A stretch of DNA of 64,000 bases from Desulforamulus ruminis DSM 2154 (GTDB lineage: Bacteria > Bacillota > Desulfotomaculia > Desulfotomaculales > Desulfotomaculaceae). The first letter of the stretch is position 1. Each line of letters starts with the position of its first letter. The notes beneath the pieces are model-generated. The model saw only the letters and a program-made list of their open reading frames with translations. It searched no databases and was not told where the DNA came from. Positions 1-64,000 of the stretch are shown here, piece after piece. The translations under genes were made by a program, and so were the position numbers. The DNA is taken from positions 930,001 through 994,000 of the forward strand of contig NC_015589.1 in NCBI RefSeq assembly GCF_000215085.1. The letters are read 5' to 3'.

Positions 1-225
1 ACAGCCATGGTGCGGTCCGGATTGACGGTGGCGGTCCTGACCGACAGCCAAAATTCTCCCCAAACACTGGCCTGTGAGTTGCTGGAATCCGGCTGCGGAG
101 ACAGGCCGGTGTCCGTTGGCAGCAACCTTTCTTATGATGATGAGAGGATTTACCGGGGCACCCTGACCGGCCTGCGGGGGTATCCGGAAAAATTACCGAA
201 CAGTGTGGTGGTTGTTGGTGTCTAA
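1..225 (+). CDS. cbiE: Cobalt-precorrin-7 (C5)-methyltransferase CbiE, C-terminal part
   Basis: Only the last ~74 codons are present; the gene begins before the window. CbiE methylates C5 of the corrin ring late in anaerobic cobalamin synthesis, using S-adenosylmethionine in the cytoplasm, and usually works with CbiT. The visible part carries the family's C-terminal pattern: a tetrapyrrole-methylase strand (LTVAVLTDSQNSP), then ENLSYPDERI-like NLSYDDERIYRGTL. It ends in hydrophobic VVVVGV, the usual CbiE end before a CbiT domain. The stop overlaps or abuts the start of cbiT, so the two are separate but coupled genes rather than the fused CobL form. Identification rests on the short C-terminus plus operon position. 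Confidence 0.85.
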   Translation, partial: TAMVRSGLTVAVLTDSQNSPQTLACELLESGCGDRPVSVGSNLSYDDERIYRGTLTGLRGYPEKLPNSVVVVGV

Positions 226-817
226 AGTGGAATGGTCCTATGCAACACCAGGTATTCCCGATCATCTTTTTAGAAGAGTCCATGGCATTCCCATGACCAA
301 GCAGGAAATTCGCCTGATTTCCATCTGTAAGCTCCGGATTTTTCCCGGGGCTACGGTTTATGACATTGGCGCCGGCACCGGCAGTGTTACGGTGGAATGC
401 GCCCTGCTGGCCGCGCCCGGGACCGTTTACGCCCTGGAAAAGGATAGTATTGCCGATGAACTGGTGGAGACCAATGTGCGGAGATTTGGCTTGAATAACG
501 TGAAACTGGTGCCCGGTTATGCTCCGGATACCCTGGACAAACTGCCTCCGGCGGACCGGATATTTATTGGCGGCAGTGCCGGTGCACTGGCGGAGATTTT
601 ACAGGCGGCGGATGAAAAATTAAAATCCGGGGGCTGGCTGGTAGCCAACGCCGTTACTCTGGAAACCGGCCCGCAGGTGCTTAAATTTCTGGAGGAAAAA
701 GGGTACCAGCAGGTGGACGCGGTCAGTATCAGTATCGCCCGGGCGAAAGCCTTGGGGCGTTCTCACCTGTGGGAGGCTCAGAACCCGGTACAAATCATTT
801 CCGGTCAAAAGAGTTAA
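218..817 (+). CDS. cbiT: Cobalt-precorrin-6B C15-methyltransferase (decarboxylating) CbiT
   Basis: CbiT methylates C15 and decarboxylates the C12 acetate side chain of cobalt-precorrin-6B. From GTG 218 the protein starts VSKVEWSYATPGIPDHLF, the family N-terminus. The class I SAM-binding motif DIGAGTGS lies at about residues 49-56, followed by ALEKD and the FIGGSAG strand typical of CbiT. I chose GTG 218 over ATG 203 because it gives the conserved N-terminus and sits at the cbiE stop (translational coupling). The length of 199 aa is normal. A gap of about 110 bp before cbiF is the only sizeable break between the early genes of this operon. Confidence 0.92.
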   Translation: MSKVEWSYATPGIPDHLFRRVHGIPMTKQEIRLISICKLRIFPGATVYDIGAGTGSVTVECALLAAPGTVYALEKDSIADELVETNVRRFGLNNVKLVPGYAPDTLDKLPPADRIFIGGSAGALAEILQAADEKLKSGGWLVANAVTLETGPQVLKFLEEKGYQQVDAVSISIARAKALGRSHLWEAQNPVQIISGQKS

Positions 818-926
818 TTAGTCTATGGGGTACTGCTTAAGGGTCCTGTACAAGACCCAAAAGGAATCCGGTATGAGGCTAGACCTGAAGGAAAGACCTA
901 TAAGGCTAGGAAGGATTTGATCAAAA
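818..926 (+). repeat. Intergenic stretch with hairpin, possibly a member of a small repeat family
   Basis: This 109-bp gap inside an otherwise compact operon contains a hairpin (GGGTC-N8-GACCC near 849-866). It shares the words GGGTACTGCTT, CTAGACC and AAAGGAAT with the 21.83-21.98 kb palindromic segment. The similarity is patchy and was judged by eye, so the repeat assignment is tentative. No coding potential is seen. Confidence 0.35.
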
Positions 927-1670
927 ATGATTTATTTTGTAGGGGCCGGACCGGGAGATCCGGAGCTTTTAACGGTCAAGGGGCAGGGGCTGCTGCAGGA
1001 AGCGGATCTGGTGGTCTACGCCGGATCTCTGGTTCCCGAAGCGGTGCTGGGCTGCTGCCGGCATGATGCTGAAAAGATTGACAGCGCCAAGTTGGCATTG
1101 GAGGAAATTGTCTCTTTAATGATCGGAGCTTACCGGCAGGGGAAAAAGATTGTGCGTCTGCATACCGGGGATCCCGGTTTATACGGAGCCATTGGTGAAC
1201 AAATGAAGGAATTGGATCAGCAGGGGATACCCTATGAAGTCATTCCCGGAGTCAGTTCCTTTTTAGCCGCCGCTGCCGCTTTAAAACGGGAGTACACCGT
1301 TCCTGGAGGCTCCCAAACCCTCATTGTCACCCGTTTGGCCGGCCGTACTCCGGTGCCCCCGGAACAGGCCCTGGACAAATTGGCTGCACACAAGGGTTCC
1401 ATGGCTATTTTTTTGTCCGTGGGCATGGCGGACCGGGTTCAGGAGGAATTGCTCCGGCAATATCCGCCTAAAACACCGGTGGCTGTGGTGGAACGGGTCT
1501 CCTGGCCGGAACAGAGAATCATTGAAGGAGAACTGCGGCAGTTGACCCGGATGGTTCAGGAGGCCGGCATCACCCGAACGGCTTTAATCCTGGTGGGCGA
1601 TTTCCTGAAAGAAAACGGCAAGTCTTTGCTCTATGACGGGGAGTTCCAGCATGGATACCGCCAGGACTAA
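927..1670 (+). CDS. cbiF: Cobalt-precorrin-4 C11-methyltransferase CbiF/CobM
   Basis: A SAM-dependent tetrapyrrole methylase that adds the C11 methyl group in corrin ring synthesis. The N-terminal glycine-rich loop VGAGPGDPELLTVKG is at residues 5-19. The second signature VRLHTGDPGLYGA and the IPGVSSFLAAAA segment follow in family order. At 247 aa it has the usual CbiF length. The start ATG lies at the beginning of the conserved first strand (MIYFVGAGPG). It overlaps cbiG by about 20 bp, consistent with coupled translation. Confidence 0.95.
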   Translation: MIYFVGAGPGDPELLTVKGQGLLQEADLVVYAGSLVPEAVLGCCRHDAEKIDSAKLALEEIVSLMIGAYRQGKKIVRLHTGDPGLYGAIGEQMKELDQQGIPYEVIPGVSSFLAAAAALKREYTVPGGSQTLIVTRLAGRTPVPPEQALDKLAAHKGSMAIFLSVGMADRVQEELLRQYPPKTPVAVVERVSWPEQRIIEGELRQLTRMVQEAGITRTALILVGDFLKENGKSLLYDGEFQHGYRQD

Positions 1671-2721
1671 CGCCATTGCGGTACTGGCTTTGACCCGGGG
1701 AGGAGCGCGCCTGGCCGGGAGGCTGGGGCATTTGCTGCCGGATCAGGTCCACCTGTATTTGCCCCGGCGCCTCTGCGAGGGAGAGCTGCCGGGGCAGGCC
1801 TTTCCTTTTGACCGTTGGCAGCAGGCTGCCGGAAAAGTGTTTGCCGGTTACCGGCGGATTCTTTTTATCATGGCTTCGGGGATTGTGGTGCGAACGCTGG
1901 CGCCCTTGCTGGATTCTAAGCAGACCGATCCGGCCGTAGTGGTCCTGGATGAAAAAGGGCGGTTTGCCATCAGCCTGCTCTCGGGTCATCTGGGGGGAGC
2001 CAATGAGTTGGCTCGTCAGATTGCGGAAGTTTTAGGTGCAATGCCGGTGATTACCACCGCCACCGATGTGAATGATGCTCCGGCTTTGGATTTGCTGGCC
2101 AGGGAATTGGCCTGCAGGATCTATCCTCCTTCTGAAATAAAACGTTTTAACCGGTTCTTGGTGGAGGGAGAACAGGTGATCCTGTATTCCCGGTGGGCTT
2201 TAAGCCCGGAATACAGAGCCGGGTTTACCTACATAGACCGTCAGGAGGATATTCCCCTTGGGCACCCGGTTGTTTACATAACAAATAGAATCGTACCCTT
2301 GGGGCCGCAGCCGCGACTCTTGCTCCGGCCCCGGAACCTTGTGGTGGGAGTGGGCTGCCGCCGGGGTGTAAAGGCAGATCAGATTATCGGCGCCATAAAG
2401 GCCGTTTTTAAAGGGGAAAAATTGAGCCTGCTGTCCCTGCAAGCTTTGGCTACAGTGGATGTTAAAATGAAGGAGCCGGGTTTGCTGCAAGCGGCGGAAT
2501 ATTTCAAGGTTCCGCTGGTGGAAGTGGGCAGAGAGCAAATCGAAGCTCTTTCCGGGCAGTTTGCCCCGTCGGATTTTGTAAAACAAAGCATAGGAGTTGG
2601 TGGCGTATGCGAACCTGCGGCCATGACAGCCAGCGGACAGGGGAAAATCATTATCCCCAAACAGAAAATGGGTCCGGTGACGGTAGCGGTGGCAGAGGCC
2701 GGGTTACAGTGGTGGGGTTAG
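1651..2721 (+). CDS. cbiG: Cobalt-precorrin-5A hydrolase CbiG
   Basis: CbiG opens the delta-lactone ring of cobalt-precorrin-5A and releases acetaldehyde, a step specific to the anaerobic pathway. The 356-aa protein has the N-terminal CbiG domain (TRGGARLA; IMASGIVVRTLAPLL; SLLSGHLGGANELARQIA) and the C-terminal domain with VVGVGCRRG and SIGVGGVCEPAA. I chose ATG 1651, preceded by a GGGGAG SD, over an in-frame ATG 18 bases upstream. It overlaps both cbiF and, by more than 100 bp, the longest version of cbiH. Confidence 0.94.
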   Translation: MDTARTNAIAVLALTRGGARLAGRLGHLLPDQVHLYLPRRLCEGELPGQAFPFDRWQQAAGKVFAGYRRILFIMASGIVVRTLAPLLDSKQTDPAVVVLDEKGRFAISLLSGHLGGANELARQIAEVLGAMPVITTATDVNDAPALDLLARELACRIYPPSEIKRFNRFLVEGEQVILYSRWALSPEYRAGFTYIDRQEDIPLGHPVVYITNRIVPLGPQPRLLLRPRNLVVGVGCRRGVKADQIIGAIKAVFKGEKLSLLSLQALATVDVKMKEPGLLQAAEYFKVPLVEVGREQIEALSGQFAPSDFVKQSIGVGGVCEPAAMTASGQGKIIIPKQKMGPVTVAVAEAGLQWWG

Positions 2722-3416
2722 GTCCCGGCAACCGGGAGAGCATCACCCCGGAAGCCCTGGGAGCCATCAAAGAGGCTCAGGTGGTGGTGGGCTATCCTAC
2801 CTATTTGGATCTAATTGAGGATTTAATGGCGGGTAAAGAGCGGGTAGCCACTCCCATGCGGGGAGAGTTGGAGCGGGCCAGGCAGGCGGTGGCTCTGGCT
2901 GTCGCCGGCAAAAAAGTGGCTGTGGTCAGCAGCGGCGACCCCGGCATATACGGTATGGCCGGCCTGATTTTGGAGGTGGCCGGAGGAGAAATTCCCGTTC
3001 AGGTGGTTCCCGGAGTCACCGCCGCTTCTGCCGCCGCCGCCGCTTTAGGGGCGCCTCTGATGAATGATTTCGCCGTAATCAGTCTCAGTGACCTGCTCAC
3101 CCCCTGGGAGATCATGATTCGGCGGCTTGAGGCCGCCGCTCAGGGAGATTTTGTTATTGTTTTATATAACCCCCGGAGCCACGGACGGCCGGATCATATA
3201 AAAAGAGCCCGGGAAATCTTTTTAAGGCACAGGAGTTCCCAAACCCCCGTCGGTATTGTCCGGTGCGCCCGCCGGGGATTAGAGGAGAAGATACTCACCG
3301 ATTTGGAAAATATGCTGCATTATGAAATTGACATGTTAACCACGGTGGTCATCGGGAACTCCCAAACCCGGGTCATGGGAGGAGAGATGGTAACTCCCCG
3401 GGGTTACCGTCTGTGA
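2607..3416 (+). CDS. cbiH: Cobalt-factor III / precorrin-3B C17-methyltransferase CbiH
   Basis: CbiH methylates C17 and drives ring contraction to cobalt-precorrin-4. The tetrapyrrole-methylase signatures are VTVVGLGPGNRESITPEA, SSGDPGIYGMAG and VVPGVTAASAAAAALGAP. The start is uncertain. ATG 2607 has a good AGGAG SD ten bases upstream but adds ~32 residues of unusual Gly/Ser-rich sequence overlapping the cbiG end. GTG 2709/2712 would begin inside the first beta-strand. The function is independent of this choice. The stop TGA overlaps the GTG start of cbiJ. Confidence 0.92.
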   Translation: MRTCGHDSQRTGENHYPQTENGSGDGSGGRGRVTVVGLGPGNRESITPEALGAIKEAQVVVGYPTYLDLIEDLMAGKERVATPMRGELERARQAVALAVAGKKVAVVSSGDPGIYGMAGLILEVAGGEIPVQVVPGVTAASAAAAALGAPLMNDFAVISLSDLLTPWEIMIRRLEAAAQGDFVIVLYNPRSHGRPDHIKRAREIFLRHRSSQTPVGIVRCARRGLEEKILTDLENMLHYEIDMLTTVVIGNSQTRVMGGEMVTPRGYRL

Positions 3417-4186
3417 TTCTGGTACTGGCCGGGACCCTGGAAGGACGCAATACAGCGGCCCTGCTACAGGAAAGGGGTTTCCGGGTGGCCGCCTCGGTGG
3501 TCAGCCCCTATGGCGCTCGGTTGTTGGAGAAAAAAGGGGTCCATGAAGTTTATACAGGAACCCTGGACCGGGATGACTTAAAGGAAGTGTTGAATAGAGG
3601 CTGCCGCCTGCTGGTGGACGCCACTCATCCCTACGCAACCCTGGCTTCCGAAACCGCCATGGAAGCAGCGTCAGAAACCGGAATTCCTTACCTGCGGCTG
3701 GAAAGGCCGGCGGCTTCTTTACCGGTGCATCCCCTGGTTCATCGGGAAGATTCTTTGCAGAGCAGTATTGATAAGGCCCTGGCTCTGGGACCGGTGCTGT
3801 TTTCCACCTTGGGAAGCAAAAACCTGCCGCCTCTTCTGGCTGCCGCCCGGCAGGCCGGGGTTCGGGTGGTGGCCAGGATCCTGCCCGATGCCGCCATGGT
3901 GGCCCGCTGCCAGGAATGGGGACTCACCCCGGCGGATATGGTTGCTCTGCAGGGGCCCTGCAGTAAAGAGTTGAATAAGGCTTTGTTCCGGCAATACGAA
4001 GCCCGGGTGATATTAACCAAGGAGAGCGGGGCTACCGGAGGCGTAACCGAGAAGGTGGAAGCGGCCTTGGAGTTGGGCCTGCCGGTGGTAATTTGGCAGC
4101 GGCCCCGGTTATACTATCCCTTGACTGTGGATTCACCGGAAAGGGTGCTGGAATACTGCCTTACCCGTTTGCGGGAAGAAGGTTAG
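3413..4186 (+). CDS. cbiJ: Cobalt-precorrin-6A reductase CbiJ/CobK
   Basis: An NAD(P)H-dependent reductase of the corrin macrocycle (cobalt-precorrin-6A to 6B). The 257-aa protein starts with MILVLAGTLEGRNTAALL and has the characteristic LVDATHPYA motif near residue 70. LFSTLGSKNL and ILTKESGATGG follow, all hallmarks of CbiJ/CobK. The GTG start overlaps the cbiH stop by four bases (GTGA). A clear AGGAGG after its own stop serves the next gene, cbiX. Confidence 0.94.
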   Translation: MILVLAGTLEGRNTAALLQERGFRVAASVVSPYGARLLEKKGVHEVYTGTLDRDDLKEVLNRGCRLLVDATHPYATLASETAMEAASETGIPYLRLERPAASLPVHPLVHREDSLQSSIDKALALGPVLFSTLGSKNLPPLLAAARQAGVRVVARILPDAAMVARCQEWGLTPADMVALQGPCSKELNKALFRQYEARVILTKESGATGGVTEKVEAALELGLPVVIWQRPRLYYPLTVDSPERVLEYCLTRLREEG

Positions 4187-4199
4187 GAGGAACAGGATA

Positions 4200-4568
4200 T
4201 TGGAAGGCGTTATTATCCTGGGCCATGGCAGCCGCAGACCGGAGGCCAACCAGGAAATCAGAGATATTGCGGAACAGGTTAAAATGCGGACTGGGGACGT
4301 TATTTATGAAACCTGTTTTTTGCAGTTTGGACAGCCCGCTTTGTCCGAAGGAATCCAGCGCATGGTTGCCTCCGGGGTGGAGAAAATTACGGTGATTCCT
4401 CTTCTGCTGGCTGTGGGCAATCACATTCAGGTGGAACTGCCCCGGCTGCTGCGGCAGCAAAAGGAATTATATCCGGGTCTTACCCTCCTGCTGGCTCCGC
4501 ATCTGGGAGCGGATTCCCGAATTGTGGAGATTGTCATGGACCGGATGAAGCAAGGAAGTGAAATATAG
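4200..4568 (+). CDS. cbiX: Short-form sirohydrochlorin cobaltochelatase CbiX
   Basis: CbiX inserts Co2+ into sirohydrochlorin, the step that commits to the cobalt-early pathway. The 122-aa protein is the short, single-domain form that works as a homodimer. It has GHGSRRPEANQ near the N-terminus, containing one metal-binding His, and VIPLLLAVGNHIQVELP, containing the second. The start is TTG 4200, placed eight to nine bases after TAGGAGG. Only three bases separate its stop from the TTG start of cbiC. Its place in mid-operon, rather than near the early genes, is somewhat unusual. Confidence 0.92.
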   Translation: MEGVIILGHGSRRPEANQEIRDIAEQVKMRTGDVIYETCFLQFGQPALSEGIQRMVASGVEKITVIPLLLAVGNHIQVELPRLLRQQKELYPGLTLLLAPHLGADSRIVEIVMDRMKQGSEI

Positions 4569-4570
4569 AC

Positions 4571-5197
4571 TTGAGTATTTATGACGAAATTATATGGAAC
4601 CCTCGGGAAATAGAACAGGAAAGCATGCGCCAAGTGAAGGCTCTTTTAGCCGGGACCCATTTTACCCCCGGTGAAGGGGCGGTGGTCAGCCGTCTGGTCC
4701 ATACCAGCGGCGACCCGGACCTGGCCGGCCAGGTCCGTTTTCATCAGCGGGCTGTGGCAGCCGGCCGGGAAGCACTCCGGCGGGGCGCCCATATTTACAC
4801 CGATGTAACCATGCTGACGGCGGGCATCAACGGCAATCGCCTGGCCCAACTGGGCGGAGAAATACACTGTGCCGTTCACCAGCCCGAGGTGGCCCAAGAA
4901 GCCAAGGAGAGAGGCATCACCCGTTCAGCGGTGGCCATGGAGAAATTCGGCAACCGCTTGCGGGATCAGGTGGTGGCCATTGGCAATGCGCCCACGGCCC
5001 TGTTTACCCTGCTTCAGATGATGGACCAGGGGCTAAAACCCGCTCTGGTGGTAGGGATGCCGGTTGGTTTTGTGGGAGCAGCCCGTTCCAAAGAACTGCT
5101 GCTGGAGAGAGAAGTGCCTTACATTACCCTGCTGGGAACCCGGGGTGGCAGCCCGCTGGCTGCTGCAACCATCAATGCCTTGTTATACATGGAGTAA
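4571..5197 (+). CDS. cbiC: Cobalt-precorrin-8 methylmutase CbiC
   Basis: CbiC moves the C11 methyl group to C12 to form cobyrinic acid. The family pattern is clear: IEQESMRQV, VSRLVHTSGDPDLA (containing the catalytic His), YTDVTMLTAGINGNRL, IGNAPTALF and MPVGFVGAARSKELL. At 208 aa it has the normal length. The start is TTG 4571 at the family N-terminus, only three bases after cbiX. The gap to cbiP holds a strong SD. Confidence 0.95.
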   Translation: MSIYDEIIWNPREIEQESMRQVKALLAGTHFTPGEGAVVSRLVHTSGDPDLAGQVRFHQRAVAAGREALRRGAHIYTDVTMLTAGINGNRLAQLGGEIHCAVHQPEVAQEAKERGITRSAVAMEKFGNRLRDQVVAIGNAPTALFTLLQMMDQGLKPALVVGMPVGFVGAARSKELLLEREVPYITLLGTRGGSPLAAATINALLYME

Positions 5198-5239
5198 CTT
5201 GGGCTTGCAGAACCTTGAACTTTAATGGAGGTGATTCCT

Positions 5240-6781
5240 TTGCCCCTGCCCAGAACCATTATGCTGCAGGGTACCTCTTCTCACGTGGGCAAGAGCCTGC
5301 TTTGTACCGCCCTGTGCCGTATCTTTAAACAGGAGGGTTTCCGGGTTTCGCCCTTTAAGGCACAAAATATGGCCCTTAACAGTTATGTTACCGCCGATGG
5401 GGGGGAAATTGGCCGGGCTCAGGGAACCCAGGCCGACGCGGCAGGGATTTTGGCTACGGTAGCCATGAACCCGGTGCTGCTTAAACCCAAGCAGGATCTA
5501 AATGCCCAGGTGGTGGTGCTGGGAAAGCCCCTGGCGGATATGAGTGCCAGGGACTACCGGGCCAATTTTTTACCCCAGGCAGTGGGGCTGGTGGAACAAT
5601 GCATCCGGGAACTTCAGTCGGAATACGAGATATTGGTGATTGAGGGGGCCGGCAGCCCTGCGGAAGTAAACCTAAAAGACCGGGATATTGTTAATATGAA
5701 GACAGCCCAACTGGCGGACGCTCCGGTTCTGCTGGTGGCGGATATTGACCGGGGAGGCGTTTTTGCCGCTCTGGTGGGAACGCTGGAACTTTTGGAACCC
5801 CACGAACGTCAAAGGGTGGCGGGATTTATTATCAACAAATTCAGGGGAGACCTGGATTTGTTGCGGCCGGGACTGGAATTCCTGGAACAGCGCACCGGTA
5901 AACCGGTGCTGGGAGTCATTCCCTATCTGCACCAGCATGGCATTGAAGAGGAAGATTCCGTAGCCCTGCCTGCTGCCGGGAAGGCCAAGGCCGGGGCTGA
6001 GCTGGATATTGCCGTAATAAAACTGCCCAGAATATCGAACTTTACGGACTTTGATCCTCTGACAGCGGTGCCTGGAGTGGACCTGCGTTTTGTGGGGCCC
6101 GGTGAAGACCTGGGTCGCCCGGATGCCATTATCCTTCCTGGAACTAAAAATACGGTTCAGGATTTACTTTTTCTCAGGGAAGAGCAGTTGGACAAGAAAA
6201 TGGAAAGGCTGGTTCTTTCCGGGGTGCCGGTGGTGGGCATCTGCGGCGGCTTTCAAATGATGGGGAAAACGCTGTATGACCCCTGGGGAACCGAGGCAGG
6301 ACTGGGGAATTTGGCAGGACTGGGATGGCTGGATATGGAGACTACCTATCTGGCTGAGAAGCAAACCCATCGCTGCCATGCCAAAATGGCTTGCGCAGCC
6401 CTTGGCTGGTATGGTATAACTAATCAGGAAATAAAAGGTTATGAGATTCACACCGGACAGGTGACCCTGGGTCCTGGAATTCAGCCGCTGCTGGAAATAA
6501 CCTGCCGTTCGGGCCAGCCGGTATCCCAGTGGGATGGAGCGGTGGCTTGCCAGGGCCGGATATTGGGTACGCATCTGCACGGTCTTTTTGATAATGCTGA
6601 ATTTTTACTGGGATGGGTTAATTTCCTTCGCCGGGAGAAAGAGCTTCCGCTGCTGGAACCCTCCCAGATACCCGGAATAAACCGGGAATTAAATTATGAC
6701 CGCCTGGCAGCGGTGGTCCGGCAGCATCTGGATATGGCTGCCCTGGGCCGCATCATGGGTCTGGAGGCAAAGGAAGGATGA
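5240..6781 (+). CDS. cbiP: Cobyric acid synthase CbiP/CobQ
   Basis: A glutamine-dependent amidotransferase that amidates the b, d, e and g side chains of adenosylcobyrinic acid diamide. The N-terminal P-loop domain reads MLQGTSSHVGKSLLCTALCR; the middle has PVLLVADIDRGGVFA. The C-terminal class I glutaminase-like domain has VGICGGFQMMG, with the nucleophile Cys, and THLHGLFDN. I prefer TTG 5240 because a GGAGGTGA SD at 5227-5234 is correctly spaced for it. An ATG at 5225 overlaps that SD. The length is about 513 aa. It overlaps cbiB by four bases (ATGA). Confidence 0.95.
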   Translation: MPLPRTIMLQGTSSHVGKSLLCTALCRIFKQEGFRVSPFKAQNMALNSYVTADGGEIGRAQGTQADAAGILATVAMNPVLLKPKQDLNAQVVVLGKPLADMSARDYRANFLPQAVGLVEQCIRELQSEYEILVIEGAGSPAEVNLKDRDIVNMKTAQLADAPVLLVADIDRGGVFAALVGTLELLEPHERQRVAGFIINKFRGDLDLLRPGLEFLEQRTGKPVLGVIPYLHQHGIEEEDSVALPAAGKAKAGAELDIAVIKLPRISNFTDFDPLTAVPGVDLRFVGPGEDLGRPDAIILPGTKNTVQDLLFLREEQLDKKMERLVLSGVPVVGICGGFQMMGKTLYDPWGTEAGLGNLAGLGWLDMETTYLAEKQTHRCHAKMACAALGWYGITNQEIKGYEIHTGQVTLGPGIQPLLEITCRSGQPVSQWDGAVACQGRILGTHLHGLFDNAEFLLGWVNFLRREKELPLLEPSQIPGINRELNYDRLAAVVRQHLDMAALGRIMGLEAKEG

Positions 6782-7740
6782 GCGGACTGATCCTTGGCGC
6801 CCTGCTGATTGACCTGATGGTGGGTGATCCCCGGTGGATCCCTCACCCGGTTGTTCTGATGGGAAAGCTGATCAGCCGCTTAGAGGCGGTGGTCCGCAGA
6901 GCAACCGCCAGTCCTTGGGGTCTTCGGTTGGGCGGGGTGTTGCTGGTGATCCTGGTATGTCTCTCCACCTATTGGGCTACCGGGTTGCTCATCCAGTTGG
7001 CCGGGAGAATCAATCCCTATCTGGGGATGGCGGTACACCTGTGGTTGTTATCAACCACCCTGGCCATAAAAAGTCTCACTTTGCATGCCCGGGCGGTGGC
7101 GATCCCTTTGGCGAAGGGCGATTTGCCGCTTGCCCGCCGTAAATTATCCCTTATCGTGGGACGGGATACGGAACATCTGGAGCAAGGGGAAATTGCCCGG
7201 GCAGCGGTGGAAACCGTGGCGGAGAATACGGTGGATGGGATTGTTGCTCCCCTGTTTTTCGCTTTCATCGGCGGCGCCCCTCTGGCCATGGCTTATAAGG
7301 CGGTGAATACCATGGACAGCATGCTTGGCTACCGGGACCAACGCTACCGGTATTTGGGATGGGCTGCCGCCCGGCTGGATGACTTGGCCAATTATCTACC
7401 TGCCCGGCTGGCCGGCCTCTTTTATCTGATGTTTTCTCCCTTAACCCCGGGCCGTTTTAAAGGAGTCCTGCGGGGAATCCTTCAGGATGCACCCGGGCAC
7501 CCCAGCCCCAACAGCGGGATTCCCGAAGCCGCGGTGGCCGGGGCTTTTAAAATACAATTGGGGGGAACCAATTATTACCGGGGAGAGGCATCTCACCGTC
7601 CCAAGATGGGTGCCGGGACATTTCCTTTGCCGGAGCATATCCAAAAAGCGCTGAATCTGACTTACGGGGTAACCTTGTTGAGTACTCTGGCCGGTATTTT
7701 AATAAGCTATCTGCTGAAGGTTGCGGATTATCTCCCTTAG
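6778..7740 (+). CDS. cbiB: Adenosylcobinamide-phosphate synthase CbiB/CobD-type membrane protein
   Basis: An integral membrane enzyme that attaches the aminopropanol (phosphate) arm to adenosylcobyric acid. The 320-aa protein opens with LILGALLIDLMVGDPRWIPHPV, the CbiB signature. It continues with several hydrophobic segments (residues ~48-100) and the conserved VETVAENTVDGIVAPLFF and MDSMLGYRDQRY motifs. Late AAVAGAFKIQLGGTNYYRG also fits. It is translationally coupled to cbiP. PduX-like and CobD-like enzymes that supply the aminopropanol phosphate are encoded just downstream. Confidence 0.95.
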   Translation: MSGLILGALLIDLMVGDPRWIPHPVVLMGKLISRLEAVVRRATASPWGLRLGGVLLVILVCLSTYWATGLLIQLAGRINPYLGMAVHLWLLSTTLAIKSLTLHARAVAIPLAKGDLPLARRKLSLIVGRDTEHLEQGEIARAAVETVAENTVDGIVAPLFFAFIGGAPLAMAYKAVNTMDSMLGYRDQRYRYLGWAAARLDDLANYLPARLAGLFYLMFSPLTPGRFKGVLRGILQDAPGHPSPNSGIPEAAVAGAFKIQLGGTNYYRGEASHRPKMGAGTFPLPEHIQKALNLTYGVTLLSTLAGILISYLLKVADYLP

Positions 7741-7793
7741 AACCTGAATGGATGGAATTGCATTGGGGAGGTATCGGGAAAGGAGCTGGCAGG

Positions 7794-8540
7794 ATGCTTA
7801 AATCCCTGCGCTTGGCCATTAGTTTCTTAACCATTTTTCCGGTTTACCAGGAAAGGGCGGAAAGCCAGGAATTAGGGCGGTCGGTGTCGTATTATCCTCT
7901 GGTGGGTTTGCTGCTGGGGGCGCTGGTTGCAGGACTCTGTTACGGACTCCATCGTTTGGGGCTTACCTTGGCCGGGGATGGATTGGTGGTGGTGGCACTG
8001 GTTGTTTTAACCGGTGGTTTACATATGGACGGTCTAATGGATACGGCGGATGGGTTATTCAGTGGACGAAACCTGGAGCAAAAGCTAGCTATTATGAAGG
8101 ATAGCCGGGTGGGGGCCATGGGCGTCATGGCCTTTGCTACGGTGCTGCTGCTGAAGACGGTTTTCCTTTATGAGTTAAGCATGGGGTTGAAACTTACGGC
8201 TTTGATTTTAGCTCCTGCTGCCGGACGTTGGGCTATGGTGTATGGGATTATCCGTTTCCCCTACGCGCGGCAGGAGGGGTTGGGAGGTAGTTTGGCGCAG
8301 GCGGGTCGATGTCAACTGGCGGTCGCCAGCCTGATACTGCTGGCGGCTGCCCTTTGGCTGGCAGGGCCGGCCGGTCTGGGAATTGCGGCATTTGTTCTTT
8401 TGGGAACCCTGGCTACCACAAGATTCATCAGCAAGTGTATTGGTGGCATGACTGGAGATACCTACGGAGCCACCGGGGAGTTGATTGAAGTATGGACGAT
8501 ATTGATAATTCTTATAGGTCAACAGACAGCATTTCTATAG
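7794..8540 (+). CDS. cobS: Adenosylcobinamide-GDP ribazoletransferase (cobalamin synthase) CobS
   Basis: CobS joins GDP-cobinamide to alpha-ribazole at the membrane to complete the cobalamin nucleotide loop. The N-terminus LRLAISFLTIFPV and the segment LHMDGLMDTADGLFSGR are diagnostic; DSRVGAMGVMA follows. The 248-aa protein has multiple hydrophobic helices. I chose ATG 7794, which gives the family N-terminus, over an in-frame ATG 42 bases upstream. The gene overlaps the next reading frame by 49 bp. Confidence 0.94.
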   Translation: MLKSLRLAISFLTIFPVYQERAESQELGRSVSYYPLVGLLLGALVAGLCYGLHRLGLTLAGDGLVVVALVVLTGGLHMDGLMDTADGLFSGRNLEQKLAIMKDSRVGAMGVMAFATVLLLKTVFLYELSMGLKLTALILAPAAGRWAMVYGIIRFPYARQEGLGGSLAQAGRCQLAVASLILLAAALWLAGPAGLGIAAFVLLGTLATTRFISKCIGGMTGDTYGATGELIEVWTILIILIGQQTAFL

Positions 8541-9403
8541 AATCCCTTTCCCGGGGTGTGGCTATTGCTCCCGGCACCTGCGGCGAATTGGTACAGGGAG
8601 CCATTCAGGGGGAACCCTTTTTGGTCACCTGCCCGGTGGATTTATGGAGTGAGGTTACGGTTGAACTGAATCCCGGAAAATGCCCCGACGGGTATTTGGA
8701 TAAATCCAGCAGTGCCTTAAAACTTACTTTGGATTATCTGGGATTTGCCGCTTCGGATGTTAATATAAAAAGAAAATCCATTTTGCCCGAAGGGAAAGGA
8801 ATGGGCAGCAGTACCGCCGATATAGCGGCTACCTGCCTGGCCACCGCCAGAGCTTTCGGCCGGGAGCTGCCGCCGGAGGTCATATCCAAGATAGCAGCCC
8901 GGATTGAACCCACCGATGGGCAGATGTTTCCGGGGATTGTGATGTGCAACCATATTACAGGGGAGCCCAAAAGGTACCTGGGCAATGCTCCCCCGCTGGA
9001 CCTGGTGATTGCCGATCCGGGCGGCTCGGTGGATACCGTGCTTTTTAACTGCCGTAAGGACTTGGCCAGTAAAAATTTCCAGAAAGAACCCATGATTAAA
9101 CAGGCCTTAGAGTTGGTTACCCGGGGCCTGTTAACGGAAGACTGGGAGATGATGGGACGTGGGGCCACCATCAGCGCCCAGGCCAATCAGGTGGTATTGC
9201 CAAAGCCCCATCTGGCCCAGTGGAGGCAGTGGGCTGCGGAAATGGGGGCGCTGGGGGTGGTGGTGGCTCACAGTGGAACGGTCACAGGGATGATCCTGTC
9301 GCCCCTGAGTCCCCATTGCCGGGAAGTGGCTGATTATATTAAAAAGAAAAAGCCTGAGTGGAAAGTTTGGACCACCACCATGATTAACGGAGGCTTGCGC
9401 TAA
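8492..9403 (+). CDS. pduX: PduX-like L-threonine kinase (GHMP family)
   Basis: This probably phosphorylates L-threonine, the substrate that CobD (next gene) decarboxylates to aminopropanol phosphate for the nucleotide loop. The GHMP-kinase ATP loop LPEGKGMGSSTADIAATC is near residues 96-113. An N-terminal APGTCGELVQG and EPTDGQMFPG, both typical of PduX, are also present. The start overlaps cobS and its SD (GGGGAG) is rather far upstream, so a slightly later start is possible. The enzyme name follows family and position; homoserine kinase is the main alternative but fits the context poorly. Confidence 0.85.
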   Translation: MDDIDNSYRSTDSISIESLSRGVAIAPGTCGELVQGAIQGEPFLVTCPVDLWSEVTVELNPGKCPDGYLDKSSSALKLTLDYLGFAASDVNIKRKSILPEGKGMGSSTADIAATCLATARAFGRELPPEVISKIAARIEPTDGQMFPGIVMCNHITGEPKRYLGNAPPLDLVIADPGGSVDTVLFNCRKDLASKNFQKEPMIKQALELVTRGLLTEDWEMMGRGATISAQANQVVLPKPHLAQWRQWAAEMGALGVVVAHSGTVTGMILSPLSPHCREVADYIKKKKPEWKVWTTTMINGGLR

Positions 9404-9416
9404 AGGAGACGAAGGA

Positions 9417-10505
9417 ATGAGGGGTCACGGTGGAAATATCTGGCGGGCTGGTAAGATGTATGGGATTGAACCGGAAAAAATCCTGGATTTCAGTGCCAGC
9501 ATCAATCCTTTAGGGCCTTCCCCCATGGCCATGGAGGCGCTGGAAAAGGCTTTGCCCTTGATTCGGCATTATCCGGAGCCCCAGGCGGACTCCCTGCGTC
9601 GGGAACTGGCATCCTGCACCGGTGTGCCGGAGGAATTCCTGCTATTGGGCAACGGCGCGGCGGAGTTAATTTATGCTTTGGGCAGGGTTTTGCAGCCCAC
9701 CAGGGTGCTGCTGCCTGTTCCTACCTTCCATGAGTATGCCGGCGCTTTTAAGGACAGTCCTCTGGTTGAAGTTGTCCTGGATGAAAAAGATGATTTTAAG
9801 ATAAAATTGGCTCTGCTTGCGGACCGGCTGCGACAGAGGGATCTGGTCATTCTTTGCAATCCCAATAATCCCACCGGGCAGCTCCTATTGCTTAAGGACC
9901 TGCGGGAGTTTCTACAAAGGGTCCGGGATGCGGGAGCCAGCTTGCTGTTGGATGAGGCTTTCATGGATTTTGTTGTTCCTCAGCATTCTTTGCTGCCGGA
10001 GGTGGGGAAAAGCTCCGGCTTGATGGTTTTACGATCCCTAACCAAATTTTTTGCCCTACCGGGATTACGACTGGGTTATCTGGCGGCAGAACCGGAGATA
10101 ATTGATCGGTTGGCTAAGCAATTGCCCCCCTGGCGGGTTAATTATCTGGCTCAGGTGGCGGCAAGCGCTTCTTTAAAGGATGTTTCTTATATGGAAAAGA
10201 CGTTACAAATCATTCGTTGCCAACGGGACTTTTTGATCGAGGGATTGCAAAGGATTCCCGGCCTTCGTCCCTTAAGATCAGCGGCTAATTTTATTTTGGT
10301 TAATTGTAGCGCTACAGGCTGTCGGGCCAGCGATATTCAGGCCTTTCTTGGCCCCCGGGGAATTTTGCTGCGAACCTGTTCTAATTTTCAGGGGCTGGGA
10401 AACGGTTATTTTAGACTGGCGGTTCGCTCAGGGGAAGAAAACCGGCGGCTGCTGACTGAATTAGCGGAATTCATCAAAGGAACTCATCGAAGGACAGATC
10501 CATGA
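9417..10505 (+). CDS. cobD: Threonine-phosphate decarboxylase CobD (PLP-dependent)
   Basis: A class II aminotransferase-fold PLP enzyme making (R)-1-amino-2-propanol phosphate from L-threonine phosphate. The N-terminus HGGNIWRAGKMYGI with DFSASINPLGP is the CobD signature. LCNPNNPTGQ, DEAFMDF and the PLP-lysine region RSLTKFFALPGLRLGY follow in order. It is 362 aa, with a strong AAAGGAGACGAAGGA SD. This is the last gene of the cobalamin operon; an intrinsic terminator follows within 50 bp. Confidence 0.93.
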   Translation: MRGHGGNIWRAGKMYGIEPEKILDFSASINPLGPSPMAMEALEKALPLIRHYPEPQADSLRRELASCTGVPEEFLLLGNGAAELIYALGRVLQPTRVLLPVPTFHEYAGAFKDSPLVEVVLDEKDDFKIKLALLADRLRQRDLVILCNPNNPTGQLLLLKDLREFLQRVRDAGASLLLDEAFMDFVVPQHSLLPEVGKSSGLMVLRSLTKFFALPGLRLGYLAAEPEIIDRLAKQLPPWRVNYLAQVAASASLKDVSYMEKTLQIIRCQRDFLIEGLQRIPGLRPLRSAANFILVNCSATGCRASDIQAFLGPRGILLRTCSNFQGLGNGYFRLAVRSGEENRRLLTELAEFIKGTHRRTDP

Positions 10506-10548
10506 AATCAGAACTTACAAAGTTTTTATACATATTGAATCTTCTATG

Positions 10549-10577
10549 AACCCTCCGGAAACCGGAGGGTTCTTTTA
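10549..10577 (+). terminator. Intrinsic terminator of the cobalamin operon
   Basis: A perfect 10-bp stem (AACCCTCCGG / CCGGAGGGTT) with a three-base AAA loop is followed by CTTTTATAA. It lies 44 bp after the cobD stop. The remaining ~220 bp up to the next gene are AT-rich and hold no recognised element beyond a probable promoter for the diguanylate cyclase gene. Confidence 0.9.
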
Positions 10578-10802
10578 TAAACGATGTCTTTGTAAAATCC
10601 CAGTTCAATTTAAAAAAATTTGTTGTTTACAATTCTACTGAAACGGTTTTTGCAAACCTTTAACGTTTTAGAAGTTAATTCTTTTATCTATTAGGTTTTT
10701 AGCAATTAGTCTTTTATAGAATTAACGATAAATTTTAATGTCCAATATTCTACTTTTGCCAGAAATACGTTAAGATTAAGAGAAAAACCTTGTGAGGCAT
10801 CC

Positions 10803-12026
10803 ATGAGGAAGCTTAAATTGTCCTCGCCATTACGCATATTTTTAGTTTCTTTTATCGCCATGGCTGTAACCATGGCCACATTGGGCTACTCAACCTATTT
10901 TGTATGTTACAAATTATTGGAAGAGGACCTGGGGCTTCGGGCACAGGCTACCGCCCAAGTGGCGGCCCACCTTGTTTCGGTGGACGACCATTTGATTAAG
11001 GAAATGATGGGGCTGGATATCCGGAGTTCTCAAAAGCACCCCGCAGTATTGGAATTTAAGAGAAAAATGGCCCCGATTATCAAAGAAAACGGAATTAAGT
11101 ATATTTATGTGGAAACACGCTTGAAGGGCGATGAAATCCGTTATTTTGTATCCCCGGATGAAGAACGGCAATTCGGGGAACCGCCCGGAACCCCTCTGCA
11201 GTATTTTTACGTTTTAACCAGCGAGGATGAGAGTCAATACCGCAACCGGGACCGCTTTGATGTAGAAGATCCTTTAAGGGAAAGGGCCTATAAAGAGAAA
11301 AAACCCATGTACTACAAGCCCATGCGCAGCAAGTGGGGGCAGCTTCTTAGCGGCTACGCCCCCCTTTATGATCAGGAAAAGCGTTTTGTGGGGTTCCTTG
11401 GGGTGGATATTGCCGAAGATCATTTCATCGGTTCGGTTCGTTATATAAGGAATATCATCTTTTTAAGTTACGGCATCCTGGTGCTGGTAGGGGGGATTTT
11501 TCTCTACCGGGCTTCCCGACTGTTAAGCAAGCCCATGTATATTGACGGGCTAACCGGGTTGTATAACCACCGTTATATGCAGGTTCGGCTGGAAGAGGAA
11601 ATCAGCCGTGCCATAAGATATAAAAGAACCTTAACTCTACTAATGCTGGATTTGGATTTTTTTAAAAGCATTAACGACCGGTACGGCCATATTGCCGGGG
11701 ATTTGGTGCTAAAGAGCCTATCCGCCGTCATTGTGGAGAATTTAAGAGAAGGGGATATCAGTTGCCGTTACGGGGGAGAGGAACTTGTCGTCATTTTACC
11801 GGAAACGGACCTAAAGGAGGGAACCCCGGTGGCCGAGCGCTTGCGCAAAGCCATTGAGTCTACTCCCTTCCATCTGTCTCCCGGCTGTCCGCCCATTCAA
11901 CTGACCGTGAGCATCGGTATTGCTGAACTGATGGAGGGAGACACCGGGCAAAGCCTTTTGCAAAGGGCGGATGAGGCGCTGTATTTAGCGAAAAGTCATG
12001 GACGCAACCGGTGTAATTGCTGTTAA
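10803..12026 (+). CDS. Membrane-bound diguanylate cyclase with extracytoplasmic sensor region
   Basis: This makes the second messenger c-di-GMP in response to an outside signal. Residues ~9-30 form the first membrane helix. Residues ~40-205 form an extracytoplasmic region that looks Cache-like (IKYIYVETRL; GYAPLYD; FVGFLGVDIAED). A second helix lies at ~207-225, and the GGDEF domain from ~236 (DGLTGLYNHRYM). The active-site motif is GGEEL at 314-318, a functional variant. An RxxD inhibitory site (REGD) sits exactly five residues before it, suggesting product feedback. The gene stands alone after a terminator. The ligand cannot be told from sequence. Confidence 0.9.
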   Translation: MRKLKLSSPLRIFLVSFIAMAVTMATLGYSTYFVCYKLLEEDLGLRAQATAQVAAHLVSVDDHLIKEMMGLDIRSSQKHPAVLEFKRKMAPIIKENGIKYIYVETRLKGDEIRYFVSPDEERQFGEPPGTPLQYFYVLTSEDESQYRNRDRFDVEDPLRERAYKEKKPMYYKPMRSKWGQLLSGYAPLYDQEKRFVGFLGVDIAEDHFIGSVRYIRNIIFLSYGILVLVGGIFLYRASRLLSKPMYIDGLTGLYNHRYMQVRLEEEISRAIRYKRTLTLLMLDLDFFKSINDRYGHIAGDLVLKSLSAVIVENLREGDISCRYGGEELVVILPETDLKEGTPVAERLRKAIESTPFHLSPGCPPIQLTVSIGIAELMEGDTGQSLLQRADEALYLAKSHGRNRCNCC

Positions 12027-12037
12027 AAAATTAGTTA

Positions 12038-12063
12038 TTGCCCCGGAGTGATTCCGGGGATTA
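12038..12063 (+). terminator. Probable terminator after the diguanylate cyclase gene
   Basis: A GC-rich hairpin (CCCCGGA-GTGAT-TCCGGGG) is followed by ATTAATTATTT. The U-tract is imperfect, so termination may be partial. Confidence 0.5.
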
Positions 12064-12172
12064 ATTATTTCCGGACGATCCGGGTATCCTAGTTTATGAA
12101 ACATTGGCGAAAACCTTCTCTTATGGTAAAGTTTATAAAGGATTAGCATTTTTGCGGCTGGGAGTGTGGAGC

Positions 12173-14587
12173 TTGGCAGTAAAAGACAGAGAACAAATTA
12201 AAAGCAAAATTCTAGCGGAATTGCCCGAGGATGAACCGGTAAAGTTGGTGGACCTGTTGTTGAAATTAAGAATAAACCCGCAAAATTTGATTGCAGGCCT
12301 TCAGTCCTTGGTAGCCAATCGTCTGCTTAAAGTTGCGCGGGTCAAAAAAACCGGAGCGCCCATGGATGAGGTCTGGATTGCCCGCAACGAGGTTGCGGAA
12401 AGTGAGTTGACGGAGGCTGGCGAGGGAGATTGGTTGTATAACCCCCAGTTGCTTGCCGTAAAGCAGCGTCAACTGGCTTCCTTGTTGGGAGACGACAGCA
12501 AAGGAAAAATTATTGGGTTGCTGGAGGATGGCCGGCCTCGGACTTTGGCTGAAATGAAGCTCCAGTTGGGAAGTGAGGAACTGCCTCCTCTGGGCGGCAT
12601 CGCCCAAATCCTTGAACTGCCCGACGGCAGGGTCACCCTTTGTACCACGGCTGTTGGAAAGGCAGAGCTGGAGCGCCGCCAGCAGGAGCAGCAATTATTA
12701 CGGGAAAAGTTAAAGGATCAAGAAAGCAAACTGAAAGATTTGTTCCGGGACGGGAAATCCGCTTCCCGGGAGGAACTGGAAGCGGCCTTGCAGGGACCTG
12801 TTCTGCCGGGGGTGAAATATCCGGTTGTACGGCTGGTAAACGGAAGATATGCTCAGGCCGACAGTCCGGCAGCCTGGGAGGACATGGCTGACTATGTGGC
12901 CGCGCGCGGGCCCCTCTCCATGGAGGAAATTGTAAGGAAATTTAAAATTCACAGCAGTTTGGTGGCTGACCTTCGGGGCGGCAAAGAAAAGGAGCCCTTT
13001 ATCCGGCTTCCCAACGGCACCATCACCACCTCTGGAACGCCCGAAGGACGGGCGGAGTTGACCCGCCGGCAGGTGGGGCTGGGATTAAAAGAGAGGCTGG
13101 AGGACTTCTATCGTCGGCAGCCCTTTTTCAATCTGGGACAGATTTTGGACAGCCCTGAACAAAGGGAGACAGCCATCCAGATGATTCGGAGCGACGGCTG
13201 TTACAGGATCAATGTGCAGGGGGTGGGTCTTTGGACTTCCCCCTATCCTCATTCGCCCAGAATCATTGCCCAGGAACTTAAACGGCTGACCGGCCTGCAT
13301 CTGGAAGCGGGTGAAGGGCCGGACATGGTGCCTTTAACCATGATTGCCTCGCGCTCCATGACGGTGGCGGAAGCGGCCGATAAGCTTAAGCTGAGGGAAG
13401 AGGATATCTTGAACCTGTGTGAACTGGAAGAGCTTTCTTCCTTCCGGCTGGACGGAAACAGAAGGTTATGGAAGGATGAAGTTCGGGATATTAAATACCG
13501 TTCAGATTTACATAAGCTGGTTAAAGGCGCGTCTAAACTAACCACCCTGGAGGCGGCCGATCTTCTGGAGACAACGCCGGAGCAGGTACGCCGGCTGGTC
13601 CGGGAAGGATATATAAAATCCGCCGGAGAAGCAAAATCTGAAAGCGGCCGGAGCGGCATTCTGGTGCGCCGCGGAGATATACAATCCATTAAGGAACGGC
13701 TGCCCGGAATTGAACACGAATGGTCTCTGGCCACCCGGCAGCCTAAAAGGGAAACTGCCTCTAAAGTAACCCGTCGGGAAAAAGCGCCCGTGGGCAAGAA
13801 ACGGCCCCGCAGGGCGGCGGCTCCGCCGGCCTTGACCGGGCCGGTGGAATTGGATGATTTTCAAAAGCAGGCCATCCAGGCGGCCCTGGTCGGTCGTAAT
13901 GTTCTGGTGGCAGCCCCCACCGGCACCGGCAAGACCGTCATCGCTGAAAGATTAATTGAAGCGGTCATTGAAAGAGGGAAGGCGGCTGTCTATACCTCCC
14001 CCCTCAAGGCCCTCAGCAATCAAAAGTTTGTTGATTTTCGCCAGGTATTTGGGGAGGATATGGTGGGGCTGGTAACCGGGGATATCTCCATTAATCCCTA
14101 TGCCCCTCTTTTAATCATGACTACGGAAATATTTCGCAACCGGTGCTTTTCCGAGCCGGAAGGATTGGATGACATCGCCTGCGTAGTCTTTGATGAAATT
14201 CATTATTTAGACGACCCTGAAAGAGGGACCGCCTGGGAGGAAAGCATCATTTTTGCTCCGCCCCATATTAAATTTTTAGGCCTTTCGGCCACCGTACCCA
14301 ACATTCAGGAAATTGCCGACTGGATGGGCGAGGTACGGGGTGAGCCGGTGGAGGTTGTGGTAGAGACCAACCGGGCAGTTCCCCTTGCCATCAACTGGAT
14401 TACTTCCGATGGGGCAGTATTGGATGAAGACGAGGCCAGAGAATACGTTGAAGAGGCCGTCAGGAAGCGGGCCCAGGAAAAAAAGGCTGAACGGCAGGCT
14501 GCCAGAGAAGAGGAATTTGAACAAAGGAGCAGGAGGTGGAGTAAGCGTGGAGCGCGTCGAAGCAGAAAACCCGTCCGTAGCCATTGA
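12173..14587 (+). CDS. N-terminal half of a Ski2-like DExH-box helicase (winged-helix repeats + RecA1)
   Basis: An ATP-dependent RNA/DNA helicase first half. Residues 1-~560 hold repeated small helical or winged-helix units, including two excisionase/MerR-like HTH pieces (MTVAEAADKLKL; LTTLEAADLLETTPEQVRRL). The RecA1 domain has Walker A AAPTGTGKT at ~580-588, DEIH at ~674-677 and motif III SAT near 705. RecA2 is missing from this frame: the protein ends about 20 residues into a basic linker, and RecA2 continues in the next, +1-shifted frame. I prefer TTG 12173 (SD GGGAG) over TTG 12104, which has no SD. The halves may form a two-subunit enzyme, or the gene is frameshifted. Confidence 0.8.
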   Translation: MAVKDREQIKSKILAELPEDEPVKLVDLLLKLRINPQNLIAGLQSLVANRLLKVARVKKTGAPMDEVWIARNEVAESELTEAGEGDWLYNPQLLAVKQRQLASLLGDDSKGKIIGLLEDGRPRTLAEMKLQLGSEELPPLGGIAQILELPDGRVTLCTTAVGKAELERRQQEQQLLREKLKDQESKLKDLFRDGKSASREELEAALQGPVLPGVKYPVVRLVNGRYAQADSPAAWEDMADYVAARGPLSMEEIVRKFKIHSSLVADLRGGKEKEPFIRLPNGTITTSGTPEGRAELTRRQVGLGLKERLEDFYRRQPFFNLGQILDSPEQRETAIQMIRSDGCYRINVQGVGLWTSPYPHSPRIIAQELKRLTGLHLEAGEGPDMVPLTMIASRSMTVAEAADKLKLREEDILNLCELEELSSFRLDGNRRLWKDEVRDIKYRSDLHKLVKGASKLTTLEAADLLETTPEQVRRLVREGYIKSAGEAKSESGRSGILVRRGDIQSIKERLPGIEHEWSLATRQPKRETASKVTRREKAPVGKKRPRRAAAPPALTGPVELDDFQKQAIQAALVGRNVLVAAPTGTGKTVIAERLIEAVIERGKAAVYTSPLKALSNQKFVDFRQVFGEDMVGLVTGDISINPYAPLLIMTTEIFRNRCFSEPEGLDDIACVVFDEIHYLDDPERGTAWEESIIFAPPHIKFLGLSATVPNIQEIADWMGEVRGEPVEVVVETNRAVPLAINWITSDGAVLDEDEAREYVEEAVRKRAQEKKAERQAAREEEFEQRSRRWSKRGARRSRKPVRSH

Positions 14588-16103
14588 GGCTGTTCAGGAT
14601 CATCTCCCTGCTTTATATTTTGTTTTTGGCCGGGCCCGTACCGAAGAACTGGCCTCGGAATTGGGCCGGGAATGGGACTTTTTATTTCAAGATGAAAAGG
14701 AAAAAGTGCTGCAAGCCATTGAAGAAACCGAAAGGGAACACCCGGAGATATTTCAGCGGGGGCACCGGAGGATTTTGCGGAAATTGCTTCAACAAGGGAT
14801 TGGTTATCACCATGCCGGACTTTCACCCATTTTAAAGAATCTGGTGGAAAGGCTTTATGAGAACCGGTTGTTGTGGGTGCTGTTTTGTACCGAAACCTTT
14901 GCCGCCGGTGTAAATTTCCCCGCCGCCACCACCTTGTTTTATTCCTGCCGCAAGTGGGACGGCAAAGAATTCCGCACGCTGATGAACCGGGAATTTTTCC
15001 AGATGGCGGGCCGAGCCGGACGAAGGGGTTTTGACCGGGTAGGTCATGTTTACATTAAAATTGATGATAAATTTCCGGAGCAAACAGGATTTTTTAATGA
15101 AGGCGAAGTGGAATCGGTCTATGGCCGGTTGACCATTTCCCCCAACACCGTATTAAGCCTGCTTAAGTGGAAAACCGATGAGGAAATTGAGCAGTTTTTA
15201 ACACAAAACTTTTCTGCCTATCAGGAACGACGTTCGGAACGGGAAATTCAAGGACTGTTGGAACAGCTCAAAGGCCGGCACGGGCAGATGGAGGCTTATT
15301 TTTGCGACCAGCGGGGAGAAGCTTCCTGTCCTTTGCAGAGAAGAAAACTCATCCGGGAACAGAAACGGCTAAAGTCGGCCAAATATAAAAATCGTCCCGG
15401 TTCCAGGGAGAGAATCAATGAAATAAAAAGGTTTTTAGCGGAAAACCAAGCCCAAAGATGCCTGCATGAGGTTTGCGCCGATGCCCGGGATGAACAGGAG
15501 GCATTAAACTATCAGCGGGCAGGGCTAATGAATCAGATGAATGCCATTAAACAACAGACCCGAAGATACATCCAGGAATATCAGTTTGTTAAAAGCGTTC
15601 TGGAAAAGCTGGGCTATATTCATGACCGGGAGTTTTATGCCCGGGGGAACTTTGCCCTGGAACTGCATGTTCAGGAAATTTTTATTACTGAACTGGTTTT
15701 CTCCGGATTATTGGAAGAACTGCCCCCGGAAGATGTGGCAGGTATTCTGGCGGGAGTGGATTATGTTCCGGGCCGGCGGGAGTTTGTGCCGGCTCCTCCC
15801 TATGATCCTACTCCGGTGTATGAACTGCGGGAAGAACTGCTGAATGCAGAGGTGCCGCCCCAATTTTTAGTTTGGTCCAATACGCCGGGTTTTGTGGCCC
15901 ATGCCTGGTACAAGGGAGAAAGTTTGAGTTACCTTTTGGAGCATACCAGCCTGCAAGAGGGAGACGTTGTTTCCATTATTCGGCGCTTAATTGATTTGCT
16001 CAGGCAGATTGACGATGCCAGTCACAGCAACCCGCCTCTCCGGGAACGGGTGAGGGAGATTCGTCGGGTTATTGACCGGGACGAAGTGGCTGTGGTTTTT
16101 TAA
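14547..16103 (+). CDS. C-terminal half of the Ski2-like helicase (RecA2, winged helix, DSHCT-like)
   Basis: This 518-aa frame supplies what the preceding gene lacks. YFVFGRARTEELA starts RecA2; GIGYHHAGLSP and TETFAAGVNFPA follow; motif VI QMAGRAGRRG is at ~152-161. The rest is helical with a C-terminal DSHCT-like region. It starts at GTG 14547, preceded at 14531-14537 by GGAGGTG, an excellent SD inside the end of the first half. That argues for real, coupled translation of a second polypeptide. The overlap is 41 bp. A sequencing error or recent frameshift remains possible. A bidirectional terminator follows. Confidence 0.82.
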   Translation: MERVEAENPSVAIEAVQDHLPALYFVFGRARTEELASELGREWDFLFQDEKEKVLQAIEETEREHPEIFQRGHRRILRKLLQQGIGYHHAGLSPILKNLVERLYENRLLWVLFCTETFAAGVNFPAATTLFYSCRKWDGKEFRTLMNREFFQMAGRAGRRGFDRVGHVYIKIDDKFPEQTGFFNEGEVESVYGRLTISPNTVLSLLKWKTDEEIEQFLTQNFSAYQERRSEREIQGLLEQLKGRHGQMEAYFCDQRGEASCPLQRRKLIREQKRLKSAKYKNRPGSRERINEIKRFLAENQAQRCLHEVCADARDEQEALNYQRAGLMNQMNAIKQQTRRYIQEYQFVKSVLEKLGYIHDREFYARGNFALELHVQEIFITELVFSGLLEELPPEDVAGILAGVDYVPGRREFVPAPPYDPTPVYELREELLNAEVPPQFLVWSNTPGFVAHAWYKGESLSYLLEHTSLQEGDVVSIIRRLIDLLRQIDDASHSNPPLRERVREIRRVIDRDEVAVVF

Positions 16104-16128
16104 GAAAACAGGCCGATCTTTTGGCCAT

Positions 16129-16167
16129 AAGAAAAATCGGAGGTGGTCTCACCTCCGATTTTTCTTA
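16129..16167. terminator. Bidirectional intrinsic terminator
   Basis: A near-perfect palindrome (AAGAAAAATCGGAGGTG, GTCT loop, then its complement) lies between two convergent genes. It has an A/T tract on each side, so it can end transcripts from both strands. Confidence 0.9.
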
Positions 16168-16905
16168 TTTAATGCTGAATTCTACATTTACCACCGCAGT
16201 AATTTCTTTTTCTACAGAAGAAGTATCGTTAATGCCATAATCGGATATTTCATTGGAATCAACGGGGGTTATCTGAAAGACGCCCATTTTGGCCGACCTC
16301 AGGGGTCCGATTTGACTGCCGGTGCTGGAGGCCATTTTTTCCGCCCGCTGCTTGGCGTCTTTGCTGGCTTCGGCCAGCATATTCACCTTTAAATCATTTA
16401 GTTTGGTGTAAAAATACTGGGGGGGCTGAGATTCAAAGATCACACCCTGTTCAATTAACTCGGTGGCTTCCCGGGCCACGGTTGAAATCTTATTGACGTC
16501 CTGAGACTTGATCTCTATGTCCTGGGAAAGCCGATAGCTGGCAATTTGGCCGGTGCTGGCGCCGTTGGCGTTATAAATATATTGAGGAGTGGTGGTAATG
16601 GAAGAAACCACGATACTGTTTTCGGCAATGCCTTTTTGTACTAAATAGTTTTTGACTTTGGCCAGATCCTGTTTGAGGTTGCTATAGGCCACCGGAAGCT
16701 GATCGGATTCCTGATAAAAGGAACCACGCCATACGGCCAGATCCGAAGTAATTTGTTTTTTTGCGGAACCGGTAACCGTAATAAAAGATTTGCTGGCGGT
16801 GTAGTTGGCTAAAGGACGGGATATCAAAATTGCGCATACCACCAGTGCCAAGGACAGGAGGGCGGCTGAGATGACCAGATAATGACTTCGGTTGTTTTGC
16901 TCCAT
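16165..16905 (-). CDS. SIMPL-domain (DUF541) membrane-anchored protein
   Basis: A single N-terminal membrane helix (about residues 10-30) is followed by an extracytoplasmic SIMPL domain. FITVTGSAKKQITSDLAVWRGSF opens the domain. The helical IPQYIYNANG/YRLSQDIEI region and the AEASKDAKQRAEKMASSTGSQIG stretch are typical of the family (YggE/BP26-like). The biochemical role of the family is unclear; members are linked to envelope stress. It is monocistronic by appearance, with an SD (GGAGGAATTTTT) before ATG. The protein has 246 aa and no repeats. Confidence 0.85.
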   Translation of the reverse strand: MEQNNRSHYLVISAALLSLALVVCAILISRPLANYTASKSFITVTGSAKKQITSDLAVWRGSFYQESDQLPVAYSNLKQDLAKVKNYLVQKGIAENSIVVSSITTTPQYIYNANGASTGQIASYRLSQDIEIKSQDVNKISTVAREATELIEQGVIFESQPPQYFYTKLNDLKVNMLAEASKDAKQRAEKMASSTGSQIGPLRSAKMGVFQITPVDSNEISDYGINDTSSVEKEITAVVNVEFSIK

Positions 16906-17225
16906 AAAAATTCCTCCATTTAGAATAAATTGGAAAAACGCGCCATGGTTTTGGCTTTAACACCCCCCATCTTTTTTTCATAAGTTTGACAGATTTTCAT
17001 AAAAAATGTAACAGGTTAATTTAAAAATATTTATAATTTTCCATTGCTACGTTATTTCGTGAAAAAATAAGGGATTTATTTTGTCCCCCTACTTATTTAA
17101 TCCACAAAGGGTGTTAGATAGTATTTATTTAGTTGTCATATTAACTTAAAAAATATTACTATGTATTTCGTAAGTATAATGCCCTAAGACACATCGCGGG
17201 GCAATGAAAAGGAAAGGGGAGTCTT
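16906..17225. other. AT-rich divergent intergenic region with promoters
   Basis: The 320-bp region between a leftward and a rightward gene is AT-rich. A TATAAT-like hexamer (AAGTATAATG near 17174-17183) lies about 40 bp before the CAP-domain gene. The leader GGGGCAATGAAAAGGAAAGGGGAG holds its SD. I see no recognised riboswitch. Confidence 0.5.
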
Positions 17226-17975
17226 ATGAAGTCCATCGTAAAATTGTTAACCGGTTTCTTTGCATCCGCATTTGTTTTTGCATTGGCACTGACGGTTCCC
17301 GGCATCGGCTCCGCTGAGGCCTATACCAGTTACTCAAATAGCAGCAGTAACTATACCTATTATGGCCACAGCTCCAGTTATGCTCAACCCAGCAACAATA
17401 CCCAGTCCGCTAACTATAGCAATTACAGCAAAGGCAGCAACTACACCAATTATAGCAACTATACCAAGTATGGCAACTCTCAAGCCAGCAACTATACCAA
17501 CTACACCAATTATCAGAAACCTACTTATAATACCCCTGGACAGTCCACGTCCAACCCCGGCCAAGTGACCAATCCATCCTCTCCCGGCAGCGTTAGTACC
17601 TCTGATGAGCAGGCCATGTTGAATCTGATCAACAAGGAACGTGCCGCAGCGGGTCTGAAGCCCCTGACCATGGATGCCGCCCTGAGCCAAGTGGCCCGGA
17701 TGAAGGCGGAGGATATGATTAGAAATAATTATTTTTCCCATCAATCCCCTACCTATGGTTCTCCCTTTGATATGATGAAGAGCAACGGGATTACCTATCG
17801 TTACGCCGGGGAAAACTTAGCCGGCGCGCCGGATGTCAACACGGCCCACACCAACTTAATGAATTCTTCCGGCCACAGGGCCAATATCTTAAAGTCTGAA
17901 TATACCAAGGTCGGCATCGGTTCGGCAAGTGGCGGCTCCTATGGTAAAGTGTTTGTGCAAATGTTTAACGGTTAA
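17226..17975 (+). CDS. Secreted CAP-domain (SCP/YkwD-like) protein with Tyr/Asn/Ser-rich spacer
   Basis: A signal peptide spans residues 1-32 (hydrophobic run ending GSAEA). It is followed by ~95 residues of low-complexity sequence built from NYSNY, NYTNY and NYTKY units. A CAP domain runs from about residue 128 to the end. Its hallmarks are LNLINKERAAAGLKPL, YFSHQSP, GENLAG and SGHRANILK. Bacterial CAP proteins are extracellular, often spore- or wall-associated, and of mostly unknown activity. The Tyr/Asn spacer resembles adhesive or cross-linkable linkers, but this is inference. A strong terminator follows, so it is probably transcribed alone. Confidence 0.88.
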   Translation: MKSIVKLLTGFFASAFVFALALTVPGIGSAEAYTSYSNSSSNYTYYGHSSSYAQPSNNTQSANYSNYSKGSNYTNYSNYTKYGNSQASNYTNYTNYQKPTYNTPGQSTSNPGQVTNPSSPGSVSTSDEQAMLNLINKERAAAGLKPLTMDAALSQVARMKAEDMIRNNYFSHQSPTYGSPFDMMKSNGITYRYAGENLAGAPDVNTAHTNLMNSSGHRANILKSEYTKVGIGSASGGSYGKVFVQMFNG

Positions 17976-18021
17976 GTGTAACCCGTAAACAAAAAAGATC
18001 AATAGGCTCAACGATAAACAA

Positions 18022-18073
18022 GGCTGCTGCAAAAGAACACAGTATGGTTCATTTTGCAGCAGCTCTTCTTTCT
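18022..18073 (+). terminator. Intrinsic terminator after the CAP-domain gene
   Basis: The long stem GCTGCTGCAAAA / TTTTGCAGCAGC has an inner GAAC/GTTC pairing and is followed by TCTTCTTTCT. Confidence 0.8.
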
Positions 18074-18077
18074 AAAA

Positions 18078-18203
18078 AATAGAACACGGATCTACACGGA
18101 TTAATGATTTATATTTTAAAATCCGCGCAAATCCGTATGATCCGTTCAATCCGCGTTCTATTCCTATCAGCCGATTGTTCGTTGTGTATCTGCCTGTTCT
18201 TGG
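18078..18203 (+). repeat. Dispersed repeat, copy 1 (GAACACGGAT-type termini)
   Basis: A ~126-bp non-coding element bounded by AATAGAACACGGAT and its inverted partner AATCCGCGTTCTATT. Inside are several CACGGATT/AATCCGTG words. A tail TTGTTCGTTGTGTATCTGCC lies outside the right terminus. The same element, reverse-complemented, occurs at 25066-25213, including the tail. It looks like a small non-autonomous palindromic repeat or MITE-like sequence. Confidence 0.75.
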
Positions 18204-18260
18204 TCACACTTTTAATGAAGTAGTTTTGCCACATTCCCTTACTTTTGTTATGGCCTATGG

Positions 18261-18632
18261 TTATTGCAATCTTGGGTCATTGGCTTTGCCCGGTGGTTTT
18301 TCATTCAATAATTTTAAGAGATAGGCTGCGGCTACCATTTTGGCATTGATGATGTCGGGACTTTGCTTTTCAATGACTTGTATTTGTTCTGCCAAAGTGC
18401 AGGACTCCCGGGAGCATCGAAATAATTCTTCGCTGAGCATCTTCATGCTTTCCTCCTGGCGAGCAAAGGAAATGGCGGAGGAAAGCACATCCCGCAAGAC
18501 CCGGGTTTGCACTTCCGTTTCCAATTCATTCGGCAGGGTTACAGGCAAACCCCGGTAAATATCAATCAGCGCCACCAGCAAATATTGCTCCTGGGAAGGA
18601 TTCTCAGGGTTTTCTTTATGGATATTGGCCAC
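18261..18632 (-). CDS. Hypothetical helical protein, 123 aa
   Basis: I do not recognise a family. The protein is predicted soluble and mostly helical: VALIDIYRGLPVTLPNELETEVQ, then long Glu/Arg-rich helices, ending in AAAYLLKLLNE. It may be a small spore- or cell-division-type protein, but nothing in the sequence proves it. The start is odd. The GTG at 18632 touches the AGGAGG SD directly, leaving no spacer, and no ATG/GTG/TTG follows at normal spacing. An ATC two codons later has correct spacing. The gene is flanked by repeat copy 1 on its 3' side and a terminator on its 5' side. Confidence 0.6.
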   Translation of the reverse strand: MANIHKENPENPSQEQYLLVALIDIYRGLPVTLPNELETEVQTRVLRDVLSSAISFARQEESMKMLSEELFRCSRESCTLAEQIQVIEKQSPDIINAKMVAAAYLLKLLNEKPPGKANDPRLQ

Positions 18633-18706
18633 CTCCTAAATGGGATAACTATATTTTACCATGGTTTCACCGGATGCAATCAAGGAAATTCCAGGCTGAC
18701 TGTAAG

Positions 18707-18740
18707 GCAAAAAGGAGGACGCTCAAAAGCATCCTCCTTT
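18707..18740 (-). terminator. Intrinsic terminator for the SLH-domain gene
   Basis: Read leftwards, the stem AAAGGAGGATGC / GCGTCCTCCTTT ends in a T-tract. It lies about 20 bp after the stop of the SLH gene. Confidence 0.8.
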
Positions 18741-18758
18741 GCTTGTGCATATATTTTA

Positions 18759-20153
18759 TTAGTTAACGGGTTCCGGTTCCGGGGTAGCCTGGAGGGCAGG
18801 AAGGCTTTCGGCCTGGGCTGCAGCCTCGGGCAACTGCACTTCAATGTCGGCGTTGTAATCTTTGTAATTGAAATTAAACTGAGCGGTAACCGATTGTAAG
18901 GGGAACGGCTGATTTTGGAACTGATCTGCAAAGGTTACCACTGCTGTTGCGTTGAGGGAGTCCGTCAGGTAAGTCTCTTTGTTAACCAGTATCTTTCCTG
19001 CCATACTGATTCCGGAAACCAGCTTGCTGGACTCTTCAAAGTTTTTGAGCAGTTCAGGGCTTAAATTAGCCTGGGTGGCAATGAGGTTCATGAATTGAGC
19101 CAGATCGGGAATAGTGCCGGAAAAGGCCAGTTCATAGCAGGTGTCCGCCCCCACGGTTTTTTCACCCAGCAGGCGGTAGTGGAACAGATCCTCCAGTTCC
19201 TTGGGAAGTTGCGCCATTTTGGACTGCTGCTGCATGAGTTCGATAAAGTTAGGCATGGAGCCTTCGGGCATTTTCACCCATTTTTCTTCTCCAGACAGGG
19301 GATCTTTCATCTTCATGTACATCCCGCTGGCAACCATATACTGTTCTACTTCAATGGGAGGGATGGCCTGGGGCAGTCCCTGCAGGGTCATGGTAAGCTG
19401 TTGGTGCAGGCCCTGTTCCATATTCATTTCCATGGCTACTTTCGCCTGCATGTTCATGTTCATACTGGCAGGCATTCCCTGCACCGGAACAGCCGGATTA
19501 GTCTGCATGGATACGGACATATTGCCGTCAATGCGGTTGCTGCTGACTTCAGCTTGCGCAACCTGGCTTTGGTCGGCAATCTCTTTGGCTTCCTTGGTTG
19601 TGCCAAAGGCTTTTTCCAGTAGAGCGGCTCCGGCGGAGGGAGATAAAACACTGTCTGCCTGAACCGAGGCTTCCATCACGCCGTCCTTGATCAGCCAGCT
19701 TAAAGGCCCATAGGCCCAGTGGTCGGCAGGCACAGAGGTTGACACACCGGAAGCGGGAATACCGGGTAAACCTAAAGCTCTGGCTAAGATGGAAGCGGCT
19801 TGAGCCTGGGTAATGGGTTGGTCGGGACTAATGGTATTGTCGGCGGTTCCCTTAATAATGCCTTTAGCCAAAGCGGCCTTTAACGCATCCGCATATTGAG
19901 CATCTGCAGGCATATCCTGGGGAAGAGTCACCGTGCCGCTGGGAACCGGTATCTCCGCAGCCTGCACCAGCATGGATACGTATTCTGCACGGGTCAAGTT
20001 TTCACCGGGTTGGGATAATCCCTTTAAAAGAGATTCCTGCATCTCCCCGGCAAAGGCTGTGGAAGTGAGCAAGGTCAGTAGCAGACAAACAGACAATGTG
20101 GTAATAATTTTCTTCTTAATCAACGAAATAAAAACCCCCTTTTTTAATATCAT
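18759..20153 (-). CDS. S-layer-homology (SLH) protein with LppX/DUF6612-like lipid- or ligand-binding region
   Basis: An exported wall-associated protein of about 464 aa. A signal peptide (KKKIITTLSVCLLLTLLTSTAFA) is followed by at least two SLH units (LTRAEYVSMLVQAAEI; ISPDQPITQAQAASILARALGLP) that anchor proteins to cell-wall polymers. From about residue 215 a beta-rich domain follows with MNMQAKVAMEMNME, YMVASGMYMKMKD and EKWVKMPEGS, resembling DUF6612/LppX-type outer-face proteins. ATG 20153 with AAGGAG is my choice; TTG 20123 would also give a clean signal peptide. The ligand is unknown. Confidence 0.8.
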   Translation of the reverse strand: MILKKGVFISLIKKKIITTLSVCLLLTLLTSTAFAGEMQESLLKGLSQPGENLTRAEYVSMLVQAAEIPVPSGTVTLPQDMPADAQYADALKAALAKGIIKGTADNTISPDQPITQAQAASILARALGLPGIPASGVSTSVPADHWAYGPLSWLIKDGVMEASVQADSVLSPSAGAALLEKAFGTTKEAKEIADQSQVAQAEVSSNRIDGNMSVSMQTNPAVPVQGMPASMNMNMQAKVAMEMNMEQGLHQQLTMTLQGLPQAIPPIEVEQYMVASGMYMKMKDPLSGEEKWVKMPEGSMPNFIELMQQQSKMAQLPKELEDLFHYRLLGEKTVGADTCYELAFSGTIPDLAQFMNLIATQANLSPELLKNFEESSKLVSGISMAGKILVNKETYLTDSLNATAVVTFADQFQNQPFPLQSVTAQFNFNYKDYNADIEVQLPEAAAQAESLPALQATPEPEPVN

Positions 20154-20326
20154 GCCGAACTCCTTCATACTTAGGAAGAGTTTAAGAAAAACATCCCCCT
20201 ATAATTTTAAGACGAAATAATTTAGAAGAAAGTAACAGAGAAATTAAAAGTTTTTATGTAAAAATAGTTAAAAGATTTTTAAACCAGGAAATAATAAAAT
20301 AAAAATACTCTCGAGGGGGATTTATA

Positions 20327-20719
20327 TTGACGCTACCTCAAGGCCAGCGGGCCATATTAGCTTATTTTCCTTCCAGCACCCGGGCTGAGTCTGCGGTGAA
20401 GGAATTAAAAACCATGGGCGTTCGCGAGGTGAGGATTGACAGAATCTCCAAATTTGGTCAAACTACCAATTCCGAGCGGAACAATCCCATCAATGACGCA
20501 GAGACACTAACGGGGCTAACCCTGTTCAGTGCCGATACCAGCCGGTTTCTTGATAACGACGCCAGGGTTTTAATGGCTGCGGACCCTTCGGTCAGCGGCA
20601 TGGCGGCGGATGATTACGGCACCGCCGGCGGGAAGTCTTTTTTAGTGACCGTGGTAACCCGTGAAGAAATGGGGGATAAGGCTGCTGAGGTGCTGAAAAA
20701 ATATGGTGGTTCCTTATAG
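20327..20719 (+). CDS. Small protein, general-stress (YflT-like) type, 130 aa
   Basis: The N-terminus RAILAYFPSSTRAESAVKELKTMGVREVRIDRIS resembles the ferredoxin-like fold of YflT/heat-induced stress proteins. Those bring a strand-helix-strand unit and lack known catalytic residues. A second half (SFLVTVVTREEMGDKAAEVLKKYGG) repeats the pattern. It starts at TTG 20327 after GAGGGGG. It lies 77 bp before the next gene with no terminator between, so co-transcription is likely. The family call is tentative. Confidence 0.6.
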   Translation: MTLPQGQRAILAYFPSSTRAESAVKELKTMGVREVRIDRISKFGQTTNSERNNPINDAETLTGLTLFSADTSRFLDNDARVLMAADPSVSGMAADDYGTAGGKSFLVTVVTREEMGDKAAEVLKKYGGSL

Positions 20720-20796
20720 TCCGGTGTTCACAGGGATTGAACTCTGCGGGATTTGGTTACACTGGCGGTGAAAGGTTTTCCTGGGAGGAAGGTTTA

Positions 20797-21726
20797 ATGA
20801 AAAGAGTTGTCAGCGTAAGTCTTGGTTCATCCAAACGGGATCATTCGGTTCAGGTGGAAATTTTGGGAGAACGCTTTGAAATCAGCCGTTTGGGTACGGA
20901 CGGAGATATAAATAAAGCCGTCAAAATATTGCAGGAACTGGATGGAACGATAGACGCCATTGGCTTGGGAGGCATTGACATTTATCTTTATGCAGGTCGT
21001 CAGCGGTATGTGATTCAGGACGGTCTGCGTTTAATGAAGGCCGTGCAAAAAACTCCGGTGGTGGATGGCAGTGGTTTGAAAAATACCTTGGAAAGACAGA
21101 CAATCCATTATCTGGCTCAGCAGGGGATGTTAAAGAACGGCTGCAAGGTATTAATGGCCAGTGCCATGGACCGGTTTGGTATGGCGGAGGCACTGGAACG
21201 ATTAGGCTGTCAATTGATTTTGGGTGACCTGATGTTTTCGCTGGGAGTGCGGATTCCTATTTACTCCCTGGAAAGGCTTCAGAGTATTGCAGCCAAATTA
21301 ATGCCGCTGGTATCACGCCTTCCTTTCCATATGTTTTATCCCACCGGCGTACAACAGGAGGAGCCATTGTCCAAAGGAGACAAATATGCCGGTTATTACC
21401 TTGGAGCGGAGGTTGTAGCCGGAGATTATCACTTAATTCGCAAGTATTTACCTGAAAAGTTAGCGGGTCAGATGATTATTACCAATACCACCACCGCCGC
21501 CGATGTTGAACTGCTCAAGGAGCGTGGAGCCGGTTCCCTGGTGACTACGACACCGGAATTTCAGGGCCGTACCTTTGGAACCAACGTGATGGAAGCTGTT
21601 TTTCTAGCCTTACTGGAGAAAAACTGGTCCGAAGTAACCGCCGAAGAATATGACCGGATGCTGCAAAAGTTAAACTGGTGTCCCAGAGTGGTCCGGTTTC
21701 AACAGGAGACCCAGCAAGCCTTATAA
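20797..21726 (+). CDS. Conserved protein of Peptococcaceae often named quinate 5-dehydrogenase
   Basis: A 309-aa soluble protein beginning MKRVVSVSLGSSKRDHSVQV. A Gly-rich stretch (IDAIGLGGIDIYLYAGRQRY) and a possible nucleotide-binding turn in the C-terminal third (NTTTAADVELLKERGAGSLVTTTP) follow. I recall similar clostridial proteins annotated as quinate 5-dehydrogenase, but I see no clear shikimate-dehydrogenase NADP motif, so I would not assign that activity. ATG 20797 has a strong GGGAGGAAGG SD. A bidirectional hairpin terminator follows. Confidence 0.65.
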   Translation: MKRVVSVSLGSSKRDHSVQVEILGERFEISRLGTDGDINKAVKILQELDGTIDAIGLGGIDIYLYAGRQRYVIQDGLRLMKAVQKTPVVDGSGLKNTLERQTIHYLAQQGMLKNGCKVLMASAMDRFGMAEALERLGCQLILGDLMFSLGVRIPIYSLERLQSIAAKLMPLVSRLPFHMFYPTGVQQEEPLSKGDKYAGYYLGAEVVAGDYHLIRKYLPEKLAGQMIITNTTTAADVELLKERGAGSLVTTTPEFQGRTFGTNVMEAVFLALLEKNWSEVTAEEYDRMLQKLNWCPRVVRFQQETQQAL

Positions 21727-21759
21727 AAAATGCGCAAAATTTAAAAGTAGGCAGGAGAA

Positions 21760-21802
21760 ACCCCGGTGCATTCCGTCATATTAATGCACCGGGGTTTAAC
21801 GT
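21760..21802 (+). terminator. Strong hairpin terminator
   Basis: AAACCCCGGTGCATT pairs with AATGCACCGGGGTTT around a short loop. It lies about 35 bp after the preceding stop codon and is able to act on either strand. Confidence 0.75.
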
Positions 21803-21833
21803 CGTTCGGCCTCTCGCCTTGCGGGTCATACTC

Positions 21834-21932
21834 ATGGGTCCTGTTGTTAGACTTACGGGTACTGCTTGCGTGTCTTGTAAAGATATACAGGACCTGAGAG
21901 AAAAACAGGATAAGTCTAGCAACAGGACCCAT
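21834..21932. repeat. Large imperfect palindrome (22-bp arms)
   Basis: Arms at 21834-21855 (ATGGGTCCTGTTGTTAGACT...) and 21911-21932 are inverted repeats differing at one base and separated by ~55 bp. The spacer contains a further CAGGACC/GTCTTG pairing. No coding function is seen. Words are shared with the 818-926 gap, hinting at a small repeat family. Confidence 0.7.
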
Positions 21933-21984
21933 AAGGAAAACAGAATAAGGCTAACAGCTAGACCCCAAAGGAATACCCGTTAGG

Positions 21985-22914
21985 CTACAATCCCATGGCC
22001 CTGTACATATTCGCATCAACGCAGTTATCCGGAGGTAACCCGTTGGCCTGGCGAAACTTCTTAGTGGCTGTTTCCAGCCCGCCGCCAAAAATGCCGTCCA
22101 GTTCGGCTTGATAATAACCCAGCCTTTTCAGGGTTCGCTGCACCTCATATACCTCAGATCCCCTGTCGCCCCGGACCAGCTTGGGCAGGCTTCGACCGGG
22201 AACTCCGGTGGGATTGCCGATAATGTAGACGGGAGTTCCTTCGGATACCCAGGGATAGAGCTCTTCCACACTGGAGTTATGCATGCGGATACAGCCATGG
22301 CTGGCGTAGCTTCCGATAGAAAAGGGCTTATTGGTGCCGTGAATACCGTAGGACCCCCAGGGTACATTTAAGCCGATCCACCGGGTGCCAAAACCGGTTC
22401 CCCAGTTCCGGGCTTTATTATACACCCGCCAGCTTCCTACCGGTGAGGGGGTGGAAGGCTTACCACAGGCAACGTTGAATTGTTTGTAGGGTTTACCGTC
22501 CGATAGGACCGTGAGTTTTCTTTTGGTGGTATCAATAATAATCGCTATCTCGCCGGTGGGTGGAGGAACCTTTTCCGATTTGGTTACAGGGGCCTCAATT
22601 TGCAAGGCCAAAGTATGCCAGGTTTTCCAGTCAACCACACCGTCCGCCTTTAATTGATGTTCCTGTTGGAAACGTATTACGGCAGCATGGGTTTGGGCGC
22701 CATAAAAACCGCTGATAGGCCCGTTGTAATAATGAAGAGCTTGTAATTCTTTTTGTAAATGAATCACATCTTCTCCCTGCATCAAGGGTGCTGACAGGGT
22801 AAGGGTGCGGTCCACGTCCTCATTGGTGGGGCAATAGGCCCCGCAGGGTGTTGCCCATAAAAAGAGGAGTGCAGTGAAAAAAAACCATGTTCGCAAAAGG
22901 CCATAAAAAGTCAT
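21985..22914 (-). CDS. L,D-transpeptidase (YkuD) flanked by two peptidoglycan-binding domains
   Basis: A secreted enzyme that forms 3-3 peptide cross-links in peptidoglycan, often in spore or stress walls. From ATG 22914 (SD GGGAGGGAATTT) the 309-aa protein has a signal peptide (LLRTWFFFTALLFLWATPCGA). A PG_binding_1 domain (LQKELQALHYYNGPISGFYG) follows. The YkuD domain has IHGTN and the catalytic SHGCIRM (Cys ~208). A second PG_binding_1 domain (VQRTLKRLGYYQAELDGIFG) ends it. A longer in-frame start 138 bases upstream would hide the signal peptide, so I reject it. Confidence 0.92.
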   Translation of the reverse strand: MTFYGLLRTWFFFTALLFLWATPCGAYCPTNEDVDRTLTLSAPLMQGEDVIHLQKELQALHYYNGPISGFYGAQTHAAVIRFQQEHQLKADGVVDWKTWHTLALQIEAPVTKSEKVPPPTGEIAIIIDTTKRKLTVLSDGKPYKQFNVACGKPSTPSPVGSWRVYNKARNWGTGFGTRWIGLNVPWGSYGIHGTNKPFSIGSYASHGCIRMHNSSVEELYPWVSEGTPVYIIGNPTGVPGRSLPKLVRGDRGSEVYEVQRTLKRLGYYQAELDGIFGGGLETATKKFRQANGLPPDNCVDANMYRAMGL

Positions 22915-23255
22915 AAATTCCCTCCCGCAGGCAGTCTCTCCATCTTTTATTAAGATGAAAGTAGCAAAGTAACACGGATTGCTGGATTCCTTGTATAAAA
23001 TTTGGCCTAAACCTGACTTTCTTTTATGAACATGTGACGAATGCGTGCACAATTTTTATATTTACCCAGTGAAAAGTTCTTATGCTGCTAAATAGAATAT
23101 TTAGCAAAAAGGAGGCAGGTAATTTTTGTAAAATACGACAAATGCCAAGGTTTTTTCCATAATTTAACCTTCTCCCTGTAACAAAAGGCCAAAATGTTAC
23201 GTCAAAATAAGTAGAAGTTTTTCTGAGTATGTAATTTTCTGAAAGGAAGGTCGAG
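22915..23255. other. Divergent promoter region between two cell-wall genes
   Basis: The 341-bp AT-rich stretch separates the L,D-transpeptidase from the amidase. It holds an inverted repeat GTAAC-N13-GTTAC (23178-23200), which could be an operator. An AT-rich hairpin (CTAAATAGAATATTTAG, near 23088-23104) and the amidase SD (GAAAGGAAGG) are also present. No RNA gene is recognised. Confidence 0.45.
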
Positions 23256-25031
23256 ATGTTATCAGATTTTTTTGGTAACCGGGTCGTTCGTTATGCCATT
23301 CTGGTAGGGCTTGGCCTGGGCTTATTAGTAAATCCGATGATGGATGGTAAACAGGCCGAAGCGGCTCAAGTAGCTACGGCCAGTGTGGACAAGCTTAACC
23401 TGAGAAGCGGCCCGGGCACCCAAAATGGCTTGGTGGGACAGGTCAACAAAGGAGAGCAGTTGGCTGTCCTAAGCAAAAGTGGTGACTGGTATCAAGTCCA
23501 GGTGGCCGGCAAGACTGCCTGGGTGGCTGGTTGGTTGGTTAAAGTACAGGAAGTAACCACTCCCTCCAGGGGAGCGGTTGGTACCGCAGGTAAAACGGTA
23601 GCTGTGGTGAATACCGGGCTTTTGAACGTACGCAGCGGTCCCGGAACCGGCTACGGGCTGGTGGGTACCTTGAAACAAGGAACTTCCTTGACCATTCTTG
23701 AGCAAAGTGGGGATTGGCGCAAGATACAGTCCGGAAATACCACCGGATGGGTTGCCAGTTGGCTGATCACCACTCCCACTACCACGACTCCGGCGGCCTC
23801 TGAAACGGCAGCGGGGGGAGGTCAGTTGGCGGTGGTCAATGTTGACAACTTAAATTTAAGAAGCGGGCCCGGAACCCAGCACAGCGTAGCCGGCCAGGTC
23901 AGCAGGGGTGTAAGTCTGCCGGTTGTCAGCCGCTCCGGGGACTGGGTCCAGGTTCGGCAAAACAATGGTTCCACAGCCTGGGTGGCCGGCTGGATGGTTT
24001 CCACAGTGAATCAACCTGAACCGGCCCAACCCCCCTCCAGTGAACAAAATGGCTGGCTGCCTACGGAGTCGGAAACCCGGCCCGGCCAGAACGACACCCC
24101 GGGAACGGCGGAATACGTACCGGAGGCCAAAGTAGTGGCGGTTCAGGTCTCGGAAAAAGATGACCACACTTATATCAACATCACCAGTGATCATCAACTT
24201 GAATATAACACCTTTACGTTATCCAATCCCTTCCGCTATGTGGTTAATTTAAAGGATGTCCATTGGGATCAAATTCCGGAAACCCTGAAGGAAAGTACGG
24301 CGCTGGTGGATAAAGTCCGTACCGGTGTTTTCAGCCAGGATCCTTATATTGCCCGGCTGGTGCTGGACCTTAAGCAGGGGGCCAAAGTCAAAGTCAGTTT
24401 ATCTGCGGATAAGCAAACTTTAACGCTGGATATCAGTAAGATCTCCTACAGTGACGGACTTCAGGGCAAAACCGTGTTCCTGGATGCCGGACACGGGGGT
24501 TCTGATCCCGGGGCTTCGGGAGCCAGCGGACTGAGGGAAAAGGATGTGAACCTGAAAATTACGTTGAAAGTGGCGGAACTTTTAAAGCAGCAAGGAGCCA
24601 ATGTGGTTTTCAGCCGTTCCAATGATATCTTTGTTGATCTTTATGAGCGTACCCGGATGGCCAATGAACAGAGTGCGGATATCTTTGTAAGTATCCACAG
24701 CAATGCCAGCACCAACCCGGCCACCGCAGGGACATCCACTTATTTTTATGCGCCCACGTCCAATACGGCCTTATACGAGCAGTACAACGACCGTAAGCGT
24801 TTAGCGGATGATGTTCAGAAGGAACTGACGGCAGCCCTGGGGCGCCGGAATATCGGTGTCCTGCAGGCCAATTTCGCTGTTTTGCGCACCAGTGTAATGC
24901 CCAGCATTTTAGTTGAAACGGCTTTTCTATCCAACAGTGAAGAAGAAGCTTTGCTGGGAAGCGATGATTTCCAGCAGCGGACGGCAGAGGCCATTACCAA
25001 AGGAATCAGCGCCTATTTTAGTGGAAAATAA
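23256..25031 (+). CDS. N-acetylmuramoyl-L-alanine amidase with three SH3 domains and an AMIN domain
   Basis: An exported peptidoglycan hydrolase that cuts the amide bond between MurNAc and L-Ala. The 591-aa protein has a signal peptide (to about residue 37, AEAA). Three bacterial SH3 repeats each carry LNLRSGPGT or LNVRSGPGT, near residues 48, 124 and 199. A Pro-rich linker and an AMIN-like beta domain (~290-395) follow. The Amidase_3 domain shows GHGGSDPGASG, REKDVN, SIHSNA and LVETAFLSN, which hold the zinc ligands and catalytic Glu. Domain order and length are normal for clostridial germination/sporulation or vegetative amidases. Confidence 0.93.
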   Translation: MLSDFFGNRVVRYAILVGLGLGLLVNPMMDGKQAEAAQVATASVDKLNLRSGPGTQNGLVGQVNKGEQLAVLSKSGDWYQVQVAGKTAWVAGWLVKVQEVTTPSRGAVGTAGKTVAVVNTGLLNVRSGPGTGYGLVGTLKQGTSLTILEQSGDWRKIQSGNTTGWVASWLITTPTTTTPAASETAAGGGQLAVVNVDNLNLRSGPGTQHSVAGQVSRGVSLPVVSRSGDWVQVRQNNGSTAWVAGWMVSTVNQPEPAQPPSSEQNGWLPTESETRPGQNDTPGTAEYVPEAKVVAVQVSEKDDHTYINITSDHQLEYNTFTLSNPFRYVVNLKDVHWDQIPETLKESTALVDKVRTGVFSQDPYIARLVLDLKQGAKVKVSLSADKQTLTLDISKISYSDGLQGKTVFLDAGHGGSDPGASGASGLREKDVNLKITLKVAELLKQQGANVVFSRSNDIFVDLYERTRMANEQSADIFVSIHSNASTNPATAGTSTYFYAPTSNTALYEQYNDRKRLADDVQKELTAALGRRNIGVLQANFAVLRTSVMPSILVETAFLSNSEEEALLGSDDFQQRTAEAITKGISAYFSGK

Positions 25032-25065
25032 AAACATGGAATGTATCACCTAAATTAAAAGCGTA

Positions 25066-25213
25066 CCAAAGAACAGTCAGATAACACAACGAACAACCGG
25101 TTAATAAGAATAGAACACGGATTGAACGATCATACGGATTTGCGCGGATTTTAAATAAATTAAAAGCCCGTGAAAATCCGTGGAAGTCTGTAAAATCCGT
25201 GTTCTATATTTTT
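25066..25213 (-). repeat. Dispersed repeat, copy 2 (inverted relative to copy 1)
   Basis: The reverse complement closely matches 18078-18203. It has the tail GATAACACAACGAACAA, the terminus AATAGAACACGGATT, the inner CATACGGATTTGCGCGGATTTTA and the far terminus AAATCCGTGTTCTATA. It is about 20 bp longer because of an extra ATCCGTGGAAGTCTG unit. Confidence 0.75.
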
Positions 25214-25401
25214 TAAAAGGGGCTAGGCAAAAAAACTTTCTGGACTCTTTTTGCATCACCCCCTTGTTTTGTATACAGAAAGGATCGTGTATAAAAAAGT
25301 CGAATAAATTCCAGCTTAAAAGGAGGAAGAATTTCCAAAATAGGAGAAACTAATGAAAATCCTGTGATGTTATAAACCAATGACAATAGGGGGTTTGCCC
25401 T
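25214..25401 (+). other. Leader region of the glutamate mutase operon, with terminator-like hairpin
   Basis: A hairpin at about 25216-25268 pairs AAGGGG with CCCCCTT outside and GCAAAAA with TTTTTGC inside. It may end amidase transcripts. Downstream, AGGAGGAAG (25321) and TAGGAG precede a four-codon mini-ORF (ATGAAAATCCTGTGA, 25352-25366). I looked for a cobalamin riboswitch and saw none. Confidence 0.4.
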
Positions 25402-25836
25402 TTGGCGGAAAATGATAGGCAGCTAACGCTGGTTTTGGGAGTAATTGGTGCGGATGTTCATGCGGTGGGCAACCGTATTCTGGAATACGCCCTGACGGAG
25501 GCGGGTTTTAAGGTGATCAATATCGGAGTCATGGCCTCCCAGGAGGAGTTTATCAATGCGGCTCTGGAAACCGACGCCGATGCCATCCTGGTATCCTCCC
25601 TGTACGGTCATGGGGAAATCGACTGCCGGGGGCTGCGGGGGAAAGCCGTGGAGGCGGGCATTGGCCATATTAAATTGTATGTGGGTGGCAATCTGGTGGT
25701 GGGGAAACAGGAATGGAGCGAAGTGGAGAAAAAGTTCGTCAACATGGGTTTTGACCGGGCCTATCCTCCCGGAACCATGCCCCAGGAGGCCATCGACGAT
25801 ATTTTAAGGGATTTTGGTTTTACCCAAAAATGCTAG
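25402..25836 (+). CDS. glmS: Glutamate mutase sigma (S) subunit, B12-binding
   Basis: The small cobalamin-binding component of adenosylcobalamin-dependent glutamate mutase, which converts L-glutamate to (2S,3S)-3-methylaspartate. The base-off/His-on motif DxHxxG is D18-H20-G23 ([12 protein letters not shown]). [10 protein letters not shown] and [10 protein letters not shown] complete the Rossmann-like B12 domain. The 144-aa length is typical. It starts at TTG 25402 after ATAGGGGG. The operon order S-L-E-Mal follows the classic clostridial arrangement. The cofactor can be made by the B12 operon in the same window. Confidence 0.95.
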
Positions 25837-25847
25837 GGGGAACCGGT

Positions 25848-27257
25848 ATGGAACTGGCCCTGCTCATTGATTTTGGCAGTACCTATACGAAGGTTACGGC
25901 GGTGGATGTGGAGGCGGAGGAAATTTTAGCCACCGCCAAAGGCGTGACCACTGTGGAAAGCAATATCCTGGAGGGTTTACAGCAAGCTTTGGAGGAGATA
26001 AAGCCCTGCTTCGGGGGAAAACTTCCGGAATTTCAGCATCGTTTGGCCTGCAGCAGTGCTGCCGGTGGTTTGCGCATGGTGGCCGTTGGACTGGTAAAGG
26101 AACTGACGGTGGAGGCGGCCCGGCAGGCTGCTTTGGGGGCCGGGGCCAGAGTTTTAGGCGTTTTTGCCCACCAACTCACCCGGGCAGAGACCGAGCAAAT
26201 CGACCATGCCGGTCCGGATATTATTCTTTTAGCCGGAGGGACCGACGGCGGCAACAAGGAAACCATCCTGCACAACGCCCGTATGCTGGCCCAGACCAAA
26301 GGAGGCAAGACCGTCATTGTGGCCGGGAATAAATCGGCTGCGGAAGAAGCCCGGGAAATTTTGCTGCAGGCGGGGAAGGATGCGGTGATTACGGAAAATG
26401 TGCTTCCGGAACTGAACCGGCTCAATGTGCAGCCCGCTAGAACGGCTATTCGGGGTACTTTTTTGGAAAAAATTGTGGAGGCCAAGGGTTGGCGAAGGGC
26501 TGAAAGTTATATCCAGGGTGTGTTAATGCCCACTCCGGCGGCGGTACTCAATGCTGCCCAACTGTTGGCCCGGGGGACGGATGATGAACCGGGCTGGGGG
26601 GATCTGGTGATGGTGGATATCGGCGGAGCCACCACCGATGTTTATTCCATGTCCGAGGGACTGCCAAGCAAGTCCGGTGTTACTTATAAAGGATTGCCGG
26701 AGCCTTATGCCAAGCGCACGGTAGAGGGGGATTTGGGCATGCGGGTCAGCGCCCGCTCCCTGCTGGAATCCGTCGGACTGCGCAGACTGGCAGGTTATAC
26801 GGGTTTCCCGGAAGAAAAAATTCTTTCCTACATAGAATTTGTTCATCAGCATACCGATGCGCTGCCATCCGGCGATGAACAGTGGCAAATGGATACAGCC
26901 ATGGCCCGGCTGGCTACCGAACTGGCCGTGGAAAGACATGCCGGAACCCTGGAGACCTTATGGACACCCATGGGAGCAGTCAATGTTCAGCATGGCAAAG
27001 ATTTAACCCAGGTACCCTACCTGGTTGGCACCGGTGGGGTGATTGTAAATCATCCCGCACCGGGAGCGATTTTAAAGGGAGCCTTTTTTAAACCGGAACA
27101 GCCTACCTTTTTGCGCCCGCAAGGGCCAAAGATGATGCTGGATAAAAAATATATTTTGGCGGCTGCCGGGCTTTTGGCGGAAATAAAGCCCGGGGCTGCC
27201 CTGCGTATGGTCAAGAAGTATTTAGTAGAAGTCAGTGATGAAGCAAAAAGGAGTTGA
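25848..27257 (+). CDS. glmL: Glutamate mutase-associated MutL/GlmL protein
   Basis: An ASKHA-fold ATPase-like protein encoded between the two mutase subunits; proposed to reactivate or chaperone the enzyme. The N-terminus [16 protein letters not shown] is a phosphate-binding loop. [28 protein letters not shown] and GTGGVIV provide the other actin-like nucleotide motifs. ATG 25848 with AGGGGGAACC is chosen; an ATG at 25830 overlaps the glmS stop but adds only six unconserved residues. It ends overlapping or abutting glmE. The protein is 469 aa. Confidence 0.92.
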
Positions 27258-27262
27258 ATCAC

Positions 27263-28714
27263 TTGTCATTGGCCAATAAAAAACTTGATTGGAATCAGTT
27301 TTTGGAAATCCGCAGGGAGGTATTGAAAGCCTGGCCCACGGGGCAAGAGGTTGATTTGGCCGAGGCCATTCAGTATCAATCCCGGATACCGGCCCAGCGC
27401 CGCTTTGCGGAAAAGATGGAGGAAGCCAAGAAGGAGCGGATCACCTTGGCTCAGCCCAGGGCAGGGGTGGCTCTGGTGCATGAGCATAGCGAGCTGCTGC
27501 AGTATTTGGCGGATCAGGGGGAAGCCGACCTGCTTCCCACCACCATTGACAGCTACACCCGGCAAAACCGTTACAACGAAGCGCAGGTTGGGATCGAAGA
27601 AAGCCGGTCCGTGGGACGCTCGATGTTAAACGGTTTTCCGGCGGTAAATCACGGGGTGACGGCTTGCCGGCAAGTGGTGGAATCCGTAAAACTGCCCCTT
27701 CAGGTACGTCATGGCACCCCGGACGCCAGACTGTTGGCTGAAATTACCCTGGCCGGTGGTTTTACGGCCTATGAAGGCGGCGGCATATCCTACAATATTC
27801 CTTATGCCAAGGAGGTTCCTTTGGAGCGCTCCATTCGAGACTGGCAATATGTGGATCGTCTGGTGGGATATTATGAGGAACAGGGTGTTTCCATTAACCG
27901 GGAACCCTTTGGCCCCCTGACCGGAACGCTGGTGCCGCCGTGCATTTCACACAGCATTGCCATTGTCGAGGCCCTGCTGGCCGCAGAGCAAGGAGTAAAA
28001 AGCCTAACCCTTGGTTACGGTCAGTGCGGCAACCTGCTTCAGGATGTGGCGGCGGTGCGTTCGTTAGAAGAACTGGCCGGAGAATATCTGAGCCGTTTCG
28101 GATACAATAATGCGGTGATTACAACGGTCTTTCATCAATGGATGGGCGGGTTCCCTCAGGATGAAAGCAAGGCCTTTGGGGTCATCGGCTGGGGCGCGGC
28201 CACGGCGGTTCTGGCCAAAGCCACCAAAGTCATTGTTAAGACCCCCCACGAGGCCTTGGGTATTCCCACCAAAGAAGCCAATGCCGCGGGAATTCGCACC
28301 ACCAAACAGGTGCTCAATATGCTTAAGGACCAGCCTTTGGTGGAATCCAAGGAACTGATGGAAGAAAAAGATCTGATTAAGGCGGAGACCAGGGCCATTT
28401 TGGAAAAGATTTTAGAGTTTGGTGAGGGGGATGTTGCCCAGGGCATCATCCGGGCCTTCCAGGCCGGAACCATTGATGTTCCCTTTGCACCCAGCCGGTT
28501 TAATGCCGGACGTCTGCTGCCCGCCAGAGACCATCAGGGGGCCGTAAGGTTATTGGATTTTGGAAACCTGCCCTTCGGAGAAGAGATTAAAGAGATCCAC
28601 CGGGAAAAAATTGTTCAAAGGGGAAAAACGGAAGGCAGGGACCCCAGTTTTCAGATGGTTGTGGATGATATTTATGCCATTGGAAAGGGTATGCTGGTAG
28701 GAAAACCCCGCTAA
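27263..28714 (+). CDS. glmE: Glutamate mutase epsilon (E) subunit
   Basis: The large TIM-barrel catalytic subunit that binds glutamate and, with GlmS, positions adenosylcobalamin. Family segments seen are [38 protein letters not shown] and the substrate-contact region [17 protein letters not shown] 27263 has AAGGAG nine bases upstream; TTG 27254 touches the SD and is unlikely. About 483 aa, normal. It is followed directly by methylaspartate ammonia-lyase. Confidence 0.95.
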
Positions 28715-28744
28715 TTGAGCGGAAATATCCGGGAGGTTTGGCTT

Positions 28745-29992
28745 TTGAAAATTATAGGTGCGGTTGTTTCGCCGGGATTAACCGGCTTTTACTTTGATGA
28801 TCAGAAGGCCATTAAACTGGGCCGGGAGCGGGACGGTTTTGCACTTTTGGGTGAACCGGCCACGGCCGGTTTCTCCGCTGTAAGGCAGAGAGGAGAGTCC
28901 ATCTCGGTTATGCTGTTGTTGGATAACGGTGCGGTAGCCTACGGGGACTGTGCCGCCGTGCAGTATTCCGGGGCCGGGGGACGGGACCCGCTGTTTCTGG
29001 CGGCAGATTTTATCCCGGTTTTGGAAGAAGAGGTTTTTCCCAGATTAATTGGGCGTACGGTCAGCGGTTTTCGACGGTTGGCGGAGGAGTTTGACAAGCT
29101 GCGCCATGCCGACGGCAGCTTTTTTCATACGGCCTTGCGCTACGGCATTACCCAGGCGCTGCTGGATGCGGCGGCCCGGTCTGCGGGCTGCACCATGGCG
29201 GAAATCGTGGCCAGGGAGTATCACTGCCCGCTGGTAAACCGGCCGGTTCCTCTCTTCTGTCAGACCGGGGATGACCGCTACTCCAATGCGGATAAGGCCA
29301 TTATAAAAGGGGCGGATGTGCTGCCCCACGGTTTAATTAACAATGTAAGGGAAAAATTGGGGTGCCGCGGGGAGAAACTGTTGGAGTATGTAAGCTGGCT
29401 GAAGAACCGGGCCGGGCAGTTGGGAGGAGCGGATTACCGGCCGGTTTTGCATATTGATGTGTACGGCACCATCGGCCAGGCCTTTGATGAAGACCTGGAA
29501 CAAATGGCAGACTATCTGGGTCGTCTGGAGAAGGCGGCCGCTCCCCTGAAGCTTCGCATTGAGGGGCCCATGGACCGGGGCAACAAACCTGCCCAGATTG
29601 AGGCTCTGGCCGGACTGTGCCGGCTGCTGGAAAAGAGAGGGATTGCGGTGGCTGTGGTGGCGGATGAATGGTGCAACACCCTGGAGGATATTCGGGAGTT
29701 TGTAGACGCGAAGGCAGGGGATATGGTACAGATTAAAACCCCGGACCTGGGGGGCATCAACAACACCATTGAAGCGGTTTTATACGCCAGATCAAGGGGT
29801 ACCGGCGCTTACTTGGGCGGCACCTGTAATGAAACCGACCGCTCGGCCCGGGTCTGCGTGCATGTGGGTATTGCCACCCAGCCCGACCAAATGCTGGCCA
29901 AACCCGGCATGGGTGTGGACGAGGGCCTCATGATCACCTTCAATGAAATGAGCCGCACCCTGGCTCTATTGAAAGTCAAGGGGGTTATTTAA
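28745..29992 (+). CDS. mal: Methylaspartate ammonia-lyase
   Basis: An enolase-superfamily enzyme converting 3-methylaspartate to mesaconate and ammonia. The start TTG 28745 gives KIIGAVVSPGLTGFYFDDQKAI, the family N-terminus, with GGGAGG upstream. Metal and catalytic positions are visible: LHIDVYGTIG, RIEGPMDRGN, VVADEWCNT and the lysine in MVQIKTPDLGGIN. The length is 415 aa. With glmSLE it gives glutamate to mesaconate. Mesaconase and citramalate lyase for the classical fermentation are not in this window. Confidence 0.95.
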   Translation: MKIIGAVVSPGLTGFYFDDQKAIKLGRERDGFALLGEPATAGFSAVRQRGESISVMLLLDNGAVAYGDCAAVQYSGAGGRDPLFLAADFIPVLEEEVFPRLIGRTVSGFRRLAEEFDKLRHADGSFFHTALRYGITQALLDAAARSAGCTMAEIVAREYHCPLVNRPVPLFCQTGDDRYSNADKAIIKGADVLPHGLINNVREKLGCRGEKLLEYVSWLKNRAGQLGGADYRPVLHIDVYGTIGQAFDEDLEQMADYLGRLEKAAAPLKLRIEGPMDRGNKPAQIEALAGLCRLLEKRGIAVAVVADEWCNTLEDIREFVDAKAGDMVQIKTPDLGGINNTIEAVLYARSRGTGAYLGGTCNETDRSARVCVHVGIATQPDQMLAKPGMGVDEGLMITFNEMSRTLALLKVKGVI

Positions 29993-29999
29993 AAAAGTT

Positions 30000-30977
30000 A
30001 TGCAAAAGGTTGGTATGACCACAACCATTCCGGTGGAGGTTGTTTACGCGGCCGGAGCGGTTCCCGTGGATTTAAATAATGTGTTTATTACCCATGCCAA
30101 TCCTCAGGGATTGGTGGAAGAGGCGGAGATAGCCGGCTATCCCAGGAATCTCTGCGCCTGGATCAAGGGATTGTACACCATTACCCTGCAGAGTGACGAT
30201 ATAAAAACCATCATCGCGGTGACCCAGGGAGACTGCAGCAATACCCACGCTCTGATGGAAACCCTGGAGATGGCGGGAGTCCGGGTGATCCCCTTTGCCT
30301 TTCCCTTTGACCGGGATTATGATCTGCTGCGGTTACAGATGGAAAAACTGATGACCGCCCTGGGGACTACCTGGGAAGAGGTTTACCGGGCCAAAGCCAG
30401 GCTGGACCGGGTCCGGCGGAAAGTACATGAGCTGGATCGCCTGACCTGGCAAGAAGACCGGGTCCGTGGGTGGGACAATCACTTGTTTCAGGTTTCCTGC
30501 AGCGATTTTGAAGGAAATCCTGAACAATTTGAAAAAAAGGTGGATGACTTTCTGGCGCAACTGCCGGGCAGAGAATCCCTTAAAACGCCCCTTCGTCTGG
30601 CTTATATCGGTGTTCCACCGATCATGGACGACCTGTATGATTATTTGGAGGAACGGGGGGCCAGGGTGGTCTTCAACGAAACCCAGAGGCAATTTACCAT
30701 GCCTTTTCAAATGGAGGACTTGGTGGAGCAGTACCGAAGGTACAGTTACCCTTACGGGATCTTTTATCGTCTTGAGGATATTGAGCAGGAGTTGAAGCAA
30801 AGGCAAGTGCATGGTATTATTCATTACGCTCAGAGTTTTTGCTACCGTCAAATTGAAGACCTGATTGTGCGCAAGAAGTTAAAATATCCCATCCTGACCC
30901 TGGAAGGGGATAAACCCAATAAACTGGACGCCCGTACAAAGATGCGTCTGGATGCTTTTTTAGATATATTGAGGTGA
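30000..30977 (+). CDS. Single-subunit 2-hydroxyacyl-CoA dehydratase-family protein (HgdB/YjiM or double-cubane type)
   Basis: A 325-aa iron-sulfur protein of the 2-hydroxyacyl-CoA dehydratase / benzoyl-CoA reductase family. Early VYAAGAVPVDLNNVF, then Cys52 (NLCAWIKG), Cys79 (TQGDCSNTH), a Cys near 167 (VSCSDFEGN) and one near 281 (AQSFCYRQIED) supply candidate cluster ligands. True dehydratases use two different subunits, but only one is encoded here. That is the arrangement of YjiM-like proteins and of the double-cubane-cluster proteins. The activator ATPase follows at once. Placement after mal suggests a role in the same metabolism, but the substrate is unknown. Confidence 0.8.
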   Translation: MQKVGMTTTIPVEVVYAAGAVPVDLNNVFITHANPQGLVEEAEIAGYPRNLCAWIKGLYTITLQSDDIKTIIAVTQGDCSNTHALMETLEMAGVRVIPFAFPFDRDYDLLRLQMEKLMTALGTTWEEVYRAKARLDRVRRKVHELDRLTWQEDRVRGWDNHLFQVSCSDFEGNPEQFEKKVDDFLAQLPGRESLKTPLRLAYIGVPPIMDDLYDYLEERGARVVFNETQRQFTMPFQMEDLVEQYRRYSYPYGIFYRLEDIEQELKQRQVHGIIHYAQSFCYRQIEDLIVRKKLKYPILTLEGDKPNKLDARTKMRLDAFLDILR

Positions 30978-30986
30978 TCAATCATC

Positions 30987-31739
30987 ATGCTCTGTGGAAT
31001 TGACCTGGGCAGCCGCAATGTTAAAATTGCCCTGATGTCGGAGGACGGAAATCTGATCCTGCACCGGTTTGACACGGTATCTTTTTATCGCCAACATGGT
31101 CAGGGCGGCCAAGGACAGTTGGAAGTTGACTTTGCTGCCCTAGGGCTGGGTGAGCCGGAAAAAATTGTGGCTACCGGTTATGGCCGGCAGACCCTGCACC
31201 TTAAAGGGGCGGAGATTATTCCTGAAATTAAGGCTCATGTTCTGGGAGCCATCCATCAGACCGGACTGGAAGAATTTACTCTGTTGGACCTGGGAGGGCA
31301 GGACAGTAAGGTGGTGCTGGTTTCCCGGGGAAAAATGATGGATTTTCAAACCAACGACAAGTGCGCTGCCAGCACCGGGCGCTATTTGGAGAATATGGCG
31401 GTGGTGCTGAATATTAATATGGAAGAACTGTCCCGCCACTATCAAAATCCCGTGGATTTAAATTCTACCTGTGCTATTTTTGGCGAGACCGAGCTGATTG
31501 GCAAGGTGGTGGAAGGGCACCCGGTTTCCGCCCTGGCGGCGGGAGTGAATTATACGATTTTTAAACGAATCAAACCCATGCTAACCAAACTGCTGACGGA
31601 TACCATTGTTTTTACAGGCGGGGTTGCCCATAACCGAGCACTTGTGCGGATGATTGAAGAGGAAATGAAGGTCCCCGTGATTGTACCCCGGCATCCTCAG
31701 CACAATGGAGCTATCGGTTGCTGCGCCTATGCCCGGTAA
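30987..31739 (+). CDS. BadF/HgdC-type ATPase activator (acyl-CoA dehydratase activase)
   Basis: A homodimeric [4Fe-4S] ATPase that passes electrons at low potential to a 2-hydroxyacyl-CoA dehydratase-family partner, here surely the preceding gene. ASKHA motifs are LCGIDLGSRNVKIAL, LLDLGGQDSK and VFTGGVAHNRALV. The cluster-ligand cysteines of the family are at NDKCAASTGRYLE and NSTCAIFGETE. The 250-aa length is normal. It starts at ATG nine bases after its partner's stop. Confidence 0.9.
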   Translation: MLCGIDLGSRNVKIALMSEDGNLILHRFDTVSFYRQHGQGGQGQLEVDFAALGLGEPEKIVATGYGRQTLHLKGAEIIPEIKAHVLGAIHQTGLEEFTLLDLGGQDSKVVLVSRGKMMDFQTNDKCAASTGRYLENMAVVLNINMEELSRHYQNPVDLNSTCAIFGETELIGKVVEGHPVSALAAGVNYTIFKRIKPMLTKLLTDTIVFTGGVAHNRALVRMIEEEMKVPVIVPRHPQHNGAIGCCAYAR

Positions 31740-31791
31740 CATTTTAGTGAGACATTATGAAAGCTGAAGGCTGACACAGGGCCGCTGGCTA

Positions 31792-32553
31792 ATGGAGGTG
31801 ATACCAATAAAATTAACTGTTTTGGGCTGCTGGGCGCCCTATCCCAGGGTCAGCGGAGCTTGTTCCGGCTATCTGCTGCAGGAAGCAGGACGAAATCTTT
31901 TAATTGAAGCCGGGAACGGTATTTTGGCCAGGCTGCTGCAGCATATTGACCTGGAGGAACTGGACGCCGTGATTCTCAGTCACCTTCACCCGGACCACAT
32001 TATGGATATATACAGCCTGCGTCACGCCATTGAGGCGGCCAACCGGGAAGGCAGGATGCAGCGACGGATTCCCCTGTATCTGCCCACCGGCCCGGCGGAG
32101 GATTTTGACAGAATCAAAGGCTTCAACAAGGCCTTTGTGGTCCAGATCATTGAAGATCTACCGGAACCCGGGACGGCAGAGATTGCCGGTTTTAAGGTGG
32201 TATTTGTTCCCGGCAAGCACAATCTGCCGGTTTTCAGCATGTCCATTGAAGGCAAAAAGAAACTGGTTTATTCCGGCGATACCGCTTATAATCCGGAATT
32301 AATCCATTTGGCGCAAGGGGCGGATTTGTTTCTTTGCGAGGCCAGCGGACAGGATAAGGATGCGGATTATTTAAAGGAAAATCACCTGACCGCCCGGCAG
32401 GCCGGGCAACTGGCTCAAAGGGCCGGTGCAAAGACATTAATGATTACCCACTTTTATCCGGAATATTCCTTAAGTGAGCTTCAGCAACAGGCCGAGGCGG
32501 GCTTTGGGCAAGCCGTTGAAGTGGCCCGGGAAGGGGCCACTATCCAACTGTAG
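31792..32553 (+). CDS. MBL-fold metal-dependent hydrolase (RNase Z/YhfI-like)
   Basis: A metallo-beta-lactamase-fold hydrolase. The zinc motif HLHPDHIMD is near residue 64, with further ligands in PGKHNLPVFS, YSGDTAY and THFYPEY. The substrate is not known; similar proteins (YhfI) are likely phosphodiesterases. The start is puzzling. ATG 31792 lies inside the strong SD GGAGGTGA, while the family N-terminus (KLTVLGCWAPYP) begins at an ATA codon, 31807, at ideal distance from that SD. I annotate the canonical ATG but consider ATA initiation possible. Confidence 0.82.
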   Translation: MEVIPIKLTVLGCWAPYPRVSGACSGYLLQEAGRNLLIEAGNGILARLLQHIDLEELDAVILSHLHPDHIMDIYSLRHAIEAANREGRMQRRIPLYLPTGPAEDFDRIKGFNKAFVVQIIEDLPEPGTAEIAGFKVVFVPGKHNLPVFSMSIEGKKKLVYSGDTAYNPELIHLAQGADLFLCEASGQDKDADYLKENHLTARQAGQLAQRAGAKTLMITHFYPEYSLSELQQQAEAGFGQAVEVAREGATIQL

Positions 32554-32564
32554 GGGGGAAGCAG

Positions 32565-33530
32565 ATGCCGGTTTCAATCATTCATGAATATTTAATGCAT
32601 GCGGTTTACTTTGCCCCCAGGGGGAGATACCGCCTGTTGGCTTTGGGAGGCAGTCTGGCTCACCGCTACTTGAGCCCGGATGATCATTTGATTGGTTTTA
32701 TCGGGGATGCCGGGGCGGGTAAATCCCTGTTAATCCGCGGCATGTTTCCAGGATTGGAACTGACCAATGACGACGATGGCATTAATGTGCGCCCGCTGCC
32801 CCTGCTGGACGATTTCGACCGCAAGCACTTCCGCAGCCGGACCTATCATCTGGATATGCGCTTTGAAATGGCTTTTACCCAGCCCTGGACCATTGTGGAG
32901 GCGGTTCAGGAAGCCATTAGAAAGGACCGCCGGGTGATTGTGGAGCATTTTGACCTGCTCTACCCCATGTTAAAGATGAATGCCCAAATCCTTCTTGGCA
33001 TTGGTGAGGAGGTCATTGTAACCCGTCCCAATATTTTTGGTCCGGAACCCCAGGAGATCGCGGATATTGTCTATGAGTCGCTGATCTACCGGAAAATGGC
33101 TCATACGGCCGAGGATATTACCAGTCTGGTGTTGACCAGGGAGTTTGGCATGAAAAAGCCAAAGGTTCATAGCGATATAAAACACGGCTTTGTCCTGGAG
33201 TTTGACGAGCAGCCCCAAATTGACTTAAAAGCCTTGGAGGAAAGAGTTCAGGAAATTATTGATAAAGATATTTGTATTTACTACAATGACGAGACGCATA
33301 TTAAGGTTGGGGAATTTGCCTATCCCTGTACGGGACCCCGGCTTCATGTTAAAAGAACCAGTGAGGTTAAAAATTTCCGGCTGGTAAAGGAATTCAAGTG
33401 GGACCCCATCCAGGAGCTGTATGTCATGGTGGGTCTGGTGGGACCGGTGGAGGGAGGCAGCCCGTTAACCCCCCCGGATCAATTCCAGCTTATGCGACGT
33501 GCCCGCAATCGTTCCAAAGGAATATCATAA
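32565..33530 (+). CDS. P-loop nucleotide-binding protein with possible alanyl-tRNA-synthetase second-additional-domain-like C-terminus
   Basis: A 321-aa protein. Walker A GDAGAGKS is at residues 47-54, inside a uridine-kinase-like N-terminal half ([38 protein letters not shown]). The C-terminal part has [18 protein letters not shown] and CTGPRLHV, reminiscent of the His/Cys metal site of the tRNA editing (SAD) domain. I recall similar clostridial proteins named for that domain. Activity is unknown; a nucleotide- or tRNA-linked kinase or editor is conceivable. It lies directly upstream of rph with a 12-base gap. Confidence 0.65.
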
Positions 33531-33541
33531 GGAGGTTATTC

Positions 33542-34288
33542 ATGAAAAGAGTTGACGGAAGAAACTCCGGGCAGATCCGGCCTGTCCAAATGACAACCCA
33601 CTATAACAAATATGCCGAGGGTTCGGTACTGATTGAGATTGGAGATACCAGGGTGATTTGTACCGCTACCATTGAGGAGAAGGTGCCTCCTTTCTTAAGG
33701 GGTGCGGGAAAGGGTTGGGTAACGGCGGAATATGCCATGCTGCCCAGGGCTACGGGCACACGTACGGTCCGTGAATCGGCCAAAGGCAAACTGGGTGGCC
33801 GTACCATGGAAATTCAGCGCTTAATCGGTCGTGCTCTGCGCTCGGTGGTTGATTTGGAACAATTGGGTGAGCGGATGCTGACCCTGGATTGCGATGTGAT
33901 CCAGGCGGATGGGGGAACCCGCACAGCCTCCATTACCGGAGCCTACGTGGCCATGATTTTGGCCTTGAATAAACTGGTGGATCAAGGTATGCTAGAAAAA
34001 ATACCTGTTCGAGATTTCATCGCTGCCACCAGTGTGGGCATGGTTGATGGAATGCCGGTGCTGGATCTCTGTTACACCGAGGATTCAGCGGCAGAAGTAG
34101 ACATGAATGTAGTGATGACCGGTTCCGGACGTTTTGTGGAACTTCAGGGAACCGGTGAGGAAGCCACCTTTTCCAGGGAGGATATGAACCTGCTGCTGGA
34201 TCTGGCCACCGCCGGCATCGAGGAACTAATTTATCTGCAAAAGCAGGTGCTGGGTCAGGAAATAACTTCTAGGATAGGGCAGGTGTAA
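33542..34288 (+). CDS. rph: Ribonuclease PH
   Basis: A phosphorolytic 3'-5' exoribonuclease that trims tRNA 3' ends. The 248-aa protein starts [15 protein letters not shown]. It shows [28 protein letters not shown] and [20 protein letters not shown], all RNase PH signatures. The ATG 33542 has a strong AAGGAGG SD; an in-frame upstream extension runs through the end of the previous gene and is not used. The order rph-rdgB-yfcE is common in Firmicutes. Confidence 0.96.
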
Positions 34289-34291
34289 GGA

Positions 34292-34897
34292 TTGAAGTTG
34301 GTTTTGGCAACCAATAACCGGGGCAAAGTGGAGGAACTGGCGGCTATGCTTCAGCCTCTGGGGTTCCAGGTGGTTCCCATTGGAGAGTACCCTGGTTTTG
34401 TAGAAGTGGAAGAAGACGGAGATACCTTTATGGCCAATGCCGTTAAAAAGGCGAGAGCGGCGGCTGAATTTACCGGACAAATGTCCCTGGCGGACGACTC
34501 CGGTCTGGAGGTGGACGCCCTGAAGGGTGCCCCCGGTGTTTATTCGGCACGATTTGCAGGAGAGCCCACGGATGATGCGGCCAATAACCGAAAGCTTTTA
34601 AAATTGCTGGAAGGGGTCCCCCCAGAAAAACGCACGGCTCGTTTTAAATGTGTGATCGCCATTGCCGAACCCGGGGGTCGGATTCATACGGCGGAGGGTT
34701 CCTGTGAAGGGCGGATACTACAGGAATTAAAGGGCAAAGGGGGCTTCGGCTACGATCCCCTGTTTTACATTTCCCAGTATAAACAGACCTTTGCTGAAAT
34801 AGATATGAACCAGAAGAACGCCATCAGCCACAGGGGCCGGGCTTTAAGCAAGGCGGTGGAAGTCCTTAAGCACCTTAGTCTCAGCCGGGAGGGGTAA
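34292..34897 (+). CDS. rdgB: XTP/dITP pyrophosphatase (RdgB/Ham1 family)
   Basis: This hydrolyses non-canonical purine nucleoside triphosphates (XTP, ITP, dITP) and cleans the nucleotide pool. The N-terminus KLVLATNNRGKVEEL, then SLADDSGLEVDALKGAPGVYSARFAG and GGFGYDPLFY are diagnostic; the end SHRGRALSKA fits. The start is TTG 34292, three bases after rph. The 201-aa length is standard. It is three bases from the next gene. Confidence 0.96.
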   Translation: MKLVLATNNRGKVEELAAMLQPLGFQVVPIGEYPGFVEVEEDGDTFMANAVKKARAAAEFTGQMSLADDSGLEVDALKGAPGVYSARFAGEPTDDAANNRKLLKLLEGVPPEKRTARFKCVIAIAEPGGRIHTAEGSCEGRILQELKGKGGFGYDPLFYISQYKQTFAEIDMNQKNAISHRGRALSKAVEVLKHLSLSREG

Positions 34898-34899
34898 CC

Positions 34900-35388
34900 T
34901 TGAGAATATTAGTCGTTTCCGATACTCATGGGCGATTGGGCGCAGTCCAGCACGTGATAGGACAACTGGGCCATGTGGACCTGATTTTGCATGCCGGCGA
35001 TCATTACCGGGATGGTGATAATTTGGCCTATATGCTTGAAATACCGGCCCGGGGTGTCATCGGAAACTGCGATTTTCCAGGTGAGGGTCCCTACGATGAA
35101 TTGTTGGAGGTGGAGGGCCACAAAATTTTTATGACCCATGGCCATCGTTACGGGGTGAAACGGGATGCCGACGCCATTTTGCAGCGGGCTAAAATATTGG
35201 GCGCCAGTGTGGCCATTTATGGCCACACCCATGTGGCCGAATACCGGTGCGAGGACGGAATTATCCTGATGAATCCCGGCAGTCCGGCCTATCCCCGGGG
35301 GGAAGAAAGGGCATCGGTGGGGGTGCTGGAGATCGAGGGGGAAAAGATTCAAGGTCAAATTTATTTAGTGGATTATTTTTTCCCTTAG
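34900..35388 (+). CDS. YfcE/MJ0936-family metallophosphodiesterase
   Basis: A small calcineurin-like phosphoesterase. Metal-ligand motifs are VVSDTHG, LHAGDH, IGNCD, THGH and IYGHTH, in canonical order. The 162-aa protein probably acts on phosphodiesters with Mn2+ or Ni2+; its physiological substrate is unknown. It starts at TTG 34900 with GGGAGGGG upstream. It ends the 25.4-35.4 kb gene run; a weak hairpin (GCAGCAAA/TTTTGCTGC, 35389-35411) follows. Confidence 0.93.
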   Translation: MRILVVSDTHGRLGAVQHVIGQLGHVDLILHAGDHYRDGDNLAYMLEIPARGVIGNCDFPGEGPYDELLEVEGHKIFMTHGHRYGVKRDADAILQRAKILGASVAIYGHTHVAEYRCEDGIILMNPGSPAYPRGEERASVGVLEIEGEKIQGQIYLVDYFFP

Positions 35389-35429
35389 CAGCAAAGGAAT
35401 TTTGCTGCCTTGGACATAAAAGATTGCTG

Positions 35430-35457
35430 TTGACTTTTTTGATGAGTTTGATATAAT
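35430..35457 (+). promoter_or_regulatory. Sigma-A promoter for tRNA-Gly
   Basis: TTGACT (35430-35435), a 16-base spacer and TATAAT (35452-35457) lie about 30 bp before the mature tRNA start. Confidence 0.8.
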
Positions 35458-35488
35458 AATACTCGTTCACAAATTGATTTGATACCAA

Positions 35489-35562
35489 GCGGGTGTAGCT
35501 CAATGGTAGAGCACCGGCCTTCCAAGCCGGGTACGTGGGTTCGATTCCCATCACCCGCTCCA
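35489..35562 (+). tRNA. tRNA-Gly (anticodon TCC), CCA encoded
   Basis: A 74-base cloverleaf. Acceptor GCGGGTG pairs with CACCCGC. The D-arm is GCTCAATGGTAGAGC, the anticodon arm CCGGC-CTTCCAA-GCCGG with TCC, and the T-arm GTGGGTTCGATTCCCAT. It ends T-CCA. A strong promoter lies upstream and a terminator follows. Confidence 0.97.
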
Positions 35563-35563
35563 G

Positions 35564-35607
35564 AAAGACATACTTCCCACCAAGGGAATTTAATGTCTTT
35601 TTTTATG
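35564..35607 (+). terminator. Terminator after tRNA-Gly
   Basis: AAAGACAT pairs with ATGTCTTT around an inner TTCCC/GGGAA stem; a run of T follows. Confidence 0.8.
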
Positions 35608-35690
35608 TGAAGAAGTATGGTATTACGGTGGAAAAGATCGCTAATGACAAAGACAAACGGGAATTTGAAGAGGTAAAATCTTATGGTTAA
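35607..35690 (+). pseudogene. Probable C-terminal remnant of an unknown gene
   Basis: A 27-codon open stretch beginning at a GTG in the tRNA terminator reads like protein (KKYGITVEKIANDKDKREFE). Its stop overlaps the start of the following 72-aa gene by eight bases, as in a translationally coupled operon. No start signal is present. It is probably the tail of a gene whose front was lost when DNA was exchanged at the tRNA locus. Family not recognised. Confidence 0.4.
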
Positions 35691-35901
35691 AAAGGCTTTA
35701 AAATCCGCACTAGGAGTTAGTATAGGTGTAACGATTGGTGGTATTGTTTTACCTCGAATTCTTTTTTCTGAACGCTATAACGATACATATCCTCCTATGT
35801 TAGAACAGACACTACTGTATTTCGTGATTTCCTATGTTATTTGCTTCCTTGTTTCTCTTTTGATTGAATGGATAAGAATAAAAATGAAAAATGAAATCTA
35901 A
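35683..35901 (+). CDS. Small two-helix membrane protein, 72 aa, unknown
   Basis: Two hydrophobic segments (about residues 8-28 and 44-62) with a basic C-terminus suggest a small membrane protein of unknown function. The start ATG follows GAAGAGGT. Base composition is more AT-rich than the upstream genes. It lies in the accessory patch behind tRNA-Gly and is followed by a hairpin terminator (35998-36027). Confidence 0.55.
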   Translation: MVKKALKSALGVSIGVTIGGIVLPRILFSERYNDTYPPMLEQTLLYFVISYVICFLVSLLIEWIRIKMKNEI

Positions 35902-35997
35902 ATTCCAATTTATCGGGCAGATTGCAGGAAATGTCGGATAAATCCGCAAAGTTTTTCCTACTATTGTTTCAAAAAAGAACAAACTTTGACACAAGAA

Positions 35998-36027
35998 AAG
36001 CCACCAAGACAGGTGGCTTTCTTGTGT
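35998..36027 (+). terminator. Intrinsic terminator
   Basis: AAAGCCACC / GGTGGCTTT stem with AAGACA loop, then CTTGTGT. It is placed after the 72-aa gene. Confidence 0.7.
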
Positions 36028-36135
36028 CTGCGCCTAATCATTATACATGGTATAATACTCTATGGATAATTCCTATTCCCATGCAAATTTCAGATAATTA
36101 ACGCAATCAAATAGTTTGCTATTGGAGGAAATGGC

Positions 36136-36573
36136 ATGAAATGGAGCGAACGATACGACGCCAATCATAAGCCCTCATACGATAATATCAGTGAGTTTAT
36201 AGGCAATGACTTATGGCATGAACTAAATTTATACCTACAAGAAGCCTATAACATACGGCCTAACGTCACATATAGCAAGTGCTCTGCACAAAAGGGCTGG
36301 AATATCAAATACCGCAAAGGCGGCAAATCGCTATGCACGCTCTATCCAATGCAAGGCTATTTTATCGCGCTGGTGGTCATTGGAGCAAAAGAAATGGCCG
36401 AAGCCGATTTGTTGATACCGTTGTGCAGCCAATACACCCAAAATCTCTATCAACAAACGGAATTTTCTCTTGGCGGCAAATGGATGATGGTCAATGTTAC
36501 GAAGGCAGACATTCTGCACGATGTAAAGAAACTAATCGGCTTGCGGGTGAAGCCAAACAGATTTATATCGTAG
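36136..36573 (+). CDS. DUF3788-family protein
   Basis: A 145-aa soluble protein with the family pattern KGWNIKYRKGGKSLCTLYP, FIALVVIGAKE and GKWMMVNV. Function is unknown; such proteins are scattered among Firmicutes and Bacteroidetes, often in variable regions. ATG follows GGAGGAAATGGC, a strong SD, and a TATAAT hexamer lies ~85 bp upstream. It belongs to the accessory patch. Confidence 0.85.
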   Translation: MKWSERYDANHKPSYDNISEFIGNDLWHELNLYLQEAYNIRPNVTYSKCSAQKGWNIKYRKGGKSLCTLYPMQGYFIALVVIGAKEMAEADLLIPLCSQYTQNLYQQTEFSLGGKWMMVNVTKADILHDVKKLIGLRVKPNRFIS

Positions 36574-36689
36574 GTCGTGTAAATATAGGGATTTTCGGGC
36601 TCACCCCACGACCTCCCGAAGTATCAAAGTATCATTTTTCTCAATTTTGCTCCACGAGGTAAAAAATCTTCCCTCTATATTGACATTGA

Positions 36690-36733
36690 AGCGCCAGTCA
36701 GGGTAATCCCTCGGCTAGCGCTTTTTGTTTTTC
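36690..36733 (+). terminator. Hairpin terminator after the DUF3788 gene region
   Basis: AGCGC...AGGG-TAAT-CCCT...AGCGCT, then TTTTTGTTTTT. It may be the terminator of the DUF3788 transcript. Confidence 0.6.
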
Positions 36734-36811
36734 GACCTTAATTTTCCTGCTCGAAGGCTACGCTGCAATCTCCCAGATTATATTTTTTTTGCTTCAACTC
36801 TGCCTTTTATC

Positions 36812-37140
36812 TTAATAGCAACTCTTTATTTGGAAGGTCATCTCTCATTAAAAACGATGCCCATCTTGTGTCTAACTTGTCAATATTGGCTTCCCAATAA
36901 ATGAGGCGGTCATAGAACCATTTCAATTCTTTTTTATACGATCATTTGTCTCGTTGGAGTCTGAAGCGTAAACAAATGCTGTAAGCCCATAAAACACTAA
37001 ACCTAAATGCATGTGTTTCAACATGCACTGTGGCGGCTGCGTGTCCGGCAGCACGCGCGGCAGCTTGGGCGGCATAATCACCCTCTACCGCAGTGGCAGC
37101 GTTGTGTGCCGCATGGTTGTGAATAGGGTGCTATGGTGCT
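36812..37140 (-). pseudogene. Degraded immunity-type protein gene (putative immunity protein / Imm-5-like)
   Basis: On the - strand three consecutive frames join into one recognisable protein tail. First comes HNAATAVEGDYAAQAAARAA then GHAAATVHVETHA. A shift leads to LGLVFYGLTAFVYASDSNET, and another shift to ELKWFYDRLIYWEANIDKLD and on to DDLPNKELLLR-stop. The GHAAAT-HV-THA pattern matches a family often called putative immunity protein. Two frameshifts and a missing 5' end make it a pseudogene. The rest of the 724-bp gap, apart from the hairpin at 36690-36733, shows nothing coding. Confidence 0.65.
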
Positions 37141-37297
37141 ATTTTCGTTTTGAAAGTGCTTTTCACAATTTCCCATAATCTCTTGATAATTTTTCCGTAT
37201 TTTTATTATACATTTTTCTAGGTAAACAGTTAAAACAAAAGAGTAGGGACCCATCTCCATACCCCATTTGGCAAAGAAATTTCAATGAGGTGAAAGC

Positions 37298-37915
37298 ATG
37301 AAGTTTCCTAATTTAATCCGGGTGTTGCTGTTTATTTTTATTTCAACCCTTGTTGTTGGCTGCAGCAATACCGCAGAGACAGCCCAAAAGACGCCGCAAG
37401 AGAATAGCAGTACAGCGGATGGGAGTGAAAAAATAACGATGCCCGAGGGAAGGCCAACCCTAATGGGCAAGGTAAAAGAAATTATTGGCAATGAAGTAAC
37501 GGTATACATAGCTCAAGCTCCTCAAAATGAAGAAGCGCCAAAGGAAGAAGCAACCAAGCAGCCTCAAACGGAAGAAAGCAGTCAACCCAATCAGCGGGCC
37601 GGCAATCGAGGCTTTGCCATGAATTTTACGGAAGAGACCAAGACCTTTATTATACCGGTAGGAGTTCCCATCGTAACCATGCAAAGGGGGAGCGCTGAGG
37701 TCAGCGACGTAGGCTTAACCGGCGTTAAGAAGGATGCCATTTTAAGGATCTGGGAACAGGATGGCGCTATTTCCTTTGTTCAGGTAACCGGAGGCGGTGG
37801 ACAAACCGGCAACCGGCAAGGCACAGGCAGTAATGGAGCCGGTGGCGGCGCAAATGGGCCGGGAGGCATGGGCGGCATGGGTGGTCCCCCGCCGGGTATG
37901 GGTGGTAACCGATAA
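37298..37915 (+). CDS. Lipoprotein with Gly-rich tail, first gene of a MacAB-like export operon
   Basis: A signal peptide ends in the lipobox LVVGC (Cys 22), so the protein is probably lipid-anchored on the outer face of the membrane. An acidic Glu/Gln/Pro-rich stretch follows. A small domain (FIIPVGVPIVTMQRGSAEV; ILRIWEQDGAISFVQVTG) then leads to a Gly/Met/Pro-rich tail (GPGGMGGMGGPPPGMGGNR). No family recognised; it could be a substrate-binding or sensor component for the exporter. The stop is one base before the ABC ATPase start. Confidence 0.75.
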   Translation: MKFPNLIRVLLFIFISTLVVGCSNTAETAQKTPQENSSTADGSEKITMPEGRPTLMGKVKEIIGNEVTVYIAQAPQNEEAPKEEATKQPQTEESSQPNQRAGNRGFAMNFTEETKTFIIPVGVPIVTMQRGSAEVSDVGLTGVKKDAILRIWEQDGAISFVQVTGGGGQTGNRQGTGSNGAGGGANGPGGMGGMGGPPPGMGGNR

Positions 37916-37916
37916 C

Positions 37917-38606
37917 ATGGAACATGCTGCAAAATGTGTTATAGACGCTCAACAATTGGTTAAAATTTATCAAAACGGTTCTGAAGAACTGAAAGTGCTG
38001 GATGATGTAAGCCTACAGGTGTTTAAAGGAGATTTCATGGCCATTTTAGGCCCCTCCGGTTCAGGGAAATCCACTTTAATGAACATCCTGGGGTGTTTGG
38101 ATCTACCCAGTTCCGGACAGTACTCCTTAGATGGCTTGGATGTATTGAAGGCTTCGGAAAACGAGCTGGCTGAAATTCGCAATATAAAAATCGGTTTTAT
38201 CTTTCAGAAGTTCAATCTATTGCCCCGATTAACCGCCGTTCAAAACGTTATGCTGCCGTTGCTCTACCGGGGGGTCAAGGAAGAAGAGGCTCTAGGGCTG
38301 GCCCGGGAGAAACTAACGCTGTTAGGGCTGGAAGCCAGACTTCATCACCGCCCCAATGAGTTATCCGGTGGACAGCAGCAAAGGGTAGCCATTGCCAGGG
38401 CCATTATTGGCAATCCCCAATTGTTATTAGCCGATGAACCCACCGGAAATTTGGACAGTAAATCCAGTGAGGATGCCATGAGAATTTTTAAAGAACTTAA
38501 TGCGCAGGGAAATACAATCCTGATTATTACCCACGATACCGAAGTGGCGGAGCAGGTGGACAAAATAGTTTATATACGGGATGGTAAGATCTATGAAAAT
38601 CATTAA
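37917..38606 (+). CDS. ABC transporter ATP-binding protein, MacB/LolD type
   Basis: The ATPase of a tripartite-like exporter. Walker A GPSGSGKST, Q-loop FIFQKFNLLPRLT, signature LSGGQQQR and Walker B LLLADEPTGNLDS are all intact in 229 aa; the class matches the MacB/LolD/FtsE group. ATG 37917 lies just after the lipoprotein stop; longer in-frame starts run antiparallel to its Gly-rich coding region and are rejected. It overlaps the adaptor gene. Confidence 0.94.
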   Translation: MEHAAKCVIDAQQLVKIYQNGSEELKVLDDVSLQVFKGDFMAILGPSGSGKSTLMNILGCLDLPSSGQYSLDGLDVLKASENELAEIRNIKIGFIFQKFNLLPRLTAVQNVMLPLLYRGVKEEEALGLAREKLTLLGLEARLHHRPNELSGGQQQRVAIARAIIGNPQLLLADEPTGNLDSKSSEDAMRIFKELNAQGNTILIITHDTEVAEQVDKIVYIRDGKIYENH

Positions 38607-39873
38607 AGACTGGGGATTAAAGGCATTTACTGGATTTAAGACCAAAAGGCGCCTGGGAATGGTTTTGCTGCTGGCTGTTATTTTAGTCGGTGGAGCGGCC
38701 TTTTGGTTTCAAAAGCAGAATAAGGATGCCATTGCGCAAGTCCAATATGAAGAAGCCCAGGTGAAAAGAGAAGATATTGTTATTGGCTTGGATTCCGATG
38801 GAAACATAGAATTTTCTAAAGTTACCCTACGATTTGGCGTTCGGGGTACCATTGCAGAAATATTGGTGTCCGAAGGCGATACGGTGAAAAAGGGGGATAT
38901 TATTGCCAGATTGGATGACCGAGACTACCAGGATCAGTACCAACTGGCTTTAGCCAAACTGCAGGATGCTCAGGATCAGGATACCACCAGTTTATTGGAC
39001 CGTGAGTTATCCATTAAAAGTACCGAAACGGAATTGGAAAAGCTGCGGGATGAGTACAAAGAAATGGAAACCATCTCCGAGGCCTATTCAGCCAATGAGC
39101 TCAAAATGAAGAAGCTGGAATTAGAAAATAAGGAAGTGGAATATAAAAACCTGTTAAAGAAGTATGAATTGGATAAAAGCAAGGGAATTAGCCAGGATCA
39201 GTTACAGGTTGATATGGCCAAAGAAGATTTAGAGGATACCATTTTATATGCCCCGGTTTCCGGCGTTATCCTGGGGTTAGCCAATAAAGCCGGGGAAAGT
39301 CTAATCGATGAAGATGACTTTGCAACCATCCATGAAAACAATGCTGTTAAAGCCACCACAAAGGTCATTGAGTATGATATCGGACAAATTAAAGTAGGGC
39401 AAAAAGTTTATGTAACGGTAGAGGCGATACCGGACAAAAAATTTACCGGCAAGGTGAGCAAAGTAAATGCTTTGGCTGCAGAAGACTCCAGCGGGCTGGT
39501 AAATTACTCCGTAGAGATTGATATTGATGATCCGGGGCCGGAGCTGAAGGATGGGATGACCGCTTCCGTTTCCTTTGTTCTTAAAGAGGTGAAGGATTGT
39601 TTAACAGTACCTTACAAGGCGGTGAAAATGGTCAATGGCAAGCAGGTTGTCACAGTGCTTGATGGAAAGGGCCAACAGGTGCAGAGGCAGGTAAAAGCCG
39701 GATTCACCGACGGCACCAGTGTAGAAATCTTGGAGGGTCTTAGGGTAAACGAGACGGTGGTCTATCCAAGGGCGGTTACTCCTAAGACAACAACCAGTTC
39801 CGGCAGAACGTCCACTCAGTCCGGGATGCCGGCGTCGACCTCCAATGAAGTCTTTATTCAGAGAAGCAGGTGA
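38593..39873 (+). CDS. Membrane-fusion (HlyD/MacA-like) adaptor protein
   Basis: A 426-aa adaptor anchored by one N-terminal helix (GMVLLLAVILVGGAAFWF). A lipoyl/barrel-sandwich half (ISVSEGDTVKKGDIIARLDD-like, seen as VSEGDTVKKGDIIARLDD) is followed by a coiled-coil hairpin (~120-210) and the second lipoyl half (LYAPVSGVILGLANKAGE). A beta-barrel domain and a Ser/Thr-rich tail end the protein. It would link the ABC permease to an outer component. It overlaps the ATPase gene by 14 bases. Confidence 0.92.
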   Translation: MKIIKDWGLKAFTGFKTKRRLGMVLLLAVILVGGAAFWFQKQNKDAIAQVQYEEAQVKREDIVIGLDSDGNIEFSKVTLRFGVRGTIAEILVSEGDTVKKGDIIARLDDRDYQDQYQLALAKLQDAQDQDTTSLLDRELSIKSTETELEKLRDEYKEMETISEAYSANELKMKKLELENKEVEYKNLLKKYELDKSKGISQDQLQVDMAKEDLEDTILYAPVSGVILGLANKAGESLIDEDDFATIHENNAVKATTKVIEYDIGQIKVGQKVYVTVEAIPDKKFTGKVSKVNALAAEDSSGLVNYSVEIDIDDPGPELKDGMTASVSFVLKEVKDCLTVPYKAVKMVNGKQVVTVLDGKGQQVQRQVKAGFTDGTSVEILEGLRVNETVVYPRAVTPKTTTSSGRTSTQSGMPASTSNEVFIQRSR

Positions 39874-39877
39874 TATT

Positions 39878-41065
39878 TTGAAGTTAAAACAATTACTCAA
39901 ACTGGTTTTAACGAATATCACTCAAAATAAAATGCGAACCTTTTTAACCACTCTGGGGGTTATTGTGGGCACGGCCACCATCTTTCTGGTGGTAGCCATC
40001 GGCAAGGGTGGAGAGGCCCAGGTAAATGAACAATACTCCAAGTTAAATGTAGGAAGCATTATGGTGATGCCTGCCATGCGGGGGCGGGTGGCAGACCCGT
40101 TAACAAAGCAGGATGCGCAGTTGTTTCTGGAGAGTGAAAATATTGCCCAGGCTTTTCCCCTGTTGAGAGGCAACGGAGATATCAATTATAACGGTATTTC
40201 TGTCAGCAGTGGATTTATTGCCATCCAACCGGAGTTTCAGGAAAGCAATAACCTAACGGCCCAGGTGGGCAAAGTTATTGAAGAAGAGGATGAAACGAAA
40301 AAAAATCGGTGTGTTGTCATCGGGGCGGAGCTGGCAAACACACTGACAGAAGGTAATCCTTCTGAGATATTGGGACAAAGCATTAATATCAGCAACCGGA
40401 AGTTTGAGGTTATCGGCATCTATAACCGGGTGGGGGATTCCGGTTCAGGCAACAGTTATGATGACGCGGCCTTTGTACCCTATTCCGTTGGAGAACGATA
40501 TTTATTGGGTACCAGGGCAAACCCGACCATTATGGCCCAGGCTACAGACTTAGAAACCGTTCAGTCCGCCATTGAAGACATTACCAATATTCTCAATGAA
40601 ACGCACCGGGGAGGCGGAGCGGAACAATTCCGCATCATGGATGCGGGAAGCCGACTGGCTGCTGCCCAGGAATCGGCAAAAACCATGTCTATGCTTTTAC
40701 TGGCTGTGGCGGTAGTCGTTTTAATCGTCAGCGGAATCGGAATTATGAACGTCATGTTTGTAACGGTGAAGGAGCGAACCAAAGAAATTGGAACCCTAAA
40801 AGCCATCGGAGCGAAGAAGCGGGAGATATTAAATCAGTTTTTGATTGAAGCGGTGATTATCAGTTTAGTAGGGGGGGTTATTGGCGTGGCCATGGGATTC
40901 CTGTCCATGCCGGTTTTACGGTATTTTCAGCTTCCGGCCCTTCCCTCGGTAAGCGGAGTCTTATTAGGGTTAACCTTTTCCGTATTCACCGGGGTATTCT
41001 TTGGCTTTTATCCGGCTTGGAAAGCGGCGGATCTAAGCCCCCTTGAGGCATTGCGATATGAATAG
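39878..41065 (+). CDS. ABC transporter permease, MacB/FtsX type
   Basis: The membrane subunit of the exporter. One N-terminal helix (LTTLGVIVGTATIFLVVAIG), a large extracytoplasmic MacB_PCD-like domain (~45-260) and three C-terminal helices (the FtsX domain) give the normal 4-TM layout in 395 aa. The coupling-helix region VKERTKEIGTLKAIGAKKREI is present. TTG 39878 after CAGGTGAT is chosen as start over an ATG inside the adaptor gene. It overlaps or abuts the TolC-like gene. Confidence 0.93.
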   Translation: MKLKQLLKLVLTNITQNKMRTFLTTLGVIVGTATIFLVVAIGKGGEAQVNEQYSKLNVGSIMVMPAMRGRVADPLTKQDAQLFLESENIAQAFPLLRGNGDINYNGISVSSGFIAIQPEFQESNNLTAQVGKVIEEEDETKKNRCVVIGAELANTLTEGNPSEILGQSINISNRKFEVIGIYNRVGDSGSGNSYDDAAFVPYSVGERYLLGTRANPTIMAQATDLETVQSAIEDITNILNETHRGGGAEQFRIMDAGSRLAAAQESAKTMSMLLLAVAVVVLIVSGIGIMNVMFVTVKERTKEIGTLKAIGAKKREILNQFLIEAVIISLVGGVIGVAMGFLSMPVLRYFQLPALPSVSGVLLGLTFSVFTGVFFGFYPAWKAADLSPLEALRYE

Positions 41066-41078
41066 AAAGGAGCTGCCG

Positions 41079-42230
41079 ATGAAAAAATTTATCCTGCTGC
41101 TCAGTATGCTGCTGGCCTTAAGTGTTTCTTCCGTTGGCTATGCCGCTGAAGATAATGCCAGCCCAGAGAATAATGTTATAACCCTGGAGCAGGCCAAGGC
41201 CCTGGCCTACGAAAACAGCAGAAGCTTAAAGAAATATGAGATTAGTAAAGATAAAGCAAAGTACCAAAAACAACAAACAGAATATGAATACAATACAATT
41301 TTGGATCGATATAACAGTATAGGTAAAAGTTTGGAGTCGGATGAAGGCGACTCAGAAAGTATATGGGACCAACTGGAGTCCCAGTATGAAAAAGTAGAAG
41401 CATCCTCCGGCAGCATTGATGATGCTGAAAATAACTATAATGATTCCGTCAAGGAAGAAAAAAACTATCGGACACAACTGGTATACATTATTGAGGAACT
41501 TTACACAACCATTTTAAATCAGGAAGAATCCTTACTTGCCTTAAATAAAGAGTATGAGATTAAACAATACTTATTAAATATAGAAAGACAAAAATTGGCC
41601 TTGGGCAGCAGTAATTTATTAACAGCGAACGAGCTGGCTGTGGAGGTAAACAGTGTAAATAAAAGCATTATTGAACAAACGAACCAGATCAAAACAAAAA
41701 AGGGACAGTTGAACGATATGATGGGAAGAGGCTATGATGATGAATTAGAACTTGTTCCCGTTGAGGTTTCTACCACCGTTGAAATACCGGAATATAATCA
41801 GTTATTATCCAGTGCAACCTATGCTTACAATCTTCTAAGCCAACTAAAAAGAGACATTAATGATCTGGAAGACGATCTGGATGATGAAGACGATTATTAC
41901 CAATCCTTAATACTTCGACAGGAAATCAAAGAGAAAGAGCTGCAGTTGGAGGACGAAAAGAAAAATTTAAACGATACTATCAATAATCTAATCGCGGATG
42001 TTAAATCAAAACAGGAAGACTATCAAATCTCTTTAACCAACTACCAAAATGCCCAGAGATCCTACGACTGGGATAAAAAAAGATTTGAGTTGGGCCAGAT
42101 TTCCAAATTAGCCCTTATGGAAAGTGAACAAAACTATCTGAATCTAAAAAATAAGAAAGTATCAGCGGGAAACGCTCTCTTTTTAGCTCAACGGACTTTA
42201 CAATTGGCTGAAGAGGGTATTTTAACTTAA
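41079..42230 (+). CDS. TolC-like outer-membrane-efflux-type coiled-coil protein
   Basis: A signal peptide (KKFILLLSMLLALSVSSVGYAA) is followed by long heptad-rich helices with the TolC half-repeat pattern. ITLEQAKALAYENSRSLKKYEISKDKA starts the first half; QEDYQISLTNYQNAQRSYDWDKKRFELGQISKLALMESE is in the second. At 383 aa it is in the lower range for TolC. Such proteins are unexpected in a strict monoderm; here it may span the wall or sit in the envelope as a periplasmic-type duct extension. It ends the operon at a terminator (42241-42282). Confidence 0.85.
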   Translation: MKKFILLLSMLLALSVSSVGYAAEDNASPENNVITLEQAKALAYENSRSLKKYEISKDKAKYQKQQTEYEYNTILDRYNSIGKSLESDEGDSESIWDQLESQYEKVEASSGSIDDAENNYNDSVKEEKNYRTQLVYIIEELYTTILNQEESLLALNKEYEIKQYLLNIERQKLALGSSNLLTANELAVEVNSVNKSIIEQTNQIKTKKGQLNDMMGRGYDDELELVPVEVSTTVEIPEYNQLLSSATYAYNLLSQLKRDINDLEDDLDDEDDYYQSLILRQEIKEKELQLEDEKKNLNDTINNLIADVKSKQEDYQISLTNYQNAQRSYDWDKKRFELGQISKLALMESEQNYLNLKNKKVSAGNALFLAQRTLQLAEEGILT

Positions 42231-42240
42231 CAAAATTAGA

Positions 42241-42282
42241 AACAAGCCTTCTACCACTCAGGCAAAAGGCTTGTTTTTATTT
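42241..42282. terminator. Terminator between convergent TolC-like and kinase genes
   Basis: AAACAAGCCTT / AAGGCTTGTTT stem followed by TTATTTG; the complementary strand also has an A/T tract, so it may serve both genes. Confidence 0.8.
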
Positions 42283-42284
42283 GT

Positions 42285-43607
42285 TCATAGAGAGAAGGTA
42301 ACGGTGGAAGTGACTCCTTTTCTTTCATTGATTAAACTAATTTGCCCCCGGTACATTTTCACGATGCGATAAACAATGGTTAAGCCCAGCCCGTGTTTTC
42401 CTTCCAAGCCTTTCTGAAAGGGCTGGAACAATTGGTTTAAAACATAAGGTTCTATCTTGGAACCGTCGTTCCAGAAGGTAAGGGTTATTTCTCTTTTTTC
42501 CCTATTTACACGGAGAGCAATCTCCAGGCGTGAAGCGGCATGCCGCAGGTGATTATCCAGCAGGTTTTCAACCATAACCCGCAGGGTATCCTCATCTCCA
42601 TTCATGTTTACCGGCTGCAACTCCAACTGCCAGGTTATTTCCGGGCGTTGAAGCTGGAAACGCTGAGCAATTTTTTCTATCAACTGGTCCAGTGGAACCT
42701 GTTCCTGAACGGATTTCCGGGTGGCCAGGTAGTCCAAACGGGTCAGATAAAGCAATTGCTTAACCAATTTTTCCAGGCGCTCCCCTTCCTCATCAATGAC
42801 TTGAATGCTGCCGGCCAAATCCCCCTTGGGATAGACGCCGTCCTGGATAGCCTGGGCGTAACTGCGGATAACCATGACCGGTGTTTTTAATTCGTGGGAA
42901 ATATTTTGCAGCATGGATTGCTGGGCCTCATCCTGCTGAACAAGTTGCTGGCGCATGGTCTCAATGGAATTGGCTAACTGCCCGATTTCATCTTCTTGCT
43001 TTACCATAAGAGGTTCATGCCAGTTGCGGTTGGCAATCCGCTTTACATGCTGTTTAATTTGAACCAGAGGTTTCGTCAGATAACGTACAATTAACAGAGA
43101 GGCAAGCCAGCCAATCATTAGGGCAATGCCCGCGTAGAACATTACCTGGAATAACAAAATACTGACAAAACGGTCTTCCTCCGATTTACCTAAGAAGGTA
43201 ATTTGATAGAGAGGATGTCCGTAAACCACGTTTTTTTGGATAACATAACGAATATTGACCTGATTATCTATGCTCTCATACAATTGTCTGGATGATTTCT
43301 GAGAGAGGGTGTTTCTTCTTATCTCCTGCAGAAAGGCTGGTGAAAAAGTTTGCTGGGCGGCGGTCGGAAGGGTTGTACCGTCCTCCAGCATCATAAAACT
43401 GCGAACCTTAAATCCCCGTATATTAAGGGTCGGAGGCAGCGGTTCGCCAATGGTTTTTTGCGGCGGCGGTCCATGAGGTTCCATTAAAGTATTGGTAAAA
43501 AGATTGCGGACTAAAGAGGGCATGAGAAATAATACCACCAGGTAAAACAGAAAGCTAACCAAAGAGAGAGCCAGCCAAATTTTAACCGTTAACGATAGGT
43601 TTTTCAT
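42285..43607 (-). CDS. Sensor histidine kinase
   Basis: A 440-aa membrane kinase. TM1 lies at ~10-35, an extracytoplasmic loop at ~36-150 and TM2 at ~155-178. A HAMP domain (LTKPLVQIKQHVKRIANRNW) follows. The HisKA phosphoacceptor is in NISHELKTP, and the HATPase domain has LLDNHLRHA (N box) and GKHGLGLTIVYRI (G box). It overlaps the response-regulator stop by four bases (ATGA). It probably responds to envelope conditions and could control the adjacent exporter, but no binding site was identified. Confidence 0.93.
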   Translation of the reverse strand: MKNLSLTVKIWLALSLVSFLFYLVVLFLMPSLVRNLFTNTLMEPHGPPPQKTIGEPLPPTLNIRGFKVRSFMMLEDGTTLPTAAQQTFSPAFLQEIRRNTLSQKSSRQLYESIDNQVNIRYVIQKNVVYGHPLYQITFLGKSEEDRFVSILLFQVMFYAGIALMIGWLASLLIVRYLTKPLVQIKQHVKRIANRNWHEPLMVKQEDEIGQLANSIETMRQQLVQQDEAQQSMLQNISHELKTPVMVIRSYAQAIQDGVYPKGDLAGSIQVIDEEGERLEKLVKQLLYLTRLDYLATRKSVQEQVPLDQLIEKIAQRFQLQRPEITWQLELQPVNMNGDEDTLRVMVENLLDNHLRHAASRLEIALRVNREKREITLTFWNDGSKIEPYVLNQLFQPFQKGLEGKHGLGLTIVYRIVKMYRGQISLINERKGVTSTVTFSL

Positions 43608-44272
43608 TGAGCAATCATCCTATAGCCAAAACCATAAATGGTTTCAATGCGAAGGTGAGGCAGTTTTTTTCTTATCCGGCGAATCAGGTCATCTACCGAC
43701 CGATCCGTACCCACATAATTTTCTCCCCAAACAAAATTAATGATCTGATCCCGGGATAAGGCCTGTCCTTTATGTTTAGCAAACAATAAAGCCAAATCGT
43801 ATTCTTTGGTTGTCAGCTCAATAATATTCGACCCTTGGCGAATTTCACGTTTACCATCGTCCAGGAGATAAGGATGTAAATTTATAACGGGTTTTACCGG
43901 TTCTGTTGATGTGTATACCCGTTCCAATAACCGGTGTGTACGGATGACCAGTTCCCGGGGCAGGAAGGGTTTGGCCAGGTAATCGTCACTGCCCATTTCC
44001 AAGCCAATGATGCGGTCAATATCGGCATCCCGGGCCGAGATGAAAATAACCGGTACTTCCGGAGTATCTTCTTTGATCTTCCGCAATACCTGATAACCGT
44101 CGATGTCCGGAAGCATGATATCCAAAATCCAGAGGTTGGGCCGTTCCTTTACCGCCTGCAAGGCCGGTTCACCCTCTGTAAAAGATCGGATCTCCCAGCC
44201 CTCTTTTTCTAAATAGGAGGTTAAAATTTGATTTAAATTTTTTTCATCCTCCACCAGATAAATCCGAAACAC
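43604..44272 (-). CDS. OmpR/PhoB-family response regulator
   Basis: An N-terminal receiver (YLVEDEKNLNQILTSYL; phosphoacceptor Asp in WILDIMLPDIDG; conserved Lys in DDYLAKPFLPREL) is joined to a winged-helix DNA-binding domain (ELTTKEYDLALLFAKHKG; DDLIRRIRKKL). GTG 44272 is seven bases after AAAGGAGG; the TTG at 44278 touches the SD. It forms an operon with the kinase. A TATAAT on the - strand near 44307-44312 is its likely -10. Confidence 0.94.
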   Translation of the reverse strand: MFRIYLVEDEKNLNQILTSYLEKEGWEIRSFTEGEPALQAVKERPNLWILDIMLPDIDGYQVLRKIKEDTPEVPVIFISARDADIDRIIGLEMGSDDYLAKPFLPRELVIRTHRLLERVYTSTEPVKPVINLHPYLLDDGKREIRQGSNIIELTTKEYDLALLFAKHKGQALSRDQIINFVWGENYVGTDRSVDDLIRRIRKKLPHLRIETIYGFGYRMIAQ

Positions 44273-44315
44273 TGCCAAACCTCCTTTGGTTTTATCCGTA
44301 TTGTTCTATTATACC

Positions 44316-44347
44316 AAAAAGCCAGACCCTCATCAGAGAGTCTGGCC
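44316..44347 (-). terminator. Terminator of the repeat-protein gene
   Basis: Read leftwards, GCCAGACTCTC...GGTCTGGC then TTTTTGG. It sits between the repeat-protein gene and the two-component system. Confidence 0.8.
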
Positions 44348-44352
44348 CTTTA

Positions 44353-45186
44353 CTACTGATTGTTTTCTGAAATCTTTTGGGAAAGCTGTTGATTTCTTTC
44401 TTTTAAGTGGTTTAAGAGCTGGGGCAGCAGCTCCTGAATTTTCGCTTCATCGTTGGAATTTACAGCCTCGGCCAATTGAGACCTCAGATTATCCTTTGGA
44501 GCAAAGTTGCCTTTTATATTAAGACCCTGGGCTTTTAACTGCTCCCGAGCCTCTTCGGCAGTAATCTCCCCGTTCTTCTCGCTTTCTTTAATGGCCTGCA
44601 TTTTAGCCTTGTCTTCATCGGAAAGCTGTTTTCCCGGATTACGGAAACCAAACTGAATACCCAAGGCCTTTAACTGCTCCCGAGCCTCTTCGGCAGTAAT
44701 CTCCCCGTTCTTTTCATTTTCTTTAATGGCTTGTATTTTAGCCTTGTCCTCATCAGAAAGTTGTTTGCCGGATTTATGGTTTCCTTTAAACTGAATGCCC
44801 AGGGCCTTTAATTGCTCCACTGCTTCTTCGGCAGTAATTTCCCCGTTCTTTTCAGCTTCTCTTAACGCCTGCATTTTGGTCTTGGTTTCATCGGAAAGTT
44901 CAGGTTTTTGTTCTTTTCCATTTACAGGGGCTTTTTCTCTCAGCTCCTTAAGCAGTTGTTCCTGTTCCGTAAGAGCGTTCTGCCAATCACTTAAACTCTC
45001 CGGTGTATATTTGCTGACCAGTTCCAGCATTTTAGATTGAGATTGGGCATTGCGCTGGTGAAAGGCAAATCCTTTTTTGACGGATGTATCTCCCGTGGTG
45101 CTTTCATCCGCGGCAAAAGAAGCAATCGGTGCCACCAGGGACAAAGCCAAAGCAGTGGATAATACTTTGATTTTCCAGTTATTCAT
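44353..45186 (-). CDS. Secreted protein with three ~40-residue SHOCT/DUF2680-like repeats
   Basis: A 277-aa exported protein. The signal peptide (KIKVLSTALALSLVAPIASFA) is followed by ~90 residues of helical linker. Three near-identical units follow, built on LSDEDKAKIQAIKENEKNGE then ITAEEAREQLKALGIQF. A C-terminal Leu/Gln-rich helix with a Ser-Asn-Asp turn ends it. The units recall DUF2680/SHOCT helical hairpins (NGEITAEEA turn). The DNA units are also highly alike, so the repeats arose by recent tandem duplication. ATG 45186 is eight bases after GGAGG. It lies upstream of the two-component genes and may be part of their response. Confidence 0.75.
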   Translation of the reverse strand: MNNWKIKVLSTALALSLVAPIASFAADESTTGDTSVKKGFAFHQRNAQSQSKMLELVSKYTPESLSDWQNALTEQEQLLKELREKAPVNGKEQKPELSDETKTKMQALREAEKNGEITAEEAVEQLKALGIQFKGNHKSGKQLSDEDKAKIQAIKENEKNGEITAEEAREQLKALGIQFGFRNPGKQLSDEDKAKMQAIKESEKNGEITAEEAREQLKAQGLNIKGNFAPKDNLRSQLAEAVNSNDEAKIQELLPQLLNHLKERNQQLSQKISENNQ

Positions 45187-45469
45187 GATCATGTCCTCCT
45201 TAAAAAAGATTAAGTGATTCCCTTTACAATGTACAAGTAGAATACGGAACAATTATCAAGAAATTGTGGGAAATTATGAAATATAAGAAAGGGAATTTGC
45301 GCTAACATCTAGAAAGTAAGAAGAATGAATTATTAGATAACTTAAAAGTTATTGTAAAAAAATTAAAAAAATTTTAAAAGCGTTAAGTTTTAATGGAATT
45401 TAACCGTTGTATTTATTAAATAAGATTAATATAATAAGAAAAATTCACCAAGAAGAGGGGATTTTCATA

Positions 45470-47047
45470 ATGTCACGATTTCAAGTATTATCCCTGCGAT
45501 GGGTATTGCGGCTGGTGATTGCAATTCTCATCATTGTGACAATTAGCGTTACAACCGCGATCACACTTTATCTCTCAGAAGAGTATATCCTGGACATTAC
45601 GGAAAGTTCACTGAATAAGGATCTGGCCTTAAGTTATCAACTGGTTGATCACCAGTTTCCCGGAGAATGGTCCATTAAAGATGGAAAGTTAAGTAAGGGC
45701 GATACATATATCAACGACAATTCAATTGTCGATAAAGTGGCGGAATATACCGGGGATGCGGTTACAATATTTCAATACGATACCAGAATTGCCACCACCG
45801 TGACAGATGCCGAGGGTAAGCGGAGAGTGGGTACCAAGGCAGCTCCCGAAGTGGTCAAAACAGTTCTGGAAGATGGAAAAAACTATTTGGGGCAGGCCGA
45901 TGTGGCCGGTGTAGAGCATCTTACGGCCTATATGCCTTTAAAAGATGCCAATGGCAAGGTGATTGGCATGTGGTTTGTAGGCATACCCCTGGATCGCTTG
46001 GGGGATATTTTCAAGCATATTATTTTCTATATGTGTTTGGCCGGACTGGGTGTTTTAGTGGTTGCCGGGCTGGTGATTGTACCCTTAACCACCTATTTTA
46101 CCGAACCCATACGTAAAACGGCGGCTGTTTTAAACCAAGTGGCCAAGGGAGATCTCTCCATAACCATGGAGAAGCAGCGTTTCCGGGCCCTGGCCCTTTT
46201 AACCGAAGCGGCCAATGGGATGATCGGTCAGCTTCGCGGACTGGTGCAACATCTGGGAGAAACCAGTACGGATCTTTCAGCCCAAGGACAGGAACTTTCT
46301 GCAACCACCCGGGAACTCACTTCCATGGTTGAAAACGTGGCCGCCACCGCCCAGCAGATGTCGGCGGCATCGGAAGAAACGGCCGCCAATGCTCAAATGG
46401 CTGCCCTGACCTCCGATGAAGTGGAGCGAGAGGCCATAAGCGGTGGAAATGCCCTCGATGTAGCCATAAAAGGAATCCAAGATGCCGCAGTTGCTGTAGA
46501 CCACGGGGCTAAGCTGGTGGTAAAACTGGGTGAACAATCCGCAGCGGTGAGCCATATTACCCAGGTTCTCAGGGGCATTGCGGAACAAACCAACCTTTTG
46601 GCCTTGAATGCCGCTATTGAGGCCGCCCGGGCCGGAGAGCACGGCCGGGGCTTTGCGGTGGTAGCCGATGAAGTACGGAAACTGGCCGAGGATTCCGCCC
46701 GTTCCGCAGCGGAAATAGAAAGCATTATTCATGAAATTCAGCGGGGGACTTCCGAGGCTGTTACAGCCATGGAGGCCGGAGCCACTGCGGTTCACGAAGG
46801 GGTTAAAGTGGTCAGTGGAACCGGTGAAAGTCTACGGGGAATAATGGAAAAAGTGCATCAGGTACTGGAGAACATTCGGAATATCAGTGATGCCATGGAA
46901 GGGGCCAGCAAGGGCAGTCAGAATACCGCCCGTTTGACGCAGGACGTAAGCAGTGCCATACAACAGGTTTCCGAACTTTCCGATGGTTTATCGAATAAAG
47001 CGCAGGATTTGGTCACGGCCGTACAGGCATTTAAGCTCAACCGTTAA
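45470..47047 (+). CDS. Methyl-accepting chemotaxis protein with single-Cache sensor
   Basis: A 525-aa transmembrane receptor. TM1 lies at ~12-34. A sensor region at ~35-180 shows single-Cache (sCache) features: [21 protein letters not shown] and [30 protein letters not shown]2 is at ~185-210, with a short HAMP-like linker. A long methylation/signalling helix bundle has the tip [20 protein letters not shown] and [19 protein letters not shown] 45470 follows AAGAGGGG. It stands alone, with a terminator after it (47059-47082). The ligand is unknown. Confidence 0.93.
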
Positions 47048-47058
47048 AAATTTTAAAG

Positions 47059-47084
47059 GAAGGCCGCTGGCCTTCTTTTTTGAT
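47059..47084 (+). terminator. Intrinsic terminator after the chemotaxis receptor
   Basis: GAAGGCC-GCT-GGCCTTC followed by TTTTTTG. Confidence 0.9.
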
Positions 47085-47240
47085 GGGATTTTAAAAAAGC
47101 CTTTAAGAATCTTTTCATTGAATAAAGCTATTGCCTGTCGTGATTTACCATAAAAAAGGCTGCCAAAATATGAAAAAACTGTAATAATTACCTGTTGGCA
47201 GGGCAAAATAATAAACACAAACGAGGATAGGAGGAACCGC

Positions 47241-48005
47241 ATGATGAATCAGCAGCAGGAGCAGCCATTGATGAATAGATACGATCCGGAGGTACTCAAT
47301 CGTCTTAAAAGAGAGATTGTGCAGGATTTAGAGGCCCGCCGGGAGTGGCAGGAAGACTATTACGGATACGACATGAACTACGGGAGAAACCGTCGCTATC
47401 CGGACAACCGATACCCCTACCCGCCTTCCAGACCGATGTACCGCAACCGGAGGCCCATGGAGATTGATTATGACTGGTGGACAGACCGGGAAGACTATGA
47501 TTATCAGAGAAATTTAGCCATGATAAGAAGTCAGTTGCGCAATGAACTGATGGCCTTGGATAAAATGAACCGGAGAATTGGGCAGGTTAGTGACCCACAG
47601 GTGCGCCAGGTTCTTGGGGAGCTGCTTCAGGAGGCCCGGCAGCAGGGAATGGGTGTGCCTGAATTAATTGAGAGCCTAAACACGAATAACCCGGGATTTA
47701 CCAATAATCTTGTGAATAGCGTTACCGGGCCCTTCCGCGGCATTGACCGCCGCAGCTTCGGCTGGGGAATTGCTGCCGGACTTCTGGGGTTGATGCTTCT
47801 TCCCACTGTTGCCAAATCCGTACGCTCCCTAACGGAAAAGGCCATGGATGGTTCCATGGACTTATCGGAAAAGGCCCAGGGAATGTTTGAAATGGCTAAG
47901 GAAGAATTTGAAGATATTGTGGCGGAAGCAAAATTCAACAATTTAAAAGGAAAAGCAGGTGGCGACGATATAACCGACAAAGGGCAGCCTCCTACGAAGA
48001 AATAA
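47241..48005 (+). CDS. Tyr/Arg-rich protein with one membrane helix, unknown
   Basis: A 254-aa protein. Residues ~28-90 are rich in Tyr, Arg, Asn and Pro (RRYPDNRYPYPPSRPMYRNR). A helical region (SQLRNELMALDKMNRRIGQV) follows, then one hydrophobic segment (FGWGIAAGLLGLMLLPTV, ~170-187) and an acidic/Lys C-terminus. It could be a spore-coat or membrane-associated structural protein, but no family is recognised. ATG follows GGATAGGAGGAACCGC. A terminator hairpin (AAAAATCAG / CTGATTTTTG) follows it. Confidence 0.6.
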   Translation: MMNQQQEQPLMNRYDPEVLNRLKREIVQDLEARREWQEDYYGYDMNYGRNRRYPDNRYPYPPSRPMYRNRRPMEIDYDWWTDREDYDYQRNLAMIRSQLRNELMALDKMNRRIGQVSDPQVRQVLGELLQEARQQGMGVPELIESLNTNNPGFTNNLVNSVTGPFRGIDRRSFGWGIAAGLLGLMLLPTVAKSVRSLTEKAMDGSMDLSEKAQGMFEMAKEEFEDIVAEAKFNNLKGKAGGDDITDKGQPPTKK

Positions 48006-48006
48006 T

Positions 48007-48040
48007 CAAAAAATCAGGCCGTTATAGGTCTGATTTTTGT
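48007..48040 (+). terminator. Intrinsic terminator
   Basis: AAAAAATCAGGCC...GGTCTGATTTTTGTTTT after the Tyr/Arg-rich gene. Confidence 0.8.
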
Positions 48041-48060
48041 TTTGCTTTAAAAACCCATAA

Positions 48061-48102
48061 AAAAGCGTCTGGATGCCAAGCAGCTTCAGACACTTATCTT
48101 TT
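48061..48102 (-). terminator. Terminator for the DUF438 gene
   Basis: Read leftwards, GTGTCTGAAGC...CCAGACGC then TTTTTT just after the stop. Confidence 0.75.
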
Positions 48103-48108
48103 TGCATT

Positions 48109-49332
48109 TTAATCCTGGTAGTGCAGCAGCCGTCGTTCACCTTCTAGAGCGCGAATTTTTGTAACATCCTGGCTGACTTCCATGGTGCCGATATATTCTC
48201 CTTGATCATTTCTTAAGGCAAAGTAACGGATATGAATAAAGGAACCGTTTAATACCAGCCAGAATTCCGCCGTACTGTGTTTGCCCCTTTTAAAGTCCGT
48301 AAGAATTTTCTCTACCACGTGGACACTTTCGGGCGGATGACAGTTTTGCACCTTGCGTCCAATAATGGATTTGGTACGGGTGAAGATTCTCTCCTGACCC
48401 TGGGAGAAATATTGAACGGTATCGTTTTTATCTACAAAAGTAATATCAATGGGAAGATGGGTTAAAATGCTGTTGATTTCCTTGGCGCTAAGATAGCCGG
48501 TAGCCAAAGCCAGCTTTTCGGTACCGGTGTGGAGGGGTTCTTTTGCAGCCCCCTCCTTTGCTTGCCAGAGGTCAGCCTGGGGACGAGAAAACACAACACC
48601 AAATTCAATATCCTGTTCCTTGATTTCCGCCCATTCCCCTTCAGTAAGAGCTTCCATCATCATGGGAGTTAAGATATTTTCTTCCTTAAAGACCATCTCC
48701 AAAACTTTATGCTTCATGGCTTCATAACGGGTCTTGAAGGACTCCAGGTCGCCCTTATTCCCTGGAGAGGGGATAAAGGCAGCCAGTTGCTTGATAAGAT
48801 CCCTGATTTCATCATCTACAGACCACATCACAGAGGGGGGGCCGGTAATGTTGTGCCTTTCCAAATAAGGGAATAAAATATTTTCCTTTTTAGAGTAATG
48901 CTTGTCCAGGTTTTCCTTGAAAAAGGTGATCCTTTCCTGCAAGTACTTCCAAAGATCTTCCGCTTCATGATCCCACTGACTTAATAGGCTAATTTTTTGA
49001 TCCAATTCTTCAAGAATTTTTTGGATTTCGTGATTCTCATGCTTTAAAGAGTACAGAGGGTGACCAGGGATTAATTCAGGTTTTTTATTCTCCATAAGGG
49101 CGTCTTTAAACACAGCGGCATGCACATCACAAAGCTTGGTGATCTCCTCTGGGGAGATCCCTTCTTGTATAAGAGATTGTTCCATGTTGGCAATTTCAGT
49201 GGCGTCCACATCTTTAATCAGACTTTGGAATCGTTCTTTCACTTCATCAGGGTCTTTTCCTTTATGCAGGTCCCGAATGATATCCTTTAATATTTTTTGC
49301 TTATATTCTTTACTTTGCAAATACTCGCTCAT
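48109..49332 (-). CDS. DUF438-hemerythrin-PAS protein
   Basis: A 407-aa cytoplasmic sensor-like protein. The N-terminal DUF438 (about 1-90) is followed by a hemerythrin HHE domain with H-x-H/E ligands (LKHENHEI; LDKHYSKKENILFPYLERH; MKHKVLEMVFKEENIL). A C-terminal PAS domain (~290-395, ITFVDKNDTVQYFSQG; AEFWLVLNGSFIHIRYFAL) ends it. The family is found in anaerobes and is thought to sense oxygen, NO or redox state through a di-iron centre; the output is unknown. ATG 49332 follows GGGGGATTTTT. Confidence 0.9.
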   Translation of the reverse strand: MSEYLQSKEYKQKILKDIIRDLHKGKDPDEVKERFQSLIKDVDATEIANMEQSLIQEGISPEEITKLCDVHAAVFKDALMENKKPELIPGHPLYSLKHENHEIQKILEELDQKISLLSQWDHEAEDLWKYLQERITFFKENLDKHYSKKENILFPYLERHNITGPPSVMWSVDDEIRDLIKQLAAFIPSPGNKGDLESFKTRYEAMKHKVLEMVFKEENILTPMMMEALTEGEWAEIKEQDIEFGVVFSRPQADLWQAKEGAAKEPLHTGTEKLALATGYLSAKEINSILTHLPIDITFVDKNDTVQYFSQGQERIFTRTKSIIGRKVQNCHPPESVHVVEKILTDFKRGKHSTAEFWLVLNGSFIHIRYFALRNDQGEYIGTMEVSQDVTKIRALEGERRLLHYQD

Positions 49333-49438
49333 AAAAATCCCCCTTATTAGACTCTAACATAAGTGATGCCCAATTTTATTTAAATTATTTCCTCAAATGT
49401 TGAAACCCTTAAAAAAGGGCAATAAAGTCTGGAAGTTG

Positions 49439-49711
49439 TTAATCAGCACACTTACAGTTTTGGCAGCAGGGGCACCTGACGCCAAAGCATTTCCGGCAAA
49501 CTCCGGTCTGCTCGGGTAAAGCGGTACCTCCGCATTTCAAACAGGTTTGCCCCCGGTTTAAAACCAATTCAGCCAGCCGGATGGCTAAAACATCCCCGTT
49601 ATTAAACCGAACCGTAACCAACTTACTGGTGATACAACTTCCTAAAGCAATACCCGGTTTCTGGGAAGGAACATGAAATACCCGGTCATTAAAATTGGGG
49701 AATGATTCCAT
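49439..49711 (-). CDS. Small Cys-rich protein, 90 aa, divergent from the radical-SAM locus
   Basis: No family recognised. An N-terminal beta-like half (GIALGSCITSKLVTVRFNNGDVLAIRLAELV) is followed by a zinc-ribbon-like region with CxxC at 57/60 and 72/75. The metallothionein-like tail has Cys at 80, 82, 83, 86 and 88. It has a perfect GGAGGTG SD. It is divergent from the Cys-rich repeat gene with 152 bp between starts. Either a metal-binding accessory factor or a second modifiable Cys-rich substrate is possible. Confidence 0.6.
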   Translation of the reverse strand: MESFPNFNDRVFHVPSQKPGIALGSCITSKLVTVRFNNGDVLAIRLAELVLNRGQTCLKCGGTALPEQTGVCRKCFGVRCPCCQNCKCAD

Positions 49712-49796
49712 AGGGTAACACCTCCACTACAGCATATTCAGCAAAATAATTTATGTTTACAGGACCTCTCACGGTAGGGCCCAACTCCTTCATGGA

Positions 49797-49824
49797 ACCA
49801 AATAAATAACCTGGGCATACCATA
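49797..49824 (+). promoter_or_regulatory. Possible SigK-type (mother-cell) promoter
   Basis: ACC (49797-49799) then 16 bases then CATACCATA (49816-49824) fits the AC-N16-CATANNNTA pattern known for sporulation sigma-K. It lies about 40 bp before the GTG of the Cys-rich repeat gene. Short motifs occur by chance, so this is only suggestive. Confidence 0.45.
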
Positions 49825-49863
49825 ATAATGAGGAAAAAATATCCAGACAAGGAGTGAAACAAG

Positions 49864-50511
49864 GTGTTTGAGCAATTACAGGCTAGCCAAGGTAAGAACA
49901 TGGTTGTCGAGCTAGTGAACGGCAGAAAGATATCCGGTACCATTGTGAGTGTTAATCAGGAGTACATTCGCATACAAGCCGAAGAGGGAGCTTGTACAAT
50001 TCCAATGAACGCCATTCAAATTATTTGGGAATCTCAAAATCCTTCGATAACCGAAGAAAATATGAGATATGTTGCTGAACAACTAAGAAATGATGAGAAT
50101 AACCGCATCAACTGTACATCCGTACCCGGTTTTACCTGCGTTAACCGGTACGTATGCATCCCTCCGGACAACTGTGTTTTCACCTTTGCTTGTCCCGGCG
50201 TTTATTCCCCTGCTCCGCCCCAGGGTGGTTGCCCGGCCTTCCAATTCCAGCAGCCCTGCGGTTTCCAATTTGGCTGCATACCGTTCCTGTTCCAATGCGG
50301 CTTTCGCTTCCAACAGCCCTGCAGGCCTTTCCAATTTAATTGTTCGCCCTTCTTTTTCCAGTGCGGTTCCCGCTTCGGGTGTGGACCCTTCCAATTCCAA
50401 CAGCCCTGCACTTTCCAATTTGGCTGCACCGCTCCCGGAGGTTTTGCCTGCCCCGGCCAAGCTTTTATAGGTATTGTCGGGCCCATGGCAGGAAACGACG
50501 GGGGAGAATAA
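49864..50511 (+). CDS. Cys/Phe/Gln-rich repeat protein with LSm-like N-terminus: candidate precursor of a modified polypeptide
   Basis: A 215-aa two-part protein. Residues ~12-55 (MVVELVNGRKISGTIVSVNQ, ending PMNAIQIIW) look like a small LSm/Sm-type beta-barrel. After a linker, residues 84-196 hold 16 Cys. The core 123-196 repeats Cys every 6-9 residues, separated by FQF/FRF/FLF and QQP (CGFQFGC, FQFQQPC, RPFQFNC). It starts at GTG with AAGGAG. Thirty bases later comes a radical SAM/SPASM gene, so the repeats are likely modified. It could be a RiPP-type precursor or a cross-linked spore-coat polymer. No known family matched. Confidence 0.75.
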   Translation: MFEQLQASQGKNMVVELVNGRKISGTIVSVNQEYIRIQAEEGACTIPMNAIQIIWESQNPSITEENMRYVAEQLRNDENNRINCTSVPGFTCVNRYVCIPPDNCVFTFACPGVYSPAPPQGGCPAFQFQQPCGFQFGCIPFLFQCGFRFQQPCRPFQFNCSPFFFQCGSRFGCGPFQFQQPCTFQFGCTAPGGFACPGQAFIGIVGPMAGNDGGE

Positions 50512-50541
50512 GAGGAAAAATAGTACAAAGGAAATATAAAA

Positions 50542-51801
50542 ATGAAAATAAACCAAAATATTTTTCTGGATCAGCTAGCAATCTTTATCAGGGAGTACAC
50601 CGGAAGCAATCCCGGGTACTCTCCGCAACTTCTTGCCGAGATGCTGGCAAGTAAATTTCATATTCCGGTTGAGGATGCCATCAAACTGGTAGTTTATGTG
50701 GAAAAAGAACTTCGGGCGGGAAAACTGGGTTTAGCTGCCATTGAGTTAAACCTGACTTTTAACTGCAATCTAACTTGTGAGTATTGTTTTGTACATTGCA
50801 AAAGTCCTGAAGACAGGATGAGCTTTGAAACCGCCCGGAAAGCCATTGATTTATTAATGGAGCATGCGGTTTTTCCCGTGGTGGTGATTACCCTTATCGG
50901 GGGTGAACCCCTGCTGGAATTTGAATTAATAAAAAAGATCGTTCCATACGCCAAGGAAGCTGCCCAAAAGTGTAACCGGGAAGTGACCTGGGCTATCACA
51001 ACCAATGGAACCTTAATCAATGAAAAAATTTTACAATATTTTGCTCAAAACCAAATGAATATGCTTCTTAGTATTGACGGGGGACCGGAGACACACGACC
51101 GGTATCGTAGAACTAAGAGCGGGGAGGGCACCTGGCATAGGATTACCAGTTTAATTCCCCTAATAAAAAAATATCAACCTTGGCTAGGTGCCAGAATGAC
51201 TGTCAGCACCGAAGCGGTAAATAATATGGTGGAGGATTTCCGGCAAATTGTAAATATGGGAATTAACCAGATGATCATTGCTCCGGCGCAAGGGGAAAAG
51301 ACCTGGACCATGGAGCAAATAAAACAATACGGGTTAAATCTTATGGAGATCACCCGGCAATACCACCGGTTAAAGCAGCAGGGAGTTCCCTTGTTTATCG
51401 AGGAATTGGAAAAGAGTGAAAATGAATTTTTGGGCTGGGGATGCCGTGCCGGGAGCACCTCCTTGGCCATCGCTCCCAATGGGGACGTAAGCCCCTGTTC
51501 AAAATTGTTGGGTCTAAACAGCCAAGAGGGAAAACACATTATCGGTAACGTTAATACGGGAATTCAGGAAGATTTATTAAATCTTTTTAAAAATCCTGTG
51601 GGCCAGCAGCCGCAACATTGCAAAGGCTGCTCCCGTCCTTGCGCCGGGGGATGCTATGCCGTGAACTTTGAACAAACCGGGGATTTCTTTAGGCCGTCCG
51701 AAGAGAATTGCCTCTTTTGGGTGGTTTGCCAGGAGGCAAAAAGATTATCGGGCATCCTGAGGATGAGAGAGATGGCCCGGCGGGAAAAGCAATGGTTTTA
51801 A
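50542..51801 (+). CDS. Radical SAM/SPASM peptide-modifying enzyme
   Basis: A 419-aa maturase. The SAM-cluster motif C75-x3-C79-x2-C82 (NCNLTCEYC) follows a 70-residue helical N-terminus. LIGGEPLLEFELI is the SAM-contacting GGEP segment. The C-terminal SPASM region has Cys in GWGCRAG, GDVSPCSKLLG, HCKGCSRPCAGGCYAVNFE and ENCLFWVVC, enough for two extra [4Fe-4S] clusters. The family makes thioether, C-C or other cross-links on Cys-rich ribosomal peptides. It resembles the Cys-rich-peptide maturase group (CcpM-like) by layout. It follows its presumed substrate in one operon and ends at a hairpin terminator. Confidence 0.88.
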   Translation: MKINQNIFLDQLAIFIREYTGSNPGYSPQLLAEMLASKFHIPVEDAIKLVVYVEKELRAGKLGLAAIELNLTFNCNLTCEYCFVHCKSPEDRMSFETARKAIDLLMEHAVFPVVVITLIGGEPLLEFELIKKIVPYAKEAAQKCNREVTWAITTNGTLINEKILQYFAQNQMNMLLSIDGGPETHDRYRRTKSGEGTWHRITSLIPLIKKYQPWLGARMTVSTEAVNNMVEDFRQIVNMGINQMIIAPAQGEKTWTMEQIKQYGLNLMEITRQYHRLKQQGVPLFIEELEKSENEFLGWGCRAGSTSLAIAPNGDVSPCSKLLGLNSQEGKHIIGNVNTGIQEDLLNLFKNPVGQQPQHCKGCSRPCAGGCYAVNFEQTGDFFRPSEENCLFWVVCQEAKRLSGILRMREMARREKQWF

Positions 51802-51821
51802 AATACAAAAGATAGGATAAT

Positions 51822-51876
51822 CAAAAAGCGTCCCTCTTTCACGATGAAGTGAAATTGAGGACGTTTATATTTTTTT
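51822..51876 (+). terminator. Terminator of the Cys-rich/radical-SAM operon
   Basis: AAAGCGTCCCTCTTTCAC pairs with GTGAAATTGAGGACGTTT; ATATTTTTTT follows. Confidence 0.85.
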
Positions 51877-51889
51877 GTTCCATTAACAG

Positions 51890-51931
51890 CAAGGGCTGTG
51901 CAAACCACAAACAAGTTTCGCACAGCCCCTG
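51890..51931 (-). terminator. Hairpin after the phosphate-transporter gene
   Basis: GGGCTGTGC / GCACAGCCC with a ~16-base loop. The U-tract is poor; it is a probable 3' end structure for the leftward PiT transcript. Confidence 0.5.
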
Positions 51932-51985
51932 TATGAATCCTGTGGACTTAAGCAATAAAGTTTACCTGAGGCGGAGTCAGATTCT

Positions 51986-52987
51986 TTATGATAAGAAAAG
52001 TAGCTTTACCAGAGTAAAGGAAATGGCTGCCAGGACCATGGTAACCGGCAAAGTAATAATCCAGGCCGAAACCATGGTTACGGCTGTTCCCCATTTTACT
52101 GCCGACACTCTTTTGGCGGAACCAACGCCCATAATGGAAGAACTGATAACATGAGTAGTAGAGACCGGGAGTTTAAGCAAGGTTGCACTGAGAATTACCA
52201 CAGCGGAACTTAAATCGGAAGCAAAACCGCTGGCAGGTTCAAATTTAATAATCTTTGTTCCCACCGTCTTAATAATTTTCCAACCGCCTACAGAGGTTCC
52301 CAGAGCCATAGCCATTGCTGCAGAAATCTTTACCCAGGTAGCAACTTCCATATCCGTTTGAAACCCGCCGGCTACCAAGGCAAAAGTGATGATCCCCATA
52401 GTTTTCTGGGCATCGTTGGTGCCATGACTGAAGGATTGAAAAGCGGCCGTTAAAATCTGCAGAGACCGAAAGGTTGAATTCAATTTATGAGGCGAGAAAT
52501 TGGCGAATATTAACCGAATTGTCGACATAATGATATAACCAACGGTAAATGCCAGCAACGGGGATAAGACTAAACTTTCAATAATGGTAAGAAAACCATG
52601 ATAATTTACGGCTTGAAACCCGGCAGCAGCAATAACGGCTCCGGCTAAGGAGCCGATCAGGGCATGGGACGAACTGCTGGGAATGCCGTAATACCAGGTG
52701 AAAAGGTTCCAGGCAATGGCGGCGATTAATGCTGCCGCTACCACATAAACCCCATGTTCAATTTCCATGGGGTTGGCCACACTGCCTCCTACGGTTTTGG
52801 CTACGCCGGTAAAAACCAGGGCGCCCAGCAGGTTCATAGAGGCGGCCAGCATAATTGCGACCTTGGGTCTTAGGGCTTTGGTTGAAATGGATGTAGCAAT
52901 GGAGTTTGCCGTGTCGTGAAAGCCGTTAATAAAATCAAAACTGAGAGCCAGGAGTACAACTAAAATAATAATGCCATGTTGTTCCAT
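51986..52987 (-). CDS. pit: PiT-family inorganic phosphate transporter
   Basis: A low-affinity phosphate:cation symporter of 333 aa. The PiT signatures GFHDTANSIAT (N-terminal) and SFSHGTNDAQKTMGII (middle) are present, with about ten hydrophobic helices. It sits 21 bp downstream of a DUF47/PhoU-like gene in the same direction, the usual Pit accessory pair. The start ATG is the first codon of the conserved N-terminus. Confidence 0.94.
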   Translation of the reverse strand: MEQHGIIILVVLLALSFDFINGFHDTANSIATSISTKALRPKVAIMLAASMNLLGALVFTGVAKTVGGSVANPMEIEHGVYVVAAALIAAIAWNLFTWYYGIPSSSSHALIGSLAGAVIAAAGFQAVNYHGFLTIIESLVLSPLLAFTVGYIIMSTIRLIFANFSPHKLNSTFRSLQILTAAFQSFSHGTNDAQKTMGIITFALVAGGFQTDMEVATWVKISAAMAMALGTSVGGWKIIKTVGTKIIKFEPASGFASDLSSAVVILSATLLKLPVSTTHVISSSIMGVGSAKRVSAVKWGTAVTMVSAWIITLPVTMVLAAISFTLVKLLFLS

Positions 52988-53007
52988 TCGTTTTACGCCT
53001 CTTAATT

Positions 53008-53622
53008 TTAGGAGTTGCGCATGAGGATACTTTCTAGAATATTGGCTACATCCTCACAGGCATCCGTAATTTCTTCCAGCATTTCATAGATTTGCTTATA
53101 CTTTACAAATCCGATGGGATCTGTACAAGAGGATACCAGTTCCCGGAGACTATTATTAAAAAGAGAGTCTGCTTCATTTTCCAAATTGTTAATCTTTACA
53201 GTGTGAGGTCTGATTTCAAGAAACTTTTTAGAAACCAATTTTTCAATGCATTTTCCAACTTCAATACAGCTTTCATAGATGATATCTGCATTACGCTTAA
53301 TAAAAATATTCATGTCCTTAATTTCATAAATATCCATGCGGATAAAAGTGGCTTCAATACCGTCTAGAATATCATCTAATTTCACGGCCAAATTAATGAT
53401 GTCTTCCCGTTCCAAAGGAGTAATAAAGGTTTTATTTAGCTCCTTAATAATGGTATGGGTGTGACGATCTCCAATTTTTTCATAATCCTGAATGTTAGTG
53501 AAACCAACACGGTCTGGAGTTGGATTATGGATTTCATCTTTAAATTCTACGGCGGCTTTAATCAAGTTTTCCGAAATTAAAACAAAAGTTGAAAAGAAGA
53601 TATCTGTTCTTTTAAAAAACAT
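53008..53622 (-). CDS. DUF47 (PhoU-like) phosphate transport regulator
   Basis: A 204-aa all-helical cytoplasmic protein, MFFKRTDIFFSTFVLISENL at the start, with E/DxxxD-type metal-binding helices (YEKIGDRHTHTIIKELNKTF; LDDILDGIEATF; EEITDACEDVANILE). Such proteins partner PiT transporters. ATG 53622, preceded by GGGGGGTCAGC, is preferred over an in-frame start 57 bases upstream. A 270-bp AT-rich gap upstream carries its promoter region. Confidence 0.92.
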   Translation of the reverse strand: MFFKRTDIFFSTFVLISENLIKAAVEFKDEIHNPTPDRVGFTNIQDYEKIGDRHTHTIIKELNKTFITPLEREDIINLAVKLDDILDGIEATFIRMDIYEIKDMNIFIKRNADIIYESCIEVGKCIEKLVSKKFLEIRPHTVKINNLENEADSLFNNSLRELVSSCTDPIGFVKYKQIYEMLEEITDACEDVANILESILMRNS

Positions 53623-53898
53623 GCTGACCCCCCCACGGAGATAAATTGCTTGTCCCTCACAGAGTATACCATATAACAACCTTTTTTGTTAAAAGGTTGT
53701 TATAAATCGAAGAAAAATTAACATTACAATGATTTGATTAACACTTTTTAACATGAAGTTTTTTTGCTCTTAAATTAAGTTATCCCAACTTAAAAGATTT
53801 TTATTAGCCATATTTTTTAGTTGTAAAACAAGCACCTTCTTACTTGGTACACCGTAACATAGAGTTAGAAGCTATTTTTCAAAATTGGAGGGAAGACT

Positions 53899-54597
53899 TT
53901 GACACCTGGAGTTTTAACTTTAATTGTTCTATCCCTTGTAAATGGTATCATGGTCCTGGTCTCCTACCTTTCCGCAGGGAATCTTCCGGATCCGTTATCT
54001 TTGGAAGAAGAAAAAGAGTTGCTGGAAAGGTTATGTCAGGGAGATAAGCTGGCTAGAATCATTCTGGTGGAAAGAAACCTTCGTCTGGTGGCAAAGATAG
54101 CCAATAAGATTCATGACCACAGCGTGGAAAAGCAAGATTTATTTCAAAACGGTGTTGTAGGTTTAATCAAAGCAGTGGATACCTTTGATTCCACCAGAGC
54201 CAATAAATTTTCAACCTATGCCGGTGTGTGCATCCAAAATGAAATGTTAATGGTTTTACGAAAACATAAAAATGATAAAAAATGTGTTTCTATGTCCGAG
54301 CCGCTGGACTGCGATAAGGATGGAACACCTCTTGAACTGAAGGATACACTGATGACCGATGAACTTCCGGTAGAAGAGCAAGTGGCCAACAACCTGGATG
54401 TTGAGCGGTTAGAAAAAGCCATTCAAAAACTGGCTCCAAGAGAGCAGCGCGTGATTACCCTGCGCTTTGGACTGACGGGACAGGAGGAAATGACGCAAAA
54501 GGAAGTTGGGAAGCAATTAAATATCTCCAGATCCTTTATATCGAGAATTGAAAGTAATTCTATTCATAAATTGAGTAAGGAATTATCCAATATGTAA
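53899..54597 (+). CDS. sigK: Pro-sigma-K, late mother-cell sporulation sigma factor
   Basis: An RNA polymerase sigma-70-family factor acting in the mother cell. The first ~27 residues are a hydrophobic pro-sequence (LTLIVLSLVNGIMVLVSYL) that must be removed. Region 2 has DLFQNGVVGLIKAVDTFD and KFSTYAGVCIQNEMLM; region 4 has LAPREQRVITLRFGL and the HTH QKEVGKQLNISRSFISRIE. The gene is continuous at 232 aa, not interrupted by a skin element. It starts at TTG 53899 after GGAGGG. A terminator follows at 54623-54660. Confidence 0.95.
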   Translation: MTPGVLTLIVLSLVNGIMVLVSYLSAGNLPDPLSLEEEKELLERLCQGDKLARIILVERNLRLVAKIANKIHDHSVEKQDLFQNGVVGLIKAVDTFDSTRANKFSTYAGVCIQNEMLMVLRKHKNDKKCVSMSEPLDCDKDGTPLELKDTLMTDELPVEEQVANNLDVERLEKAIQKLAPREQRVITLRFGLTGQEEMTQKEVGKQLNISRSFISRIESNSIHKLSKELSNM

Positions 54598-54622
54598 AAA
54601 TGTAAAAGGGATCATTTAAGAG

Positions 54623-54662
54623 AAACAGGTATCTGCTGGCCGGATGCCTGTTTTTATTTTTT
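54623..54662 (+). terminator. Intrinsic terminator of sigK
   Basis: AACAGGTATC...GATGCCTGTT followed by TTTATTTTTT. Confidence 0.85.
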
Positions 54663-54756
54663 AAAGGGCCAGCCCATTTGTTTGGGTGTTATGATAAAAA
54701 TAAAACCTTCTTTTAATGTGCTAAGAGTACTTCCAAATACAACATCCTTCATCTTA

Positions 54757-55335
54757 TTAAATAATATTTTCCAGCCGGGTGGCTCCCCCGGAGATAATTA
54801 GTTTTAGAGCCTGATCAACAGGTATATTTAGGATTTCCACGCATTCTTCAGGAACCCAGAATAAATCTCCGGCTACCTGAAATGTTTGTGGAAAATAAAC
54901 ACCAACCAGTTCTTTGCCGTCTCTTGTTCGAAAGGGGGAATCCTTGGCCGTCAAAAAACCAAGGCGGGCAACTTTTTCCGAGAGATGCACCAGAACCACA
55001 GTGTCAAATTTTTTCTCATTTCCCGCTAGGGATTTAACGGTATCTTTAATAGTGTTATAAATGGTTTTAACCCCTGGTACTGTAAAGATAATTTGTTCTA
55101 CCAGTTCAAGAATTTTCTTGGATATCCACCAGTTGGCTACAGTCCCAATAAAGATAACGATAAAAATAACAAAAATAAAGTCAATGACCGGCACGGGCTT
55201 CTCAATGAAGGGATAAAGTATGGCGTTTCCCAGGCCGGCGATTTTTGTATACACAAAGGCTAGAAGGTAGAAAGTCCCTAGTATTGGCAGCAGTACAAAA
55301 AGCCCTTGAATAAAATAAATAGACAACTTTTTCAT
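54757..55335 (-). CDS. DUF502-family membrane protein
   Basis: A 192-aa protein with two hydrophobic segments (about 8-30 and 48-70). The family pattern is GLFVLLPILGTFYLLAFVY, IFTVPGVKTIYNTIKDTVK, VLVHLSEKVARLGFLT and GVYFPQTFQVAGDLFWVP. Function is unknown. Plant relatives (LCV/COV) affect membranes, so a lipid or envelope role is plausible. ATG 55335 follows GGAGGTACGATTA. It stands alone. Confidence 0.9.
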   Translation of the reverse strand: MKKLSIYFIQGLFVLLPILGTFYLLAFVYTKIAGLGNAILYPFIEKPVPVIDFIFVIFIVIFIGTVANWWISKKILELVEQIIFTVPGVKTIYNTIKDTVKSLAGNEKKFDTVVLVHLSEKVARLGFLTAKDSPFRTRDGKELVGVYFPQTFQVAGDLFWVPEECVEILNIPVDQALKLIISGGATRLENII

Positions 55336-55967
55336 TAATCGTACCTCCATAGGCTACGGCTTTTTAAATATTCTATAAGTTCGTCTAATAAAGGACTTTT
55401 CCTTTTATGGAATTTCTATTTAAAGTTTGTCATTAAAACAAAGTTTGTTAATAGCTGACAGTACCACGACAGAATATCTAATAAAATACTAAATTTTTTA
55501 GGTCGTAAGCCCCAGATTGGTCTGAAGATGGTGAATAAAATGTGGATAAATCTGTGGAAAACAATGGCTGTATGTGGACAACTATCGATTTCTGGCGCTA
55601 GATTGAGCAAACTAAGTGACATTCTTTATCAAAAATCCTGAAAAGCCAATACCGGGTTTGACAGATTGTATTCAGTTATTAAAGGGAAGTAGTCCATGGA
55701 AAATTACCGAAGACCTCTTTGTTAGTAAATTTCTATTCTTAATTTACAACCCCTCCACCCGGATATAGGCCAGTCAACCAGTAAGATCTTTACTTACTTT
55801 TTAGAGCAGGTCATTGAATGAGAATAAGAATGTAGGCTTGCCGGTATATACATTTGAAAGCCAATTTGATAGAATTTTAATAAGAATAATGGGCCTGTTT
55901 GCCCGGGAGACCAATAGAATTGCTATTGCCGGGTTTCTCAATCAAATGCCCAAAAGGATAGAATTTT
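55336..55967. other. Long non-coding stretch with a small DnaA-box-like cluster
   Basis: In 632 bp I find no convincing gene. Three DnaA-box-like words stand close together: TGTGGATAA (55541, perfect), TGTGGAAAA (55553) and TGTGGACAA (55573). TTGACA at 55658 lacks a good -10. A short GCCCGGG/CCGGGTTTC pairing lies near 55903. The rest is AT-rich and unremarkable. Confidence 0.5.
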
Positions 55968-56936
55968 ATGCTTAATCTCTTTAACCAGTGGAACCAACTG
56001 TTAGGGCGCCGGATGTTTTTTGTGGTATTAGTTCCCCTGTTAATCGGCTTTATGGCTCCTGTAGAAACCACCAAGTTTTGGAGTTTAGTGGCAACTTTAT
56101 CTTTTACGTATATGACTTTCTCTGCATCCTTGGATACAAGTTTAAAGGACTTTATAAACAAGCTTTCAAAGCCGTGGCTTTCCATATGGATGTTACTGTT
56201 TATCCATGGCGTGATGCCTCTTATCGCCTATATCATTGGGTTGGTGTTTTACCCGGGACCGGAAAACGAATTTATTCGGTTAGGTTTCCTAATTGGTGCT
56301 TCTATTCCGGTGGGTGTGACTTCAATTCTATGGTCTCAGATGGTAGGCGGGGACGTTCCCTTAACCATGGCCACAGTTACCCTGGACACCCTGATTAGCC
56401 CTCTGTTGCTCCCGGTCTTCATCGCTTTGGTAGTGGGGAAGGCGATCCACATTAACACCATGGATCTGCTGCTGGGGCTGTTTTGGATGGTCACGGTTCC
56501 CGGTATTTTGGGAATGATTCTTCATGACTATACCAAAGGTGCCTATGAAAAATATACCCGATCCATTGGCGGCTTTGCCTCAAAGATCGCCATTATCTTA
56601 GTAATTTACATAAACGCAAGCGCCATTGCCCCGGAGATAAACTGGAACCACTCCATTATTAAACTTTTGCTGGTCATATTTATTGTTTCGGTCAGCGGCT
56701 ATTCACTGGGATTTCTTAGTTCTTATATACTAAGGGGACACCAACGGGAGCGAATGGTCTCCATGATTTATAGTATCGGCATGCGAAACAACAGCCTGGG
56801 GTTGGTTCTGGCCTTAACCTACTTTCCACCTGCAGTGGCGCTGCCCGTAACGTTGTCCATGTTATATCAGCAACCCTTGGCGGCAATCGCCTCCAAATTG
56901 CTGGAAAGATTCAGTGTGGAAGCCGGTTCCAATTAA
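55968..56936 (+). CDS. Bile acid:sodium symporter (BASS)-family transporter
   Basis: A 322-aa polytopic membrane protein with nine or ten hydrophobic helices. The BASS pattern is visible in LIGFMAPVETTKFW, MTFSASLDTSLKDF, IGASIPVGVTSILWSQMVGGD and TLDTLISPLLLPVF. The second half of the inverted repeat has MIYSIGMRNNSLGLVLALTYFPP. Substrates of bacterial members vary (organic anions, sulfur compounds, pantothenate); the substrate here is unknown. ATG follows AAGGATAGA. Confidence 0.9.
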   Translation: MLNLFNQWNQLLGRRMFFVVLVPLLIGFMAPVETTKFWSLVATLSFTYMTFSASLDTSLKDFINKLSKPWLSIWMLLFIHGVMPLIAYIIGLVFYPGPENEFIRLGFLIGASIPVGVTSILWSQMVGGDVPLTMATVTLDTLISPLLLPVFIALVVGKAIHINTMDLLLGLFWMVTVPGILGMILHDYTKGAYEKYTRSIGGFASKIAIILVIYINASAIAPEINWNHSIIKLLLVIFIVSVSGYSLGFLSSYILRGHQRERMVSMIYSIGMRNNSLGLVLALTYFPPAVALPVTLSMLYQQPLAAIASKLLERFSVEAGSN

Positions 56937-56993
56937 AAGGTTCGTCGGGACCGAAGTTTTTTACAAGTATTGTGTATTCTTAGAGGCAGACAA

Positions 56994-57022
56994 TTGAAAC
57001 TTAGAGAGATTGTTGTTATAAT
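56994..57022 (+). promoter_or_regulatory. Strong sigma-A-type promoter
   Basis: TTGAAA (56994-56999), exactly 17 bases, TATAAT (57017-57022). It drives the short leader and the small peptide gene below. Confidence 0.75.
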
Positions 57023-57073
57023 TGTTAAAATTGAAAAAATGTAAGATGCAATGAAGCATTCTTTATGAAGAGC

Positions 57074-57106
57074 AAAGGCGCGAAAATTCGTGTCTTTTTG
57101 TTTTTA
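57074..57106 (+). terminator. Leader terminator/attenuator-like hairpin
   Basis: AAAGGCGCGAA pairs fully (with two G-U) to TTCGTGTCTTT and is followed by TTGTTTTT. It lies between the promoter and the small peptide gene, so a ~75-nt RNA could be released or elongation regulated. Confidence 0.6.
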
Positions 57107-57128
57107 TACTGTTAAGGAGGGATTTTAA

Positions 57129-57209
57129 ATGTCTGAAGAACTGGTTAACAAAATCCTGACCGAGGTTGGGTTAGAGAGAATTGATTATTCTGAAGATCAA
57201 GCTGAGTAG
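57129..57209 (+). CDS. Small acidic peptide gene, 26 aa, unknown
   Basis: ATG 57129 is preceded by AAGGAGGGATTTTAA, a near-ideal SD, and the frame runs to a stop at 57209 (SEELVNKILTEVGLERIDYS is most of it). The strong promoter and hairpin upstream support expression. After the stop lies a hairpin that originally would have had a T-tract but is now split from it by an insertion element. The amphipathic, acidic peptide matches nothing I know. It could be a leader peptide or a signal. Confidence 0.5.
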   Translation: MSEELVNKILTEVGLERIDYSEDQAE

Positions 57210-57215
57210 ATATAG

Positions 57216-57235
57216 CCCTTACCAAGTGGTAAGGG
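57216..57235 (+). repeat. Left copy of a duplicated terminator hairpin (target site)
   Basis: CCCTTACCAAGTGGTAAGGG, identical in the same direction to 58739-58758, which is followed by TTTTTTTATTT. The pair looks like a target-site duplication of the peptide gene's terminator stem. Confidence 0.75.
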
Positions 57236-58738
57236 TCAGACTGTCAAAAAAGGTCGGCCAATGGCCGGCCTTTTTTGATAAAATGGAATGGGTGATGGAA
57301 AGATGCTTAAAAGAGAGAAACTAGAACGCAACGTAATGGAAATCGTGAATACAGACCTGTTGGTTCCAAAGGATCATTTGCTGAGGCAGATCGACGGAAG
57401 CGTGGATTTTACAAGAATCTATGATCTGGTGGAAGAACTCTACTGCCCGGATAACGGAAGACCCAGCGTAGATCCGGTGGTGCTGTTTAAGATGGTTCTG
57501 ATCCAGCATTTGTACGGGATCCGGTCGCTGCGACAAACCGTAAAAGACATCGAAATGAACATCGCCTACCGCTGGTTCCTGGGCTATACCCTCAATGAAC
57601 CCATTCCGCACTTTGCTACCATCAGCTACAACTTCAAGCAGCGCTACACCCCCCAGACCGTGGAACAAATCTTCACCTGGATCCTCTACGAAGCAGAGCG
57701 AGCAGGATACCTAAAGCCGGAAGTGGTGTTTATTGATGCGACCCATATCAAAGCCAATGCCAACCTCAAAAAGAAAGTAAAAAAGGCCATTCCCACCGCC
57801 GCCCGGGTCTATGAACAGCAACTGAGACAAGAGATCAATGCCGACCGGAAGGCCCATGGTAAAAAGCCCTTTGATGACGACGATTCCAGCGGCAGCCCCA
57901 AAGAAAAGATCCTTACCCAATCCACAACCGATCCGGAAAGTGGTGTTTTCCACAAAGGAGAGCATAAGCAATGTTTTGCCTACAGTGCCCACACGGTATG
58001 CGACCGGCATAACTTTGTGCTTGAAGTGGAAGTGACGGCCGGGAATGTCCATGACAGTGTGGTCTTTGATACCGTCTATGAAAAAGTGACGCAACGTTAT
58101 CCTCAAATCCAAGTGATCACCGCCGATGCCGGATACAAAACGCCCTGGATCTGCAAAAGAATTTTTGATGATGGACGGGTGCCGTCCTTACCCTATAAAC
58201 GACCGGTGACTAAAAAGGGAAACCATGAATGGTACAAATATGTCTACGATGAATATTACGATCAGATCCTCTGCCCGGAATACAAGCCTCTGAGCTATTG
58301 CACCACCAACCGTTACGGCTATCGGGAATACAAGAGCAGAAGCTACCGATGCGAAAAGTGTCCTACCCGGGAACGGTGTGTCGGGAACCGAAGCGGCCAA
58401 AAGACAGTCACCCGTCATGTGTGGCAGGATTATCTGGAACGCGCAGAGGATGTCCGGCATTCGCCGCTGGGGAAAGAGACCTATGCCCTGCGAAGTCAGA
58501 CCATTGAACGGGTCTTTGCAGATGCCAAAGAGAAATATGCCATGCGCTATACTCCCTATCGGGGCCTGGACCAGGTGAGCAATTGGGTCCGGCTTAAATT
58601 TGCTGCCATGAATCTCAAAAAATTGGCCATGTGGAAGTTTAAAGCTTCCTCTTCTTTTCTCTCTTCTCTTCACTTCTTTCTCTTTTATATCAAGAACCCC
58701 GTTTCTTTCGTTTGAAACGAGGTTCTTTGACAGTCTGG
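57236..58738 (+). mobile_element. IS1182-family-like insertion sequence, about 1.5 kb
   Basis: It is bounded by inverted repeats (left TCAGACTGTCAAA, right end complement CCAGACTGTCAAA) and carries one transposase gene. A GC-rich hairpin with T-run (57246-57277) stands before the transposase, blocking incoming transcription. Another hairpin (AAGAACC...GGTTCTT, 58691-58729) stands after it. The element is flanked by direct copies of a 20-bp palindrome. Confidence 0.85.
57303..58715 (+). CDS. IS1182-family DDE transposase
   Basis: A 470-aa intact transposase. The N-terminal DUF772 region has VPKDHLLRQIDGSVDFTRIYDLV and PVVLFKMVLIQHLYGIRSLRQT. The first catalytic Asp is in VVFIDATHIKAN, the second in VITADAGYKT, and the DDE C-terminal Glu is in SQTIERVFADAKEKYAMRY. 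A Cys pair (YRCEKCPTRERC) forms a small zinc-like knuckle. ATG 57303 follows GATGGAAAG. The end SSLHFFLFYIKNPVSFV runs into the terminal hairpin. It appears functional. Confidence 0.92.
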   Translation: MLKREKLERNVMEIVNTDLLVPKDHLLRQIDGSVDFTRIYDLVEELYCPDNGRPSVDPVVLFKMVLIQHLYGIRSLRQTVKDIEMNIAYRWFLGYTLNEPIPHFATISYNFKQRYTPQTVEQIFTWILYEAERAGYLKPEVVFIDATHIKANANLKKKVKKAIPTAARVYEQQLRQEINADRKAHGKKPFDDDDSSGSPKEKILTQSTTDPESGVFHKGEHKQCFAYSAHTVCDRHNFVLEVEVTAGNVHDSVVFDTVYEKVTQRYPQIQVITADAGYKTPWICKRIFDDGRVPSLPYKRPVTKKGNHEWYKYVYDEYYDQILCPEYKPLSYCTTNRYGYREYKSRSYRCEKCPTRERCVGNRSGQKTVTRHVWQDYLERAEDVRHSPLGKETYALRSQTIERVFADAKEKYAMRYTPYRGLDQVSNWVRLKFAAMNLKKLAMWKFKASSSFLSSLHFFLFYIKNPVSFV

Positions 58739-58765
58739 CCCTTACCAAGTGGTAAGGGTTTTTTT
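58739..58765 (+). terminator. Right copy of the hairpin with its T-tract (original terminator)
   Basis: CCCTTACCAAGTGGTAAGGG then TTTTTTT. This is a complete intrinsic terminator. Confidence 0.75.
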
Positions 58766-58792
58766 ATTTACCGGATATTTCCTCTTTAATTA

Positions 58793-58806
58793 AGAACGTA
58801 TGTTTG
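58793..58806 (+). promoter_or_regulatory. Possible LexA (SOS) box before DNA polymerase IV
   Basis: AGAACGTATGTTTG resembles the Gram-positive box CGAACN4GTTCG with two outer mismatches. It lies just before TATAAT (58808-58813), where a repressor would block the promoter. Confidence 0.5.
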
Positions 58807-58848
58807 GTATAATCCTATCCATAATTCTTTATTAACCGGTGGTGAAAG

Positions 58849-60042
58849 ATGAAAACCATTTTATTATGTGACGTAAACAGCTTTTTCGCCTCGGTACATC
58901 AGGCTATGGACCCGGCTCTCCGGGGCAGGCCGGTCATTGTTGGGGGTAATCCGGCCAAACGCACCGGCATTGTGCTGGCTGCCAGCATTGAGGCCAAAGA
59001 ACCCTTTGGAGTGAAAACTGGCATGCTTATTTCAGAAGCACGGTCCAGATGCCCCCGGGCCGTTTTCATTGCTCCATCTCACCGGGATTACGCTTCTTTT
59101 TCTTCCCGGATTAATGTTATTTTAAGAGAATTTAGTGATTTGGTAGAGCCCTACTCCATTGATGAAAGTTTTATGGATGTGACAGGATGTCTAAACCTGT
59201 TTGGCTCTCCCCTGGATATAGCCCGGTCCATCCAGCAGCGTATTCATGGTGAGATTGGCGTAGGCGTAAACATTGGTATCGGCTCCTCCAAACTGCTGGC
59301 AAAAATGGCGGCGGAATTGGAGAAACCAAACAAAATTATTTCCCTCACCCCGCAGGACTGGCCCAGGGTTATCTGGCCACTGCCGGTGCGGAAGCTCTTT
59401 GGGGTGGGTCACCGCATTGAGCGATGGCTTCTTGCCCGGGGTGTGCAGACCATCCAGGATCTTGCTTATCTACCGGTGGAAATTTTAGAGAAACAATACG
59501 GACTGATAGGGAAGATTCTCCATTTTTCCGCCTGGGGCATTGACCACAGCCCGTTGGATCCCAGCGGGTTAGAGGTCGTCAAAAGTGTGGGCAATCAGAT
59601 TACCTTGCCCAGGGATTACTATGGATACCATCCCATTAGAGTGGTCATCTGGGAGCTTGCCGAAGAAGTGGGGGAACGGGTCCGTAAAGCCGGGTGCATC
59701 GGCAGAACCGTCCATTTAACCATTAAAGACCCTAACTTTGTTACGGAAACTCATTCCCGCAGGTTGCCTCGGTACACCCATATCACCTCTGAAATATTTC
59801 AGGGTGCCGTACAGTTGTTGAAGCAATTCTGGACAGAAAACGTCGGTGCGCGGCTGGTGGGATTAAGCTTATCCGGTCTTATAAAAATGCAGGCAAAGCA
59901 ACTGGATCTTTTTGAATACCGAGAGAAGCAGGAACAAATTGACCGGGTGACGGATGAAATCCGTTCCCGGTGGGGTTCAGGAAGTATTAAAAGAGCCATA
60001 TCACTGACTCATGAAGGAGTATACTATGGAAGAAAAGGTTAA
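58849..60042 (+). CDS. dinB: DNA polymerase IV (Y family)
   Basis: An error-prone translesion polymerase of 397 aa. The palm has LLCDVNSFFASVHQA (catalytic Asp), the fingers ILREFSDLV, and SIDESFMDVTG supplies the catalytic Asp-Glu pair. The HhH region (PVRKLFGVGHRIERWLLARG) and little-finger domain follow. The clamp-binding motif QLDLF is near the C-terminus. ATG 58849 follows GGTGGTGAAAG. The upstream LexA-like box fits SOS control. The stop overlaps the next gene, indicating co-translation. Confidence 0.95.
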   Translation: MKTILLCDVNSFFASVHQAMDPALRGRPVIVGGNPAKRTGIVLAASIEAKEPFGVKTGMLISEARSRCPRAVFIAPSHRDYASFSSRINVILREFSDLVEPYSIDESFMDVTGCLNLFGSPLDIARSIQQRIHGEIGVGVNIGIGSSKLLAKMAAELEKPNKIISLTPQDWPRVIWPLPVRKLFGVGHRIERWLLARGVQTIQDLAYLPVEILEKQYGLIGKILHFSAWGIDHSPLDPSGLEVVKSVGNQITLPRDYYGYHPIRVVIWELAEEVGERVRKAGCIGRTVHLTIKDPNFVTETHSRRLPRYTHITSEIFQGAVQLLKQFWTENVGARLVGLSLSGLIKMQAKQLDLFEYREKQEQIDRVTDEIRSRWGSGSIKRAISLTHEGVYYGRKG

Positions 60043-60346
60043 AAATTATTATCGGGCAAATCGTCTATACGGTGGACACCGTATGATGGTGCCGGCTGCC
60101 GGAGAAAAGTTTCGTAATTCCTGCCAGAAGTGCAAATTTTTCGTCACTGTAATGGGTCGGCAGGAAGCCCGAAAAATCTGTGTAACGGAAATAAAAGCTT
60201 ATCGTTCCGGTGCGAAAAGGGTGCCGGAGCATATAGAGATTCTTGATTTAATCCTGCTGCTGGGAAAAGAGTCCCTGGAAGAAATGATAAAAAAAGGCCG
60301 GCAGCAACCGATGGCCTGCGGGGAGTTTGTAGGGCGGCAGGAGTAA
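60026..60346 (+). CDS. Small Cys-containing protein coupled to dinB, 106 aa
   Basis: No family recognised. The protein has a Cys pair CxxC (NSCQKCKFFV), further Cys in RKICVTEI and MACGEF, and a helical middle (ILDLILLLGKESLEEMIKK). ATG 60026 follows AAGGAG and overlaps the end of dinB by 17 bases, implying translational coupling and a possible accessory role in translesion synthesis. A hairpin terminator (AAAACTCCGGAGTTTT) follows at about 60388. Confidence 0.7.
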   Translation: MEEKVKNYYRANRLYGGHRMMVPAAGEKFRNSCQKCKFFVTVMGRQEARKICVTEIKAYRSGAKRVPEHIEILDLILLLGKESLEEMIKKGRQQPMACGEFVGRQE

Positions 60347-60386
60347 GCAGTGGCGTTTTTCTCTGAAATCTCCTACCAGAGCCCTA

Positions 60387-60412
60387 GTGAAAACTCCGGA
60401 GTTTTGGTTTCT
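60387..60412 (+). terminator. Terminator of the dinB operon
   Basis: AAAACTCCGGAGTTTT palindrome followed by GGTTTCTT. Confidence 0.6.
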
Positions 60413-60469
60413 TAAAACCGGTTTATGTGATACGATGTTGTAAAAATTTAATGACAGGATGATTGATAA

Positions 60470-60685
60470 ATGAAAGACGGCTGCCCTAAATGTGGAGGCA
60501 TCATGAATAAAAAGAAGGTAACTGCAGAATACTCAACCGGTGGTAAATCGGGACATGTGCCCGTGACTTACTGGGAGTGCCAGTCCTGTGGTGAACAGTA
60601 TTTTGATGCCGAGGCACTGAAGCGATTGCTTGGTTCATCAGAAAGTCAGGATCATCAAGAAGAGAACCCCTTTAAAACAAACTAG
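60470..60685 (+). CDS. YgiT/MqsA-type zinc-finger protein, 71 aa
   Basis: Two CxxC knuckles (GCPKCGG and ECQSCGEQYFD) with the linker VTYWECQSCGEQYF give the YgiT-type zinc-finger pattern. It lacks the HTH domain of full MqsA antitoxins and no MqsR-like toxin gene is adjacent, so a toxin-antitoxin role is not supported. It is convergent with the following gene and shares its terminator hairpin. Confidence 0.8.
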   Translation: MKDGCPKCGGIMNKKKVTAEYSTGGKSGHVPVTYWECQSCGEQYFDAEALKRLLGSSESQDHQEENPFKTN

Positions 60686-61774
60686 TTAAAACTCCCGGGG
60701 CGAAAGCCCCGGTCCTTTATTCTCAAGGAATGAACAATCCTGTTCTATGAATAAAGTAACTTCATTAAGAATTCGGTGCAAATCTGTAAGAATACTCCCG
60801 ATGTGAATGGATTTGCTTATATTAAGACCGGATAAACAGAGCATTTGCTGAATACGGGCCTTTTTAATGGCATCCTTTAAACGCTGTTCCATTTTTCTAC
60901 CCGGGGAAATAACAGCTTCCCCGAAGCGTTCAATAGATTTTGCTGTTGTTTCAGTAATTTTTACAATTCCTTCCCTGAATTCTAAAGTATCTTCCAGGTC
61001 ACACAAGGCTCTTGCAATTCCGCGAACCTCTATGGTAATACGTTCAAGTCGAACCATTCCCAAAATAAGATGTTTGAGTTTCTCTCTCCGCTTAAAGTAG
61101 AAAGGGCTATATCTTAGACTTTCTTTGGCCAGTTTTAAAGATTGAGAAGCTGCTTCCATTTTTGATGCCAATTTTCTTGTTTCCACCAGTGCTTCTGAAG
61201 GATCCCCATTTTTTTCATATAAATAGCCCAACTTTTTGAGCATGGCCGCTAATTCCAAGCTTAGTTTCGATATTTGTTTTTCTGCTGTTGGAACTTCATT
61301 GGGTGGAACAATAATGGCATTTACTCCGATGGCCACGGCTGAACCTAAAATGGTTTCAATAATGCGGCCCATTATGTATGCTTCTTCCTGACCAAATGCA
61401 AGCACCAGAAGGGAACTAACTCCAACCTGCGAGGTAATTTGCGCATTCATATGAAGAGTGGTTGAAAGGGCCATCCCCATAAGAACAACCAGAAAAACCG
61501 AAAGAGCATTTAATGGAATCCAATGACCGATGAACATACTGACCAAAACCCCGCCAATAACGCCAATGGTCCGATTGATTCCTTTTTGCAGCGAATCGGC
61601 AATGGTTACTTGTCCTACCAAAACAGACGCCAAGGGTGCAAAATAAGGATAATCGTTATGTGTTATTAATATGGCTAACTCCCAAGCCATACCTGCACTT
61701 AGGGCTGTTTTTATTACTTGAATTGCAGCCCGGACCCGTTCCATGTTATTTAAGTGACTCATTAAATGATGCAT
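60686..61774 (-). CDS. Aromatic-acid-exporter/FUSC-like membrane protein
   Basis: A 362-aa protein of the ArAE_1 (DUF939) type. About six hydrophobic segments in the first 190 residues (MAWELAILITHNDYPYFAPLASVLVGQ; GVIGGVLVSMFIG; VGVSSLLVLAFGQEEAY) are followed by a long cytoplasmic helical domain. Members are thought to export aromatic acids or act on the envelope. I prefer ATG 61774 with GGGGCAGG; ATG 61810 has no SD. The last codons overlap a GC-rich hairpin (CCGGGGC-GAAA-GCCCCGG) that ends the facing gene. Confidence 0.82.
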   Translation of the reverse strand: MHHLMSHLNNMERVRAAIQVIKTALSAGMAWELAILITHNDYPYFAPLASVLVGQVTIADSLQKGINRTIGVIGGVLVSMFIGHWIPLNALSVFLVVLMGMALSTTLHMNAQITSQVGVSSLLVLAFGQEEAYIMGRIIETILGSAVAIGVNAIIVPPNEVPTAEKQISKLSLELAAMLKKLGYLYEKNGDPSEALVETRKLASKMEAASQSLKLAKESLRYSPFYFKRREKLKHLILGMVRLERITIEVRGIARALCDLEDTLEFREGIVKITETTAKSIERFGEAVISPGRKMEQRLKDAIKKARIQQMLCLSGLNISKSIHIGSILTDLHRILNEVTLFIEQDCSFLENKGPGLSPREF

Positions 61775-61963
61775 ATGCCTGCCCCTGTTTGACTTTAAAA
61801 AGAACTTCATTTTTAAAAATGGCTTATCTGATTTTATTATACTGCGATGGATTCTGCAAAAATATAGTGTAACATTAATTCTTTAAAAAACTCTTTAAAT
61901 TATCCAGAGACCTGCAAATTTGATGGTTAGCAGCCAGTATAAACAAGCTATGCGTCTCAACAA

Positions 61964-61986
61964 GAACCCCCGGATATCCGGGGGAC
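61964..61986 (-). terminator. Terminator of the 45-aa small gene
   Basis: Perfect CCCCCGGATATCCGGGGG palindrome; read leftwards TTCTTGTT follows. Confidence 0.75.
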
Positions 61987-62016
61987 ATGATCTCTTTATT
62001 TTTTTTACTTATCAAC

Positions 62017-62154
62017 TTAAAAAAGTAACAGGAAAGCAAGTAACAATAATATGCCAATTAGTAAAGCGATGATAAAACCAATGATAAAACCAATACCTAT
62101 GCCGAAAAAGGAGTCGTCGAAGCTTCCACCACAGCCACTATTTCCAAAACCCAT
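62017..62154 (-). CDS. Small Gly/Ile/Leu-rich membrane protein, 45 aa (sporulation type)
   Basis: A Gly/Cys/Ser-rich head (MGFGNSGCGGSFDDSFFG) followed by one long hydrophobic segment (IGFIIGFIIALLIGILLLLA). It starts at ATG 62154 after GGAAGGAGAATTGAT. The promoter upstream (GTAAC-N15-TATATTAT) matches that of the two neighbouring small genes. The layout is that of YjcZ-like sporulation proteins; function unknown. Confidence 0.7.
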   Translation of the reverse strand: MGFGNSGCGGSFDDSFFGIGIGFIIGFIIALLIGILLLLAFLLLF

Positions 62155-62389
62155 ATCAATTCTCCTTCCCTTAAATGATACTTCATAATATAGAAAAATG
62201 ATCAAAACGTTACAAAAAAAGACAAGTAAACCAATTTATTGGGCAAAATTTAAGGGATTACCCAAAGAAAATAAAGCCACAGATATACATTTTGGTATAA
62301 CTTGGTTATTACTTAGGAGGCTTTATTAAACTTCTCTATCGATTCCTTATAATGGAGAGGTGGTTATTAATATAACTCATTTGTTAGTA

Positions 62390-62428
62390 TAATACGGAAC
62401 CCGGCTCCCTCCAGGGGCCTTTTTTTAA
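62390..62428 (+). terminator. Orphan + strand terminator-like hairpin
   Basis: GGCTCCC-TCCA-GGGGCC then TTTTTTT. A TATAAT lies only ~10 bases upstream (62387-62393); no + strand gene ends here, so its role is unclear. Confidence 0.45.
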
Positions 62429-62496
62429 TTTTCTACACCATATCCACCACAACCACAGCCACCGCCGCAACCCCCACCGCATCCGTAGCTCACCAT
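62425..62496 (-). CDS. Tiny Gly/Cys-rich peptide gene, 23 aa
   Basis: The peptide contains five Cys in a Gly-rich frame (SYGCGGGCGGGCGCGG is its core). It starts ATG 62496 after GGAAGGGGCATGC. The upstream GTAACA-N16-CATATTAT repeats the pattern of neighbouring small genes. Probably a spore-coat-type microprotein; the Cys/Gly pattern also recalls metal-binding peptides. Too short for family proof. Confidence 0.55.
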   Translation of the reverse strand: MVSYGCGGGCGGGCGCGGYGVEN

Positions 62497-62632
62497 GCAT
62501 GCCCCTTCCTTATGTGATGGTCCATAATATGGGAATAAATGCTGGAATGTTACGGAAAAAAGGTAAACTTCCAGTCGCTGTTAAAGGGTTTGCTTTGAGA
62601 GAGGAACCTGGTGATTTTTCCTTTAACAAAGC

Positions 62633-62666
62633 AAACCCTCCAGAGATATCTCCGGAGGGTTTGCTC
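62633..62666 (-). terminator. Terminator of the 37-aa gene
   Basis: Read leftwards AAACCCTCC...GGAGGGTTT then GCTTTGTT. Confidence 0.75.
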
Positions 62667-62671
62667 CATAC

Positions 62672-62785
62672 TTACTTACTGTTACATCCGTAACCGTAGC
62701 CACTGCCTCCAAGAAGCAGCAGGATAAGAATTAAGAAGATGATGAAAGCACAACTGTCATAGCAACCGCCATATCCGTAACTCAT
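62672..62785 (-). CDS. YjcZ-family sporulation microprotein, 37 aa
   Basis: The sequence SYGYGGCYDSCAFIIFLILI is followed by LLLLGGSGYGYGCNSK. This Gly-Tyr-Cys head, short membrane segment and Gly-Tyr tail is the YjcZ-type sporulation protein pattern. ATG 62785 has a perfect AAAGGAGG SD. GTAACA-N16-CATATTAT lies upstream. It is likely made in the mother cell and put in the spore envelope. Confidence 0.8.
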   Translation of the reverse strand: MSYGYGGCYDSCAFIIFLILILLLLGGSGYGYGCNSK

Positions 62786-62854
62786 TATACATCCTCCTTT
62801 CCTCTAGGATACTCCATAATATGGAAATGAAAGTGAGAATGTTACAAAGAAAAA

Positions 62855-62893
62855 AGTAACCCCTTAGCTGGCTGCTGCTAAGGGGTTACTGGA
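62855..62893 (-). terminator. Orphan - strand terminator hairpin
   Basis: Read leftwards GTAACCCCTTAG...CTAAGGGGTTAC then TTTTTT. No - strand gene is seen to the right, so an unannotated short RNA from about 62.95 kb is possible. Confidence 0.6.
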
Positions 62894-63045
62894 AGAGGGT
62901 ATAGTACCTACGCAGTGGTGCCTTTTACCTATACACTTATAACTAAAAAGGGACTTCCCTTTCCTTCTCGACTATTTTATTTCGACAAAATATGTTAAAG
63001 GAGCAAAGAAGAACTTATGGAATTAGACAAGTAAAAGATAAACTA

Positions 63046-64000
63046 ATGGAGAGAACCGTATTGCCAACAAATGCTAATTTGACAAAGAATCATACAAAAA
63101 AAATTATAAATTTACAAATGTTTAGAGGTCTAGCCGCAATGATGGTGCTGGTTTCACATGCAAATCTAATCGTTGACAAAAGTTTGTTTAGTGGGCTGTT
63201 GGTAGTGGGACGATGCGGGGTAGATTTCTTTTTTGTACTTAGTGGTTTTATTATTTACCATGTGAATTATTATTTTATTGGTCATCCAGTAAGGTATGGT
63301 TATTACATTAGAAAAAGATTTAATCGGATTTATCCTATATACTGGATATACACCTTGGTAACGTTAGCGATACACTTTGTATTAATGAAATACACCGGAA
63401 AAGGCTTAATTTACTGGATAAATGTTAACCTGGAAAATATACTAAGATCATTGTTTTTATACCCAGTTAACACAGCTATTCAAGAAGCATCTATAATACC
63501 AGTAGCCTGGACACTAAGTTATGAAATCGTCTTTTATGTTATGTTCAGTTTGCTAATCTTATTAAGAAAACAAATATCAATGTTTTTTATAACGATATGG
63601 GTGGTCGCTGTTATAATAAACTCGGTTTTTTCTTTTCAAACTGGTAACTTACTAATGAATGTTATTCTGAATGTTAAAAACCTGGAGTTTTTTATGGGTT
63701 GCATGGCAGCTTATTTTTTTAGAAAATATAGCTGCAAACTACCTAAGTATCAACTTAGATTACTAATGACTTTTGCAGTTCTTTTATTGGCAATATCGTG
63801 GTGCTATAGCCTTCACGCCGGGCATATATATGATGTAATCCATAAAATGGATGTAATTACTTTTGGTATTCCATTTTTTATAATTATATTGTGCGCTGTG
63901 TTGCTTGAGGAAAAAGTGCCTGCAAATAAAGCTAGTTTAAAAAACATTTTTATATATCTAGGGGATGCATCATATTCTATTTACCTAACACATTTTGTAA
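63046..64000 (+). CDS. Acyltransferase-3 (OafA/YrhL-like) membrane protein, 3' end outside window
   Basis: A membrane O-acyltransferase whose 3' part lies beyond the window. LQMFRGLAAMMVLVSHANL carries the catalytic-type His after RGLAA. GVDFFFVLSGFIIYH and RKRFNRIYPIYWIY are the other family motifs; at least eight hydrophobic helices are seen. Such enzymes acetylate sugars of surface polymers. The start is uncertain: ATG 63046 or an in-frame ATG 62992, neither with a good SD. The gene is clearly more AT-rich than most of the window, suggesting transfer. Confidence 0.85.
   Translation, partial: MERTVLPTNANLTKNHTKKIINLQMFRGLAAMMVLVSHANLIVDKSLFSGLLVVGRCGVDFFFVLSGFIIYHVNYYFIGHPVRYGYYIRKRFNRIYPIYWIYTLVTLAIHFVLMKYTGKGLIYWINVNLENILRSLFLYPVNTAIQEASIIPVAWTLSYEIVFYVMFSLLILLRKQISMFFITIWVVAVIINSVFSFQTGNLLMNVILNVKNLEFFMGCMAAYFFRKYSCKLPKYQLRLLMTFAVLLLAISWCYSLHAGHIYDVIHKMDVITFGIPFFIIILCAVLLEEKVPANKASLKNIFIYLGDASYSIYLTHFV

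Follow-up and report, generated by a model that had tools for sequence, protein, structure and literature searches.

The window analyzed here, a 64,000-nucleotide stretch of the 3.97-Mb single-contig genome of Desulforamulus ruminis DSM 2154, contains two adjacent forward-strand genes, the first encoding a cysteine-rich putative precursor and the second, 30 bases downstream, a radical SAM/SPASM enzyme (Table 1). The initial annotation had described this order together with the CxxxCxxC motif and the SPASM cysteine set of the enzyme, and all were recovered. Its range began at 49439 and thereby included a separate small open reading frame (ORF) on the opposite strand (49439–49711). We rejected this ORF as a component of the system; a relative is present in another genome (G006), itself lacking the gene pair.

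Table 1. Features of the precursor–enzyme locus, in window coordinates
Feature	Position	Strand	Description	Evidence
Sigma-K-type promoter-like site	49797..49824	+	AC-N17-CATACCATA, 67 bases ahead of the start codon	Pattern search of the upstream region; consensus from PMC3789822
Putative precursor (substrate) gene	49864..50511	+	215 aa, GTG start	ORF reading and homologues
Predicted LSm/Hfq-like barrel head	49864..50034	+	Residues 1–57	AlphaFold2, Foldseek, VIA-align; weak Pfam LSM match below cut-off
Predicted linker helix	50053..50106	+	Residues 64–81 (pLDDT about 56)	Alignment and AlphaFold2
Five-Cys segment	50113..50193	+	Residues 84–110, Cys nearly invariant	Alignment and Cys count
Cys/Phe/Gln repeat core	50230..50451	+	Residues 123–196, 11 Cys	Cys count and repeat statistics
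Radical SAM/SPASM maturase gene	50542..51801	+	419 aa	ORF, NCBIfam, Pfam, structure matches, alignment
Radical SAM motif	50764..50787	+	C75xxxC79xxC82	ORF translation and alignment
SPASM region	51442..51711	+	Residues 301–390, seven invariant Cys	Pfam and alignment

The precursor contains 17 cysteines (residues 44, 84, 92, 98, 104, 110, 123, 132, 138, 145, 153, 160, 167, 173, 182, 188, and 196). The regularly spaced cysteines previously noted in the core number exactly eleven, with gaps of 9, 6, 7, 8, 7, 7, 6, 9, 6, and 8; with the region ends taken at cysteines and only the nine inner ones randomized, none of 200,000 random placements matched this evenness. The FxF and QQP fillers reported alongside them occur nine and three times, respectively, one FxF (at residue 106) lying ahead of the core. 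The five cysteines at residues 84–110 were absent from the earlier description.

An LSm-like head had been suspected from the sequence, and structure prediction of the N terminus returned a confident five-stranded barrel of the LSm/Hfq type. In the AlphaFold2 model, built from 13 sequences, a short helix and five strands occupy residues 2–56, reproducing the N-terminal helix and five-stranded barrel by which the LSm/Sm fold is recognized; the pLDDT was 89–94 across the five ten-residue blocks of residues 1–50 and 73 in residues 51–60, and from residue 81 onward no confident structure was predicted. Foldseek gave 46 matches to the head at E ≤ 0.001, and all 50 matches listed were Hfq entries. 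The best solved match in VIA-align was Hfq of Methanococcus jannaschii (Z 10.6, rmsd 0.9 Å, 54 residues). A designed small barrel of the SH3-like kind reached Z 10.2, however, and because it ties with Hfq, the fold of the head by itself reveals no function and proves no Hfq role.

Against the window precursor, the Pfam LSM model (PF01423) scored 20.1 bits, under its gathering score of 23.4, the RimP C-terminal SH3 model scored 21.2 bits, missing its cut-off of 26.3, and the Hfq model gave no match. Among the 16 precursors of alignment A1, LSM matched 12 and Hfq one (E ≤ 0.1). Lys-His is part of the second motif of Hfq; at the corresponding position, the head reads TIPMNAIQIIW, with the proline invariant in the alignment and no Lys-His. 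Judged by the predicted structure, LSm-like is correct as a description of the fold, and the head is not Hfq itself; that it might form rings is speculation from the modeled fold. Profile comparison of the head with the enzyme found no similarity, and a search of open-licence papers found no literature on DUF2642.

In the enzyme, C75, C79, and C82 as well as cysteines 301, 319, 360, 363, 367, 371, and 390 were conserved without exception in all 15 aligned homologues (alignments A2 and A4 omit a broken enzyme from D. aquiferis), and the Pfam cut-offs for Radical_SAM (55.5 vs. 29.5 bits) and SPASM (26.8 vs. 21.5 bits) were passed. None of the best 25 of the 83 NCBIfam models matching the enzyme reached its cut-off. 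PapB (NF047865) scored highest, at 220.2 bits (cut-off 340), with lower scores for QhpD (TIGR03906; 174.9, cut-off 453), the Nif11-peptide maturase (168, cut-off 519), the SCIFF maturase (TIGR03974; 165.5, cut-off 425), CcpM (156, cut-off 500), the CXXX-repeat maturase (TIGR04115; 133.7, cut-off 350), the anaerobic sulfatase maturase (109.8, cut-off 349), and the Cys-every-fifth system (NF038107; 93.5, cut-off 600). The PapB, QhpD, Nif11-peptide, and SCIFF models each matched all 15 aligned enzymes at E ≤ 1e-30, and the closest solved chain was 5wgg (E 1.9e-35), which we take to be the SCIFF enzyme CteB. The Pfam search found no match to PqqD, an RRE-type recognition domain, at E ≤ 1. In the AlphaFold2 model, the N-terminal 61 residues form three helices and no strands (pLDDT 61–88) and give no hint of such a domain, but the model is weak; with a mean pLDDT of 59.7, it is too poor for an assessment of the substrate site or the SPASM half. 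A homologue with 31% identity is encoded elsewhere in the same genome (L002). By sequence, the enzyme belongs to a familiar kind, that of radical SAM/SPASM peptide maturation, and thioether chemistry is likely from its class.

The proposed pairing of substrate and enzyme held throughout the genomes compared. At 19 of 19 enzyme loci (distinct contigs from the relatives, a phylum scan, and seven further genomes found by peptide-pattern search), an ORF with the head and Cys repeats lay directly upstream, and the nine of 60 relatives holding enzyme homologues (E ≤ 1e-60) were the identical nine holding precursor homologues (E ≤ 1e-5). Across the phylum, 398 genomes were scanned by scoring only the four to five top first-look candidates in each, with misses possible; five contained the enzyme and four the precursor by profile, and in the fifth (G108), reading the ORFs revealed a divergent precursor upstream. 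Beyond the phylum, the enzyme was sought only by peptide patterns and in plasmids and the precursor in viral contigs, so that further relatives may exist there. The peptide patterns for the enzyme gave 12 loci, every one of which carried the name Desulfotomaculum, Desulforamulus, Pelotomaculum, or Desulfotomaculaceae; the plasmid search gave 38 records, all below 60% identity, with 12 of the 15 listed annotated as PeaB/QhpD; and the 85 pattern matches in viral contigs included no relative by the precursor profile.

Of the 12 loci measured for spacing, 11 have 2–4 bases between the two genes, compared with the 30 of the window; these two are also the only genes common to all 12 loci compared, some of which are short. 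Cys-rich homologues that regularly lack the maturase would speak against the pairing, as the initial annotation pointed out; we found five copies without an adjoining enzyme (L036 and L039 in G165, L038 in G425, L048 in G048, and L049 in G030), all in enzyme-bearing genomes. Pelotomaculum propionicicum has a second precursor copy immediately 3' of the enzyme (L021), and the genome of the window encodes a further head whose tail has one cysteine (L040). In the draft of D. aquiferis (L025 in G007), which supplies one of the 19 loci, precursor and enzyme are both frame-shifted; gene decay was rejected and sequencing error is likelier, because gyrB and yabG are also split in that draft. The pair is missing from four of nine genus members and therefore is not essential for sporulation. 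Taken as sequence evidence, the pairing argues strongly that the precursor is the substrate of the adjacent enzyme.

A spore-envelope role had been proposed for the precursor, and it is backed by the region upstream. Sigma-K promoters are described with AC and sigma-E promoters with ATA at –35, one sigma-K promoter is reported with CATATAAT at –10, and the classical spacing, stated for a sigma-E-type promoter, is 16–18 bases (PMC3789822). A strict pattern, AC-N(15-18)-CATANNNTA, was found upstream of six of the 23 precursor genes, each time at the same position. A looser pattern, in which the last base may also be G and the spacing is 16 or 17, precedes 18 of the 19 enzyme-linked precursor genes at –61 to –70; these genes are related and thus not independent events, and the sole exception was L029. 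It occurred within 200 bases upstream of three of the seven other genes (the five orphans, the tandem copy, and L040). For these positions, we manually moved the start codon of several precursors to agree with the alignment consensus.

Because the looser pattern was chosen after a first look at the data, we applied it unchanged to controls, 30 loci each from the 39 (yabG) and 41 (gyrB) genomes with a match, with positions counted from where the profile match begins, not from a verified start codon. The positive control was yabG, since sigma-K positively regulates a YabG-like gene in C. difficile (PMC3789822); the pattern was present at 17 of 30 yabG loci, in 16 cases at –59 to –79. It was present at none of 30 gyrB loci, an easy negative control as gyrB often lies within an operon. 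The background density, a count that includes the precursor promoters themselves, was 28 sites in 366,440 strand positions, predicting 0.003 per 40 start positions. The pattern has the features of the sigma-K regulon (–35 AC and a –10 CATA-type box, 16–17 bases apart and near the start codon) and strongly suggests late mother-cell expression of the pair, the compartment being surer than the sigma factor because sigma-E shares the –10. Together with the repeat character, the promoter makes a location in a spore layer likely.

Repeat statistics were computed for 22 of the 23 precursors, L011 being dropped as near-identical to L010, and compared with shuffled sequences that ignore kinship. The wording of the repeats varies (e.g., CGPFQFGQP, CTAQYMQP, CFERFGQP, and CRERFGPPPP), and Phe or Tyr follows at C+4 for 49% of the cysteines (shuffled 17 ± 2%) and at C+5 for 33% (shuffled 16 ± 2%). 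Phe/Tyr stands at +4 and/or +5 in 242 of the 312 short units and is missing altogether from 22. Positions –4 (40%), –2 (33%), and +3 (26%) show an excess of aromatics as well, and because part of this excess precedes the cysteine, a link could run in either direction; Pro directly precedes 31% of the cysteines (shuffled 16 ± 2%). The acceptors of PapB are Asp and Glu in C-X3-D/E units, with C-X0-6-D tolerated (PMC9413430). The precursor does not follow the Cys-X3-Asp/Glu pattern of PapB-type ranthipeptides: Asp/Glu occurs in only 51 of the 312 units, and in one of the 15 inter-Cys segments of the window precursor, and an acceptor other than that of PapB must therefore be assumed. If a thioether forms, Phe/Tyr is the commonest partner in reach, with Gln as the alternative; that Phe/Tyr is the acceptor is our hypothesis from these statistics.

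We propose that the precursor belongs to a spore layer made late and that its Cys-x(3-4)-Phe/Tyr repeats are converted to thioether rings, the head serving in assembly or enzyme docking, and give this reading a probability of roughly one-half. The two genes would form an operon that is turned on late in sporulation in the mother-cell compartment. The first product would be a long structural protein in which a helical linker connects a barrel head of the LSm/Hfq type to a Cys-repeat tail; the second would recognize the head or the linker and move along the tail, joining the Cys sulfur to a carbon of a neighboring residue repeat by repeat. Within the C-x(3-4)-[FY] unit, Phe/Tyr would be the likeliest acceptor, with the sulfur probably bonded to a non-alpha carbon, the type of thioether that defines ranthipeptides. 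Every repeat would thus become a small thioether ring and the tail rigid and resistant to reducing agents such as sulfide, while the head would probably oligomerize like other LSm proteins and pack several tails into the spore layer. Within this proposal, the gene pairing, its conservation, the predicted fold of the head, the promoter pattern, and the class of the enzyme come directly from the analysis, and the parts that we infer are the thioether, its acceptor, the oligomerization, and the spore location.

A Cys-rich spore protein could alternatively be locked by disulfides in the manner of CotY, with the enzyme making some other change, such as formylglycine formation from Cys or a small number of specific links. 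CotY of B. subtilis is hexameric, disulfide-locked, and carries 15 cysteines in 161 residues (PMC4950064), and the match of the anaerobic sulfatase maturase model to the enzyme fits such a change, but thioether-forming maturase models, with PapB at 220, score far above it. The hosts moreover are anaerobic; sulfate reducers produce sulfide, and sulfide opens disulfides. We consider this account unlikely. The Cys-rich tail might also be a metal or iron–sulfur store assembled with the aid of the enzyme, the LSm head then acting as an RNA- or metal-binding regulator. The closest folds to the head are indeed Hfq chains, but the Lys-His expected in the second Hfq motif is missing, the tie with the designed barrel deprives the fold of its force as proof, and cysteines spaced by 6–9 with aromatic fillers are unlike CxC or CxxC metal sites, which together make this a very improbable function.

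The two-gene precursor–maturase layout is typical of RiPP clusters and invites comparison with a secreted modified peptide, a bacteriocin or signal, in which the head would be a large cleaved leader and the cross-linked core would be exported. No exporter had been noticed next to the pair; this is correct for the window and does not extend to all loci, as in 3 of the 12 the enzyme is followed by an ABC-2 transporter, whose ATPase comes directly after it in L018 and L019 and 0.5 kb away in L017, with a permease ORF behind each. Nine of the 12 loci, some of them short, have no transporter directly downstream, however, no peptidase gene was seen among the neighbors shared by the 12, and the five orphan precursors were distant from any transporter seen. 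The late mother-cell promoter pattern is ill-suited to export from a growing cell, and the long cores with variable repeat number resemble structural proteins. A secreted product is accordingly a decidedly improbable outcome.

If the thioether reading of the spore-layer protein is true, RiPP-type radical chemistry would reach structural proteins of about 200–340 residues, beyond small secreted peptides, and the pathway would have a structural, non-secreted role with a folded LSm domain as leader. The enzyme might then accept Phe/Tyr or Gln as sulfur acceptor, and a bond from Cys to a benzylic carbon would be of a new type. We know of no settled account of how coat proteins are locked in strict anaerobes, above all in sulfide-bathed sulfate reducers. 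Bacillus locks its coat proteins with disulfides and isopeptide bonds (PMC4950064). With a repeat protein and a thioether-type radical enzyme behind a sigma-K-type promoter, the question becomes directly testable in anaerobes, and a thioether chain may toughen the spore shell of anaerobic spore-formers without oxygen. More tentatively, and with the odds somewhat against it, an LSm ring may display a chain of Cys-to-Phe/Tyr thioether rings as a reduction-proof, oxygen-free substitute for disulfide and dityrosine cross-links in anaerobes that produce sulfide.

The system had been called undescribed, which, within the literature searched, stands for the substrate and its setting and not for the enzyme: the substrate architecture and setting are new, the kind of enzyme is known. 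In the open-licence literature, we found no report of a radical SAM maturase joined with a spore-layer substrate. The PapA/PapB ranthipeptide system resembles the pair in the family score of the enzyme, the repeated Cys-X3-acceptor units, and the adjacent genes, but it uses Asp/Glu acceptors (PMC9413430) and has no LSm head, and the window enzyme falls short of the PapB cut-off. The CXXX-repeat (TIGR04115; cysteine at every fourth residue) and Cys-every-fifth (NF038107) systems likewise combine a maturase with a Cys-repeat peptide but differ in their unreached cut-offs and in cysteine spacing, the gaps of the window precursor being 6–9. The SCIFF/six-Cys peptide maturase (TIGR03974) is similar as a clostridial thioether maturase; its cut-off was missed as well, and SCIFF peptides are short. 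QhpD/PeaB, the second-best family, installs thioethers in a genuine subunit of a protein and not in a small secreted peptide, but this subunit, from quinohemoprotein amine dehydrogenase, is unrelated to the precursor, and the system is not one of spores. Hfq and LSm proteins share the fold of the head, whereas the precursor has a Cys-repeat tail and lacks the second motif. To our knowledge, no LSm head is known in CotY or other Cys-rich spore-shell proteins. These proteins, CotY of Bacillus subtilis among them, are Cys-rich and self-assembling and are found at the spore surface, whereas CotY is disulfide-locked and the available portion of its description mentions no radical SAM partner (PMC4950064). 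By analogy, CotY of B. subtilis is the closest functional analogue of the precursor.

Two tiny Gly/Cys/Tyr-rich ORFs in the window are preceded by the same sigma-K-type pattern, AC-N(16-17)-(-10 box), as the precursor genes (see table). The 37-aa ORF matched none of the family models, and both resemble YjcZ-type tiny sporulation proteins.

Nearer the pair of precursor and maturase genes, the divergent 90-aa ORF likewise matched no family model. Relatives were found in 6 of the 21 genomes searched, all within the genus, and one of the six, G006, lacks the pair. The DUF438-hemerythrin-PAS gene, also a neighbour in D. aeronauticus, is ordinary, and the 299-aa protein contains repeats reading LSDEDKAK..QAI..NEKNGEITAEEA..QLKA.

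Features in the window, elsewhere in its genome (G000) and at compared loci (L numbers)
Feature	Location	Strand	Context
Gly/Cys/Tyr-rich ORF, 22 aa	window 62428-62493	-	sigma-K-type pattern upstream
Gly/Cys/Tyr-rich ORF, 37 aa	window 62672-62785	-	sigma-K-type pattern upstream
Cys-rich ORF, 90 aa	window 49439-49711	-	neighbour of precursor, divergent
Repeat protein, 299 aa	window 44353-45252	-	near-identical repeats, ~46 residues each
DUF438-hemerythrin-PAS protein	window 48109-49332	-	domain models
Head paralogue, 112 aa	L040:1492-1830; G000:C1 near 526362	+	window's own genome
Short ORF, weak YabG-model match	G000:C1:3161898-3162074	-	similar places in other relatives
Second Cys-repeat protein	L021:7295-8053	+	Pelotomaculum propionicicum, 31 bases downstream of maturase
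DUF2935 protein	L049:309-1232	+	adjoins orphan Cys-repeat gene (no adjoining maturase); 246.9 bits
ABC-2 transporter ATPase and permease ORFs	L017:7587-9421		downstream of maturase, Pelotomaculum
ABC-2 transporter ATPase and permease ORFs	L018:6101-8045		downstream of maturase, Pelotomaculum
ABC-2 transporter ATPase and permease ORFs	L019:5533-7404		downstream of maturase, Pelotomaculum

Among the transporter genes, the ATPase/permease assignment at L018 was confirmed with Pfam. The 112-aa paralogue shares the LSm-like head of the precursor, contains a single Cys and matched the Hfq model weakly (18.7 bits; cut-off 27).

The short ORFs of the window's genome and other relatives, mostly 71-aa frames, weakly matched positions 1 to 55-57 of the YabG model, with scores below its cut-off. 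One of the 16 aligned precursors matched Pfam Cornifin (E 0.0008), a cornified-envelope precursor of skin; we read this match as a likeness of Gln/Pro/Cys repeats and do not take it as homology.
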